Assembly: GCA_019426215.1 (NCBI GenBank)
Contig: CM033400.1
Location: 17,468,568-17,532,567, forward strand
DNA length: 64,000 bases
Source: Buddleja alternifolia
Lineage: Eukaryota > Streptophyta > Magnoliopsida > Lamiales > Scrophulariaceae
Direction: 5' to 3'
The notes beneath the pieces are model-generated. The model was given only the letters and a program-made list of their open reading frames with translations, did not search any database and was not told where the DNA came from. Shown here piece after piece: positions 1-64,000 of the stretch. The position numbers and the translations under genes were made by a program. Positions within the stretch are counted from its first letter, which is position 1; each line of letters starts with the position of its first letter.

Positions 1-93
1 AATTTTACAATCGCAAATGAATTAAACCCCTAAATTAACAACTAAGATCGCAACTACATGTATAAAGGAGTTTGGCAGATTTACCCTCGGTCA

Positions 94-181
94 ACCATGG
101 CCATTTACCTAAATATTGAAAGGGGATGCAACCTGCCATTGGCTTAGGTTTTGAGGGTGTACCATGGCCATTTACCTAAAT
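94..181. repeat. 21-bp direct repeat, two copies
   Basis: The 21 bases at 94-114 recur exactly at 161-181, 67 bases apart. They lie in sequence that looks like a decayed small transposable element. No terminal repeats or target duplication could be defined. Confidence 0.6.
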
Positions 182-765
182 TAAACTGTTAGTTTAATTT
201 TTTGAAGGTAGAAATTGCCAAAATCCTTACTTTGCAGGGTGTAACATGCATTTTACTCAAAATTAAGTGTGTATTCCCTATTGGCTATTGCTATAAGCTG
301 GTAGCTCAAGCTAACCTTTATTCATTAATACACGTTTCTCCTTATACTGTGAATTAATTAACCTATCTTTTAGAATATCAAGATTACATATATTTCTCTA
401 CCAAAACTAAGTTACATGTAATATTTGGTTGTCACTAACAAACATCATTTAGTACCTGCAACAGTATGTGCCTGTACCGTTATTAGCAAATCAAGGACTT
501 TTGAAATTCACGTACTATTATACTCAAGTACTGCTTGTGGCTCTCCTGTCTTACCAAAACTTCAAAGGGCACGTATATATATAGGATTATATAATAACTT
601 TATTATAACATCACAAATGTTCAACTTTATAACTTATGTCGTACTGTCGTATCTAGAAATTAGATTACGAGTTAAAGTCTAAGCAATTTCATCGTTGTTC
701 CAGTGGCACTAAGAATATCCCGTCACTTGTTTGAAACAGAGGGGTGCCAAGCTGTAACTTTTGTG

Positions 766-766
<1 letters not shown>

Positions 767-802
<36 letters not shown>
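767..802. repeat. (TA)n microsatellite
   Basis: About 18 uninterrupted TA units in the spacer downstream of IRE1. Confidence 0.95.
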
Positions 803-804
<2 letters not shown>

Positions 805-1929
805 ATAGGCTCCATCTCCATCTTCACTTGATCAGTCACAAAAGGCTCAATCACTGATGTCACAGATTTCAGTTCGACATGACTACTCTCAAGTCTCAAG
901 AGTAGAGAAATAGTGATTGTGACGCATATTGTTCTTCTAGAGTTTCAATCCCTTGTTGTCCCACAATGACTTTATTATAGTGAATCTATGATATTCAATT
1001 TTATTTGCTAGGCAATCAACATGAAAGTGGCTTGTTCCTACCAGAGCTTGTTGCTTAAAATAGGATTTACATTAATTTTTACTAATCAGGTTTTCACATA
1101 GTTACAGGACAAAAATAATAAAAATTTCAGTATAAAATCCAACAAATGGTAGAAATTGCCTTACTACTCATTGTCTGTAGGTGCTTACTTATGGCTTTAA
1201 TGTCTAATAACATGTTTTTACATGTATTTGGATATGTTGTCTTATGAGATTTATATAAAATTTAAAAAGTCCACTTTACTCTTCTAAGTTTTATATCAAA
1301 ATTTCCAACATGATATCAAAATTAGGGAAAGTATTTCTTTTTCCTATTTTCTCGTACAACCACTTAAAGCAAAATACTGATAATAGATTTTGTTATTTTA
1401 ATAGTTAAAATCCTTAACCCAAGTTGAATGTTTGTTTTAAGTTAAGTTAGTGACCTCCTCAATTCCAAATCACTTATACATACAAATGGAGGAAAAGCAT
1501 GACATAGTAATTATCCTCTAAACAAGATTCATATATTTATATATATTCATTTTAACATATTACAACTTAAGGGACCAATTGATTCCAGTAACAAAATTAT
1601 TTCAATGTTGTGTCAAAAAGATAATGTTAACCATGAGCAAAATGCTAATGAAAATCGATTACAAAACAAGAATGACAAGAGATCTAAAACGAGCAAAACA
1701 CAAGAATATTATTCTTTTATGTTATATGGAGAGCTTTTTAATATTAACCTTGGTCATATCATGACTTTTTCACATACGATAATTTCCTTAATTTAATCTA
1801 CTTTTTAAGATTAAATTATCTTATAACCAATACATCACATACAATGGTTGCACGTATATCTGCTAGTACACACACACATATGTATTACAAGAGACATTAT
1901 ATGTACACTATTCACCACAAGTCTCGAAG

Positions 1930-4900
1930 CTATTGTCCACTGCTGCCGCTGAAGTACTTGGCGAAGAATTCCTCAGTTCTGCAGTGTTTGAGCATCACTT
2001 TGTACACTTCAATCAATAACTTGGGGAACCGACTCGTGAAATACCTATCAAATCCTTTTGGTACAGGTCCAATTATGTCCTGAAATTAAACACCATATGC
2101 AACAGTTTAAACACCACCAAAAACCATAACAGCTACCAAAACAATAAGTGCACTTTGGCTTCAAATAAACAAATAGCCAATATCCATAAATGTAGCCTAC
2201 ACAACGTTTCTCCCTCCTCCTCCTTAGGACCCCGCTGCATCATTGCTCCTCCTCCCTGGACCTCGGCCGCCGTTGGCATCCTCATCCGATCCCCTCTCCG
2301 CCATTGCTCCTGCTCATCTCCTCCGCCGCCTCTCCTACTCCTAATTTCTAGGATTTTTTCAGATTATAATATATTAATATATATATATATATATAAATAT
2401 ATATATATATATTGTTAATATTTAACATTTTCCACTGAAAACACATAAAGTTTTTTTTTTGTTTACTAAGTGATCTTTCGGATAAAGATTTAAATAAATT
2501 GTGTGTATGGTAAGAATAGAAATATATCCAATGTTGTTTTCCTAAAAAACTTCTTGCATTATTTATTAAGAAAAAATAACTTTTTGTCAGATTATATCAA
2601 ATAAATTTCAAATATTAGTCAAATTTTTTAATTACAATATACACACTTTGAACCCTACTACTTTTCTCTCTTAAAGAACATCGCCACTTCTACTTTCATT
2701 CTTCTCTCTCTTCCAACAATCTCTTCTCCCGTTAAATACTTCTTTATTTCTGTGAACAAGTTAATGCACCTACTTAACTATTTAGGCATACAAATAACAA
2801 TAATTAATTATTGTTATTTAAATGTAAAATTTGTTTCAAGTTATTATTAGTATACTATTTTATTTATAATTTTATATAAATTATTGTAAGTAAGAAATAA
2901 ATTGGAGAGCAAACGAGAAAAAGCTGTTATGAGAAAAGAACATGTGAGAGAGAAAACGAGAATAGATTAAGGAGAATTTGAGAAAACACCTTTGCAACGT
3001 GACAAATTTTTAGTGATAGTAAAGTGTCATAACAAAACTCAGTGATGGAACTAATCAATTAATAGTATATTAGTATAGATTAGAGCTTCCTTTCTCCTCA
3101 TTCTTTTCTCCCCCTCAATGGAAAAGCCTCCTCTCTTAATTATCTGTTTTCATCCTTAATTGTTTCCTTCTTCACCAGTCCATCTTTTAGATGCTCCGTT
3201 CTTTTCCACCAGTGCACCAGCCCCTCAACGACTCAACCACCACCACCATTCATGTTATCGAAAGAAGAATAGGAAAATGATGGATGAAGTCTTCTACCAG
3301 TGCATCATCCCGGGACCATTAGTTTAATTTGGCCAGCCCGCAACGGGTTAAAAAATTGGCTTTTAGAGAGTAACAGGACCAGCCTGCCAATCAGTTCGCA
3401 GTTAAGCCGGCCTGCCGGACAGGTTTGGTCTGAGTTTAACCTTTGCTTAAGAGTTAGTGATATGAGAGTGTTTATTTCTGTGTATTTTGAAGAAAAATGT
3501 TTTCATTAAGAAACTGGAGCTTTATTTTAGGATGTTCCAAAAAGGAATGCAAGTGAAATTTATTTGAAGAGAGTATATACAATGGTGATGACACATTTCG
3601 TACCTGAATTTCTGCGGGAAGCTCTCTGTAGTGATTCAACTTGTTACGCATGACTCTTAATAAGTCACGAACACTGTCAAACTTATAACGTCTATAACGC
3701 CCAATGTTATTAAGAAAAGAAGGTTCCATCTTTTCATTCCATTTTGCACCAAGTGCCACTGGGGCTATGCTTTCCAGTGCTTTCAAGAGATCAGAATCAG
3801 TCTCCCTGTCTTCCAATTCCACCCTGTCACTTGTGTCACGGAGGAAGGAAAGCCGCATTTCAGCACTCCAAAACAAAGGATGGTAAAGCACCTCCAGTGC
3901 CTTTGGCCTGGAATTCAAACATCCAGTGGGAAGAGATTAAAACAAAATTCAGGAAGCTGAAATTTAATTAATTTTCTGAATAAAGTTATACTAGATATAG
4001 CTCAAAAAGATATAACAGGGGGCAGAAATCAAAGGAAGGACAGCTTATTCATGAATCCATTTAGGTGTTTTGCTCTTCTGAGGTAACTTCTTTTTGGTGG
4101 AAAATGTAAATAGCCTAATTAAATAAATAAATAAAAAAGAACGAACATATGATTGTGGTCTTCATCAGTAAGAAACAACAAATCCTTTAGTTCCATAAAA
4201 CAAAACAAAAATTGAAACATTTTCTTATACGTGATGAGCTTTTTACTCTATTTAGAATAGGAATTCTTGAATGTGGAAAGAAAATCTTCAGGATCATAAG
4301 TTAACCATTCAAAATTTCCATTAATTGTTACCCTTAGTGACTAGTGGTCAAGTGGCCACAATAATGTTCTCTACCTCATTTCAGCATTAGGATCTAATAA
4401 TCGCAAGAATAGATCCACAGCTTCTGGAATATGTTCCACCAGGAAGAGATCAACTTTACTTTTGACAATGTTGACGTCACGTTCAAGACGGTTACCAAAG
4501 GGATGCCTACCACCAGTAATGCAGAAAAACAAAACACAACCAACACTAAACAAATCAACTGCCCTCGTTTGACGCCCATGGAGAAGTTGTTCAGGTGCTT
4601 GCCATCCCGAACTTCCAGACCCTGCAATAAATCAATCAGCCAAAAGAGCCAACAAATAATGACTTCTCAAATAAAAGTTTCTGGCTTCCAATGGAAATGC
4701 AAAGATACGTCACTCGGACGTACATCTTTACATCGCTGGTCCTTCCATGACCTACATTGGCATATTAGGTATTTATTTTCTCTTTGTCGCCCTATACTTG
4801 GACTAACAAAGACAACAACTTACTGCACTGCAAAAAATTAAATTATCAAACAAGAGAGAGCTACTAAGTAATCTTGTCAGTACAAGAGAGAGCTACTAAG

Positions 4901-7655
4901 TAATCTTGTATGTACAAGAGAGAGCTACTAAGTAATCTTGTCACTGACTAGCGATTATTACCTGTAGCATGATTACTCAAGGAAGACATGTCTCCAACAA
5001 GGCGTTTGCTAATACCCATGTCTGAAAGTTTTGCACAAAGAGATCCTTCTCTGATTATCAAAACATTTTGAGGCTTCAGATCCCGGTGAACAATTCCTAA
5101 TTCATGTAGATGTGCGATTCCAGATATTACATCCCTGACTCCACATGTAGATTAGGAAAAAACAATGGAAGAAAAAAAGTAAAACAGTAAGCTTCGTGTC
5201 AAAGGATCTTGCATTATTCAAATTAAGTTTCTTTCTTTTCAAGCTAAAATGAATATAGAATATTAACCTCATCAATTTCAACAACAAAAGCGAAGGATAT
5301 CCATCTGAGTTCCACATCTCAAAATCCTGCCTAAAGCCTTTCACACCGTCTGAATTTAAGTCCATGAGAATAAGATCATTTAAGTTGCAAGCACAACGCT
5401 CCAACGCGAGATAGACAAAATCTTGGTCTTGCTCCATCCCATACCATCTAACAATATTTGGATGCCGGTCAGACACAATAAGATTTTGAATTTCTTTAAA
5501 GGCAATATCATTATAGGCTCTCACAAGGCGCTTAACAGCAACTGGACGACCTTCATAAATCCCTTCAAGAACTATAGTACCGTTACTGCCTTTTGCAATC
5601 TCTTTGTCGGAGACAAATAATTTACCAATAGTGCGTCCAACTGAAATTGGTTGGTTGAGGTTCAGCCAGAAATTATTATCACTGTCATGATGAGTGTGTT
5701 TAACCTCATTTTCTTCTTTATCCTGCTTATTTCCACTCTTTCCAGATTTGCGGGATTTTTTCCTTTTTGAATGTACATTCATAGCACTTGAGCCAGTAGT
5801 CGACTTGACTTTTATTCTAGATAATAATATATAACAGAGGTACACAACAATGAGAAGAATAAATGAAAGCGCAAAAAAGAGTAGATATGTGCTAAGTTTT
5901 CCAAGAACTGTTATAAAACCATCAATGAAAATCAGTTTCCAGTATTGCATATGAGTTATCCCATAATTTTCATTGAATGTCTGCAAAGGAAGAGCTTTTT
6001 TGTAATGTGCATCGAGGATTTTATCACTACCCTGTGATGACGGAAGAAGTTCCAGAACTTTTTCAACATTTGGCTGTGATGGAAGAACATCTGATCCGGA
6101 TGCAGGAAGCATCATATCTTGATGAAGAGCCTTTGGCAACCCTTTAGGCATGGATAAGGCTTCTAACATATTATGATTACGGAAACGGTAGACAAGGGCT
6201 CTTGACTGGCATGGTAGTGGCATATTATAAGGAAGACCAGGTTCAGAAGAATCCTTATTCAAAGTACCTCCAATTGACATCTCAATGTCTTGACAAAGAA
6301 AAGCAGCCCCAATTTCAGCAACAGTCATGTTCCATAGGACTTTGTTCGAATTTGGCACAAATGACGTCAATTCGTAATCTGTCCTTGTGATGTAAAGCGG
6401 TAGCTCATCTGTCTTCAGGTCAGATTCCTTGACAGTGTTATTATGAGGAAAATCGTTACAACTGTTCTGCATTGTGGTTGGAGAATCAGACATCCTATAT
6501 GTACAGATGATTCTTCCAGTCTTCGCATCAACTAAGAAAGCGGTGGTCTTTTTGGAACCAAGCACAATTCCTCCATCTTCTGCAATTTGAGGCGTAGAAC
6601 TGATGTACTCTTCGAGACTCTTCATAAGTTTCTAAAAGATATGCAATTGATGAACAACAAATAAGAGGCAATTGACATACAACAAAAAAAAAAAGATTCT
6701 GGGAAATCAATTTTATCAACTTCCAAGATTTGATTTTCCTAATAGCTAATTAACGAGTACATATTCAATGAAGTAATGAAACACATACCAGTTTGCCGAG
6801 GCTGTTGTGTGCGTACAGCTCCCAATCATCCCCACAATCAATGAAGTAACTGCTACCTATCCCAGATACATTCTCATTATCAGTAACAGGAGCCTGATAC
6901 GATGAGTAAATTTGTGGTCCTGACGAAAATGACCAGAGTGGTTTCATAGAACCAACCTCCAATAGATGAATTGTGCCGTCCAAAGCAGCAACTAATGCAG
7001 TATCTGGTGCCCTGATTTGACAAGATTGCAGCGAAGAGGAAGAGGAAGAAGAATGAAAAGAGTGATTATTCAAGCAGATGGAAGACAGACAAAAACAAAA
7101 ATCCAATGTGTGAAAGCGAATATTCAGGTACAGTATGGATACTAGTTTCGAAAACCAAAAAGATGGTGCAGCAATTTTGCATGGGTTCTGATTCTCCGGC
7201 CTGTGGGAATAGTTTAGTTTGATAATATTTGTACCAGTTAGAAGCAGAAAATGTGGTGAAAAATTAGCAGAAGCCCAATCACTGTCTGTAAATTAACTCC
7301 ATAAACTTCTCTAACTTGTGTTTATTAATAATAATAAAATAAAGCCTTGGAATTCTAACAAGAAAGTTGTGATTGCTCGTAATCATCAAAACTATAACCA
7401 TCCAAAACCCTAATCCTGGACCAAATAATATATATATATATATATATAGAATAAATGATTCTAACAACACATAAGAACGCAGCAGAAGAAGAAGAGAACT
7501 TACTTGGTGGCATCTGACGACGACAACAAAGACCGACGCCCCCGAGCCTGGAAAACGGCGCCGTATCCATTCTGCAGAAAAGCGAGGGTGGGCCCAGAAA
7601 ATGCCCCGATTAAAAATAGTAAGAGAATCAACAACGTCCGCCCTTTCAATTTCAT
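1930..7655 (-). CDS. IRE1: IRE1, ER-membrane unfolded-protein sensor kinase/endoribonuclease
   Basis: Exons in transcription order: 7655-7504, 7011-6789, 6631-5268, 5134-4962, 4621-4375, 3907-3604, 2079-1930. All junctions are GT-AG, all phases join, and together they give 870 residues, the usual plant length. The ATG at 7655 begins a hydrophobic signal peptide of about 30 residues. A lumenal sensor follows, then one membrane segment (about 374-395) and a basic linker. The kinase has a glycine-rich loop near 470, AVKR lysine 492, HRDLKPQN at 596-603 and DMG at 618-620. DMG in place of DFG is normal for IRE1. The KEN ribonuclease domain fills the last about 140 residues. The family senses unfolded protein in the ER lumen, oligomerises, and splices bZIP60 mRNA from the cytosolic face. 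I cannot tell the IRE1A from the IRE1B type. Splice sites were read by eye. Confidence 0.95.
2080..3603 (-). other. IRE1 last intron (1.5 kb)
   Basis: This is the longest IRE1 intron, lying between the two exons of the KEN RNase domain. It contains a (TA)n-rich stretch near 2375-2413, a pyrimidine-rich segment near 2210-2340 and a GC-richer patch near 3300-3440. No coding sequence or clear transposon ends were found. Confidence 0.6.
4851..4946. repeat. 32-bp tandem repeat, three copies, in an IRE1 intron
   Basis: Units begin at 4851, 4883 and 4915, each opening CAAGAGAGAGCTACTAAG and nearly identical. The array lies in the intron between 4622 and 4961, just upstream in + coordinates of the exon that ends at 4962. 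Confidence 0.85.
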
Positions 7656-8590
7656 CGATATGTCTCCTCCTCCTCCTCCGGTTAGTTACTTAGTTAGATA
7701 GTTGTGAATTGTGTAAATATTTATTTGCATAAATTATTAATTAATTAACAAAAGAAAGAATAGAGATAGAGATAGAGATAGAGATGGAGATGGAGATGGA
7801 GATGAGATGAGAAGAGAAGGAAACAAAGATTCTAAGCTTGGGCGGAAGAAGATTGCTATGGCTGTTTTCCGCTTATTCGTCGCCAACCACCCCCCGCGGT
7901 GTTGTTTTTGTTCTCTTCTTCCCACGCCCATTTCTTTTTCACTTGTCACCCACATCTGCTGCACTCGGCCTATTCAAACTTCTCATTCATTTTCTTTTTT
8001 CTTTTATTTTTTTGGGCATTTTCCTCCTTCATTTTCTTCTTAGTTTCGGATGTAAGCAGACCAAATAAGACCATCTTCAGTCAGACTTGGCTCGAAAATT
8101 TTGGTTTGGGTTCACATTCTTCTCAGTCTCGACTCACCCAAGCCATTTGTTGTCTGAATTTGGCTCGAATTCCTTTCTCGAGCTACTCGGCTTAGGTCAG
8201 GTCGGGTCGAAATTTGGAGCAAAAGCTGGAAATGTGTACATTTCAGCATAAGCCAAGTTTCACTTCATGTGAAAATATCAAACTTGCAGGTTTACTTTGA
8301 TGAGAAAAGTTGAAATTTCAAAAAAGTAGTAAAATTTGGTAGATACAAATCACTATCTTTTGAACCATATATTACCACAAACACACTCTTTAAGACAACT
8401 AAAGAATTTGCATGTACATGTCATTATACTCCAATTAATAAGCCCCAATTGAAGGTTACAAGAGAAGAAAAGAGAAACCCAAAAAAGATGCAAGGTAGAG
8501 TAAAATTGAGAAAATCTTGTCTGTAACTCTCCAAAGACATATACAGAAAACTTACAAAAAACTAGGCGGAATATATGATCTAAACATTTT
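7656..8590. other. IRE1 upstream region with GA-rich microsatellite
   Basis: This is the 5' flank of IRE1, which reads leftwards. A (GATAGA)n/(GATGGA)n run lies at about 7761-7812, followed by pyrimidine-rich sequence to about 8045. On the IRE1 strand this gives CT- and GA-rich tracts like those common in plant 5' UTRs and promoters. No specific stress element could be assigned by eye. Short ORFs here are low-complexity artefacts. Confidence 0.5.
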
Positions 8591-9258
8591 CTTTTCATTT
8601 CCCACCAATAGAATCAACCGAGGATTTATAACGTATAATAAAGAGATAAAAATTAGCCACTTTACCCGTTGAAGTGAAATGATGAGAATTGAACACAACT
8701 TTCAGCACTGGCGGAATAATCTCCTTCTTGAAATTTCGATCTGAGTAGTGAAAGTGTCACCACCTCTAAATCACCACGCATGAATCTTAACAGAGTTTTT
8801 CTTCTTCCTCTTCTATAGAACGCGAGTAGTAGAGAGGGGGGGAGAGAATGAGATTCTGTTTGGAGGCTTGTTTTTATGTAGAGTGAATTATGACCTAGGT
8901 TTTGACTAAAGTGCTATTTAAATCATAAGTCAAAACAAAGCTTAGGACTCCCAACTCGACTCGGCTCAATCAAGCCATGGCTAATTTAATTACTAATCCA
9001 ATTAAATAATAATTAATTAAATCAACCAATTAATTAATTTTCTCCTTCAAAAAATAACTAATTAATTAATTCTTATTTTAAATAAATTTATAAAATCATT
9101 TACTAATTAATTAATTCATTTGTCTTAATTAATTTATCCAATAAATTAATTTTGGTATCAAATACCCAAAACACCTCTCAACACAGATTCTCTTAATTCC
9201 ATCTAGATTCCACAAAATATGATTTTTTAGGTTCGTTTCAATTGACATTTGGTGATGA
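8591..9258 (-). repeat. Inverted LTR fragment
   Basis: Read on the minus strand, this matches the 3' part of the LTR-type repeats seen at 20479-20633 and 20635-22491. For example, the GTGGTGATTTAGAGGTGGTG block near 8755-8775 recurs at 20529-20550. The TTAATTAATT-rich section at 8970-9150 mirrors that at 21650-21880. It is truncated and no partner LTR could be assigned. Confidence 0.5.
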
Positions 9259-9650
9259 TGTTGGGTTAGCTAATCCTTGGGGTGGCTTAGCGCAGCGAAA
9301 TTTAAAAAAATTTAAAGAACCACCCCGAAACAAGATTATGGCTGGTTTAATCGAATTAATATAAACATAAATATGAAAGGGATGTTTTAGCTTAAAAACC
9401 GATTATGAAAAATTCCACGATTTGATTTTCGGATCTCCATGTTGGGAAACTTTAAATAAAGCGACGGAAATAGTATAACAAAAACAAATTCAGGTTTCCC
9501 AAGTAATGGATCAACCCGGATTTAATGCATATAATGAAAGGAAGGGATTCAACCACTTTACCCGTTGTAGTGAAGTGGTTACAGCTCTTCCACGAAGCTT
9601 TGACAGCACTGGTGGAAAATTGCCCGATTTATCTTTTTAGGTGGGTAAGG
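9259..9650 (-). repeat. Inverted LTR termini (two nested fragments)
   Basis: Two stretches begin TGTTGGG, at 9259 and 9440. On the minus strand each reads as an LTR ending ...CCCAACA. The one at 9440-9650 matches, inverted, the final about 200 bases of the LTR ending at 22491. Shared landmarks are the block about 50 bases from the end (GGATCAAYCC..) and the ACCACTTTACCCGTTGTAGTGAA motif. Both are remnants. Confidence 0.55.
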
Positions 9651-9897
9651 AGTAAATCATAAACCTTAAGAGAGTCAAAATTTAGATATTTGGGTGGAGA
9701 CTAATACAGAGGTTCGTTAGTGTATTGAGATTTTTTTGTTTTTTTAATTTTAGACGAAGGGAGATACCCTGACCCCACAAACCCGGACCGATAGTTTTTA
9801 ATCATGGGCTACACAGACCCTGTAAGACTCCAAATAAGGAGAGAAAAGTTACATTTTTTGACAACCTAGAATTAAACTCAGGACCTCCCACATGAAA

Positions 9898-9905
9898 GTC
9901 GAAAC
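9898..9905. repeat. hAT target-site duplication, left
   Basis: GTCGAAAC abuts the left hAT terminus and pairs with GTGGAAAC at 24536-24543 (7 of 8 match). Confidence 0.75.
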
Positions 9906-10848
9906 TAGTGGTAGCAATTTGGTTCCAAAATCATGGGTCCAACCCAACCCAACTAGTTTTGGGTTAGGTTGGTTCTTTAAATTTTGTATTGGGTTGGACC
10001 AAGTAGGGTCTTATTAGTTTTCTATTGGGTTGGTTCCAACCTTGTTTTCTACTGGGCGTATTTTGGTTCCACACTGGGCCCAACTTGGTTCCATTTATTT
10101 CTTGGTTCCATTTATTTCCAAGTGGGGTCCAAATGTGAACCAAGTTAAATCAGACAAAAAGTTATAAATGGGCAAAAAATATCTCGGAAAAGTGACGAGA
10201 AGAGCAGAAGTGCAGAACTCTTGTGCACCGTCCCCACTCTCAGCCACACACTGCACCGCCGACCTCCGACCTCCAATACCAATGGTGAATGTCCTAGCTT
10301 TGACATTAAGCCACCATCACAGCAGGTATGATCCTTCCTATTATCTTAGAAAAATGGGAATTTGATGCACTTTGAAAATGTAGATAATGGGAAAGTTATT
10401 GATGAGCTTTTAGTGAAATACTTTCTTTGGATTTTTAGTATTTTATGTGAATTTCATATATAACGTTATGTGGGTTTATTTAGAGTAGCAAACAAGAAAT
10501 TTTGTCAGATTGGGTTTTTGAACAAATTTTATTTTATTATCTCTATGTGAAATTTCTTATCAGATCATTAATTATTTTATTGACTTTTTATTGAATTATT
10601 ATAGTGAAGGTGTGAATTGATAAAATTCCTTTTTTCTATAGGCTTTTTTAATGTGTCTGACCCCTTAGGCTTGTTCATGTGCTAGTCGTAAGTACACTTT
10701 CCAAAAGTGTCATTGTACCTTTCTTTATTTAGAAAGTACTAGATTAAATCTTCCTTGACCTAATCCGACCATGTATTATTCACCATAATATCATGGTGAT
10801 AGAGTAGATGCCCGGTGCGCTAATTTATTTGAGTGCAAATCTTGTAAT

Positions 10849-10991
10849 TGTTAGAGTTATTATTCTAGATGCATTATTACTTTCCTTATTAGTTTAGGTT
10901 TACCTTTATTGTTAGTTACCTTTTATATTATGTCTCTTATAAACATCTATATATACCTTTGATTATTAATGCAAACCTTAAGGGGAATTCA
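10849..10991 (+). repeat. copia 5' LTR
   Basis: Begins TGTTAGAGTTATTATTC and is nearly identical to 15633-15775 (two differences seen, in the segment around TATAAACATCTA). The two copies diverge after ATTCATA, so the extreme 3' end of this copy appears altered. Confidence 0.85.
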
Positions 10992-11168
10992 TACCTTTGT
11001 TCCCCTCAACGCGATATAATTTAGTTAAATCAGCCTTTTAGTTCGTGAAGCCCCGTGTCTCTCTATTTCTACGTTGGTTTCTACAAATTGATTCGTGTTT
11101 CATCATCAAGGTACCATTCTTGCCGTTATCTCTACTCGATTTTGTTTTGATCATTAAATTTTCGGTAC

Positions 11169-14100
11169 GTGCTTCGGTTAATTTTATTTTTCTTTTCTCC
11201 CATCATGGCTAATGTTGATGATTCCTCCTCCGCTACCGAAACCGAAATCTCAATCCCAAAATCCGCCCCCCTTCACCCTTGTCTTACCGCCGGTAATGTT
11301 CAAACATCTTTTGGTTTTAAATTAACCGATTCTGATTCTAATTACAAACTTTGGCGAGGTATGTTTATGGATTTATGCCGCAGTTATTCTGTTTTTAATC
11401 ATCTTTCTGCTCAATCGAAGCCTTTAAATGATAACGATGAACAATGGTTTTCTATTGACTCCACTATAAAACGTTGGTTTTACTCATCTATTGATCTCAA
11501 GCTTCTTAAAAATTTAGATTTGGAATATGCAACCTCCCATGACTTATGGCTTGCAATTGAAGAAAACTTTCGAAACAATAAACCTTCCCGCTCTCTTCAA
11601 ATTAATGAGCGTTTTCGCAACCTTCAAAAAGGCTCTCTCACAATTTCTCAGTACTGTCAAGAGATGAAATTTTTAGCCGATAATCTCGCCGACCTTGACA
11701 GTCCAATTAAAGAACAAGATTTAATCTGACAACTTTTACAAGGCCTTCCCGAGTCTTATCTTCCTCTTGTCACTGTCGTCACTACAAAAACGCCCCTTCC
11801 CTCGTTCTCCGAAATTCGTAATCTTCTCTTAATCTATGAAGCTCGTGAAACTCGCTTCACCTCTAATTCCCCATCTACAAATTCGTCCACTGTCCTCTTT
11901 TCTCAAAACTCTTCCCAAACCACTAACCGAAACACGTATCATAATAATGGTCGCAGTCGTGGTAGGGGTACCGGCCGGTTTCAAAGTCGTGGTCGTGGAC
12001 ACTATAACGGATCTAACCAACAGGGGTTCAAAAATAATTTTTCTCCAACTCATAATTTTTCTAACGGATTTTCTCTTCAGCTCGTTCAAAATAGCCCCCA
12101 CGGTCAGCGCATTTTGGGCCAATTCGCCCCCCCTAATAATTTCTTTGCAGGCGGCCCAGCTCCAGCAAGTTCCCAGCAGGCGAATTGGGCTTCTTCCCAT
12201 CAGCCCATCTCGCATGCCCCTGTCCAGCAGCCTTCTCCAGCAGCGCCTTGGGCCAGCAATCTTCAGCCCATATCCGCGCCCCAGCAGCAACAGCCCAGCT
12301 CCAGCGCTCCTTCGCCTGGGCCTGGCCTTCTCGGCCCTGCCCCTATTTGGGCCCCTCATCAGGCCTTTTCAGCCGGCTCCTCTACTCCTCAGCCCACAGA
12401 TATTTCTTCACTGTTTCAGACCATGCGTCTTTCTCCACCCGACGATCAATGGTATTTGGACACGGGAGCTAGCTCTCACATGACACCAAACCCAGGTAAA
12501 TTATTTAATATCGTACCTAATAGTATTTCTAATTCTATTACTGTTGGTAATGGTGCTGTTCTTCCTATTATTTCTGTTGGTTCTACTTCTTTTTCCTCCC
12601 CTAATCACTCTCTCAATCTTAATAATGTCCTCGTCTCTCCCTCCTTAGTCAAAAATCTTATCTCTGTTCGTCAATTTACTCGTGACAATAATTGTTCTAT
12701 TGAGTTTGACCCCGTCGGTTTTTCTTTAAAGGATCTTAGGACGGGCTCCATTATTCTCCGAAGTGACAGTGATGGTGATCTCTATCCTTTGCGACTCTCT
12801 TCCATCGCCCTCGCCACCTCTCACTCCAAACTCGATCCCTCCATCTGGCATCGTCGTCTCGGTCACCCCGGAGCTGCTATTTTTACCTTTCTTCATTCTA
12901 GAAACTTTATTTCATGTAATCACAACTATTCTCGTTCGCTTTGTCATGCCTGTCAGCTAGGCAAACATAAACGATTACCCTTTTTTAGTTCTTCTTCTGT
13001 TAGTTCTGGTTTGTTTGATCTTGTTCACTCGGATCTTTGGACCTCTCCGGTTTCTAGTTTTGGTGGTTTTAAATACTATATTTTATTTTTGGATGATTAT
13101 TCGCACTTTCTTTGGATTTTTCCTTTACGTCATAAATCTGATGCTTATCAAATTTTTTGTAATTTTTACTCCTACGTTCTCACTCAATTTAATTTTAAAA
13201 TCAAATCTTTTCAATGTGACCATGGAGGTGAATTTGATAATAAGTCATTTCACAATTTCTTTAACACCAATGGTGTCCAATTTCGTTTTTGTTGTCCACA
13301 CACTTCACAACAAAACGGGAAAGCCGAGAGAGCCATTCAAACTGTGAACAATATTATTCGAACCCTCCTTTTTCAAGCCTCTTTACCTCCGTCTTTTTGG
13401 GCAGAAGCGTTACATATGGCCGTTCATCTCCTGAATATTCTTCCCACCACTACCCTCTCCTATCACACTCCGTTTGAACTTCTCTATCACGTCGCCCCCA
13501 CGTATGACCACCTTCGTGTTTTCGGTTGTCTTTGTTATCCCAACCTCTCTGCCACCACTCCTAACAAACTCTCCCCTCGTTCCTCTGCTTGTATATTCCT
13601 CGGTTATCCATCTAACCATAAAGGATATAGGTGTCTCGATCCCACTTCCCATAAGATTATCCTTTCTCGACATGTTGTTTTTGATGAATCCGTTTTTCCT
13701 TTTCCCTCTTTTTCTCCCACTGTCTCTTCCCCTTCGTCTCCTTTTCTCTCATCCGACGATGATCCCCCCAATCTTTCCCCTTATGTCAAGCTGCCACGTC
13801 ATACCACCCTAGGCCCTTCTCTCAGTTTCTCGACTCCCACCTCAGCTTGCACGTCATCCTCCCCACCCTCTGCCCGTCCGACGCCACATCTCTTGCCCCG
13901 CCACCTGCCACGTCCCCTGCCGCGTCTGCCGCCTCGTCAGCAGCCCCATCACCTGCCACGTCATCATCCCCCCACCCGATTGCTCCTTCTTCTTCTCTTC
14001 ATCCTATGATTACTCGTTCTAAATCCGGTATCGTTCAACCACGCACTCTTTTAAACCTTTCCGCATCCCATTCTTGTACCGTTTCTCCTATTCCTCGCAC

Positions 14101-15638
14101 CTATACTCAAGCTCTTCGTGATCCTTTCTGGAAGGCTGCTATGGATGTTGAGCTCTCTGCTCTTCACTCCAATAGCACTTGGGATCTTGATCCTCCTCCC
14201 TCTAACGTTAACCTTGTTGGCTCTAAGTGGATTTTTCGTCATAAATTCCGCTCCGATGGTTCTCTCGAACGATACAAAGCTCGTCTTGTGGCTCAAGGTT
14301 TCACGCAACAACCCGGTATTGACTATGATGACACCTTTAGCCCCGTTGTCAAGCCCGCTACCATTCGTACCGTCCTTAGTCTTGTTCTTTCCCTTTCCTG
14401 GCCTCTCCATCAACTCGATGTCAAAAATGCCTTTCTTCATGGTCATCTTTCTGAATCTGTTTACATGAAACAACCCTCGGGCTACATGAACCTTCATTTC
14501 CTGATCATGTTTGTCTCTTGAAACATGCACTCTATGGTCTCAAGCAAGCTCCTCGTGCTTGGTATCATCGTTTTGCATCTTATCTCTCTTCTCTAGGTTT
14601 TACTAGTAGTAAATCTGATGCTTCTCTCTTTATCTTTCGCCAGGGTTCCTCCATTTCTTATCTCTTGCTTTATGTCGATGATATCGTCATCACTGCCTCT
14701 TCCTCTTCTCTTCTTTCTCATATTACACGTCTTCTCTCGTCTGAGTTTTCCATGACTGACCTTGGCCCCCTTCACTACTTTCTTGGCATTTCTGTTACTC
14801 GTTCTTCATCCGGCCTTTTTCTTTCTCAAGAAAAGTTTGCTCTCGAAATCCTCGAACGGGCTAACATGCTTACGTGTAATCCTGCTACTACTCCTGCTGA
14901 TTCTCAATCTAAGCTCTCTTCTTCTTCCTCTGCACCTTTCTCTGATCCTACTCTCTATCGTAGCTTTGTCGGTGCTCTTCAATATCTCACCTTCACTCGA
15001 CCTGACATTTCGTTTGCTGTTCAGCAAGTTTGCTTGTTCATGCATGATCCTCGTATTCATCACATGTCTGCTCTTAAACGTGTGTTTCGTTACATTCGCG
15101 GTACCATCTCTCATGGTCTTTCTCTTCGTCCTTCTTCTTCCACTCAGCTTATTGCTTACTCCGACGCTGACTGGGCTGGTTGTCCAGATACTCGTCGCTC
15201 TACCTCTGGCTACTGTGTTTTTCTAGGTGATAATCTTCTCTCTTGGTCCTCTAAACGTCAACATACTGTTTCTCGCTCTAGTGCTGAGGCTGAATATCGA
15301 GGTGTCGCCAACGCCGTTGCTGAAACCTCATGGCTTCGTAATCTTCTTCTTGAACTCCAATGTCCTCTTCACAAATCCACTCTCGTTTTCTGTGATAATA
15401 TTAGTGTTATTTATCTTTCTTCTACCTCGTACAGCACCAACGAACTAAACACGTAGAATTAGATTTACATTTTGTACGTGAGAAGGTTGCCTTGGGTGAG
15501 GTTCATGTGTTGCATGTTCCTTCGTCTCGCCAGTTTGCTGACATTTTCACCAAAGGCTTGCCGACGTCTCTTTTTCTTGATTTTCGTACCAGTCTCAACG
15601 TTCGTTCGCCTGCCGTTTCGACTGCGGGGGAGTGTTAG
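11169..15638 (+). pseudogene. copia gag-pol polyprotein, broken
   Basis: Gag runs from about 11205, with a basic RGRG-rich tail near 11955-12000. The protease motif DTGASSHM is at 12459-12482. The GAG-pre-integrase HRRLGHPG..C..C motif lies near 12850-12955. The integrase core shows HSDLW, DDYS and the DxxGGEF site at 13025-13240. Reverse transcriptase shows NAFLHG (14425) and YVDD (14670). RNase H shows DADWAG (15163), and the frame finally runs into the LTR start. Breaks: a TGA at 11727-11729 where an Arg CGA is expected, and frame changes near 13830-14000, 14483-14490 and 15425. No zinc knuckle is evident in Gag. Confidence 0.9.
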
Positions 15639-15785
15639 AGTTATTATTCTAGATGCATTATTACTTTCCTTATTAGTTTAGGTTTACCTTTATTGTTAGT
15701 TACCTTTTATATTATGTCTCTTGTAAACCTCTATATATACCTTTGATTATTAATGCAAACCTTAAGGGGAATTCATATTATAACA
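15633..15785 (+). repeat. copia 3' LTR
   Basis: Begins TGTTAGAG directly after the polypurine tract and ends ..TATAACA next to GTAAT. It carries a TATATATA promoter motif near 15732. Confidence 0.85.
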
Positions 15786-17489
15786 GTAATAGATAGACTC
15801 TATAGACAATCTTTTCCTTATAAATAAAGTTGATTTATTATGGCAGTCTTTATTCTTGTTTTATATCTTGCATATGTTAGAATGAAGTCCCTTGGGGTCA
15901 CACAGAGCTATGCTACGTCATCGCGCATTGGGAATGGCGATGATTGAATACGTCCATGAGGCTGTGATCCTTAAACAATGTTCCAAGTCATGAATAGATT
16001 TGTCGAGATCAGGGATATTGACAAAACCTAAAAGACCTGTTTGCATGATACATACTCTAGGGAGTGTACCTCGTTCCATAGGTACTGGCACAGTGAATAC
16101 CAATGTATGTACGAGGGTTCCTATTGGATATAGGTAAAACTGAACAACCCCGTGGAAGTTCCTTAAAAGGAATCCCAATCAAATCTAGAACTTCCGACGA
16201 TCGTGTAGTTTAAGAGTAATCCTCATGGACCTAAGATTTTATTGGATATCTTGTATATGATCCATCACGCTTTGGACTGCTCATGCTTTGTTAAGATCGC
16301 CATATGGGTATTTTGGGTGTGATCTGATCATATATGGAGATAAATGAGAATCAAGATGGGATCTGTCTCTAATAGAAGTATCAATGTATATCCTATGTTT
16401 ACAATGTAAGTTGACTAAGGGAATCTTCAGCCGAAGTAAGACTTCTAATGGGGAATCGACTTTCCTCGTTTAGAAGGCCAAAGTCAACTCTACTGTAAAT
16501 GGGAAACATAGTTATTAAGTTATTAGGGTTTCGACTAAACCTATATACCCTAGACTCAATCGGGAGATAATGACGGATTGATCTTACTTATGCAAGGATC
16601 ATGATTGTTAAAGGCGTATTTTTACTTAAATCGATTTTGTCTAGGCCTTTGTGGCCCATTGCTAGATAGTTACCACAATTTGTAGGTGTCTTGAATTAGT
16701 GTGGTGACTAATTCAAGACTTGATTAAATACGATTGTATTTAATCTTGTATTTCCATATTTGAAAAGTACACAAGTACTTTGGGAAAGTGTACCTACTAC
16801 TAGTGCATAATCGAACTTAAGGGTCATACACAAACTCCATAGAGTTTCCCCTTAAATTGTGAATTAATCAATTTGAAGAAATTGAGGAAATTGGAAAAGT
16901 ATGGTACTTTCCTAATTTGGAATATAAATTAATTAGTGAGGACTAATTAATATTGTTTAATTAATCTTACTGGATTAATTAATTAATGGACTTTCTATAG
17001 TTCAAGTAGTTTATTTAATTGGGTTGGACTCAAGTTAAATAAATGATATGGATAATTGGAAATTAATTAAAAGAATTGGATTTTTTGTAATTAATTAATT
17101 GGAGTCAAGAGTTAAATCAAGAGATTAAAATTTGGACTCCAAGACTTGCTAGAATGCGTGTGAGATGAGGTGAAGGGAAGAGGAATCCTTTCCTTCCTCA
17201 ACTACTTGATCAAAGGTAAGTCATTAGTTGACTTATGCAATCAAGGAAAGATAAGTTACTTGGTAACTAATTCAATTCCTTGGAGGATTATATATATATG
17301 GGAAATACAAATAAAATAGTATAATATATATATACAATGTATATACATGCTAGGCGTGTAGTGTATATGTATAAATATATATATTATTATTTAATATATA
17401 TTATGGAAGAATCCAAGATAAGAAAAATACTATATCTTGGAGATTAAGTTATTTCCTTATCTACAAACTCTTTTAGGGTTTGGATTCCA

Positions 17490-19054
17490 CCTCTATATAT
17501 ATGTGATTAAGTAAGAGAAAATAAGACCAACTGGGCATCTATAAGTCTATGAATACAAAAGTTAATTCTCTAAGGTACTAGAGGAGTTTGATACTTGTGT
17601 ACTAAAATAGTCTGCAAACCAATGATTTTCAACTGGGCAAATCACGAAAACTTGTATGATCTGAGTTTTGAAGAGAAAAGTGTCTGTTAATCACTAGAAG
17701 TAGTAAAGAACTCACATCATAGGTGCACTGATGGAGATAGTGGCACTCAGATATGACTCGCATCGATTCTGTTACATGGGTTTTCACTTTTTGATAATCA
17801 ATGACAAAATTGATTAAATTGTAATAGGTGTGTCTGAACTTTAGACTTGAGGAATCGAATTGAAGGTATACTTGTGAAATTAGATTTGTCATTAGAATAG
17901 TTAGACCTAATTCACCATTTGGTGGGGTCAACCTCGAACGGCGACCTAATGAGCAAGTAGTAGTCTTGACTGATATCCAATATGAGATTCGTTCTCTTTA
18001 AGGTGAACGAGGAATTATCCTATGCATTTATAAGTAAGTTAGATCTTAAAGTCTTTGGCCAAAGCATTAACTGATCTAAACTTATTATAAATATAGCTTA
18101 GTGTCAAGTTAGTGAGTTTGATCAAAAACTACGACTCTCACTTGACCGGGATAAGGAAACGAAGAGTTTATATTCACGCGGTATTTACAATAGGAAAGGT
18201 AAAAATGATCCAATCACTTCATCTTATTTGGGTAAAAAATATGGACCACTTGATTGGCTAGGTGGAACCCATATTCAATGGAATTCTCTCATTGTCAAAT
18301 ATAGATGAACATAAAGAGTCACGCTTAAAAAGAAAAAACCGATGGAAAATATGGTATATTTCTTGTGGCAATATTTTAAGTATTGGATACTTAAAATTAA
18401 TTAAATGGAAATAGTTATTTGAAGAAATAAGTTAATTCATTTATAATTTAATTAATATGTTATTTCTTGGAGAAATAAAATTAATTAAATATCCTATCTA
18501 TTATTTAATTAGATTGAATTAATTAATTAAATAGTGGATTAAACTAAGCTCAAAGTGGTGCACCAAGTGGAACACCAAGGCCATTATGGACGGCCAAATA
18601 GGCGTCTAATGATGGGCTAACTAAGCCCAAGGTATTAACTTAAGTGATATAAATATATCACATTAGTTAATATCTAGGTCAGAAGTTACAATTAACTCTT
18701 GAGCCACAAGAAAGACTTCCTCTCCCTCCCTCTCTCTCTCTCTCTCCCCTAGCCGTCGGTCTCCACCAAGAAGAAGAAGGAGAATTTTTCTCATCAAGTT
18801 TTTCCAGCGAGACAATTTAGAGGCATGACTTTCGGACTGCTCGGATCATCAAGATCACAGCCGTAGTTATTCGCGAAGAAGTTGAAGGATTCAAGTTCGC
18901 GAGATTCTCCAACCACTTCGCTACAATGGGTAAATTTTTGTTTACTTTATCATATATACATCTGATAAAATTCCAGGATTGATCCTGTTATGGGAAAATC
19001 CACATAAAATTTTAAAATTCCATTTTCACTGTTTTTGGTTATTTTTCCCCAACA
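17490..19054 (+). repeat. LTR copy R, 5'-truncated
   Basis: This runs parallel to 20635-22491 in the same orientation. Shared landmarks are GCATCTATAAGTC (17536 and 20752), AGAGTTTGATACTT, CCACCTATTCAC-type blocks and ACTCTCACT..GGGATA (18130 and 21400). The copies share a tail with the ACAATGGGT block, GGGAAAATCC and a terminal ..CCCAACA. A (CT)n run and leader-like sequence lie near 18720-18760. No 5' TG end is visible. The bases after 19054 do not look like a tRNA primer site. Confidence 0.55.
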
Positions 19055-19459
19055 TAATTTTGCTCATGTGTTGAGCTTAATTACTCAAATCAAATATTCC
19101 TCACCTTTTCACATAAAGTCTAGATAGTTAAGTTTTAGATTCGTTCTATTGGCTAGCACCGAAAATAGGACGATTGGAGATTCGAGGAGGTGTGGATTAT
19201 TCTTTAGAGCTACGGTGATTGAAGCACTCTACTCGGAGATACGAAAGGCAACAAGTTCGTGGAACTTGTAGCGGGTTGAAAAAGATCCAACCGAAATAAA
19301 AAATTCGTTGTTGGTAATTGTTTCGCAATTTAATTTTGTTTATGAATTAATCGAGCCGATTAGATCCGTGCAGGAGTGTTTTATATTTATGCTATCATTT
19401 AGTGTAAAAATTTTAATCTTCCACTGAGTTAGTCACCCCGGAGATCACCCAACCCAACA

Positions 19460-20478
19460 CATGGTACGTACAAATCGAGGTTACTGTCTAGCAATGGGCC
19501 CCGAAGGCCTAGACACGAATGATATTAAGATACTTAACCTATCATAAGCATGATCCTCGTGTAAGCAAGATCCCTCTATCAAATTTCCCGGATTAGTATC
19601 TCGAGCAATGGCTTTAGTCAAAACTCTTACGATCCAATCTCTATGTTTTCTTCATTGCATGATATCGATTCTCGCAATCCAAATGAGGAAACACTCCGCT
19701 TCTTTGGATTGCCATACTTTGGCCAAAGTTTCCTTGAATCAATCCATTGAGCAAAACATTGGAAATGTCAGATTGAGCAATCCAAATGGGGAAACACTTC
19801 GCTTCTTTGGATTGCCATACTTTGGCCAAAGTTTCCTTGAATCAATCCATTGAGCAAAACATAGGAAATGTCTGATTAACTAAATCACCATCTTGGTCTC
19901 TCATGTACTTTAACACATAATCATACTATACCCAAGATATCCCATATGACGACTCGATAAGAAATCATGAGATAAGTCAAAGTATAATCGACTATACTCA
20001 AAGTAACCAATGGAACCTCAGGTCCATAAGGATTACTCTTACGCCTACGTGATTGTTTGGAACTTCCATATTCGATCAGGAAAACCATTTTAGGAATCTC
20101 CGGCGGGGTTGTTCAGTTCACTCAGTATCCCAATGAGAACCTTCGTACACATCTATGCTTATAGAACGAGGCACGTTCTCAAAGAACACATGTGTACAAG
20201 CGAGTCTTTTCAGGTCTTTGTCAATATCCCTCATCTTAACAGACCCTTTATCGACTTGGAACCTTTGAAAAATCACGACCTTGGAGACATATTCCATCAT
20301 CGTCATTCCAGATGTACGATGATGTCCCATAGTCATGTGTGATTTAAGAGACTTCGTTCTAAGCATATAAAGACAGTTATAAAATTAACTTTATTTATTA
20401 GAAAAGATTGTCTCATAAAGTCTATTACACAAAAATAGCACCCAAATAACTGGTGCGCCAGGCATCTACTCTATGATC
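19460..20478 (-). repeat. LTR-type repeat Q, inverted relative of P
   Basis: This is the reverse-complement relative of 10797-10848 plus 15786-16700. It lacks the copia insertion: GTGTAATAGACT reads straight through near 20426-20437. Transcripts crossing P and Q could fold back on each other. Confidence 0.55.
19674..19879. repeat. 103-bp tandem duplication
   Basis: Units at 19674-19776 and 19777-19879 begin GCAATCCAAATG and differ at only a few positions. It is internal to repeat Q and absent from repeat P, so it arose after the copies separated or was lost from P. Confidence 0.9.
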
Positions 20479-20633
20479 TCTTTCTAGCCGTGTTCATCAA
20501 GAGAAAAAGAGGAAGATTTCTCATTAAGATGTCTGCGTGGTGATTTAGAGGTGGTGCATATTCATCACTCTGGGTCAGAAATCAAGAGGGCGATTATTCC
20601 ACCGATGTTGTAGGAGCTTTGGGGATAGTATCC
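20479..20633 (+). repeat. LTR 3' fragment wedged between Q and S
   Basis: This resembles, in inverted orientation, 8640-8830, including the GTGGTGATTTAGAGGTGGTG block. Both sides are truncated by other repeats. Confidence 0.5.
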
Positions 20634-20634
20634 A

Positions 20635-22491
20635 TGTTGGGAATGTGCCCTCGATGCCAACGAGGAGTTAGAATATGAGGCACGATTTTATATTATACAA
20701 CCTCTAATTAATATAAAGACAATATTATGTTGTTCGTACAATTCTTGATGGCATCTATAAGTCTTAATGAACAACTAGTCCATGTGTGTCAAGGCAAACC
20801 TTCGCACTCCTTGAGGAGATGGGCACTGGAAGAGTTTGATACTTGATCACTTAAATCGTTCGCAAGTCGGAGAATCTCGATTGGGCATTGAGATTCGTAT
20901 AAGACTTGTATGACACATACTCTGACAAAGGAGTGCCATTCGAACACTATAGGATAGTGGGAGTTTGTGTCATAGATACATTGATGAAATTAGTGTATTC
21001 GAACACGGCTCGTAGTAATCCAATCACATGGGTTTTTACTCAGTGACTGTCAATGATTGGATTACTGATTATGAAGGTATGCGTGAGCCTTAGACCTGAG
21101 GAGTTACGGTCATAGTGTGCTTGTGACGTTGGATTCTGTCACTAGAGTAGTTGGGCCCAATTCACCCGTTGGTGGGGCCGACCTCGAAATGTGTTCCAAT
21201 GGGCAAGTAGCGTGTGAGGTGATTACCAAGATGGAATTCACTGTCTCGAAAATAAACGAGAAGTATCCTATGCGGTCATAGGTAAATGAGATTGAAAGTC
21301 TCTGGCCAGAGCTGATGAACTAACTCGTGTTTAGTGATTTCATATTACTATGATTGTTAAGCATAGCATTGAGTCTTGTGAGTTTGACATATTCCATGAC
21401 TCTCACTCGATCGGGATACGTCAGTGAAGGGCTTATACTCATACGGTATCATAATCTAGAGGTTCGTAATGATATAATCATTTTGTACTCAGTTGGGCTA
21501 CGATGTGGGGCCACGGTGCTGGCTATGTGTCACCCACATCCTTTGGTATCCTCCCATTGCCAATTGAGACGAATTTAGAGAGTCGCGCTATAAAAGAATA
21601 GACGGGAAAATCAAGTCTTGTATTTGGAGAGTGTTTTGGTAATTTGTCCTTGGGAAGGATGAATTAATTAATTGGACAAATTAATTTAATTAGTTGTTTA
21701 ATTGGATTAAACAATGGTAAATTAAATTAATTAGTTTGAATATTTAATTGACTAGGTTAATTAATTATTTAGACTAGAATAATAATTAATTATTTGATTA
21801 AATAATTAATATTGATTTAATCAATATATATTTAATTGGATTATATATTAATTGATTAAATTAATTGGACTAAGTTGACTGGGTCAACATAGCCCAATTG
21901 ATTGTCCAATGGCCTATATGGGCGTGTGTGTGTGATTCGGTGGGCTTAAGTTGAAGGATCCCAATTTATTTAATCCTCCAACACAAGCCAGATTATATAG
22001 TTGTAACAATTCACATAACTGAAATCCTCCACCAAAAATACAAAGCAGAGGAGAAAACGTTTTCTTCTTCTCTCTTCACAATCCACTCGATCTCACCTAG
22101 CCGCCATGGAGATTGGAGATGGAGATTTTTCGGAGTCAATTCTTACGTGATGATCTAGAGATGGTACAATTGAACCGTTGGAGAAGATTGAAGATTTGCG
22201 AGGATCAAAGTTGAATACGCGAAAAGGTAAGTTTTTCGTATTCATCTTTTTCATGATTAAAATCGACGAAAGCCACGAATTGATCTTGGTTTGGGATCTG
22301 GATCTGTTTTTCGTTTCCGCTGCACATGCCCTACAGGATTCCCAACAATACAACCACTTTTCTACAACGGGTAGAGTGAATCTAACTTCCTTTTTATTAT
22401 ATGCATTAAATCCAGATTGATCCTTTGATTGGGAAATCCAAATTTTCTTTTTGTTATACCATTTTCACTACTTTCTTTTAGTTTCCCAACA
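20635..22491 (+). repeat. LTR copy S (about 1.86 kb), apparently solo
   Basis: Starts TGTTGGGAATGTG and ends ..GTTTCCCAACA, giving TG..CA boundaries with complementary termini. hAT coding sequence begins directly after it, so its right border is exact. No internal retrotransposon coding sequence adjoins it. The flanking bases (ATCCA and AGTGT) do not form a target duplication, so its left partner has been rearranged. Confidence 0.65.
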
Positions 22492-23730
22492 AGTGTGAAG
22501 TATGTAAGAGGGTCAAAAGCGAGAATGATAAGATTTTTCGAGTGTGTGAAGCAGCTGGGTCTTAAAACGAGCAAAAAGTTGAAACAAGACATGCCTATTA
22601 TGTGGAACTCTACTTATTTGATACTTGATAGTGCAATCTTGTATCTACATGCATTTTGTCAATTGAGGTTTGTTGACTCTAATTATAAATGGTGTCCATC
22701 TCTTGAAAAGTGGGGTCAATTGCAAAATCTTGAAGTTTTTGAGACCTTTTCACGATATGACTGAGTTTTTCTCATAAAGTCAATACCCAACTGCAAATCT
22801 CTATTTTAGCAATGTTAGGGTATACAAATTCTCATACAAAAGAAGATGACAAATACCGACCTTGGCATAAGAAAAGTGGCAACAAACATGAAACCAAAAT
22901 TGGACAAATATTGGGAATCTTATAGTATTGTATTGACATTTGCTATCATTCTTGATCCCCGATATAAGCTTTCATTTGTCAAATTTTGCTATCGAAAAAT
23001 GGAACCTTTGACAGCTACTGAGAAAAGTTGTCTTTTAAGAGAACAAATGCAATTATTGTTTGGGGAGTATTTGCATGCATCCCCTTCAATGCATGAACGA
23101 TCTTCAATTTCGAGTTCAAATATTGAGTATGATGATGATATGGAAGAGGTGATGGATGTGAGTAATATTCCTTTGAAAATTGCATTATTTGTTCTTTTAA
23201 TTTTGATGTAAAGAAATTTATGTGTTACACTTTTTTGCAGGAGTTTGATACATATTTAAGTCAAGATGCAGATGCTAGAAGTCAATCACAATTGGAGTTA
23301 TACTTAAATGAGTCTCCACTTGATAGAAAACAATTTTCGAATCTTGATGTGCTCGATTATTGGAAAGGGAATAGTGCTATCCCAAACTTGCATTAATGGC
23401 TTGTGACATTTTGACTATTCCTATCACCACAGTTGCATCAAAATCTGCATTTCGCCATGGTGGTAGAATTATCGATAAGTTTCGTAGTTCAATTCTACCA
23501 GAGAATGCGGAAACAATTTTGTGTAGTCGAGATTGGCTCGAAGGTCCAATTTTCTCATATTATCTCTAATATTTGAGTTGCTTTTTGGTTTAACTTATTT
23601 GACTTACATTATAGTTTTCTCATTTCCTATTGCAGCTTATGATTCTGATAGTGAAGAAGAAGAGGGGCAACTCTCAACAGACATCGAGAAGTTGATTTTC
23701 GAGCTTGGCGGTACTTCAATTCAAAAGTAG
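22492..23730 (+). pseudogene. hAT transposase, C-terminal remnants (RICESLEEPER/DAYSLEEPER type)
   Basis: Three segments read in different frames. 22492-22764 has WNSTYLILDSA and related hAT core sequence. 22846-23158 has the LDPRYKL motif and a low-complexity acidic stretch. 23241-23553 encodes the C-terminal dimerisation region: ELYLNES, LDVLDYWKGN, ASKSAF and the CSRDWL end. A further acidic C-terminal piece lies at 23637-23730 after a probable intron. Frame changes near 22755 and a stop at 23395 break the protein. The domain order is that of domesticated-like plant hATs, but the breaks and transposon termini make this a dead transposase. The N-terminal part was lost where LTR copy S inserted. 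Confidence 0.85.
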
Positions 23731-24535
23731 ATACTTCATCGTATTAATTCTTAAAAAGTGGTTTGGGACTTGTTAGAGTATGGAGTATTGTTAATTGTAA
23801 TTCACTAATTTGTAAGGATTAAGAAGCATTTTCTTGTTATTTGTATGGAGTATGAACTATTGTTATTTTTTTAATAGTATGAACTATTGTTAATTGTAAT
23901 TTGTAAGAAGCATCTTCTTGTTGTTTGTAGCCCCGGTTCATATTTAATTATGAGTGATAATTTGAGTAATTTGGATATTAAACAAAGAAAATTCAAGATC
24001 AATTTTAATTATGGGTGCTAACTTTAGTAATATGAATATTAAATACAGAAAATAGAATTGATACAGGGTCTGTGATAAAAAAAAAATTAATTAAATATGA
24101 ATAATAAACTTGCTTCGCAGGGTATACTGCTGGAAAATGATATTTTCCAGAGCCATAAACACATCCATGAGATATGAATGGATATTTGTTTGGATTTAGA
24201 CTATTGAAAAATAATATTTGTGCAATGGATATGCACGCTGACTTTCATTGTTGGACAAAGATATTGACCAATTCACCCAAAAACACATCCATAAAGATGC
24301 TAGGTTGGACTATTGGGTTTTTGGCATAGTAGTAAAATTTGGTTCCATTGGGTTCATATTGGGTCCATTGTGGATCCTTGTATAGGATCCACTAGAAACC
24401 CAACTTAAGCCAACCCAAATCAAACCCATATTAGACCCAAGTATTGAGACACATCTTGGAACCGATCCAATTTGGACCCAACCTAAATCAAACCCAAACC
24501 CAAACCCAATATAACCCAACTATTTGCCACCTCTA

Positions 24536-24543
24536 GTGGAAAC
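24536..24543. repeat. hAT target-site duplication, right
   Basis: GTGGAAAC abuts the right hAT terminus and pairs with GTCGAAAC at 9898-9905. Confidence 0.75.
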
Positions 24544-25074
24544 TGACACCCTTAGACTAACAAGTAACAAGTCTTGGGTTAGTGTTTTGAGATTTATGAG
24601 TAAGTTTCCCAAAGCAAAAACGAGATATATATTTTGCATGTAACTATGTGAAAATTATACGAGAATGATCTTTTAAGTGTCAAAATGGCCTAGAGATACG
24701 ATTGATATTTCGAGTTACCTTTTGACCCAAAACCAAAAAAAACAAGAAAAAGGATACCCTATATAATATATGCTAAGACGGAAAATACAAATTCCAATGA
24801 CAAACGCAAGAAAACGCAATAAGTAGCGTTTTTCATTAAGCGCTGTATCAGGGTATGAACGCGTTTGGAAGTACGTGTCATCGATCGCCAAAACGGAAAA
24901 GAAAAGCATAGTAAAGGCATAACCAAACCTGCCCCGCCCCAGAACCGGCTGCTTTTCGCCACCATAAGACCCCCACGTCCACCGCACATCCCCTCTGCTC
25001 TCTTTCTGATATAAATAAATAAAGATACTCACAGAAAGAAAGAAAGGAAGAAAGAAGCTTAAGGAATAAGTAGG

Positions 25075-25174
25075 ATGTTGCAGAGCAAGTCATTCGTTAA
25101 GAAAACGAAGCAAGGAAAAGTAGTCAAGGTCTTTGAGCGTGTGATGTTATTCTTTCTTCTGAACTGTAGTTGTG

Positions 25175-25232
<58 letters not shown>

Positions 25233-28200
25233 CTGCCATAGCTTGTTTTGAAACTAGGGTTTAACCACCAGGCATTTGGTCTACAGGTTGTGAGAGAACA
25301 CTATTTGAGAGATGATATATACTGTGGTGTCCCTTTTTGCAAAGTTTGCGACGTTGCTGCCGCGCGCCTCAGTTCCACTGCCTCCACTATCCTCGTTGTT
25401 GATACCAATGTTGTTCTCAATCAGGTCAATTTTTTCTTTTATTTTCTATATTTCCTTCTTTTCTTTTTTTATTTCTTGTTGCCAGTTATGCAAAAACATT
25501 TTAATTTTGCTTACACGGTTGTTTTGTTATTACAACTTTTTCTTAGATTGATTTGCTCGAGAATCCGGCCATCGATGATGTGGTGGTGCTATCAGTAGTG
25601 TTGGAGGAGGTGAAGAACAAAAATCTCTCTGTATATAATAGACTTAGGGCGCTATGCAGCAACACGCAAAGGAGATTTTTTGTCTTCTCGAATGAATATC
25701 ACAAGTATGCTCGTATCAGAATTTTTGATTTTGCTTAGTTCAGTTGATTGCACGCATTGGGACTTGTGCTATTATCATCAATGTGGTTTTTGCTTCGCTT
25801 CCAACTTTCCTTTCAGTTTGATTAAAGCTCATTTTTGACCGGAAGTAGCTGTGTTAATCAGTAGTTTTGGTTAGTAATTAATAAATACATTGGTCGAAGG
25901 GTTCTAGTTTTCTGTTTTGCACGAAGTAAACTGTGATTGGGAGTGTTAGAGTGGTTAAGAGGATTAGCTCACTTCAGAATTTTGGTAAGAACAGACATAA
26001 AAGGAGACAGAAAAATGAGGTGATGAAAATTACCGAATTAAATGACATGTCCATACTGGATGCAAGATCCTATGTAGCCCGTCCACAACACGGGGGTTAG
26101 ACATGATAAGCTAAATCTTGATTTTTGCATGATCTCCTTTTGTATTCCATAACTTATCTTAGCATGTGGAAATTTGCTTAATTAATTCTTGGCTAATTTT
26201 TACTCTTTGCATTGATGGCATTATGCTTTTGAATTATTGTTCTTGTAGCAGCAAGAAGATCAGGATGAACATATATAGGCGGGTATAATATTTATTTATT
26301 TTTTATTTTACATATAGGGAAACATATGTGAAGATTGAGAACGGTGAATCTCCAAATGATAGAAATGACAGAGGTATGTTGTTTACATTATCTCTATGGT
26401 TTTGTTTGGTTCCAGGAAATGGGAGGAAAGGATTTCATCCACTGAAATTCTAATAAAAGCACGGGACTAGAAATATCGAACTTTTTTATCCAAGACCAAG
26501 TCTGTTCACCGCACCTACATTGTTCATATATGTTTTCTGCATTTATTCAACCTTCTTCTGCAATCGTTTATAACTCATGTTATTCTTTTCTTTAGTTTCT
26601 TTCATATGTATGATTTCTAGTTTCTTCTCACTTACATGACTTTGAATGCTCTTAGTGCTGTTTCTATAATGATCACACAGAAAGGACCATGTTGAGTTAG
26701 CATAGTAATGAAGAGCCTGCGAACACGTCAATTTTAGTTTTTGTATGTGAATACTTAATTGAAATGTTAGGATAAAGGAAACTTTATATTGTGGAATATA
26801 TTTGGACTCCAGGTAGGGTTTTTTGGCTTTTAGCTAATCAAATTATGGTCAAATTAGTCGAGCCTCAACCGGACCCTTTGAAGCCCTAGCTTTAAGGTTA
26901 TCTGAGAAGTATTAGCATCAGCAAACGCATGAAATACTGAGAAAAGTTTTCCTTGAAAGTTGGATTTTCCTTGAAAGTTGGATTTTCCCTTTGAACAAAA
27001 CAGAGCAAGAGAGACACCTATCTATGTATTTCTGGCTTATAAGCGGTTTTGGCACACTCGATGTGCATGCTTGAATTTTTAAGTTATACAAGTAAAATAT
27101 TATTTACGTTTTTTGTATGATATTATTGATTTTTACGTGGTTTAGTTTATTTATTTGAATTTATGATAAGTAAAAGAAAAAGTGATAAATGATATAATTG
27201 TAGAAAAAAGAAAAAGAATAAAAAGTGAAGAGAGAAAGAGAGTTGAAGTACTAAACGTTCAGAAAGAGAAGTGGAGACAAGATAAAGTCCTAAAACTACC
27301 TTGGCATTATTGTTCTAGATGGGTTAGTTTTATCAATCTATTACAATCATACCAAGGTAGTTAATCTAAACCTCTCTCACTCATAAATAGTATAGATTTA
27401 TCATCATCGTTTTGGGTGCTCTTTTTGGTAGTTTAATTTGTTATCGATCTCAAACTATTGACTCAACAAATTTGAGTTTGTCAATTCAGTGGTGCCAAAA
27501 GTGTCGAAATTTAGTCACAAGTTAATGATTTGATATTCAATAAGCAGGTAAAAAGTTTTTTTTTTTTTTGCTTTTTTCTTTCTCCATTTGATGCCGATCA
27601 GTTTTTTTTTCATGTTAAATCAATGGAAGATCAAAAGAAATATTTTGTTAGTCTGTTCAATATATTGGTGATTCCGTGATTGTATGACAGGACATTTAAA
27701 GAAAATTAATCAAGATAGCCTATTGGACACCCAAGCTTCCATGGGATTAGAAGCCTTGACATATCTGAGAAATCTGAATAGCTGTCTTACACCTAGAAAT
27801 AAACCAAAACTATAATAAGGCACTTAGCTTGGTATTTACGAACAAAATGGGAAATGAAGATTGTCGTTGGGCTAAAGCTAAACAGAAAGTTGACAGAAAA
27901 CCGGGACAGAAGCTCTGTAAGGAAAAGAAAATTGAAAGGCAGCATTCATAACAAGTCTCTTAGATGCTACTCCATCATCTTATTTCAGAAAATGCTATTA
28001 AATAGAATTTTGAAAACTTCTGGCGATTATTTCTCATGTATAATCTAAATGGTGATAAAACATCAAACCTCATGTCTAATTAAGAAATTTCTTTTCAGTT
28101 TCGAGAAAGTGGAATAGTTTGCTGAAGTTTGAAAATACCCTATCTAAAATTTTCCTTTTTATCAGCATGTTTTATTCGATAGTATACCATGAAATCTGTA

Positions 28201-31200
28201 TAGCCCGATCAACATGGACATGATCCGAGTCTGGATGATTAAGTTATTTGCACGCTTTGCAGCATCTTTTAAAATATAATCATGAAACCCCAAAGATAAA
28301 ATAAAGAGGGCAAATGCTGAGGTCATTCAACTTCTCATATGCATAATGAAGTATGAATTGTCGTATCTTATTCTTTAACCCTTCATGGTGTTTGAATTAG
28401 TATCTATCTATCTATCTATTCACATGAAGTGGATATTTTGTTTATTTTTTATTGAAAACTGTCTTATGAAGTTATGATTGAACCAAGGTTCTGATAAATG
28501 TGAAAGTACTAACTGAATATTGATAAGATCTAAAAAATTTGAACTTCCCACCTATTGACTCTACTGCTTTACCCGTTTATGTAAGATTGGTAAAACTTCA
28601 ACTTAATTGCTAAGTGTAACTTGTATGAACATGAGAATTCATGCTTCACATTCTTTTACAATGAAAAAAGATATTTTGGTTAGGTTCACAACCCTGCATA
28701 GTTACATCAACTTTTAACTGTTTCTGAGATGAAAGAAAAAATTTATTGGTCGAAAGAGGATATGATGTATGGAGAGGAGTGTAAATATTTTGCTATAGAT
28801 CAATGCTTGGATACCTCCCAAAGTCCATTGGAGAAGGCACTTCATGCTGGATACTAAAGAAAGAAGGCACTGTGATAAATTTTTTACACACTCTCACTGA
28901 TTCTTCTGTAATTTTGCTCTTGATCAACTTAAGCCAACTGGTAAGTCAAGAAATCAATATTAGTTTGAACTAAATGTAGGAGCCATATTTTTTTGCACAC
29001 TAAAAGAATATTCTGTGCTTATAAACTGATGTTATTCTTAGGTTCATGACTTGTAGTTGTAGATTTTCCACTTTTTACAACTGAATATGTTGTTCAGCTA
29101 TTCGCGTGGCGACCCAATGGTATCAGAATCATCTCGGAGGTGCAGTGCGCGTCTTGCTTATTACAAATGATAGAGACAACAAGAAGAAAGCTCTTAAGGA
29201 TGGGATTCTTGCGGAGACAGGTATATGCTGATTCTTGAATTGCTTGTTGATTCTACATCATCCTTAGAGGGCTCCCGCATAATGTGATAATAATAGTCAA
29301 CTTGAGAATCAAGGTGCTTTTTGGATGTCGCTGCCACTGGGTTGTCTCAAATGCTACTTATTCTTGCAGAATTTTGTTTTGCTAACTCATCAAAAAGCCT
29401 TTTGTTGAATATTCATCTTGATATATCTTGTAATAGAGTTTGATTACCTCTGCAGTTGAGTCATATGTCAAGTCGCTTGGTCAACCAGCATTACTCGACC
29501 TGATTGTTCAGCCTCCATCTGAGGATGTTACGATGGAAGATGTCGAAGATCTGAGGCCCTCAAAGAGAAAAACGATCTATCCTGAGGTATTCAGGCTAAT
29601 ATAATTTTCCCTTTATGGATGTGCACTAATTGGTTTATGGTCTCCTCCATGCATACAGTATTGCCTTTTATATAATATTTTTTGCTGTCTGTTTCTCATG
29701 TAGCATAAGCCCATTTCAGAAATTACTTCTGGCTTACATCGTGGAATTTACCACCAAGGGAAACTTCGGGTTAATCGTTTCAATCCGTTTGAAGCATATG
29801 TTGGCAGTGAAAGCATTGGGGATGAAATTATTCTATATGGGCGTGCAAACATGAATAGGGCTTTTGATGGTGATATAGTGGCTGTGGAACTTTTGCCTCA
29901 GGATCAGTGGCAAGAAGAAAAATCTCTCGTAATAGCAAATGATGGTTTGTAGTCTTTAAAGTGTTTATGCTTATGTTATCTTTGCTTAAGAGTATGTATT
30001 ATTGCTGCAAAGTAAATTGATCACTAGATTCATTTCTTATGTTAGAATACCTGTCTGCTAGATCCTAATTGTTGTGAAGCGGATTTATGAGCAAAAGAAG
30101 AAGGAGCAGATTAGACGTGTTATTAAGGCTGTTTAATTTTATTTTATGTTTTGAGTTAATTAAATAGTAGAGTCTGATTGTTAGTAGGTTTCTTTGGTGG
30201 CAAGTTTTCTTTAGGGTTTGAGTAGTAGTTTAAATAGGAGTCTTTAGGGTTTATTTTATTCATTCTGAATTTTATTGTGGAATCGAGCTTTAATCTTGGG
30301 GGAAACTTCGGTTTGTAGGAGCAAGAATTTATTCTTGTTGGTTTATCGTTTTAATAAAATTAAGTTCTAACAATTTGGTCCGACCTGCCGGATCAACGAG
30401 TGAATTCGAGATAATAATGACGCCACTTTCCCATAAAGAACGGGAAGAACGTCTTAATGCAGCTGGCAACAGATTCCTTTGGCCTCCCTCTTCTATTGAT
30501 GAACTCCTGTCTCTTCTCGATCAATTGAGGAACTCTTATCAACAGTGGAGCAGTCACCTGCCAAATCCATGCAAACTGCTCTTTCTCCACTAAAGAAGGC
30601 ACTGGTTGCAGAAGAGCTGGTGAAGCATTCAGACAATGATGTAAAATTAGGCATAGCTTCTTGCATCAGTGAGATGACGAGAACTACTGCACCGTATGCT
30701 CCATATGATGATGAAAAGATGAAGAATGTATTCCAGTTGATTGTATCATCCTTCCAGGATTTGTCGAACACATCCAGATCCCATGGAAAAAGGGTCACCA
30801 TACTTGAAATCATGACCAAAGTCAGGTCTTGTGTCATCATGTTGGATTTAGAATGTGACCAGATGATTATTGAGATGTTCCAACACTTTATCCAAGCTAT
30901 TGGAGTTTATCATACAGAAGTCATCTTTGCATCTATGGAGACAATTATGACTCTTGTTTTAGAAGAAAGTGAAGATATATTCTCACATGTATCTTAATCC
31001 AATCTTAGCTACCTTGAAAAGGAGCAATGAGGCTGTCATGCCAATTGCAAAGAAGTTGACTGAGAGAGTGATTCAAAACTGTGCAGACAAGCTTAGACCC
31101 TGTTTAACAAAAGCAGTAAAAACTATGGATGCTTCTGCAGATAATTATATTGAAGTTGTAGCTTCCTTGTGCCGAGAGAACAGTGATACGATCGGGTGTA

Positions 31201-33376
31201 GTAATGAAAACATCTTAGAAGACCAGTCGGTGGCTAAGGGTGGTATAGAAAAGATTAATTTTCAAGAAAATGATCCCGCCATGATATCACCAAAGTCAAC
31301 TGAGAGTAATGGTATCAATCATACTGAGACTAAAGAAACTATGAGTGATGCCAATTATCCAAAGAAAGCAAATTTGGACCATCAGATTGATGCTGGAGCA
31401 ATGTCCAAAACCAAGTTTAATAATTAAGTGGTCAAGAACCAGTGAAATTGGAAGCTAAACCGGAGCATGAAAAAGCTCAGCAGGTGCCATACATGATGCG
31501 ATTCGATGTTCCTTATTCGGGAAGGCCTTACAAGCATAGGCAACAATTTCCTAAGTTCAGCCTAACAAAGTTGTTTTTAAGGGGGGTGGAATTGTTATGA
31601 AGCGGATTTATGAGCAAAAGAAGAAGGAGCAGATTAGACGTGTTGTTAAGGCTGTTTAGTTTTATTTTATGTTTGAGTTAATTAATTAGTAGAGTCTGAT
31701 TGTTAGTATGTTTTTTTGGTGGCAAGTTTTCTTTAGGGTTTGAGTAGTAGTATAAATAGGAGTCTTTAGGGTTTATTTTATTCATTCAGGATTTTATTGT
31801 GGAATCGAGCTTTAAGCTTGGGGCAAACTTCGGTTTGTAGGGGCTAGAATTTATTCTTGTTGGTATATCGTTTTAATAAAATTAAGTTCTAACATTCATG
31901 GTCAGAATACAACATCAAACTCTGTAAAACTAAATAATGATGCCAATTGGGATGCCTTGGATTGTTTGTTTTGCTTCATTTAGTTTCTCACTAAAATAGG
32001 CTATAGGGTATTCTACTTGACTAATTACTTCTCCAATTTATAAGGTGAAACATCGAATTCAATCTCAAATATCTTTGAAAGTTTTGATTGCAGAACAGGA
32101 ACTTCAATCATTCTTGCCCTAACTTTTTGCAAACTCTAGTTTCAGTATTGGTTCATGTGAATTGAGCCATCTTATAGTTGACTCAATTAATTATGGGAGC
32201 CATGAGAGTCTGAAACACTTTAAATCAGTTGCTTTATAGAATGCAGCCAATCAGTGGAAACTCCATACTTCATGTAGTAGTTCAGGAGGAGCCTTTCTAA
32301 TTAGCCTGTACATTGTCTAGACCGGCTTCAACTCTTTTGGCAGAGAAATTGTATACACTACACTTGTACTCATGAGGCAACTCTCCTTTAAATCAATTTG
32401 AAAAGTTGCATGGTGCAATACATGCTAGAGTGATGAATGCTTTTTCCATCGTTCTTGTTATACATAGGGGTGTCCTCAATGAGAACTGACTATTCAGAGG
32501 TTGGAAAGTTGAGGTCGTGACTCCCACATATGCTTATAGAAAAACCAATGGGCATTACAAGCCATTCGTGCAGCCAATTCTTAGTTTTAAAGATTATTAT
32601 TTTTATTGTTGATCTCAAGGGCACACAGGATTTGATGATAGCCCTTTCCTAGATCAAGTTTGAAAAAAGCAGAAGCTCCAGCATTATTTTAAGCACATAT
32701 TCAAGTTGAGGTTTGGTGGTCATTTTTCTTTTAATTCCATGGATATAACATGCATTCGCCAATTATTTTTCGTCTTTGGTGTAAGATATGGACTTTGATC
32801 TTCTTGAAAATGTCCTTTTCATAAGAGCTGCTCATCTTGTCTCTTAAGCTCTACATGCCATGGGATTCATAAGATGTGTATGAAAGATTAGGTACCTGTG
32901 AATAAGACACCATACCTATGATCTCTTGAATATTTTACATCAGTGGTAGTTTATCAGTATAATCTGCCAGGGACTTGGACACTTCAGTAGATACCTTTCT
33001 GTGAAGAGTCTATTGGAGTTTTAGATGCCATGTTATTAAAGACACCTCTTTGTTTGATTTTCATCTGCCATGCCATTTTTGTAAGGACAAGATACCACTT
33101 TGGGTTAGAGAGTCTTGCATTATTAGTTGATCATTTTGCTGCACATGGTCAATGACCAAATAGTTTAATGGGTATGTTACTGGATCTACCATAACTTATC
33201 TAAGCTTACTATTTTATACCATATGTATGTCTCTGCTTGTTTGCATATCTTTATCTGTATATATAAACACATAATAGTTGTGTGTGTGTCTGTCTGTAGA
33301 TATGATGGTATACCCATTAGAGATGCTTTTGTCCAAAGTGTTTTCAGCTTGCTCTCTCTCTCTCTCTCTCTCTCAT

Positions 33377-33407
<31 letters not shown>

Positions 33408-36400
33408 ATGTTACCTGTTTGGACTCTCCCTTTGCATTATATTTGAATCCTTTTTCACATTGTACCAGAGGATGAGGAGGAAGATGACGTTCATTTAGCT
33501 CCAGGCAGTGCTGATGATGCTCCTAGAGTTACAAATCTTACACAGGTTTCAGCTGAGAACAAGAATGCCATGCCTGCTCGTCCATCTGGACGTGTTGTTG
33601 GCATTATAAAACGGAACTGGCACTCGTAAGTGAAATGATTGGATCATTACTAACTTTCTCTCTTCATGAAACTACTGTTTTCTCCAGTCTTTTGAAGCAT
33701 GGACTATTGGCTTAATTGCTTTTGATCAATAACCATTGAGTGGGGTTTATGCACATCAATCCTAGAATTGGTATTACTAAATGATAGCTGAAGTGTTAAA
33801 GCACTTCACTTGAAAAGACCTGAGCGTCTGTGTCTGACCTCTGACTCTGACAGATAAGAATACGCTTAGAGACACATCAGACTTGCTGTTACAGGCTGGA
33901 TGTTGTAATGGACATGATTATGTGCTGGGGCATCTTGAGATTAAAATATACTCCATTACAAAAGGAGAAAATGGGTCACATTCGATAGGGCAGTCTTTTG
34001 ATCAAAGAGAAAGAAAAATAGTATAATCAGAAAAAAATGTATTCTGAAATGGTGGTTGGTCTTAATTTCTGAATTAGTTGAGGGACCTGGGGGTTGGGGG
34101 GCAATGTTCGTTCTGTGGCGTCAGCGTGCTTATTGTGAGGTTAAGACATCATAAACATATTGTTAATAAACAATGAAAATATGCGACTATTTGTAGCACG
34201 TTAGATCGTAACGTTAAAAGGTTAAGATCTAGCTTCAATCTTATCAGCTGCTTCTGATTATGTATCAGTAAATGATCAAAGTATCTGTGTTTATGGATCA
34301 GTAATGATCAAAGCATCTGACTTCGTTTGGCTTTAGCATTTTGAATCCCTGACACTATATGCACCTTGTATTTTGTAAACTTAGACATCTTGGTTGCACT
34401 CTTCCTCAGTACAGGTCATTGAACTTGAAAAAGTTCAAGAAGTGGTTCCTTGTATAAGAGTAATGTCTTTCTTTTTTCTGAAAGGTGTAAATGCTTGTTC
34501 TGCTGCAATTCACTAAAAATAATATATTCCTGTTCTAAGTTCAAAATTGTCGCCAGTCCAGCGTGACAAATCAACCATGTACTCAGCAGAAAAATACAAA
34601 AACAGCCCATGTACTCTTATATGAGCAGAAGAGAGAGAGAGAGCCAAGAGCAACTGAAGTAACTAAAGAAACTAGTTTATACTTTATATCGATCAGCTTA
34701 GAAAGCTTACCCTGCATTTAATCCATTCGTTGAATATTCCACATTATCAAGGGCAGAAAATGGAAGAATTCTGGTGCCCTAAAAATCTTTCATTCGTTGA
34801 ATATTCCACATTTCAAGCTTAAACTATACAAGAAAGGAGTACAAATCTTGAAAACCCTAAAAACCCCAACTTGTGTGTGGTGTCCCCTAATGCTCAATGG
34901 AAGTATGAATAGTTTGGAGAAACTTTGCTCAGGTGGTTAAATAGAGAGCTTTTACTGAGGGCAAGAAAATCTTCCTCTCTTTCGTTCTTGAACTCGGTAA
35001 ACAAATAAAATCCATCTAGGCAACTCAATTTAGGATTGAGCCAAAAACAGAAGTTCCCTCCATAGAGATGAAATTGCAAGAAGTGTTGGAAGTGTGGGGA
35101 ACATATGGTTACTTATTTGCCTATGATACTTTATCTGTTTTCTTATGTTAATTTTTAATTTTTTTTAATCTTTTATGCAGTTATTGTGGGTCTTTGGACC
35201 CAATGCCTATGCCTGCGGGTGAGGGTGGTGTTGCACATGCTCTATTTGTCTCCAAAGATCGAAGGATTCCTAAGATTCGGGTACAAACTCGACAGCTTGG
35301 AAATTTATTAGACAAAAGAATCATTGTTGCTGTTGATTCCTGGGATCGCTTATCTCGATATCCTTCTGGACATTATGTAAGAACAATTGGCGAGATAGGT
35401 GATAGAGATACGGAAAGCGAGGTACGTTGTAGAAACTTGTTTTCTTGCCACTTCTAAAATGTCAAGAAAAGAGGGAGTGACAGTAACTTCCATTAAGTTA
35501 TTTTTCATACCTTGTGCATCTCCACATGACTTAGACTATTGAAATCTTGTACTGATAACCTTTAAGCTTGCCTTGGTTGAATAATTACTTCACTGATTGT
35601 ATACTTCCTCTGTCTACCGTCGAATGCTCTCAGTTGCTTTATAGAAATGCTCCAAGTTATTACTTTACTTAAAAAAGTTGTATATTAGATTCCAATATTC
35701 TCTCATTTTCTGCTACCTTTAACCTGAGCGACCTTTGAAAATACTTCCGGTTTAACATCTTTTGCAGACAATAGGTTCCTCCAGCAAGTAAAACATGTAA
35801 ACAAATTTGAATAGGTTTGCATTATCTTCTGAATGTTATCCAACCGCGGATTGAAAAGACATTTAAATCCATCTAGTGGGTTAATAGAAGCTTTCTGCAC
35901 ATGCAATAGCAAATCTTAGAAAAATCCACCGGAAAATTTAGCTTTGTGTTAATATAACAATAGTAACAATTTCACTTCAGAATTCGTCTGAACTCTGAAG
36001 TAAATGAGCTGAAATATATAGCTAATAAACTTTTTCGTAATTATCTTACCCGTATCTATTGAAATATCAAAGAACCAAAATGAAGGGAAAGGAGAATGGC
36101 TAAAGGTGTTGAAAGAGAGATATCAAATCATAATATTGTCGTAATAGGCATAAACTTCAGTCGACTTGTATCAGAGCCCCACTATTAAAGAAATAACCTA
36201 TTATAAAATATAAATATTAATGAAAAACAAGGAAGCCCAAAAAACGAATGCTCACTTTTCTATTCTAACCTAAAGTTTCATCTAAAAACAAAATGGGACA
36301 CTCATCTGGATAAAAGTTATACAATTTACAGGATCAGCATGTGTGACTGCATACATTTTCTTTGCAGGTGGTGCTGATAGAGAATGATATTGATGCAAGA

Positions 36401-39400
36401 CCATTCTCATCTCAAGTTTTGGCATGTTTGCCACCGTTGCCTTGGTCTGTGACGGCTCAAGATATAGCGAATCCCACTAGACAGGATCTGCGTCAGCTAC
36501 GTGTCTTCAGTGTGGATCCTCCAGGTGATTTAATTGATATGTAGAAATATTTTGCTTATCTTTATCAATATTGTTATGTCTGATTCTCCTTTTCATACTT
36601 GAGGCACCTCAAAGTTCTACCGTCACATAAAGTTGATGGTGCTTTATTTGGATTTTACATTTCTGCAGGATGCAAGGATATTGATGATGCATTACATTGT
36701 ACACTTCTTCCAAGTGGAAATTTTGAAGTGGGAGTTCGTATCCTCTCATTATCTTGTTATTTAGTTTCTTATTAACACTATAAAAGGTTTGGTCTCTTGT
36801 TTGTCTTTGGTCGTCCTTTGAGATGTTCTCACATAGGAACATTTTACTCCTTAGTCTTTCTACTGTTTATTGGAGAAAGGACACTATTCTCCTAAAGCAT
36901 CATTTTTCAGTGGAAATGCCACAAATATGCACCCCCTCTCTTTTTTTCTTGTAATGATTTATGTGATTCGTCTTTGAAGATCATGAAATGGAGTTTGTCA
37001 GATGTCAATAAAATGTAGCGGCACAATTATTAACTAGTTTCTGAAATAATTTTTAAGTGTCATGCTAAACTAACTGATGAACCTCATCTTATTCAGAAAT
37101 CTGGTCAAATTTACATTGGCTGTTTATAAAAAATCTCTGACAAGAGATTTTTGGTTGGACCTTCATAAATTCTTCAATTCTCATTCTTAGGAATTCAAGA
37201 GAAGACCTTAATGAAGATCCTTACAACTATTTCATGGCAATGTGCATCTTTAAGATATTAGAGGAGTAGTAACCTTGCAAAAGCATAAGACCTTGTGTAC
37301 TAGTGTTTCAACATTAATGTATTTCCAAATGAATTATCCATGACATGGATTGTCCCTTGAACAACTAAGAAATCTAATATTATTAAGATCCTAGATACAT
37401 ATGTATTTATGGCTTCCGGTTCTCATCTTATCATCTCTGTCTTTTGGGAGACAAAATGGGGTGAAGATGAGTATACTTTGTGTTAAGTTTTTCTTGAATA
37501 AGTAATTACCCCGTGTATAAGTGTTCTCTAACCAAAAATAAGATCCACTATAAATTTTAATTCATGCAGATTGGGTAAGTTCTGGCTGTAATAAAGGTTC
37601 TTCTTGGTAGTACCAGTCTATTTTTTGGCCCACTCTATTTTTTTGTTATGACCTAGATTTGCAAAAGTTTATTGTAGATAATCTATGAACTGGCTAGATA
37701 CATCATGTACTTTCTCGTTCTCATAGCTTCAAAAGCAATTCAGAATTCCATGCTTATATTTTCAATGATTGACTAAGTTCTAGTTCTAGCACAAAATCAG
37801 GATATTTAATTTGAAAAGACCAGGAAGGATGATTTCTAGCCGCTTCTATTTCTCTATTCTTATAAATTAGAAAAAAATGTCTGAAACCCAAATTTTTTTC
37901 TATGTTATGTTCAGACAATTTTTAAGTAGAGCCCTTATCTAGTATTTTTAAAACAGTGAGCGTCTTTTTTAAGGTCAAACTGATATAGGCATATTGGAGA
38001 TGTTTTTAGCTATTAAATTATGTGAATGTTAAATTCATGACTTAAGTTTTATTAGATGGCTAATTGTCATGGCATTACAGCATATAGAAATCCTAGGGAC
38101 ATTGGCTATTTTTTTGGTTGTACCATCTCAGATAGTTTAAAGACTGTCCATCCTGGACTTTGAGTAAATCTATCGTAGATACAAATATACAAAATATTGT
38201 TCTCTCTTGTATGCTTTAGATGACCTGAACTAATTATTAAGATACAATGTAGTAAGAGGCTTTTATTCCCTTAGTTAATGGGAGTAATGCATGATATCTG
38301 TTTCATTGTTATCTTTAATGGCATGTATTAGATATTGCTGATGTCACAAATTTTGTTCACCCTGGAACCCCCTTGGATGATGAGGCCTCACAAAGGGGTA
38401 CCTCTGTCTACCTTGTGGAGAGGCGCATTGACATGCTTCCAAAACCTCTGACAGAAGGTGATCTATTTGTTTACTTAATGGGTTATTTATAGTTTCTTCT
38501 CGATCTTGCATTGATGGAATATTTGGCCAAAAGGATCAACCTATACTAATGCAATCTTATCTATACTTTGCAGATGTTTGTTCCCTGCGTGCAGATGTGG
38601 AGAGATTAACATTTTCTGTTATTTGGGTACATCTTTTGTCTTATAGCAACTGGATTTTAATGGCTAATTTGGACTTATTTCACGATACTTGCTGACATGT
38701 TTAATGCATTTCATGAACTGTGTGCGTAAGATTTGTTAGTATTCTGGAAGAACAAGTGTCCATGAAATACCTGTTAATTTATTGGCAAATTAGTTGTACA
38801 CTTATTTTAAGTATCAACCTTCCAAGGAGGGGGCCAACTGTCAATTGTTGCGTAATTTGTATGTATCATTAGGGTTAGTCTGATGGGTACTTTTTATAAA
38901 TAGTTTTGTGCATATTATATCGATAGCTTAATGTACCAGATAATACCTGTTAATTTTTTGGCAAATTAGTTGTACACTTTTAACCTTCTCCTCTTCCTTC
39001 TCGTTACATGTAATTTTATATCTGTTTTTTCATATTTATTAAACCCACAGGCCGCTATTGATTCTGCTTTCCTACATGTTTGCAATTTAGGAAATGACTC
39101 CTGAAGCAGAAATTATCTCTACGAGGTACACAAAGGCCATTATAAAATCTTGTGCAGCATTATCTTACGTTGAGGCTCAGGCAAGGATGGATGATAGGTA
39201 GCCATATCTAACATTTTCTCTTCTAATAGATTCTTTTATTTAGCACTTCTGAACTACACTAGCCGCTTTTAGGTTCTATTTGGTCGTATTTTATCCGTTT
39301 ACCTTTTATACATTTCTCTTTTCTTATTTTAAACTGCTTGTTGTCATGCTTTTGTAATATCTTTTGATCAACTTGCCATTTTATGACTGTTTATTGAGCT

Positions 39401-42400
39401 TTTCTTGCAACTGCGGTATTTGGTCACAGGTCATGTTTGTTCCTTACTCGAATATGCATCTGCAGTCTCTTTCTTATGAACATTTGTGTGATTCCAAACC
39501 AAACAATATACATTGCATTTTATGCATGAAACTACAGAAGTTTAAAGTTTCTTTAGATTGAACGAATTAGATGCATGCCTGCATAGTATGTCTTTTACAT
39601 GCTGTAATTTGAATATTTCAGTGCTCCTCGATAATTTCTTTTCCATCTTTGTCTTGAGTTTCCTTTTATTTTTGAAAGTGAGTTGTTTGGTCTCCTGAGA
39701 AGGATCTTTCCACTCAGAAGTCCAAAGGTTACATGGCTCAAGCTATGTCTCTTTGCGTATTTGAAAAGAAATTTGAGGATTGGACTTTGTATGTATGTGT
39801 AACCTTAGCTATATGTGAAACCATAGCTTTTCTAATTTGCTGTTTTATTTTTGATGCACACTAAAGCTGTGGCTTTGATTTATGTCTTCCTTCTTTCTTT
39901 CTTTATTTTTTATCCTGGGTGGTTATTTGACTGATCTTTCTATGAACTCATCAAAATATTATGTTTTCCATATCTCATACTTTTTTCTAATTCTGTTCAT
40001 TTTACAGTCGCTTGATGGACCCATTAACGACAGATTTGCGGAATATGAATGTGTTAGCAAAGGTAACTGTCAAGAGTTAATATACTCAATAGCTCGTTTT
40101 TTAATAAAGCTATATAAATTTACCCCTGAAATTTTGTAGATAATGAGGCAAAAACGCATTGAAAGAGGAGCCTTAACTCTTGCTTCTGCTGAAGTGAAAT
40201 TTCAGATTGATACTGAAACTCATGATCCTCTTGATATTGGTATGTTGTTCTTTTTCGCTTCTCCTTGGCAATGTTTGGTAAAAAGCTAAATATATGATAT
40301 ATATATACATATTTTTTTTTTCCTACATGAAAATTGATGTGCTAATTATACAGTGAGAAAAACTGCTTCAGCTCCTTTTTAGTTAGTTTAGTGCAGTGAT
40401 AAACAAATATTTCCTAAACTTTTACGACATTAGACGACACGATCTGGGAAGACTGGTGAAGAAAATCTTTGTAATTATTATTATCATGTCTCTGCCATTT
40501 TTTCCCACCTAAATTTTTTCTAAAAGGACTTGTGATCTCATGTTGATTTACCATGTTATATTGTTAATCAACCAGTAAATTGACACAATGTTTTCATTGT
40601 ATAATGACAATTGACTAGAGCATGCACTAAAATTCCTGAAGCTTGAACATCATGTTGGGTAAAGAGCCCATTTCATGTGTGATGTAGTTTCTTTTGCATT
40701 CATTGGACATCATCTTGCACCCTATTTGATCTGTCTTCAATTCTTTTTTTTATTGCAATTATTTTTACATTTATGTGCAGGTATGTATCAAATTCGAGAA
40801 GCAAACCAGATGATCGAGGAGTTTATGCTCGCTGCTAATATATCAGTAGCTAAAAGGATTCTGGAAAATTTTCCTCTCACTTCACTTCTAAGGTATTACT
40901 AGAGCTACTGACTGAACCGGGTATAGGAAGAGGTGAATGAATTTTGACTTCAGGAAGATTCTGACACTCAGTTGGATTCAAAAAAATTGCTAGGGCAAAG
41001 AAAAGAAAACACAAGGAAAATCATTTTCCCTTGTTTGGTACTAGGGAAAATAAAAAGGAAAAGAAAACAATGAAAAAATCTATTACTGAGAAAATTCCTT
41101 TTTCTCACACAAAACTACCATCTTATAAGTGAAATTACAAATACCTAACTCACTAACATTGCAAATTACATTTACCCAAAGCGCCTCCCCCCCCCTCGTT
41201 CAATGGTCAAATAGTATTAAATGTCATTTTTGCCCCATACTTGAATATTAAAAAAAGAAAAAAAAATCTAGAACTATATTTTCGTCTGAAGAGACGAAAA
41301 TACCCCTCATAATTACACAAATACCCACCCCCCCATAATGTATATGATAGAAACAGAAAAACGATAAAAGAAATAATTTCGATAGCTCGAAAATCCAACA
41401 AGAATAAATCTTGCTCCAATCTAAAAGCCGATTCTTTATTGATTCAAAACTGAATAATGAAAAACGTAACCCCTAACGCCTTACATAACTAAAGACTCGT
41501 ACTACGAAATGAAGTAACTTGACCCCTAAGCAACTAGAAAACTTAATCAACAAGTAACTAAATAAGCAAGGAAATAAACTTCTAGCCCAACAAGGAAACC
41601 TAATTAAGCAATAACTCAAAATAAGGAAATAAATAATTAACTAAATCAAATCTGTTTTTTTTTTCCCTTCCTTCTCAAAAATCGTTTCATAAAAGTGTAA
41701 TTACCAAAATACCTTACTTTTTTTAAATTACCAATACCTCCCTCTAGGGGTATTTGTAAGGTTTTTAGGGGTTAATTGTAAGAATCTGCAAATACACAGG
41801 AGTGTAATTGTAAGAAATGTCTTACATGAGGGGGTCTTTATGTAATTTCAAAAGGGTGAGGGAGTATTTGGGTAATTACACATTATGCGAGGGGGTCTTC
41901 GTATAATTTTCTGTCATAAAAATGTATAAAATTTGGACGGGGGTATTTTTGGAAGTTCATATGATGACATCATTAATAAACTGATCTCAGGGTGGTTGTT
42001 AGTACTTATTTTGAATAACGAAGATTTCTCAAGAACAAGTTCTTGCCCAAGCAACACGCTTGATTCAATTCCAGAAAATATAGATCATGTTTTACAAACT
42101 CTATTCTTGCCTACTTAATTCACGTCTGCAATGCAAGGAAATAACTGTAAATACAAACTTCCTCTAACTTCCCTCCTAATTAATTCAAATTACAGAACTT
42201 AATTAATTTGCCTAATTAAAATACAACAGTAAATAAATATTAAACTTAAGTTGCTTCTTCTTTTCCACCTTGCTGCTCGACCATCTTCTCCTTCTTTCTT
42301 CGTTCGTAAACTCGGTTAACAACAACTCGTCGCCCCTTAAAATTAGCCTTGTCCCCAAGGCTAAAATAAGGAAATTGTTGCACAAGTTCCAGTTCATCAA

Positions 42401-45400
42401 TCCAAGAAGCCTCGTCGCGCGCCTTTTCTAGCCACTTTACTAATGCTTGTCTTGCCACCTTATTACCGTCTTTCAATTCGCGCCAATCCAAAATTAATTC
42501 AGGCTCGAAAATGCTAGTGTCTGTTATGGCCAAATTCGGTGGAACCTCACCTTCCACGGGATGATTCCCCACCAGCTTCTTCAGTTGCGACACATGAAAC
42601 ACCGGGTGGATCCGGCTCGTGTTTGGTAGGCGCAAACGATAAGCTGTTTGTCCCACTCTTCCCTCGACTTCAAAGGGACCGTAGTGCCTTGGTTCCAGTT
42701 TCGTATGGGCTCTCTCAGCTAAAGAAGTCTAATGATGCGCCCAAATCTTGAGAAAGACTTTGTCCCCTACTTGAAATTCCACATCCCGATGATGTTTATT
42801 TACATATTTAATCATCAACTGTTGGGCCCGAATCAGATTATGTTTCAATTGTTTCAGTATTACATCTCGTTCCACTAGAATTGTAGCCACCGCATCAACC
42901 TTGCATTCCTCGGGTAGAAATATGTGTAGCGAAGGGGGTATTCGCCCTTAAACAATTTCGAATGGGGTGGATTTCGCCGCAGTTTGAAAGGAAGTGTTGT
43001 ACGAGTACTCCGCCCATGCTAACCATCCCACCCATTTGCTCGGTTGTTCTGATATAAAGCAACGCAAATAAGTCTCCAATGTGCGACAACACCTCAGTCT
43101 GCCCATCGGTTTTCGGGTGATAAGCCGAGCTCAATTTTAATTTAGTACCTTGCAACTTGAATAGCTTCCTCCAAAAAGAACTCACGAACACGGGGTCCCT
43201 GTCACTAACTATCGAACGAGGCACCCCGAGCAACCTAACTATTTCTTTGCAAAATAAGTCTGCCACAGTACATGCCGTGAAGGGAAATTTAAGTGCCATA
43301 AAATGCCTGTACTTAGGGAGCCGATCCACCACAACCATAATATATGTGAACCCCTGCGATTTTTGTAGACCCGTAATGAAGTCCATTGAAACATCCACCC
43401 AAATCGCCTTCGGAATCGGTAGTGGTTGAAGCAAGCCGGCTGGGGAGGCTGCTTCATATTTGCATTTTTGACAGATAATACAATTTGCCACATACTCCCT
43501 GATTCGTTTAAACATATCCCGCCAATATAAACTCACTGCAAAGCGCTGATAAGTTCAAAATGCTTCCGCATGCCCCCCATACAACAAATGGGGAATCAAT
43601 GCCGAATGAGAAACCAAAACTAATCGCCCTTTAAAGAACAATCGCCCACCAATTAACTTGAAACCGGGACGACTAGCACTATTCTGCTTCAAATCTGTGA
43701 TAACAACCGACGTAAAGGTGTCACGGCTTTGTTCTTCAGTCACATGTGATAATTCAGTCCATATTGGTCCGTTTAACACCATCAATTCTCCTTGTTGGGA
43801 CAAAGCGTCGGCTGCCGAATTTGCCAGACCCGACTTATACACAATTTCGAAATCATAACCCAAAAGTTTGGCCACCCAAATTTGTTGTGACGGGTAACAA
43901 TTCATTGAGATAAAAGATGTTTAAGGTTATGGTGCTCAGTACATACCGTGAATCACCTCCCGGTCAAGTAGGGCCGCCAATGTTGAACGGCAAAGACTAA
44001 GCCCATCAACTCCCGCTCGTAGGCTGATTTTATAATCGTGTTATCTGACAATGCCTTGCTAAAATAAGCTACTGGTCGTCCAGATTGCATGAGGACCGCA
44101 CCAATGCCCGTTCACGACGAATCACATTCAATTAGAAAAGGCTGCGAAAAATCCGGCATTGCTAATACTAGGGCGGCTGTCAAAGTCGATTTCAAATCTA
44201 TAAATGCCTTTTGAGCAGCTTCAGACCATTCAAACTTACCCATGACGTCTTTCTTAAGTAATTGTGTCAAAGGTCTAGCAATAAGTCCATAATTCCGTAC
44301 AAGCGCCAATAATAACCCGTGAGGCCCAAAAATCCTCTTACGTCCCGAACTGATTTCGGCTTTGGCCAAGCCATGATTGCCTCGACTTTAGATGGGTCCA
44401 TCGCCACATTTTCGGCGGATATTACATGACCCAAGTATTCTACATGTGAACAACCGAAAGCACATTTTTTTCGATTCGCCTTAAACTGATTTTCTCGTAG
44501 AATGCCCATAACAATACTCTTAAGTGCTCCACATGTGCCGAAACTGATTTGCTATATATCAAAATGTCATCGAAAAATACCAATACAAATTTTCACAAAT
44601 AGGGCCTGAACAAGTCATTCATCGTGGATTGAAACGTGGCCGCCGCGTTTGTCAATCCAAACGGCATCACCAAAAATTCGTAATGCCCACTATGTGTGCG
44701 AAACACTGTCTTTGGCACATCCGGCGAAGCGATGCGGATCTGATGATAACCCGAACGAAGGTCAATCTTTGAAAATATTACGGATCCCGATAATTCATCC
44801 AACATCTCTTGTATGACCGGAATAGGATATTTATCCGGAATAGTCATTTATTCAACTCTCGATAATCGACACAGAATCGTGAACTACTGTCTTTTTTTTT
44901 CACTAATAACACGAGACTTGAGAACGGGCTAGAGCTGGGTTGTATAGTTCCAGCTAACAACATATCCTTCACAAGACTTTCGATTTCATCCTTTTGTGTA
45001 TGCCCATAACGATATGGACGTACCGATACAGGTTTAGATCCCGGTTTCATTTCAATGTGATGGTCGGTTGGATGGCTGGGTGGCAGCCCCTCGATTTCTC
45101 CAAACACATCTGAAAATTCTTCCAATAATTTTTCAACCTGCCTATCTGCCTCAATTGCATTGATGCTGAAATCTGTTGCTGCGCAGCTCATTTCATGCCG
45201 AATAATAGCCCAAGATTCATAAACTTGTGTCTTCAATAAGGATTTAAGTCCCACATGTGTTCGACTCAAGGCAGGGTCTCCTTGGAGTGGCACTAGCTTG
45301 TCACCATCCTCAAATGCCATCGTCATCTTTTGTCAATTGATGTGAACATCCCCTAAAGTCTCTAAACACATAACAATCCGCTCTGATCGTACACGGTTTG

Positions 45401-48400
45401 AATTGAATATTCAATTTTTTGCAAACTCCATCAGATTCCTGTCACCGTCCATCTCCTAATTGCACACCGAATTTTCCCGTAGTCGACGATAACAGTTTCA
45501 GCCCGGTTACAAGTGTGCGAGATACAAACTTGTGATTCGCACCATTGTCGATGAGTACTATGTACCTTCCCATTCAACCGCATTGTTCGAGGTCCCGATA
45601 GCCTAGCCATTGTGTAAAGTGGTAGCGCCGCATGATCAGCTTTTTCTTCATCTTCCATAATTATTGGTTCATTTGACTCGCCCAGCTCTTCCTCCTCGAT
45701 AATTCAGCCCCGGGAGGATCCCCTTCTTCAATCAAGAGTGCTCGTAATTCTTTCTTTGGATATTCGTGCAAGGGATGGAATGGCTGCTTGCAACGGAAAC
45801 AGAGTCCTTTGGCCCGCAAGTCTGCGAATTCTTGTTGGGTGAGACGACGGAATTGAGTACGGGCAGTGGATTGATTCGAACCCGTTGACCGAGTGGGCTG
45901 ATTTCGGTTGTTAATCCCTGTCTCACGATCCTAGTTGCGTGACCTCCTATCACTCATGAATGAAAGAGGCGCCCTACTGTAATTTAAATTTCGTGGTGTA
46001 AAATTTGTGCCACGAAAAGACGAATTCCCACTGTCCGTGCGGTCTCCTGTTTGTAGGTGAAGATCCGCCTCAACATCTCGGGCCATATGCATATCAGCTG
46101 GGCGCAACAATCGTATTTTGCTTCGAATGTTTTCATATAACCCATGCATGAAATAGGTCATCAGAGATCCCCGGTACTTGATTCGCGATTTGGATGAAAT
46201 GGTTTACATAATCGTCCACTTTACCCATCTGTGTAGCCTCCGAAAGTCGTTCATATGGGCTGCCCATATAGCGTTCGTCAAAACGAACCATTAGTGCTTG
46301 TGAAAAATCCGCCCAATTTGAGTTCGGTTTACGGTGGCGCAATCATCTAAACCAGTGAAGTGCGGGCCCTTCCATGGAAACCATGGCCAATTGGACTTTC
46401 TGATCGGGTTTCAAACTGTTGCTCGGCTCGGGCAAGCCAGCCAATCGGGTCAGATCCATCAAAAGTCGGAATGGATATCGTATGTGGTTGTGCCACTGTA
46501 AACGCTCCTGTTGCTGCTGCAACGCTGTCATCAGTGATGCCTATTTCCGGCGTGACAGAGACCGCCGGTGAGTTAGTAGGCGGCGGTGGCGCTGTCGTGG
46601 TCAACCTGTTTAACACAGCCATAATTTTCTTCAACTGATTGTGCACCAATCGCTGGTTCTCAGTCATCACGCTGAATTGTTCCTCTAATTTCTCCAATCC
46701 TTGTCGGTAGCAGATCGTGTGTTTGTCATGATTGTGGGGTAGGGATCCGGCAGGTCGGAGTCGGACCAAATTGTTAGTACTTATTTTGAATAAAGAAGAT
46801 TTCTCAAGAACAAGTTCTTGCCCAAGCAACACGCTCGTTTCAATTCCAGAAAATATAGATAATGTTTTACAAACTCTATTCTTGCCTACTTAACTCACGT
46901 CTGCCAATACAAGGAAATAACTGTAAATACAAACTTCCTCTAACTTCCCTTCCTAATTAATTCAAATTACAGAACTTAAATAATAAGCCTAATTAAAATA
47001 CAACAGTAAATAAATGTTAAACTTAAGTTGCTTCTTCTTTCCCACCTTGCTGCTCGACCATCTTCTCCTTCTTCTTTCTTTGTTCGTAAACTCGGTTCAC
47101 AATAGCGGTAAATGTAATTTTGCAATGTTAGTGGGTTCAGTATTTGTAATTTCAATTATAAAAGGGTAAGTTTGTGTAATTACTTATTATAGTTGTGGGT
47201 AACTGTGTAATTTTCCTATTTTCTAATATCATTTGCAAATTATTTTTGTAGGAAACATTTGAAATCGTTAATAGTTTAGTTCCATAGTTATTTCTTTCTT
47301 TTGTTTTCATTGTCCTTGAAATTTTCCTTACTTTTCTCGTGACAATCAAACAAACATTAAAATTTTGGATTTCTGTGATTTTCTTTTTCTTTCCCTATCG
47401 TTTTCTTTTCTTCACCAAAATCCTTGAATCAGACAGAGTGTAAATCTTTAAGTTGTCTTAGCCTACAGAAGATGATGCTTAGTGCATAATAGTTTTAGTC
47501 TACTAATTGAATTTTTCTCTTCTTCATTTATCTTCTGATGATTTATTTTATCTCCAGACGGCATCCTACCCCAACTAAAGAGATGCTTGAGCCTTTAATT
47601 CAAACAGCTGCTGCGGTTGGTCTTAGTTTGGATGTGACATCCTCGAAAGCACTGGCTGATTCACTTGATCGTGCTGTGGTAAGTTAGCCACTTATGAGCT
47701 CGAGTATGACAATTCTCCAGTTGTTTACTAGTTATAAATGCAACAAAGGAAAAAATATCAGTAATATTTTAGTATTTTGGTGTTTAACAAATTCTTGTGA
47801 TTCTTTTTTCTTTCCTTGCTTGAAAACTCTTGTAGCCCATATCATTACGTACATGCATCCCATTGGCAGAGCCTTTAGCTTGAACAGTTGTGCCAGGTGA
47901 TTGATTTTTTAAAATAGATATTTTCTGGTGGTAAAACCAACTGCAGCATGGAGTCGTCTTCTCCACATGCTAGACAATTTAAGTTTCTCTAGATGGCATT
48001 TTATTTGATGACATACATTCTATTCTAGAGTCTTTGCAGATATTTGATTTTCTAGTACGTTTAGGTGGTAATAGAAACTACTACAGCATGGAATGATGAT
48101 CTCTGTGTGCATGGAAATTTCAGTCCGTTGTATTATCATTTATCATGAATGACCATATGACCTTACACAAGCCTCTTATACGTTTATAGTTTCCTTGGTA
48201 TGTTGCCTGAATGTTGTGCAATTCAAGCTATAGAGCATGTTTACATAACTTCAAAATTTTGGATTGTGGATGCTGCAGTTCTGATTGGCTCTGTATATGG
48301 GCCACATTACTGTTATAGAGCTAGTCTGAAGTAGATAAATGAGAACTACTATCTCATCTCTGTACTCTGCTATGATAGATAAACATGGCTATCAGATAGG

Positions 48401-50481
48401 TTTCAGCATTTATTATGGGACCTATAATCAATATATCCCTTTTGCCTCTGTGTCTGGCTACTGCTGTTACTATTTATTATGTATTGATTTGTGAAAGATG
48501 AATTCCCTTTATATGGCCTTCAAGCCTGGGACTCATTAGTTGGTAAAAGTTCTTAATGAAATTAAGTTTTTTATGTACTTGTGATGAATTGATTGTCTAT
48601 TTACTTCTTAATAGCTACTATTCTCTCTGGCAATTGTATATGTGCATTGCTTTATTTCTATCCATATAACTCTTCTTCTGACGTCCTCCCACCAACAAAT
48701 CTGTCTCTCTTTTTCTTTTGCTGTCAGGGCACTGATCCATACTTTAATAAGCTTATCCGCATTCTGGCCACAAGATGCATGACACAGGTACTTAATTTAA
48801 AATTAGTCAGATATGCATATTGTCCTATCATGATTAAAGTGTGCCAGAAACTTCTGATTTTCTAAGTATCTGTGATGTATGTATTTTCAGGCAGTTTACT
48901 TTTGTAGTGGAGATCTAAGCCCTCCAGAGTTCAGTCACTATGGTCTTGCAGCACCCGTGTATACACATTTCACATCTCCCATAAGAAGATATGCAGGTAT
49001 CTATGTTAAAGACTTGATCATTTATCCTTCAGTTGTGCTTCGATATTAACTATGTAATTTTGGAACTCAATGTTTCTTGTAGATGTCATTGTTCACCGTT
49101 TGCTTGCTGCATCCTTGGGAATATACAGGCTCCCAGATGTATTCCAAGATAGACCTCGGCTTACCAGTATTGCTGATAGTAAGGAATTTTTTCACTGGTT
49201 TTGAAATTTTTAATTTTGCTTGTAATTATAGTGTTCAGGTGTATTGATGTGTTGTAATAATCTCCTTGTTCATGTTTTCTGGATCAATTTGGAGCGACGA
49301 AATCCTTGTGCTTGCATTTGATCTTATTTGGTTAATGTAATCTATTTTTTCAATATGCTGAAAAACCCATTGGCGCATAAATTTTTTGCAACTAGTTTTG
49401 TCTCATATATGTTTTCTATGCAGATCTAAATTATCGCCACAAGAATGCTCAGATGGCTAGCCGGGCCTCAGTTGAGCTTCATACGCTTATTTATTTCAGG
49501 AAAAGGTAACAAGTGAACCATTTATTATTCGTTCTTCCTTCTCTATGTCACTTTCTCATGTGTATATGTTCACACACATACAGGCCCACAGATACTGAGG
49601 CCAGAATTCTGAAGATAAGATCGAACGGCTTCATTGTTTTTGTTCCAAAGTGAGATTACTTTAACCTCTGTGTACTTATATATGTAACATCCTATATTCG
49701 TCTCATGCATTTTTCATGTCATAATTGTTTTAGATAAGGTCATTCTGCGTGTTTCATGTGCTATAAACAGAATGTAATTCAAAGAAGTTGGTTCCTCCTT
49801 GGCCATCTTGGACAAGGAATCTTGGACAATGAAACTGGTTTCTGCCAATTATATTAATCGTAAATTGATCATAGGTTTTAAATTATTAGAAAAGTGCAAT
49901 CAAATTGACGTAAATAGAAATAATTACTAAAATTTGAGTCTTTATAATATGTGATACCAACAATTTATATGTAGGTACTGTAAATGAAAACTTTGTGAAA
50001 AAATAGGAAAGGTGAAAGGTTTCGTATGGACCTAAAGGGTTCCATAGGAAAACAAAAAACAAAGAGAGAGCTGTATGAAATTAAAGAATTTCAAAACTAC
50101 ATTATATTTTGGTTTATCAGCTTAAAATTAGAAAGTTAGCTTCTAACAACATAAAATAGAAACGTTCCCATGGTTTCAATGAAAACATATAGAAATTTTA
50201 CTCCATGGTGAACGCTAATACTTGAAAAGAAAATGTTACTCCTATGCTCATCACATTGATTTTCTGACTTACTTTACAGATACGGAATTGAAGGACCCGT
50301 GCACTTGATGCCGAGAGGACAGAAAGGAGGGGGAGAATGGATGATTGACGAGGTGCAACAAAAGATAAAAAAGATTGATGATAGTGAGGTCTCTTATGGT
50401 GTTCTGCAGACTCTGAGGATTCACATGGAGGTCGTAGAGCCACAGCCAAACCGGCCCAAACTCCAGTTTACCCTTATCTGA
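25075..50481 (+). CDS. RRP44A: RRP44A/DIS3, exosome exoribonuclease and endonuclease
   Basis: Exons: 25075-25128, 25287-25424, 25547-25704, 26318-26373, 29098-29220, 29456-29586, 29704-29944, 33469-33625, 35181-35421, 36368-36524, 36669-36737, 38332-38457, 38574-38626, 39091-39197, 40008-40062, 40140-40239, 40781-40892, 47558-47678, 48728-48787, 48891-48996, 49083-49178, 49424-49505, 49584-49649, 50280-50481. All are GT-AG and in phase, giving 936 residues, close to the plant family length. A CR3 cysteine motif (31, 36, 39) precedes a PIN domain with Asp57, Glu84/85, Asp131/134 and Asp160. Cold-shock domains follow. The RNB catalytic centre is CKDIDDAL, with Asp489, 491 and 492. An S1 domain ends the protein. 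The family degrades RNA 3'-5' with the nuclear/cytoplasmic exosome core. A TATAAATA motif lies at 25009-25016. Introns 7 and 17 host retroelements. Confidence 0.96.
25178..25229. repeat. (TA)n(CA)n compound microsatellite
   Basis: About 11 TA units followed by about 14 CA units, in RRP44A intron 1. Confidence 0.95.
26374..29097 (+). other. RRP44A intron 4 (2.7 kb), no insertion defined
   Basis: AT-rich sequence. A short local duplication sits near 26946-26992, repeating TTTTCCTTGAAAGTTGGA. There is a poly-T tract near 27557. I see no coding sequence and no transposon ends. Confidence 0.5.
30070..30372 (+). repeat. 5' LTR of PDS5-carrying element
   Basis: 303 bases, TG..CA. It contains TTTAAATAGG where the other LTR has TATAAATAGG, a TATA-like element, and an AATAAA-type signal near its end. 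Confidence 0.85.
30414..31425 (+). pseudogene. PDS5: Captured PDS5 cohesin-regulator fragment
   Basis: The translation matches plant PDS5 in order: [43 protein letters not shown], the [16 protein letters not shown] block, [34 protein letters not shown], then [19 protein letters not shown]. The tail is less conserved and Ser/Glu-rich. No introns interrupt this about 1 kb, although plant PDS5 genes are rich in introns, so the source was probably spliced RNA. A single missing base near 30525 and a frame change near 30985 break it. PDS5 binds cohesin and controls sister-chromatid cohesion; this copy cannot encode the full protein. Confidence 0.88.
31593..31894 (+). repeat. 3' LTR of PDS5-carrying element
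   Basis: 302 bases, TG..CA, with TATAAATAGG near 31752 as a likely promoter. An open frame crosses its first about 65 bases, ending at a TAG, as in the gypsy LTR at 42260-42324. Confidence 0.85.
33354..33401. repeat. (TC)n(TA)n microsatellite
   Basis: CT repeats followed by TA repeats in RRP44A intron 7, shortly upstream of exon 8. Confidence 0.9.
33626..35180 (+). other. RRP44A intron 8 (1.55 kb), nothing recognised
   Basis: AT-rich. The phrase ATTCGTTGAATATTCCACA occurs twice (near 34725 and 34792). No ORF of note and no element ends. Confidence 0.5.
36738..38331 (+). other. RRP44A intron 11 (1.6 kb), nothing recognised
   Basis: AT-rich intron that follows the exon carrying the catalytic DIDDAL motif. 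I see no coding sequence, repeats or element termini. Confidence 0.5.
41997..42324 (-). repeat. gypsy 3' LTR
   Basis: Closely matches 46772-47104, with a few substitutions and small indels. The Pol reading frame continues into the start of this LTR and stops near 42246. Confidence 0.88.
42246..46832 (-). pseudogene. gypsy gag-pol polyprotein, broken
   Basis: Gag lies at about 46832-45730, with a [10 protein letters not shown] zinc-knuckle-like motif near 45800. The protease region falls about 45330-45660. RT spans about 45326-44450, with [15 protein letters not shown] and an FFDD active site in place of YVDD near 44565. RNase H and tether sequence occupy 44450-43555. Integrase (43536-42895) has the zinc-finger CIICQKC and core SMDFITGLQ. 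The last segment (42656-42246) has the [18 protein letters not shown] motif of gypsy C-termini. Stops or frame changes occur near 44590, 44520, 44110, 43910, 43550, 42900, 45330 and 46340. Confidence 0.9.
46772..47104 (-). repeat. gypsy 5' LTR
   Basis: Its first two bases on the coding strand are TA instead of TG, a probable point mutation. Otherwise it parallels 41997-42324. Confidence 0.85.
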
Positions 50482-51510
50482 ACGTGTGCCTGAATCCGCA
50501 ATATTCCTTGATTTTGTGGGTTTATTTGTTAGTTATATACATTATTACACAGGTGACTGTTTGTCGATGTATCTTCCATTTCTTTCTTCTTTTGTGTTGG
50601 TTAGGTGATGCTGATATAGAATTGTCATGAACAGATGATATTTATTGAAACAGTAAATCTTGTTATTTTTTTCTTTTTTTGAAAAATTCCTACTGGATTG
50701 GAGGATTTGAGGGTTGATGTCAATCAACACATAAATTTTTGTGTTTAAATACTTTTGTTGAGTGCATCAGTTAGATGGGAATTACATTAATATAAATCAT
50801 TATGTAATATGTTTACCTATTAATAATCTGTAATTAACTCAAGATTAGTACAATCAATTTACAATTACTATAAAAAGTAGAGAAAGACTTGTGTATTGGT
50901 AAAAGTAGAATCAGAGACTTCTAATCTTGGGGTATAAACTTCATAATGAAAGTTAGGTTTCGTTGGCTTGTGTCAATAGGCAGAGAAACACAGTAAAAAA
51001 TGATAGATTAGAATGTCAATTAAAAGAATAAATCGATGATAATCCCTAATGTTTGTCCTCTTATTTTCTCTTCAAGAATGATGAATTGTAAAGTTTGAGA
51101 TGGAGGTGAAATTACTTTTATGATCTCCTTAAAAGTGTATTCAAATTTCTATAGCATATTTGAGGCTAGTGCTTGGGATGTAGTTGCGCTTTTATGACTT
51201 TGTATTAATATAAGATTGAATTGTCAAGTGAGGTTTTTGTAGAAGTACAATTTGAACTTGTGCAGCTTGATAGTTTTTCAATAACATTTACTTTATAAAA
51301 TAGCTAAACAAACAAATTTGTCATGTTTTTCAATCAACTAAAACAAATAGTTTGTGAGCATCTATAACTAAGAAAGTACCAGTTTGGTATACAGTATTTA
51401 CCATGATCAATACATTAAGAACACAACAACAATCTTTCTGTAAAGAGACCACCTACATTCATTATGTAACAATGAACAAAAAAGAAACTAGTAAACTCAT
51501 AAAACACAAA
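50482..51510. other. Intergenic region between convergent RRP44A and PILS 3' ends
   Basis: AT-rich, about 1 kb, holding the presumed 3' UTRs of both genes. No ORF, RNA gene or transposon ends were recognised. Confidence 0.7.
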
Positions 51511-52138
51511 TTATACTAACATGAAAAGAGTTGACCATCCGGTGAGAGCAATGGCTGCAACCAAGTATGCCCAAATAAATAGGATTGAACACTCTTCTTG
51601 TGCCACATCAAATAATTGTGTCATTGTACCAATATTCATTGCTGGAGGAACACTGAATTGAATCATCAGCACAAAATGGTAAAGGGGATCAGACGGAAGA
51701 AACCCTAATTGTGAAGCTGCTTTTACAACACCAATCCCAATTCCAGGAAGCAATATGTATCTCACACATATCACTGCAGTTTTGAACTCAATCTTGCCTT
51801 CCCAATTACCCCTGCATCATAATTTCATCTATTAAATTACTATATATATCTTTTCTCCATTCTTCTTCGCCTTAATTATTATAGTGTGTTATATATGTAC
51901 ATTGTTGTTTTTCGAAGAAAGAAAAGAGAAACATACCTTGTGTTAGGTTGCCTCCTAGTATAAGGGTGATGCAAGGAATGGTTCCTTCCCTACAAAATTG
52001 AAAAATATTAGTTTTGCCCAACATGGGTGGCAGACCTGGTAGCTGCCCCTCAAATGGGTACATTTTGTAAATTAAATGGGACGTGAAACTTTGTCATTCT
52101 TCAAATTTCTAAATTATCATTCCTTATGAGTCACAATA

Positions 52139-52145
<7 letters not shown>

Positions 52146-52171
<26 letters not shown>
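52146..52171. repeat. (TA)n run at left border of element A
   Basis: About 13 TA units immediately outside the left terminus of element A. Confidence 0.9.
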
Positions 52172-52175
<4 letters not shown>

Positions 52176-52530
52176 CAAGATCGAGTACATACCTTCTCTT
52201 AGATAAGATATAAGACCCAATATACACCATTGAATCCATTAAATCCAACAGTCCAAATTTAATACTGAAAGGACGCAGGAAATGACAATCTAACTGGCTG
52301 AGGGGTAAAAAGGTAAATTAGAAGCGGTTATACAACAACGCTGTTCCTAAATTCACTCCATTATCTCCCCCAAATCTCTCCCATTTTTAAACCCACTAAT
52401 TTTCAACTGTAATCCACCCTATAATCGTGTTAAAATCTGCCAATAGTTACCAAATCTCACTCCATATTGTGATTACACACTCGACGAACCCTATATTTCT
52501 CTCTCAACCGAATTTTTTTGTTGGTATACA

Positions 52531-53573
52531 ATGAGGCCGAAAAAACGATCGAGCTTACCAGGTATGAATTATACAGACCATTGTCGTTTATTGTTCGAAG
52601 ATATGGATGATACTATTATGTATTTTGTTGATTTTGTTGTCAAAAACTTCATTTTTTGATTACTTGCCGAATTATACGATGAATATTAGGAACCCATATT
52701 ATGTTTTTGTTGATTTTCTATGCAAATAATGTGTCGTTTGTTGATTTTACATCCATATCTGTGCAAAAGTATTGCTGTTATTCTTAGATTATTGAGTTTA
52801 ATTTTACTGAATAATCAGTTTACAACTACTGTATAATACATTACAATTTACTGTATAATAGCTTTTCATATATTGTATAATTAGTTATTATACTGTAATT
52901 TAATGATATGCATTATTCATACTGTATATTGACAGTTTGGCCTACACGAAAGGTTCATGGAAAGAGGATCCGGCCTCTCGTATGTATACGGGACCTCTTT
53001 TTTTTCTTATTGTAAGTGTACATTACCTATTCTAATTTTATTTGTGTTCAAAAAAATGTGGTAATATACTATGTATAGTTTTTGATTTTTTACTGTATCC
53101 TAGCTGTGTGATTTATACATCCACACTAAAAAAAATTGAATTTTACAGTGTATCATCTATTGTATATTTAGTTTATATATATAATGTATAATGTGTTATA
53201 AACAATTGTATAATGATTAAGGTGTTAATGTATAATATGTTCTAATACATTGTATATTATTTTGTGGCATTTTTTTGGTTTCCTGTTGAAGCAGATGTTG
53301 TATGTTAATAGAGTGAATTACAAGGGGCAGTTAACAGTCCAACGATCAGTCCCGGCGTGGCTTAACTGGTTTGACGCTTCACTACGGGAAAAGAGTACCA
53401 TAGAAATTAAAGAAGGATTTTTTGGAACAGGCGTAATCTCAAAGCCACAATGGATGTTGAGGGCGGAGAAAGGTAAACATGTTGTTAATCGCATTGAAGC
53501 TCCACTACAGCCCCCTGCCCCGCTCGCAACTGACGGCAGAAGAGAGAAATTGTTTGTTGTCCGACGACGGTGA
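52531..53573 (+). CDS. Unrecognised three-exon ORF inside element A (117 aa)
   Basis: Exons 52531-52561, 52936-52979 and 53295-53573 have GT-AG borders and matching phases, and join to a 117-residue protein ending in TGA. It starts MRPKKRSSLP and is basic at both ends (it ends VVRRR). The middle contains AWLNWFDASLREK and GFFGTGVISKPQWML. I recognise no domain. Intact phases over three exons suggest either a captured host gene or a gene belonging to the transposon family. The equivalent region of element B has no matching ORF. Expression is unknown, and the gene model rests only on splice-site logic. Confidence 0.45.
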
Positions 53574-54838
53574 ATTTGAAGCTTGAATTGAGAAAGGAGA
53601 ATTTGCTATGTCGATTGGCTCAATCTATTGCTGCGAAAAAAAATTATACATTGTAAATCTATTGTTGTGTCGATTGGATCAAATTATACATTGTAAATAT
53701 ATAACCCTTTATAATGTATTGCTGCGAAAAACAAAGGTATTGATTAACATTGAAAATGATTTGCTGTGTCGATTATAATTACAATCAAATTATAAGATTG
53801 TAAATGTATGATGTATAAACACATACTATATAATTGGTTATAAGATACTGTATAATATGTTATAATATACTATATAGTGGTTTATAAGATACTGTATATT
53901 GGTTTGAAATCACTAATTATATTTCACTAATCACACACTGTATATCATCATTGTATTTACTGTATATTTGTTTATTAGCTATTGTATAATGGATTAATTA
54001 GCTATTGTATAATGTTTATTAGCTATTGTATTAAAAACCAAATTAATATAATATACTGTATAGTTGTATATAATTTACTGTACTGTACAGGTAACAGTTG
54101 CACCTTTTGCTTTAAAAAATTCATTTACCTCCTCCCTTGGTATATCTAGTAGTCGTCAATTTGTTATTAACTTCTTTTTCTTTTTTTTTTGGTTAATAAG
54201 TTTTTTGCTGATGTGGAATGAGAAGTTGAATCTTTAAACATCTAGATGTGAACACAAAAACATTTAACAAGTGGAATCTCAACTCACAAATTAAATGCAG
54301 GCTATCATGGCCAACTCCCAAAATTTGAACCCATATACATCAACTATTTATTTTCTCAACTCTTAACACAATTTGTTAGTCTGTTGAATGGCAAATGAAA
54401 GCGAATTCATTAACTTTGAATCATCTGTAGTATGATGCTAGAACGTGAAGCATCAGTGCCGTTGATGCAGTTACAAGCAACTCCTGGAAAAAAAAAAAGA
54501 AAATGCAGTTCCACACTGTATAACCCCATTATATGAACTGTATAATGTAATATAATATACTGTATAATGGTATATAATTTACTGTATAATGGTATTTTAT
54601 GCAACAGCATATAGATATACAATCTGCTGGTATATTTCATGTGAATTTTTTTTCAATTAATTTCATTTCTAAAACAAGATCCAGTGCATGCTTTAGATTA
54701 CTGGTGAAATGAAGCTAATGCACAAAATTACCTTAAAAAAAAATGGCGACTTGCATGAAAATTTCAAATTCGTTTATTTCACAATGAAATTAAACTTTTT
54801 CACTCTCAGTGATTGAAAAGGAATTTTTGAAATTACAG

Positions 54839-55062
54839 ATTGTAATGCGGATGCGAGATCGTTATTCAGAGGAATCGACATGAATCGAGCTGTAATGGTT
54901 ATCGATTGTGACGACGAAGTGTTGGTTTCGTCGCCGAACAGTACTGTCTCAAGCTTGAGCGGGAAGAGGAGCGAGAGAGAAGAGAACGACGGAGAGGGAG
55001 CGTCGAGTTCGCTGGAGATGGATGACGGCGGCGGCAACGCGGCGGCGAGGAAGAAGCAGAGG
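54839..55062 (+). pseudogene. Captured HD-Zip II transcription-factor fragment
   Basis: A splice-acceptor-like AATTACAG precedes the fragment. The translation reads ..ADARSLFRGIDMNRAV..IDCDDE, then VSSPNSTVSSLSGKRSER, an acidic linker and ARKKQR. This is the segment just N-terminal to the homeodomain in HD-Zip II (HAT/ATHB2-type) proteins. The homeodomain and leucine zipper are absent: similarity stops at the RKK that normally leads into the homeodomain. The segment is GC-rich compared with its surroundings. It lies near the right end of element A. HD-Zip II factors act in shade and auxin responses; this piece has no DNA-binding domain. Confidence 0.8.
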
Positions 55063-55321
55063 GGGAGTAATAACCAGTGGACCTGGGAGGTGACGGGGTT
55101 TGCGTATTAAAAAGGGAAGATGGATTTAAGGGATTTGATTTTGATCTTTCATGTTATTTACATGGGTTTGTTAGACCTATTGACTAAAATACCCTTATCA
55201 TCATTAAATTAAAGATTAAAATTGAAATAATGACTTTAATTATGACCTTGGGATCAAATGGTTTAAATGGTCTAGATTGGGTCTTATATCTTACCTAAAG
55301 ACTAGGGATGTATTTGATCCA

Positions 55322-55326
<5 letters not shown>

Positions 55327-55373
<47 letters not shown>
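55327..55373. repeat. (TA)n run at right border of element A
   Basis: About 23 TA units immediately outside the right terminus of element A. Confidence 0.95.
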
Positions 55374-55375
<2 letters not shown>

Positions 55376-56547
55376 TCCCAGAGACTTCGAATTCTTGTCT
55401 TATCCCTGATTGAAGTAATATGCTATATGTTTCAGGGCCAACATATATGCATGCATGTAATGGACATGACTCTTAAATGCTTCGGTAATTAAAAATCAAT
55501 TGATCTAAAATACAATTATCATTTGATCAGATGAATATGATCGGATATGTTGTATCAGCCAAACAACCTAAAGGCAGTGTAAAGAGATGCGAGGATGTTT
55601 AACCTACGTACCCTAGTAATTTGATAGAATCATTGATCGATCACTCTAAATGGAGCATTATCACCAATAATAAGGTTCCGAAGCCATGCAACTGCGCCAA
55701 AAATGAACCCAATGATCTGAAAGAAACATATATATATATATATATATATATATAGTGTCAATATATAATTCAATGATATTGTAGATAAAGCTGGAATTAA
55801 GACTATGAATATTTGAGTATAAAGAAACACAATAAAATAATGAACTCACAGCAGCATGGACTGGAGGTGCCCTCAACTCCTCTCCTATTTGATGTAAAAT
55901 ATCCATTATCTGAATCCACCACTCCGTTTTTCGCCGATAATTGTTTATAACATGTTCGTCTCCATTAAGAAGAAGAGTTTTCTCATTGACCTCTAAATCC
56001 TTGTTTGCCTCCTTTGAGTTATCCGTGACTTCTTCTGCTGCTAACATTGCTTTATATTTTGTTCCGGCTCTCGTATTAAGTGGTAAGTATATGTCCATAT
56101 GTAGAACGAACCAAGCTATTGTAATTCATCAAATAATCACTTTCTAAGTATTTTTTAATTTTAATCAAATAAAACATATAGCAAGTACAGATCACTTTTT
56201 CTACAGGACAAGGAAATATTAGTGAAAAACTACAATTATGTGTTAGAATATCAAAGTTGTTTAAAGACATATATCAAGCGCGCGGTGACTAAAGGTTTCT
56301 GTTTTGCGATTATAATAATTTCCACAAACTTAAAGTGACAGAAGTTGTTCTTGAATTGTTACTATTGAGAATTAATTAAGCATATAGAGGGAAAATTTAT
56401 ATATAGTTATAGAGTCATATTGTCACTAATTTTCAAGCAATAACACTTTAATTATCAAAAAAAAAATTGATCACAATTTATACACAATTTTCAATACCAT
56501 TAAATTTGTGAAGAATATTATTACGATAAGACAAAATATTTAATCGC

Positions 56548-56552
<5 letters not shown>

Positions 56553-56588
<36 letters not shown>
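56553..56588. repeat. (TA)n run at left border of element B
   Basis: About 18 TA units abutting the left terminus of element B. The matching run at the other border is 62400-62424. Confidence 0.95.
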
Positions 56589-56593
<5 letters not shown>

Positions 56594-57313
56594 TGAATCA
56601 AATACATCCCTATACTTTAGGTAAGATATAAGACCCAATCTAGACCATTTAAACCATTTGATCCCAAGATCCACAATTAAAGCCATTATTTCGGTTTTAA
56701 TCTTTAATTTAATGATGGTAGGGGCATTTTCGTCAATGAGCGTAACAAACTTATGCAAATATCAGGCAGGATCAAAATCAAATTCCACTTATTGTGCCAT
56801 AACAGATTCTTTTCTTCAATTCATTTTTTCTTTCCAATTAGAATTCGATCCGTTCACAGATGGGAATTCTTCAAGGGTGGTTACCCCTCTTTGTAATACC
56901 CTATGAATGATTTCTTCTATCTATTTTTAAAACAAACAATCCTTCTTAATGAAGCAAGAAAAAGAAGCCATTGTACTAATCAATCATCACCTGTCTCTCC
57001 AATTCTAATTATTCCCACTTACAATGACTTTTTGATAGTCATTTGTGTTTGGAAATACTCCTGTAGACAAGCACCATGAAAGATTGAATAAGCAAGGCCA
57101 CACACAACCATAATTATGGACTATGGCACATGCGCATCAGAAAGCAGATTCTTATGTGCCATAACGAAAAATTCTAAATGACCACAGATTATTCCCCAAA
57201 TAGAATATAATTCAATTACATGACTCAAAAATCCTTCACTCTGAAAGTTGGATTGATGAAAACATAGCTAATAATTTGGCATTTATCTAAACTTAGCTAA
57301 GCTAAGAAGAGTC

Positions 57314-60300
57314 TGTGACATCGGGGTTTTTCTTAACTAATGCAATGATTAGTAGTATAACCTATTGAAAATAGCTAGGTTTAATATGTATTACCATTAG
57401 TACAAATATGCCAAGAGATTATTTTGAACACGTGGATTGTCCTAATATCAATATATATCCATGGAGGGGCTAAATTTTAACTCCTATTGATATAGGGGTT
57501 ATGAAATAAAATAGAACATGACAAGGGATATGAGACAAATAGAAAAATTGTCACCAAGCCCTTATCACATCCTATATATATACCTATCTAGCTTCTTAAT
57601 TTTCCACTCTACAGTTCACTTCTTCTTGCTCCAAATAACAGAATTCTTCCCCATTATCTCCTCTTTTAAGCTCCCAAATCATTCAAGAGATTCATGGAAA
57701 GAGAGAGTGTAAACCACAACATAGAAACCATAATTGTCCAAGCAATTTCCGCAAGAAATCCTGCTCTGGCAAGGTTTGTATTTTCAAGTTTTGAGGGATC
57801 AAATGATGCCCAAATTGGAATATTTTTAGCTCAAACTCTCCCTGAGAGGACAAGGAAGAACACCATGTGTTCGGAATTTTCGTATCTGCTACATAAAGTT
57901 TCAGATTCGCCTAAAATCGTGACCCAGTTTCAGGACCTGAAAACTGGCAGCACCATTAGAAATTTGTTCTCTTGGTGTTTTCTCATCAACCAAATACTTA
58001 GGTAAGACACCCTCATCTCTGTTAAAATGTGTTTATTCTTGGTTTACTAGAATTATTGTGGAATTAAATCTTGAATTGATCAATTGGAGGCTCAATTGGG
58101 ACATGCATGAGGTGAATTGGAAGGTAGGGCTGAGAATTTGGTTGATTGTGTGTATGAGGAAAGGATTTGGATAAATTGTTATAGACCCATCACTCTATTT
58201 GTATTTGAAACATATATAAGTGATTGCATGTCGAATCTAACTTGTTTTTGAAAGTCATTTAGGACATGCATTGTTGTTTTGTCATGAAATGAAGTTGAAC
58301 TCCATTTCAGTTTCTGCGTACGGGTTCTAGGTTGTATTTGAAAGGCCAAATGACCGAATTTTGGAGTCAAAATATTTTTCAATTAACTTGGATCTGTTAG
58401 CAACATATTGGGAAAATTTCGTAAATTTTGGAGGCTTGTAGAATTTCTATTAAATTATTCAAAAGAACTGCCAGAATTATATCATGTTTCGAAAAAGCCA
58501 CTTGTTGAGCTTACAATTTCATATTTAAAACTTTAATTATAATTTAAAAAAATTTCTGTAGGTATCTATACATGTTTTGTATGTTTCCGTAAAAGTTTGA
58601 GATTTTTGAAGCTTTGATGAAATTTATAAAAATTGGTAGACAACTGCTGCCAGAGAATTACTCATTTACAGATAAGTGTTGTTTTGAGCTGAAGATTTTG
58701 TATCTAAATATTTTATTTGGCTTCCAAAATTTTATAGAACCATTTTCAGTGTCTTGTGAACATGTCATACAAAATTTGGGATTTTTTTGATAAACAAAGG
58801 ATTTTATACAAATTTTGAAATGCAGCTTGTCTGGATCAAAATCTGATTTAGTTTGGCTTAGGTTTGGTGGTTAAAACACCCACTTGGAAATGTTCATTGC
58901 TTTTGAAAATTTTACCCAATCTTTTTTCAACAAGTGTTGGGTAGTTCTGGAAGTTTTAGAGGTAAATTCTTCCTCTATGAATTTTAACAATTTTCAAATT
59001 ACAACCGCGCAAAATTGTTTTCTTGAACTTTTTGTGAATCTTTAAAATTAATTTTGTTATAGCCAAATTATGGGAAAATAGTGTATACTTTATGCATAAT
59101 CATAGTTTATAGGATCAAATAGATTAGGTTCGGCAGGTTATTAGAATCGAGTGGTAGAATAAGATTCTAATTTGATATTTGGCCAAAGCAGGTAGTGTTG
59201 GAGATTCACTCGGCAACGATCCTAGTAGCTTGGAAGAGTACTGTGAGTTGTCTCTCAAAATTATAGTTATATGTCTTTCAAAACTGGAAGGAATACGTCA
59301 TATATATATATATATATCTATGTACTTTCAACATGCTTTGAATACTTGACATGATAATGAGTTTCAACACTTTCAAATCAAATTCAGGACTCATTTTACA
59401 TTCACCAATTCTTGGCACCAACTATTACCTGCATGAATGTTTTCAAACACGTATCTTGCAAAAGTAATTTTTCAGGCATGTTTTGTGAAAATGAATTCGA
59501 GGAAAACATTCTTTTAAGGAAATTCTGAAAAACTATTTGTTCGATTAAATATTTCATCGTGAACTAAAATGCTTCATTGCATCATTCGTGACATACGTGA
59601 TTGCATACTTATTTCAGATGCATAATTTATACAAGAATGATTTCGAAATAAACATCGGTTTTATGATTTTTGTGAAATTACTCCATCATTGGTCTTGTAT
59701 CGTGATCATTTGCCGTGATGGTGTTCTTGTGACGTGTTGCATCTGACGTGGTTGTGTTGGGCCCAAGGTCGGGCGATGGATAGGGCAGGGTTCGGCCGAT
59801 CAAGCATGGGCTTGCGGTCTTAAACAGTTCCCGCTATTCACGTCCAGATCCATGCACCTAGGACGGAGTGCTCTGAGGGTGCATGGGTCATTTATCGTGT
59901 GGCATACTCCGGATATGACCAATCGGGCATCGCGAGCCTGCGTGGGGAGGTATAAGGTGATGGCTTTAAAGCCGCGTGTTCAGGGGTGATAAGGAAGAAG
60001 CAGCGGGACCCAAAGTGCTGTGGGTAAATCATCGGACGCGATGGTATTGCTAACATGGCCCCCTACTGCTTAAGCGTGTCTTGTACGTGTTATATAAACA
60101 TGTGTTGTACGTGTTACTTAAACATGTCTTGTACGTGATACTTGCATTGAACTACATGCTTTTTAAAATGCATGTTTTGAAACTTAAATATCATGCCACC
60201 AATCGTTCCAGCTTTATCATGAACGTAATTTTTTCCAAGCATGTTTTCAACGATATTTGACAAAACTTCATCGTGCATATACTAAGACCTTTGTCTCATA

Positions 60301-60755
60301 CTAGCTATTGCTTAATTGTTACTATGATCACAAATTGCTTTTCTTATTTAGGATTTCAATGATCCTTTGAAAATCAACAAAAACTATTATTGTTTTTCCC
60401 TCACTAATTTATCATTTGGGTCTAAAAACTATTTTGAGAAACTTGCACACAAGCACTGGCACTCACTAAGCCTTTGCTTACGTATTTTATTTCATTCCTT
60501 CCTTCCAGCTGTAGGTGAGTTGAGCAGTGAGACTAGTTGGAGGATAGCAGGAATAGACATAGACGATCCAAGAGGTAAAAACTGTAGTTTTATTCAAGGA
60601 TATTAAGTTACTTCGTGATGCGGATGATAGTTTCAGGAGTAGGACCCTAAGATACATTGATAAAAATTGGGTCCATGTTTGGAATTGGAACTACAGCTAC
60701 GATAGACTTATGTATTCAAGTTGGGTCTTTTATGACCCAATTTTGGGGCGCGACA
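57314..60755 (+). mobile_element. Solo LTR (about 3.4 kb), gypsy Del/Tekay-like
   Basis: Starts TGTGACATCGGGG and ends TTTTGGGGCGCGACA, termini typical of the long LTRs of plant Del/Tekay gypsy elements. The direct repeat GAGTC flanks it at 57309-57313 and 60756-60760, an exact 5-bp target duplication. A TATATATA motif lies near 57574. A GC-rich block at 59740-60030 is unlike the surrounding AT-rich DNA. No gag-pol is present, so it is a product of LTR-LTR recombination. The 103-codon ORF near 57694 lies inside it and is not treated as a gene. Confidence 0.85.
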
Positions 60756-60779
60756 GAGTCTGTGGTGATTGGGACATAT

Positions 60780-61080
60780 TGGTTACTGTATAATGAAGTA
60801 ATATTTCACAGTATACTGAAATGTTATTAACTGTATAATGAAGTGTTATTCAGTGTATAACAAAATGTCATATTGTCTACTGTACAATTGAGTGTTTTGT
60901 ATTATATAGTTTAATGCTCTACTGCATAATGAAGTGTTATTCATTGTATAATGTAGTGTTATTTTTATAATGTATAATGAATCTGTTATATGATCTGCTG
61001 CATACATTTACATTGTATAATGAAGTGTTATTCACTGTATAATGAAGCGTTAGTTACTGTATAACATTTGTTTTATGACA
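60780..61080. repeat. TGTATAATG-type short repeats in element B
   Basis: Variants of ACTGTATAATGAAGTGTTATT recur about ten times in 300 bases. The inverted form (CATTATACAGT) dominates 61490-61780. Confidence 0.8.
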
Positions 61081-61098
61081 ATAGCTAATAAACATATA

Positions 61099-61472
61099 GG
61101 GAAAATTGCAATTTTGGTCCCATAACTTAGCCCTTGTGCGATTTTGGTCCCAGTATTATTGACTTTAGCAATACACGTCCCATAACTCCCAAAAATGTGC
61201 GATTTTGGTCCCAAGATACGAATACATCATGTATTTATACGGAATTGGCGCGTGCGGCTCACGCGGGATCACAAAAATGTGCGTTTTTGGACCCATAACT
61301 CCAAAAATGTGAAATGCACGCGCCAATTCCGTATAAATACATGATGTATTCGTATCTTGGGACCAAAATCGCACATTTTTGGGAGTTATGGGACGTATAT
61401 TGCTAAAGTCAATAATACTGGGACCAAAATCGCACAAGGGCTAAGTTATGGGACCAAAATTGCAATTTTCCC
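61099..61472. mobile_element. Palindromic MITE, 374 bp
   Basis: Arms 61099-61255 and 61316-61472 (157 bp each) are inverted copies with one mismatch seen, around a 60-bp loop. Termini are GGGAAAATTGCAATTTTGG. The flanks are TAAACATATA at 61089-61098 and 61473-61482, an exact 10-bp duplication. The long TIR and 9-11 bp duplication fit a Mutator-type MITE. It is nested in element B, and its transcript would form a strong hairpin. Confidence 0.92.
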
Positions 61473-62398
61473 TAAACATATACAATAGCTAATTAATCCA
61501 TTATACAATAGCTAATAAACAACTATACAATAAATACAATGGTAATATATAGTGTGTGATTAGTGACATACAATTAGCGATTTCAAACCATTATACAGTA
61601 TCTTATAAACCACTATACAGTATATTATAACACATTACACAATATCTTATAACCGATTATACAGTGTGTGTGTATACATCATACAGTTACAATCTTATAA
61701 ACCGTTATACAGTATTTTATAACACAGTATACAGTAACATATAACTCATTATACAATGTGTGTTTATACATCATATAGTTACAATACACCAACTAATTTA
61801 AAAATATACAACATCTATTACACAAATATGCATACCAAATCAACAAAAACCAACATGTTTATTGAAAAAGACAAAAGAGATTTACACATTAAACTAAAAA
61901 TAATGCTGTAAAAGATTAAACCCAAAATACTATTACAATCCAAAGCTAAGATTTAACACTAGATAAGAAAGATGATAGCACTATCAGTGTTGTAGCAACA
62001 CCGGCGCTGAGATGGCGACGGAAAGACGAAAAATGAGAAAACTAGAATCTATTGAGAGGCGCTGAGAAAACGTAATGAGAGAGAACAAGAGCAAAACACA
62101 CTTTAAATCTGGAGAAAGGAGAACCCCAATCAATAGCTAATCGACACAGTAAGTTGAGAGATTGTAGGGGAGATTTTGTTTGTTTCAATTTGAGAGATTT
62201 TAGGGAGATTCTGTGTCTTTTTTTTGGTATGTAGATGCTGTATAATGACGTCATTTGACTATTATACCCCTGATCCAATTGAAATCAATTTTCCCACCTG
62301 TTTTTGCTTCCTTTTTGGACTGTTGGATTTAATGGATCCAATGGTATAGATTGGGTCTTATATCTTATCTAATATAGGGTATGTATTAGATCTTGACC

Positions 62399-62430
<32 letters not shown>

Positions 62431-62673
62431 AATTAATTAATCACAATTTTGATGATTAACGTCCCACCTTCTCACAATGCATTTAAAATTGAGATAGAGC
62501 TTACCGCCATTGAGAAAGAAACATAGGAGAGTCCGGTTGTGCTGCAAATTAATAGTCTTGTCTCCAAAAGGATTCCCATCCTCTTCACAGATTGCTGGAA
62601 TTATTATCAACAAAATGTTTCCCAAGTTTCCTATTTTATTCCCCCATAATAAATTATCAATATATCTTTAATA

Positions 62674-63911
62674 GGGAAAATTACATCCACACCGCCTATA
62701 CTTAGGCCCACGAATATAACCCGATTTTTTTTAATTACTCACCCCTTGTAGTTTACAAACATTTACATTCGTCAGCTTCCGTAAAGATTACATTAGGGTT
62801 TCGTTAAAATTTTTGTGATCTGACTAGAATGCACTTATAATTAATATTATTGAATTTTTTTAATCAAAAATTAAAATTTTAAAAAAGGAAAAGAAAAGAA
62901 ATACAAAAAATATTATATAAATGTTCGAAATATTAGATATTACTATATAAATATTAAAAAAATCCAAAAATTATAAAAAATATTTCATTATCACAACTTA
63001 TTAAAAATATCTTCAAAATATAAAAATAATTGATGAATTAAAAAAAATTGAAAAATATAGAAAATATTTAGTAAATGTAAGAAAATATCTGAAAAAATAC
63101 AAAAAATATTAAGTAAATATTGAAAATCATTATAAAAATATTAGAAAATATCTTGAAAGTATAAAAATTATTTAGTAAATGTTAAAAAATATCTAAAAAG
63201 TATAAAAAAATATTTAGTATATATTTTAAATTGTTACAAAATATATGAAAAATATTTTCAAAGTATAAAAAATATTAAGTAAATATTAGATATATCTGAA
63301 AAATATTTATAATAAACATATTTAAAATTTTTGAATAATCTACAGAGTGTTACATTTAATTTTCACAAAATAAAATTTTGGTATTTTCAAAATTGAAAAT
63401 AAAATTTCTTAATTTGAAAAATTGAAAACAAGAAAGAAACATGAACCAGGTGTCTGAACGTGATTCGAGCATCTTCATTGCGCCTCCTCAATGCCCGAGA
63501 TCGAATCAATTCGATTGAAATCGAATAGATTCAGTTGAAATGGGTGAAGAAGAAGATCATGGAGAAGACGTCCATGTTGTGTGGTGAGAAGCAACGGCGG
63601 TGGGAAGCGACGGTGCTGTAAAGAAGACGATCTCCATGTATCTGTTTTCTTTTTCCTTTTTTTTTTCTTTCTATTTTTCCTTTTTCTATTCTCTTTTTTT
63701 CATTTTCCATTTTTTTATTTTCTAATTTTTTTTTCTTTTATTTTTAAGGGGTTTAATCAAGGGCATTTTCGACTTTTTGGCGATTCCGTTAGGGTAAATT
63801 TCTCATGTAAGGTTCTGCAAACTACGTACAGAGGGGTCTGAGTAATTAAAAAAAATTGGGAGTGTATTTATAATTAGGCCTAAGTACAGGGGGTGTGGAC
63901 GTAATTTTTCC
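62674..63911. mobile_element. TIR element in PILS intron (1.24 kb)
   Basis: The left end reads GGGAAAATTACATCCACACC. The right end on the minus strand reads GGAAAAATTACGTCCACACC. Similarity continues over CCTRTACTTAGGCC and TTTTTTTTAATTACTCA. The interior at 62880-63340 is very AT-rich with short AAATATTTAGTAAAT-type repeats, and a T-rich tract lies at 63645-63750. The ORF near 63581 is mostly that T-tract. No exact target duplication was found. Confidence 0.65.
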
Positions 63912-63997
63912 TTTTTCAATAAATAAGCTAACTTTCCAACCAAAACAAATACTACAAAAATGGAGCAAAATTAATTTAGCTATTATAATATATATAC

Positions 63998-64000
63998 CTG
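63998..64000 (-). other. Probable 3' edge of an upstream PILS exon
   Basis: On the minus strand the window begins CAG|GTATAT, a splice donor. The next PILS exon needs a preceding G to complete its first Gly codon, which CAG supplies. The exon itself lies outside the window. Confidence 0.5.

Follow-up and report, generated by a model that had tools for sequence, protein, structure and literature searches.

A short LTR element in the window, the 64,000-nucleotide stretch of Buddleja alternifolia DNA analysed here, carries between its LTRs an intron-free piece of the gene for the cohesin regulator PDS5C. We consider it very probable that this is a non-autonomous Ty3/gypsy-type element in which almost all of gag-pol was replaced by a spliced PDS5C cDNA, and which was later dispersed. 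The case reads clearly as the capture of a host mRNA by a plant LTR element with, to all appearance, subsequent spread: one can name the cargo and where it breaks off at its 3' end, as well as three cargo copies and an element related to the parental lineage. The captured host-gene piece seems to have spread through the B. alternifolia genome by means of an element without genes of its own.

Structure and position of the element

The preliminary description of this DNA had reported two LTRs about 95% identical, differing at about 15 of 303 positions, and both figures hold. Two direct LTRs with TG...CA ends are found at 30070-30372 and 31593-31894, 95.1% identical (BLAST, 304 and 306 aligned bases, E = 2e-136 and 2e-137), and separated by 14 substitutions and one 1-bp gap. 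At one and the same site, TTTAAATAGGAG in the 5' LTR stands against TATAAATAGGAG in the 3' LTR. The features of the element and its surroundings are as follows:

29704-29946, plus strand: RRP44/DIS3 CSD1 exon frame, upstream of the element (Pfam Rrp44_CSD1 1.4e-13; PDB RRP44 2e-12)
30070-31894, plus strand: whole element, a short LTR retrotransposon of 1.8 kb with an interior of 1.2 kb
30070-30372, plus strand: 5' LTR, 303 bp, TGTTGTG...TTCTAACA, with AATAAA close to its end
30376-30393, plus strand: primer binding site (PBS), TGGTCCGACCTGCCGGAT, 18 nt, 3 bases past the 5' LTR
30399-30416, plus strand: short leader encoding SEFEII ahead of the ATG of the cargo
30417-31492, plus strand: PDS5C cDNA, read as captured, native residues 1 to ~373, without introns and with 3 frame breaks
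31493-31578, plus strand: tail outside the PDS5 homology, similar to the last part of a Ty3/gypsy pol (QQFPxFSL)
31579-31592, plus strand: polypurine tract (PPT), AAGGGGGGTGGAAT, abutting the 3' LTR
31593-31894, plus strand: 3' LTR, 302 bp, carrying TATAAATAGGAG
35152-35454, plus strand: RRP44/DIS3 CSD2 exon frame, downstream of the element (Pfam OB_Dis3 1.9e-18; PDB RRP44 2e-19)
38319-38489: RRP44/DIS3 RNB frame, downstream of the element (RNB domain match)
41997-47104, minus strand: decayed Ty3/gypsy chromovirus-type element with LTRs of ~330 bp, 10 kb downstream of the cargo element

LTRs, PBS and PPT, the marks of an LTR retrotransposon, are thus present at 30070-31894 and in the correct order. 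The PBS is presumably the complement of the 3' end of a plant tRNA-Tyr plus CCA, with identity over 18 nt; its sequence had 0 exact matches in viral contigs. No target-site duplication of the expected 4-6 bp was recognisable: CTAAT on one side of the element and TTCAT on the other have 3 of 5 bases in common. As such duplications can vanish through mutation or recombination, their absence weakens the assignment to LTR retrotransposons without outweighing the LTRs, PBS and PPT. The lack of a perfect target-site duplication also speaks for a local segmental duplication of LTRs and cargo with no transposon involved. We find this barely credible, since the element has PBS, PPT and TG/CA ends where they belong, its PBS and LTR ends are shared by another element of the window, and two more copies of the cargo stand in other annotated genes. 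LTR-like repeats restricted to this place had been named beforehand as a sign of such a duplication. A related, non-identical LTR pair with the same PBS does occur in the window, while the two further cargo copies are known as proteins only.

The LTR element lies in sense in an RRP44/DIS3 gene, between two of its exons, the borders of which are approximate. Six frames were scanned for the host gene: three match RRP44-type domains, one has a weak unrelated match and two have none. With a CSD1 frame upstream and CSD2 and RNB frames downstream, the location in RRP44A given by the preliminary description is borne out to the level of an RRP44-type gene.

The second element, at 41997-47104, has Pfam matches in 2 of the 5 frames scanned. 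These are to the integrase core (rve, 8.7e-8) and a Tf2-1-type SH3 domain (4e-9), with an integrase zinc domain (3e-5) and a chromodomain (1.9e-4) below the cut-off; the five frames gave no Pfam match to reverse transcriptase. The stretch 31540-31634 aligns at 73% to its pol end and LTR start, and 30350-30394 at 80% to its LTR end and primer site. The primer site itself (46744-46770, minus strand) is the PBS of the cargo element with a 6-base insertion, a partial duplication (GGTCCGACTCCGACCTG). Near the end of its pol stands QQFPYFSL, which QQFPKFSL in the tail of the cargo element resembles, and the tail at 31493-31578 resembles a relic of the pol of the parental element. Judged from these alignments, the 41997-47104 element is a relative of the parental lineage, though not necessarily the helper.

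The cargo element shares LTR ends, primer site and last pol residues with plant chromoviruses such as 41997-47104. Unlike them, it has no gag, reverse transcriptase, integrase or chromodomain detectable by Pfam in its four interior sense frames, in agreement with the earlier statement that reverse transcriptase and integrase are missing. In the absence of chromodomain, integrase and reverse transcriptase we file it as a non-autonomous derivative of the chromovirus lineage and not as a chromovirus.

Two minor repeats were seen in this part of the window. A 59-nt inverted repeat (41107-41165 and 47119-47177, 86% complementary) lies just outside 41997-47104 and may mark an element into which the latter inserted. 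At 41388-41417, a 31-base alignment (90%) to part of the LTR of the PDS5 element is possibly a relic piece of LTR.

The PDS5C cargo

The interior encodes, in sense, roughly the first two fifths (~43%) of the 857-residue PDS5C, from the start codon at 30417 to QQVPY at 31492, where PDS5 homology stops and the tail begins. The nearest native protein is PDS5C of B. alternifolia itself (P0080). One of the four interior sense frames scanned (30545-30994) matches Pfam PDS5 (PF20168, E = 5e-36) above the cut-off, and the same frame matches solved Pds5 chains at E = 1.5e-13; the remaining Pfam matches in these frames are weak, none better than 0.011, and fall short of the cut-off. By tblastn, P0080 aligns in four collinear pieces, residues 4-35 at 30423-30527, 35-187 at 30524-30979, 192-347 at 30993-31415 and 351-373 at 31424-31492, with frame shifts between pieces and no intron-sized insert. 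The intron-free PDS5 interior noted earlier is thereby confirmed, and can be specified as being of PDS5C type. The coding sequence of the window copy is broken by three changes of frame, among which assembly errors are possible, and this copy, as broken as it is, probably does nothing.

The positions of native introns were deduced from homology breaks in PDS5C fragments, searching 294 fetched proteins with P0080 and tabulating positions where at least 2 proteins break. Five proteins begin to align at residue 34 and 11 at 100-101, and the alignment stops at 161 in 16 proteins and at 101 and 204 in 2 each. Further stops, each seen in 2 to 4 proteins, lie at 170 and in the range 218-340, and further starts lie at 278 (two) and at 8-11 (many), the latter beside the variable N-terminus. 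P0013 is a clear example at two of the four positions 34, 101, 161 and 204: more than 30 unrelated residues separate DDDQMK from EVFQ, and the same is seen between HFLKSI and RDYHPEN. Some breaks are not intron read-throughs, for example that of the kinesin-domain protein P0027. The exon positions assumed for the source gene are indirect, because no listed example of a break comes from Buddleja. The window cargo runs without interruption through native positions ~34, 101, 161 and 204. It would therefore have lost introns at four positions where native PDS5C genes appear to have them, and the check for retained introns proposed in the preliminary description gave none at these four. In addition, a native stretch of 14 residues, VERTVTSASPVQDQ, is missing from the cargo, from P0198 (see below) and from P0081 of Handroanthus, as might be expected from a splice form of the PDS5C mRNA.

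An intron-free cargo would also be expected if a LINE-made processed retrocopy of PDS5C had landed in an existing LTR element and later travelled along with it. We regard this as highly improbable: the cargo is not followed by a poly(A) tract, homology to PDS5 ends within the coding region and passes straight into the pol-like tail, the cargo occupies the place of gag-pol near PBS and PPT, and no repeat brackets it (repeat search, at least 20 bp).

Further copies and their descent

Three protein searches gave 77 matches, the best 120 of 740 and the best 120 of 127. Among the matches listed, three proteins are named as Buddleja. P0080 (Bualt10G0140900) is a full PDS5C and the only full-length native one of Buddleja in these lists. 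P0079 (Bualt09G0016200, 1094 aa) is annotated as "Methyltransferase-like" and has two methyltransferase-type Pfam domains in addition to PDS5, and P0198 (Bualt03G0221600, 278 aa) consists mostly of cargo, with QHVQYTMRSGLNSN at its end. The locus names of the last two point to chromosomes 9 and 3, respectively.

In P0079 the cargo stretch is annotated as an in-frame exon of the methyltransferase-like gene, and can be read as standing between two parts of one methyltransferase. It ends at EHEEAQQ, and the end of this exon corresponds to CAG/GT in the window (31483/31484), a candidate splice donor. This protein has SEFEIL where the window leader encodes SEFEII; the leader residues common to both could also be PDS5 5'UTR. 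P0079 may be a chimeric gene or an artefact of gene prediction. That the PDS5C-bearing element made a working chimeric gene there (N-terminal PDS5 repeats fused to a methyltransferase in Bualt09G0016200), or that the copies yield small RNAs or protein fragments tuning PDS5C, is in our view rather unlikely.

P0198 seems to share the 3' breakpoint of PDS5 sequence with the window copy. The codons after the break in the window read MMRFDV, and TMRSGL of P0198 requires four base changes in six codons, a fit equalled or bettered by 10 of 20,001 random draws, with the six codons having been chosen after viewing the sequences. The fit stops after these six codons, as the next three residues need 2, 1 and 3 changes.

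At 18 sites the copies agree with one another and differ from the native protein, 13 of them with all three copies present and 5 with the window copy and P0079 only. At 7 of the 13 and 1 of the 5, the native residue is also that of all the outgroups P0081-P0083, which places the change in the copies. At 3 of the 18 the outgroups carry the residue of the copies, which places it in the native protein (or the alignment is shifted at the first residues). Six changes are common to P0079 and P0198 and absent from the window copy, and none is common to the window copy and P0198 only. Contrary to the tree, two residues are shared by the window copy and P0079 against P0198 and native. In the protein tree (17 rows, 6 of 14 inner branches well supported, Penstemon and Andrographis flagged as long), the window copy, P0079 and P0198 form one clade (100/99) that is sister to native P0080 (100/99), with P0079 and P0198 together at 95/91. 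The shared stem of the copies measures 0.077 changes per residue and the native branch 0.013, about six times less, which suggests that the cargo passed through a shared unconstrained phase within the element and was dispersed afterwards.

The cargo is therefore present at three sites that can be named (the window and two B. alternifolia genes, the LTRs around the latter two being presumed) with a common source at the protein level, which calls for at least two moves after capture. The best-fitting account is a single capture with two or more moves after it. An unseen native PDS5C paralogue could be the real source; the three copies could then be independent retrocopies and the shared changes its own. 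Only one full-length native Buddleja PDS5C was seen among the best 120 of 740 and the best 120 of 127 matches, which leaves room for such a gene. We nevertheless hold it to be quite improbable, given that the 3' breakpoint and residues beyond it are apparently common to P0198 and the window copy, that P0079 shares the leader residues (possibly 5'UTR), and that the long shared stem against the short native branch is as for an unconstrained lineage.

We suggest instead a single capture by an LTR element. Most likely, PDS5C mRNA would have been packaged with the RNA of the parental element in a virus-like particle, where reverse transcriptase would have switched template into and out of it. The resulting chimeric element would have retained what is needed in cis (LTRs, tRNA-Tyr primer site and polypurine tract) and could have been moved by proteins of an autonomous relative. 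Capture, unconstrained drift in the element, dispersal and possible exon formation make an order of events that is testable in one genus. Since the cargo is part of a cohesin regulator, the copies could hypothetically affect PDS5C via chimeric proteins or small RNAs. What deserves to be followed is that the dispersal can be traced and that the cargo is annotated as an exon in a second gene.

Age and comparison with known elements

The distance between the LTRs is 0.048 (Jukes-Cantor). Substitution rates of 1.3e-8 and 6.5e-9 per site per year, uncalibrated for this plant, give an insertion age of ~1.8 or 3.7 million years, respectively. LTR divergence had been proposed as a way to date the event, and this is valid for the present insertion and not for the capture, which the protein tree suggests to be older. 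Between the fork with the native gene and the window copy, this tree has about 0.18 changes per residue, in excess of the neutral decay expected since insertion, so the capture is probably a few times older than the insertion in the window.

In plants, LTR elements are known to have taken up genes by the hundreds in a single genome. TRIM/SMART elements, as we take their definition, are likewise short and non-autonomous, with both LTRs, PBS and PPT; a TRIM would be very short with little or no coding interior, whereas the present element has 1.8 kb including 1.08 kb of host cDNA, which makes up most of its 1.2-kb interior, and a recognisable pol-like tail. In Bs1 of maize, host coding sequence also stands inside an LTR element, and we take its host pieces to be spliced and the element to be non-autonomous. 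The present element has the same intron-free host coding sequence between LTRs, with native intron positions deduced from other plants. It differs in having no detected gag and a short pol-like tail only, as well as in its LTR family and host. Bs1 contains fragments of a plasma-membrane ATPase and of two other host genes (PMC13317346), whereas one host gene, PDS5C, is found here. The same 2026 review also names Rider and a TRIM that contains a piece of a P450 gene, and it describes template switching for the Veju and BARE elements (PMC13317346). The captured genes of rice, sorghum and maize (Jiang and Ramachandran 2013, PMC3726574) resemble our case in having host sequence between LTRs with PBS and PPT, and in having expanded by retrotransposition and often decayed. 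The word "intron" is absent from the available text of that study, so spliced and unspliced captures are not separated by that word, and PDS5 is not named in the passages available.

Judged by titles and the first lines of abstracts, none of the literature matches listed describes a PDS5 cargo in a retrotransposon or is dedicated to the LTR elements of B. alternifolia, and the word PDS5 has 0 occurrences in the available text of the listed literature on gene capture by LTR retrotransposons.

Among the proteins fetched, P0244 of Tanacetum coccineum (639 aa) combines retroelement zinc-knuckle, protease and reverse transcriptase domains with a PDS5C fragment that spans the usual break positions. 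It is possibly an independent capture of PDS5 in Asteraceae, or a fused gene model. In P0245 (Penstemon smallii), P0274 and P0275 (Pistacia) and P0230 (Fragaria vesca), PDS5 is found with MATH, prephenate dehydratase or F-box; pieces of PDS5C may recur in other plant genes, or these too may be fused gene models.
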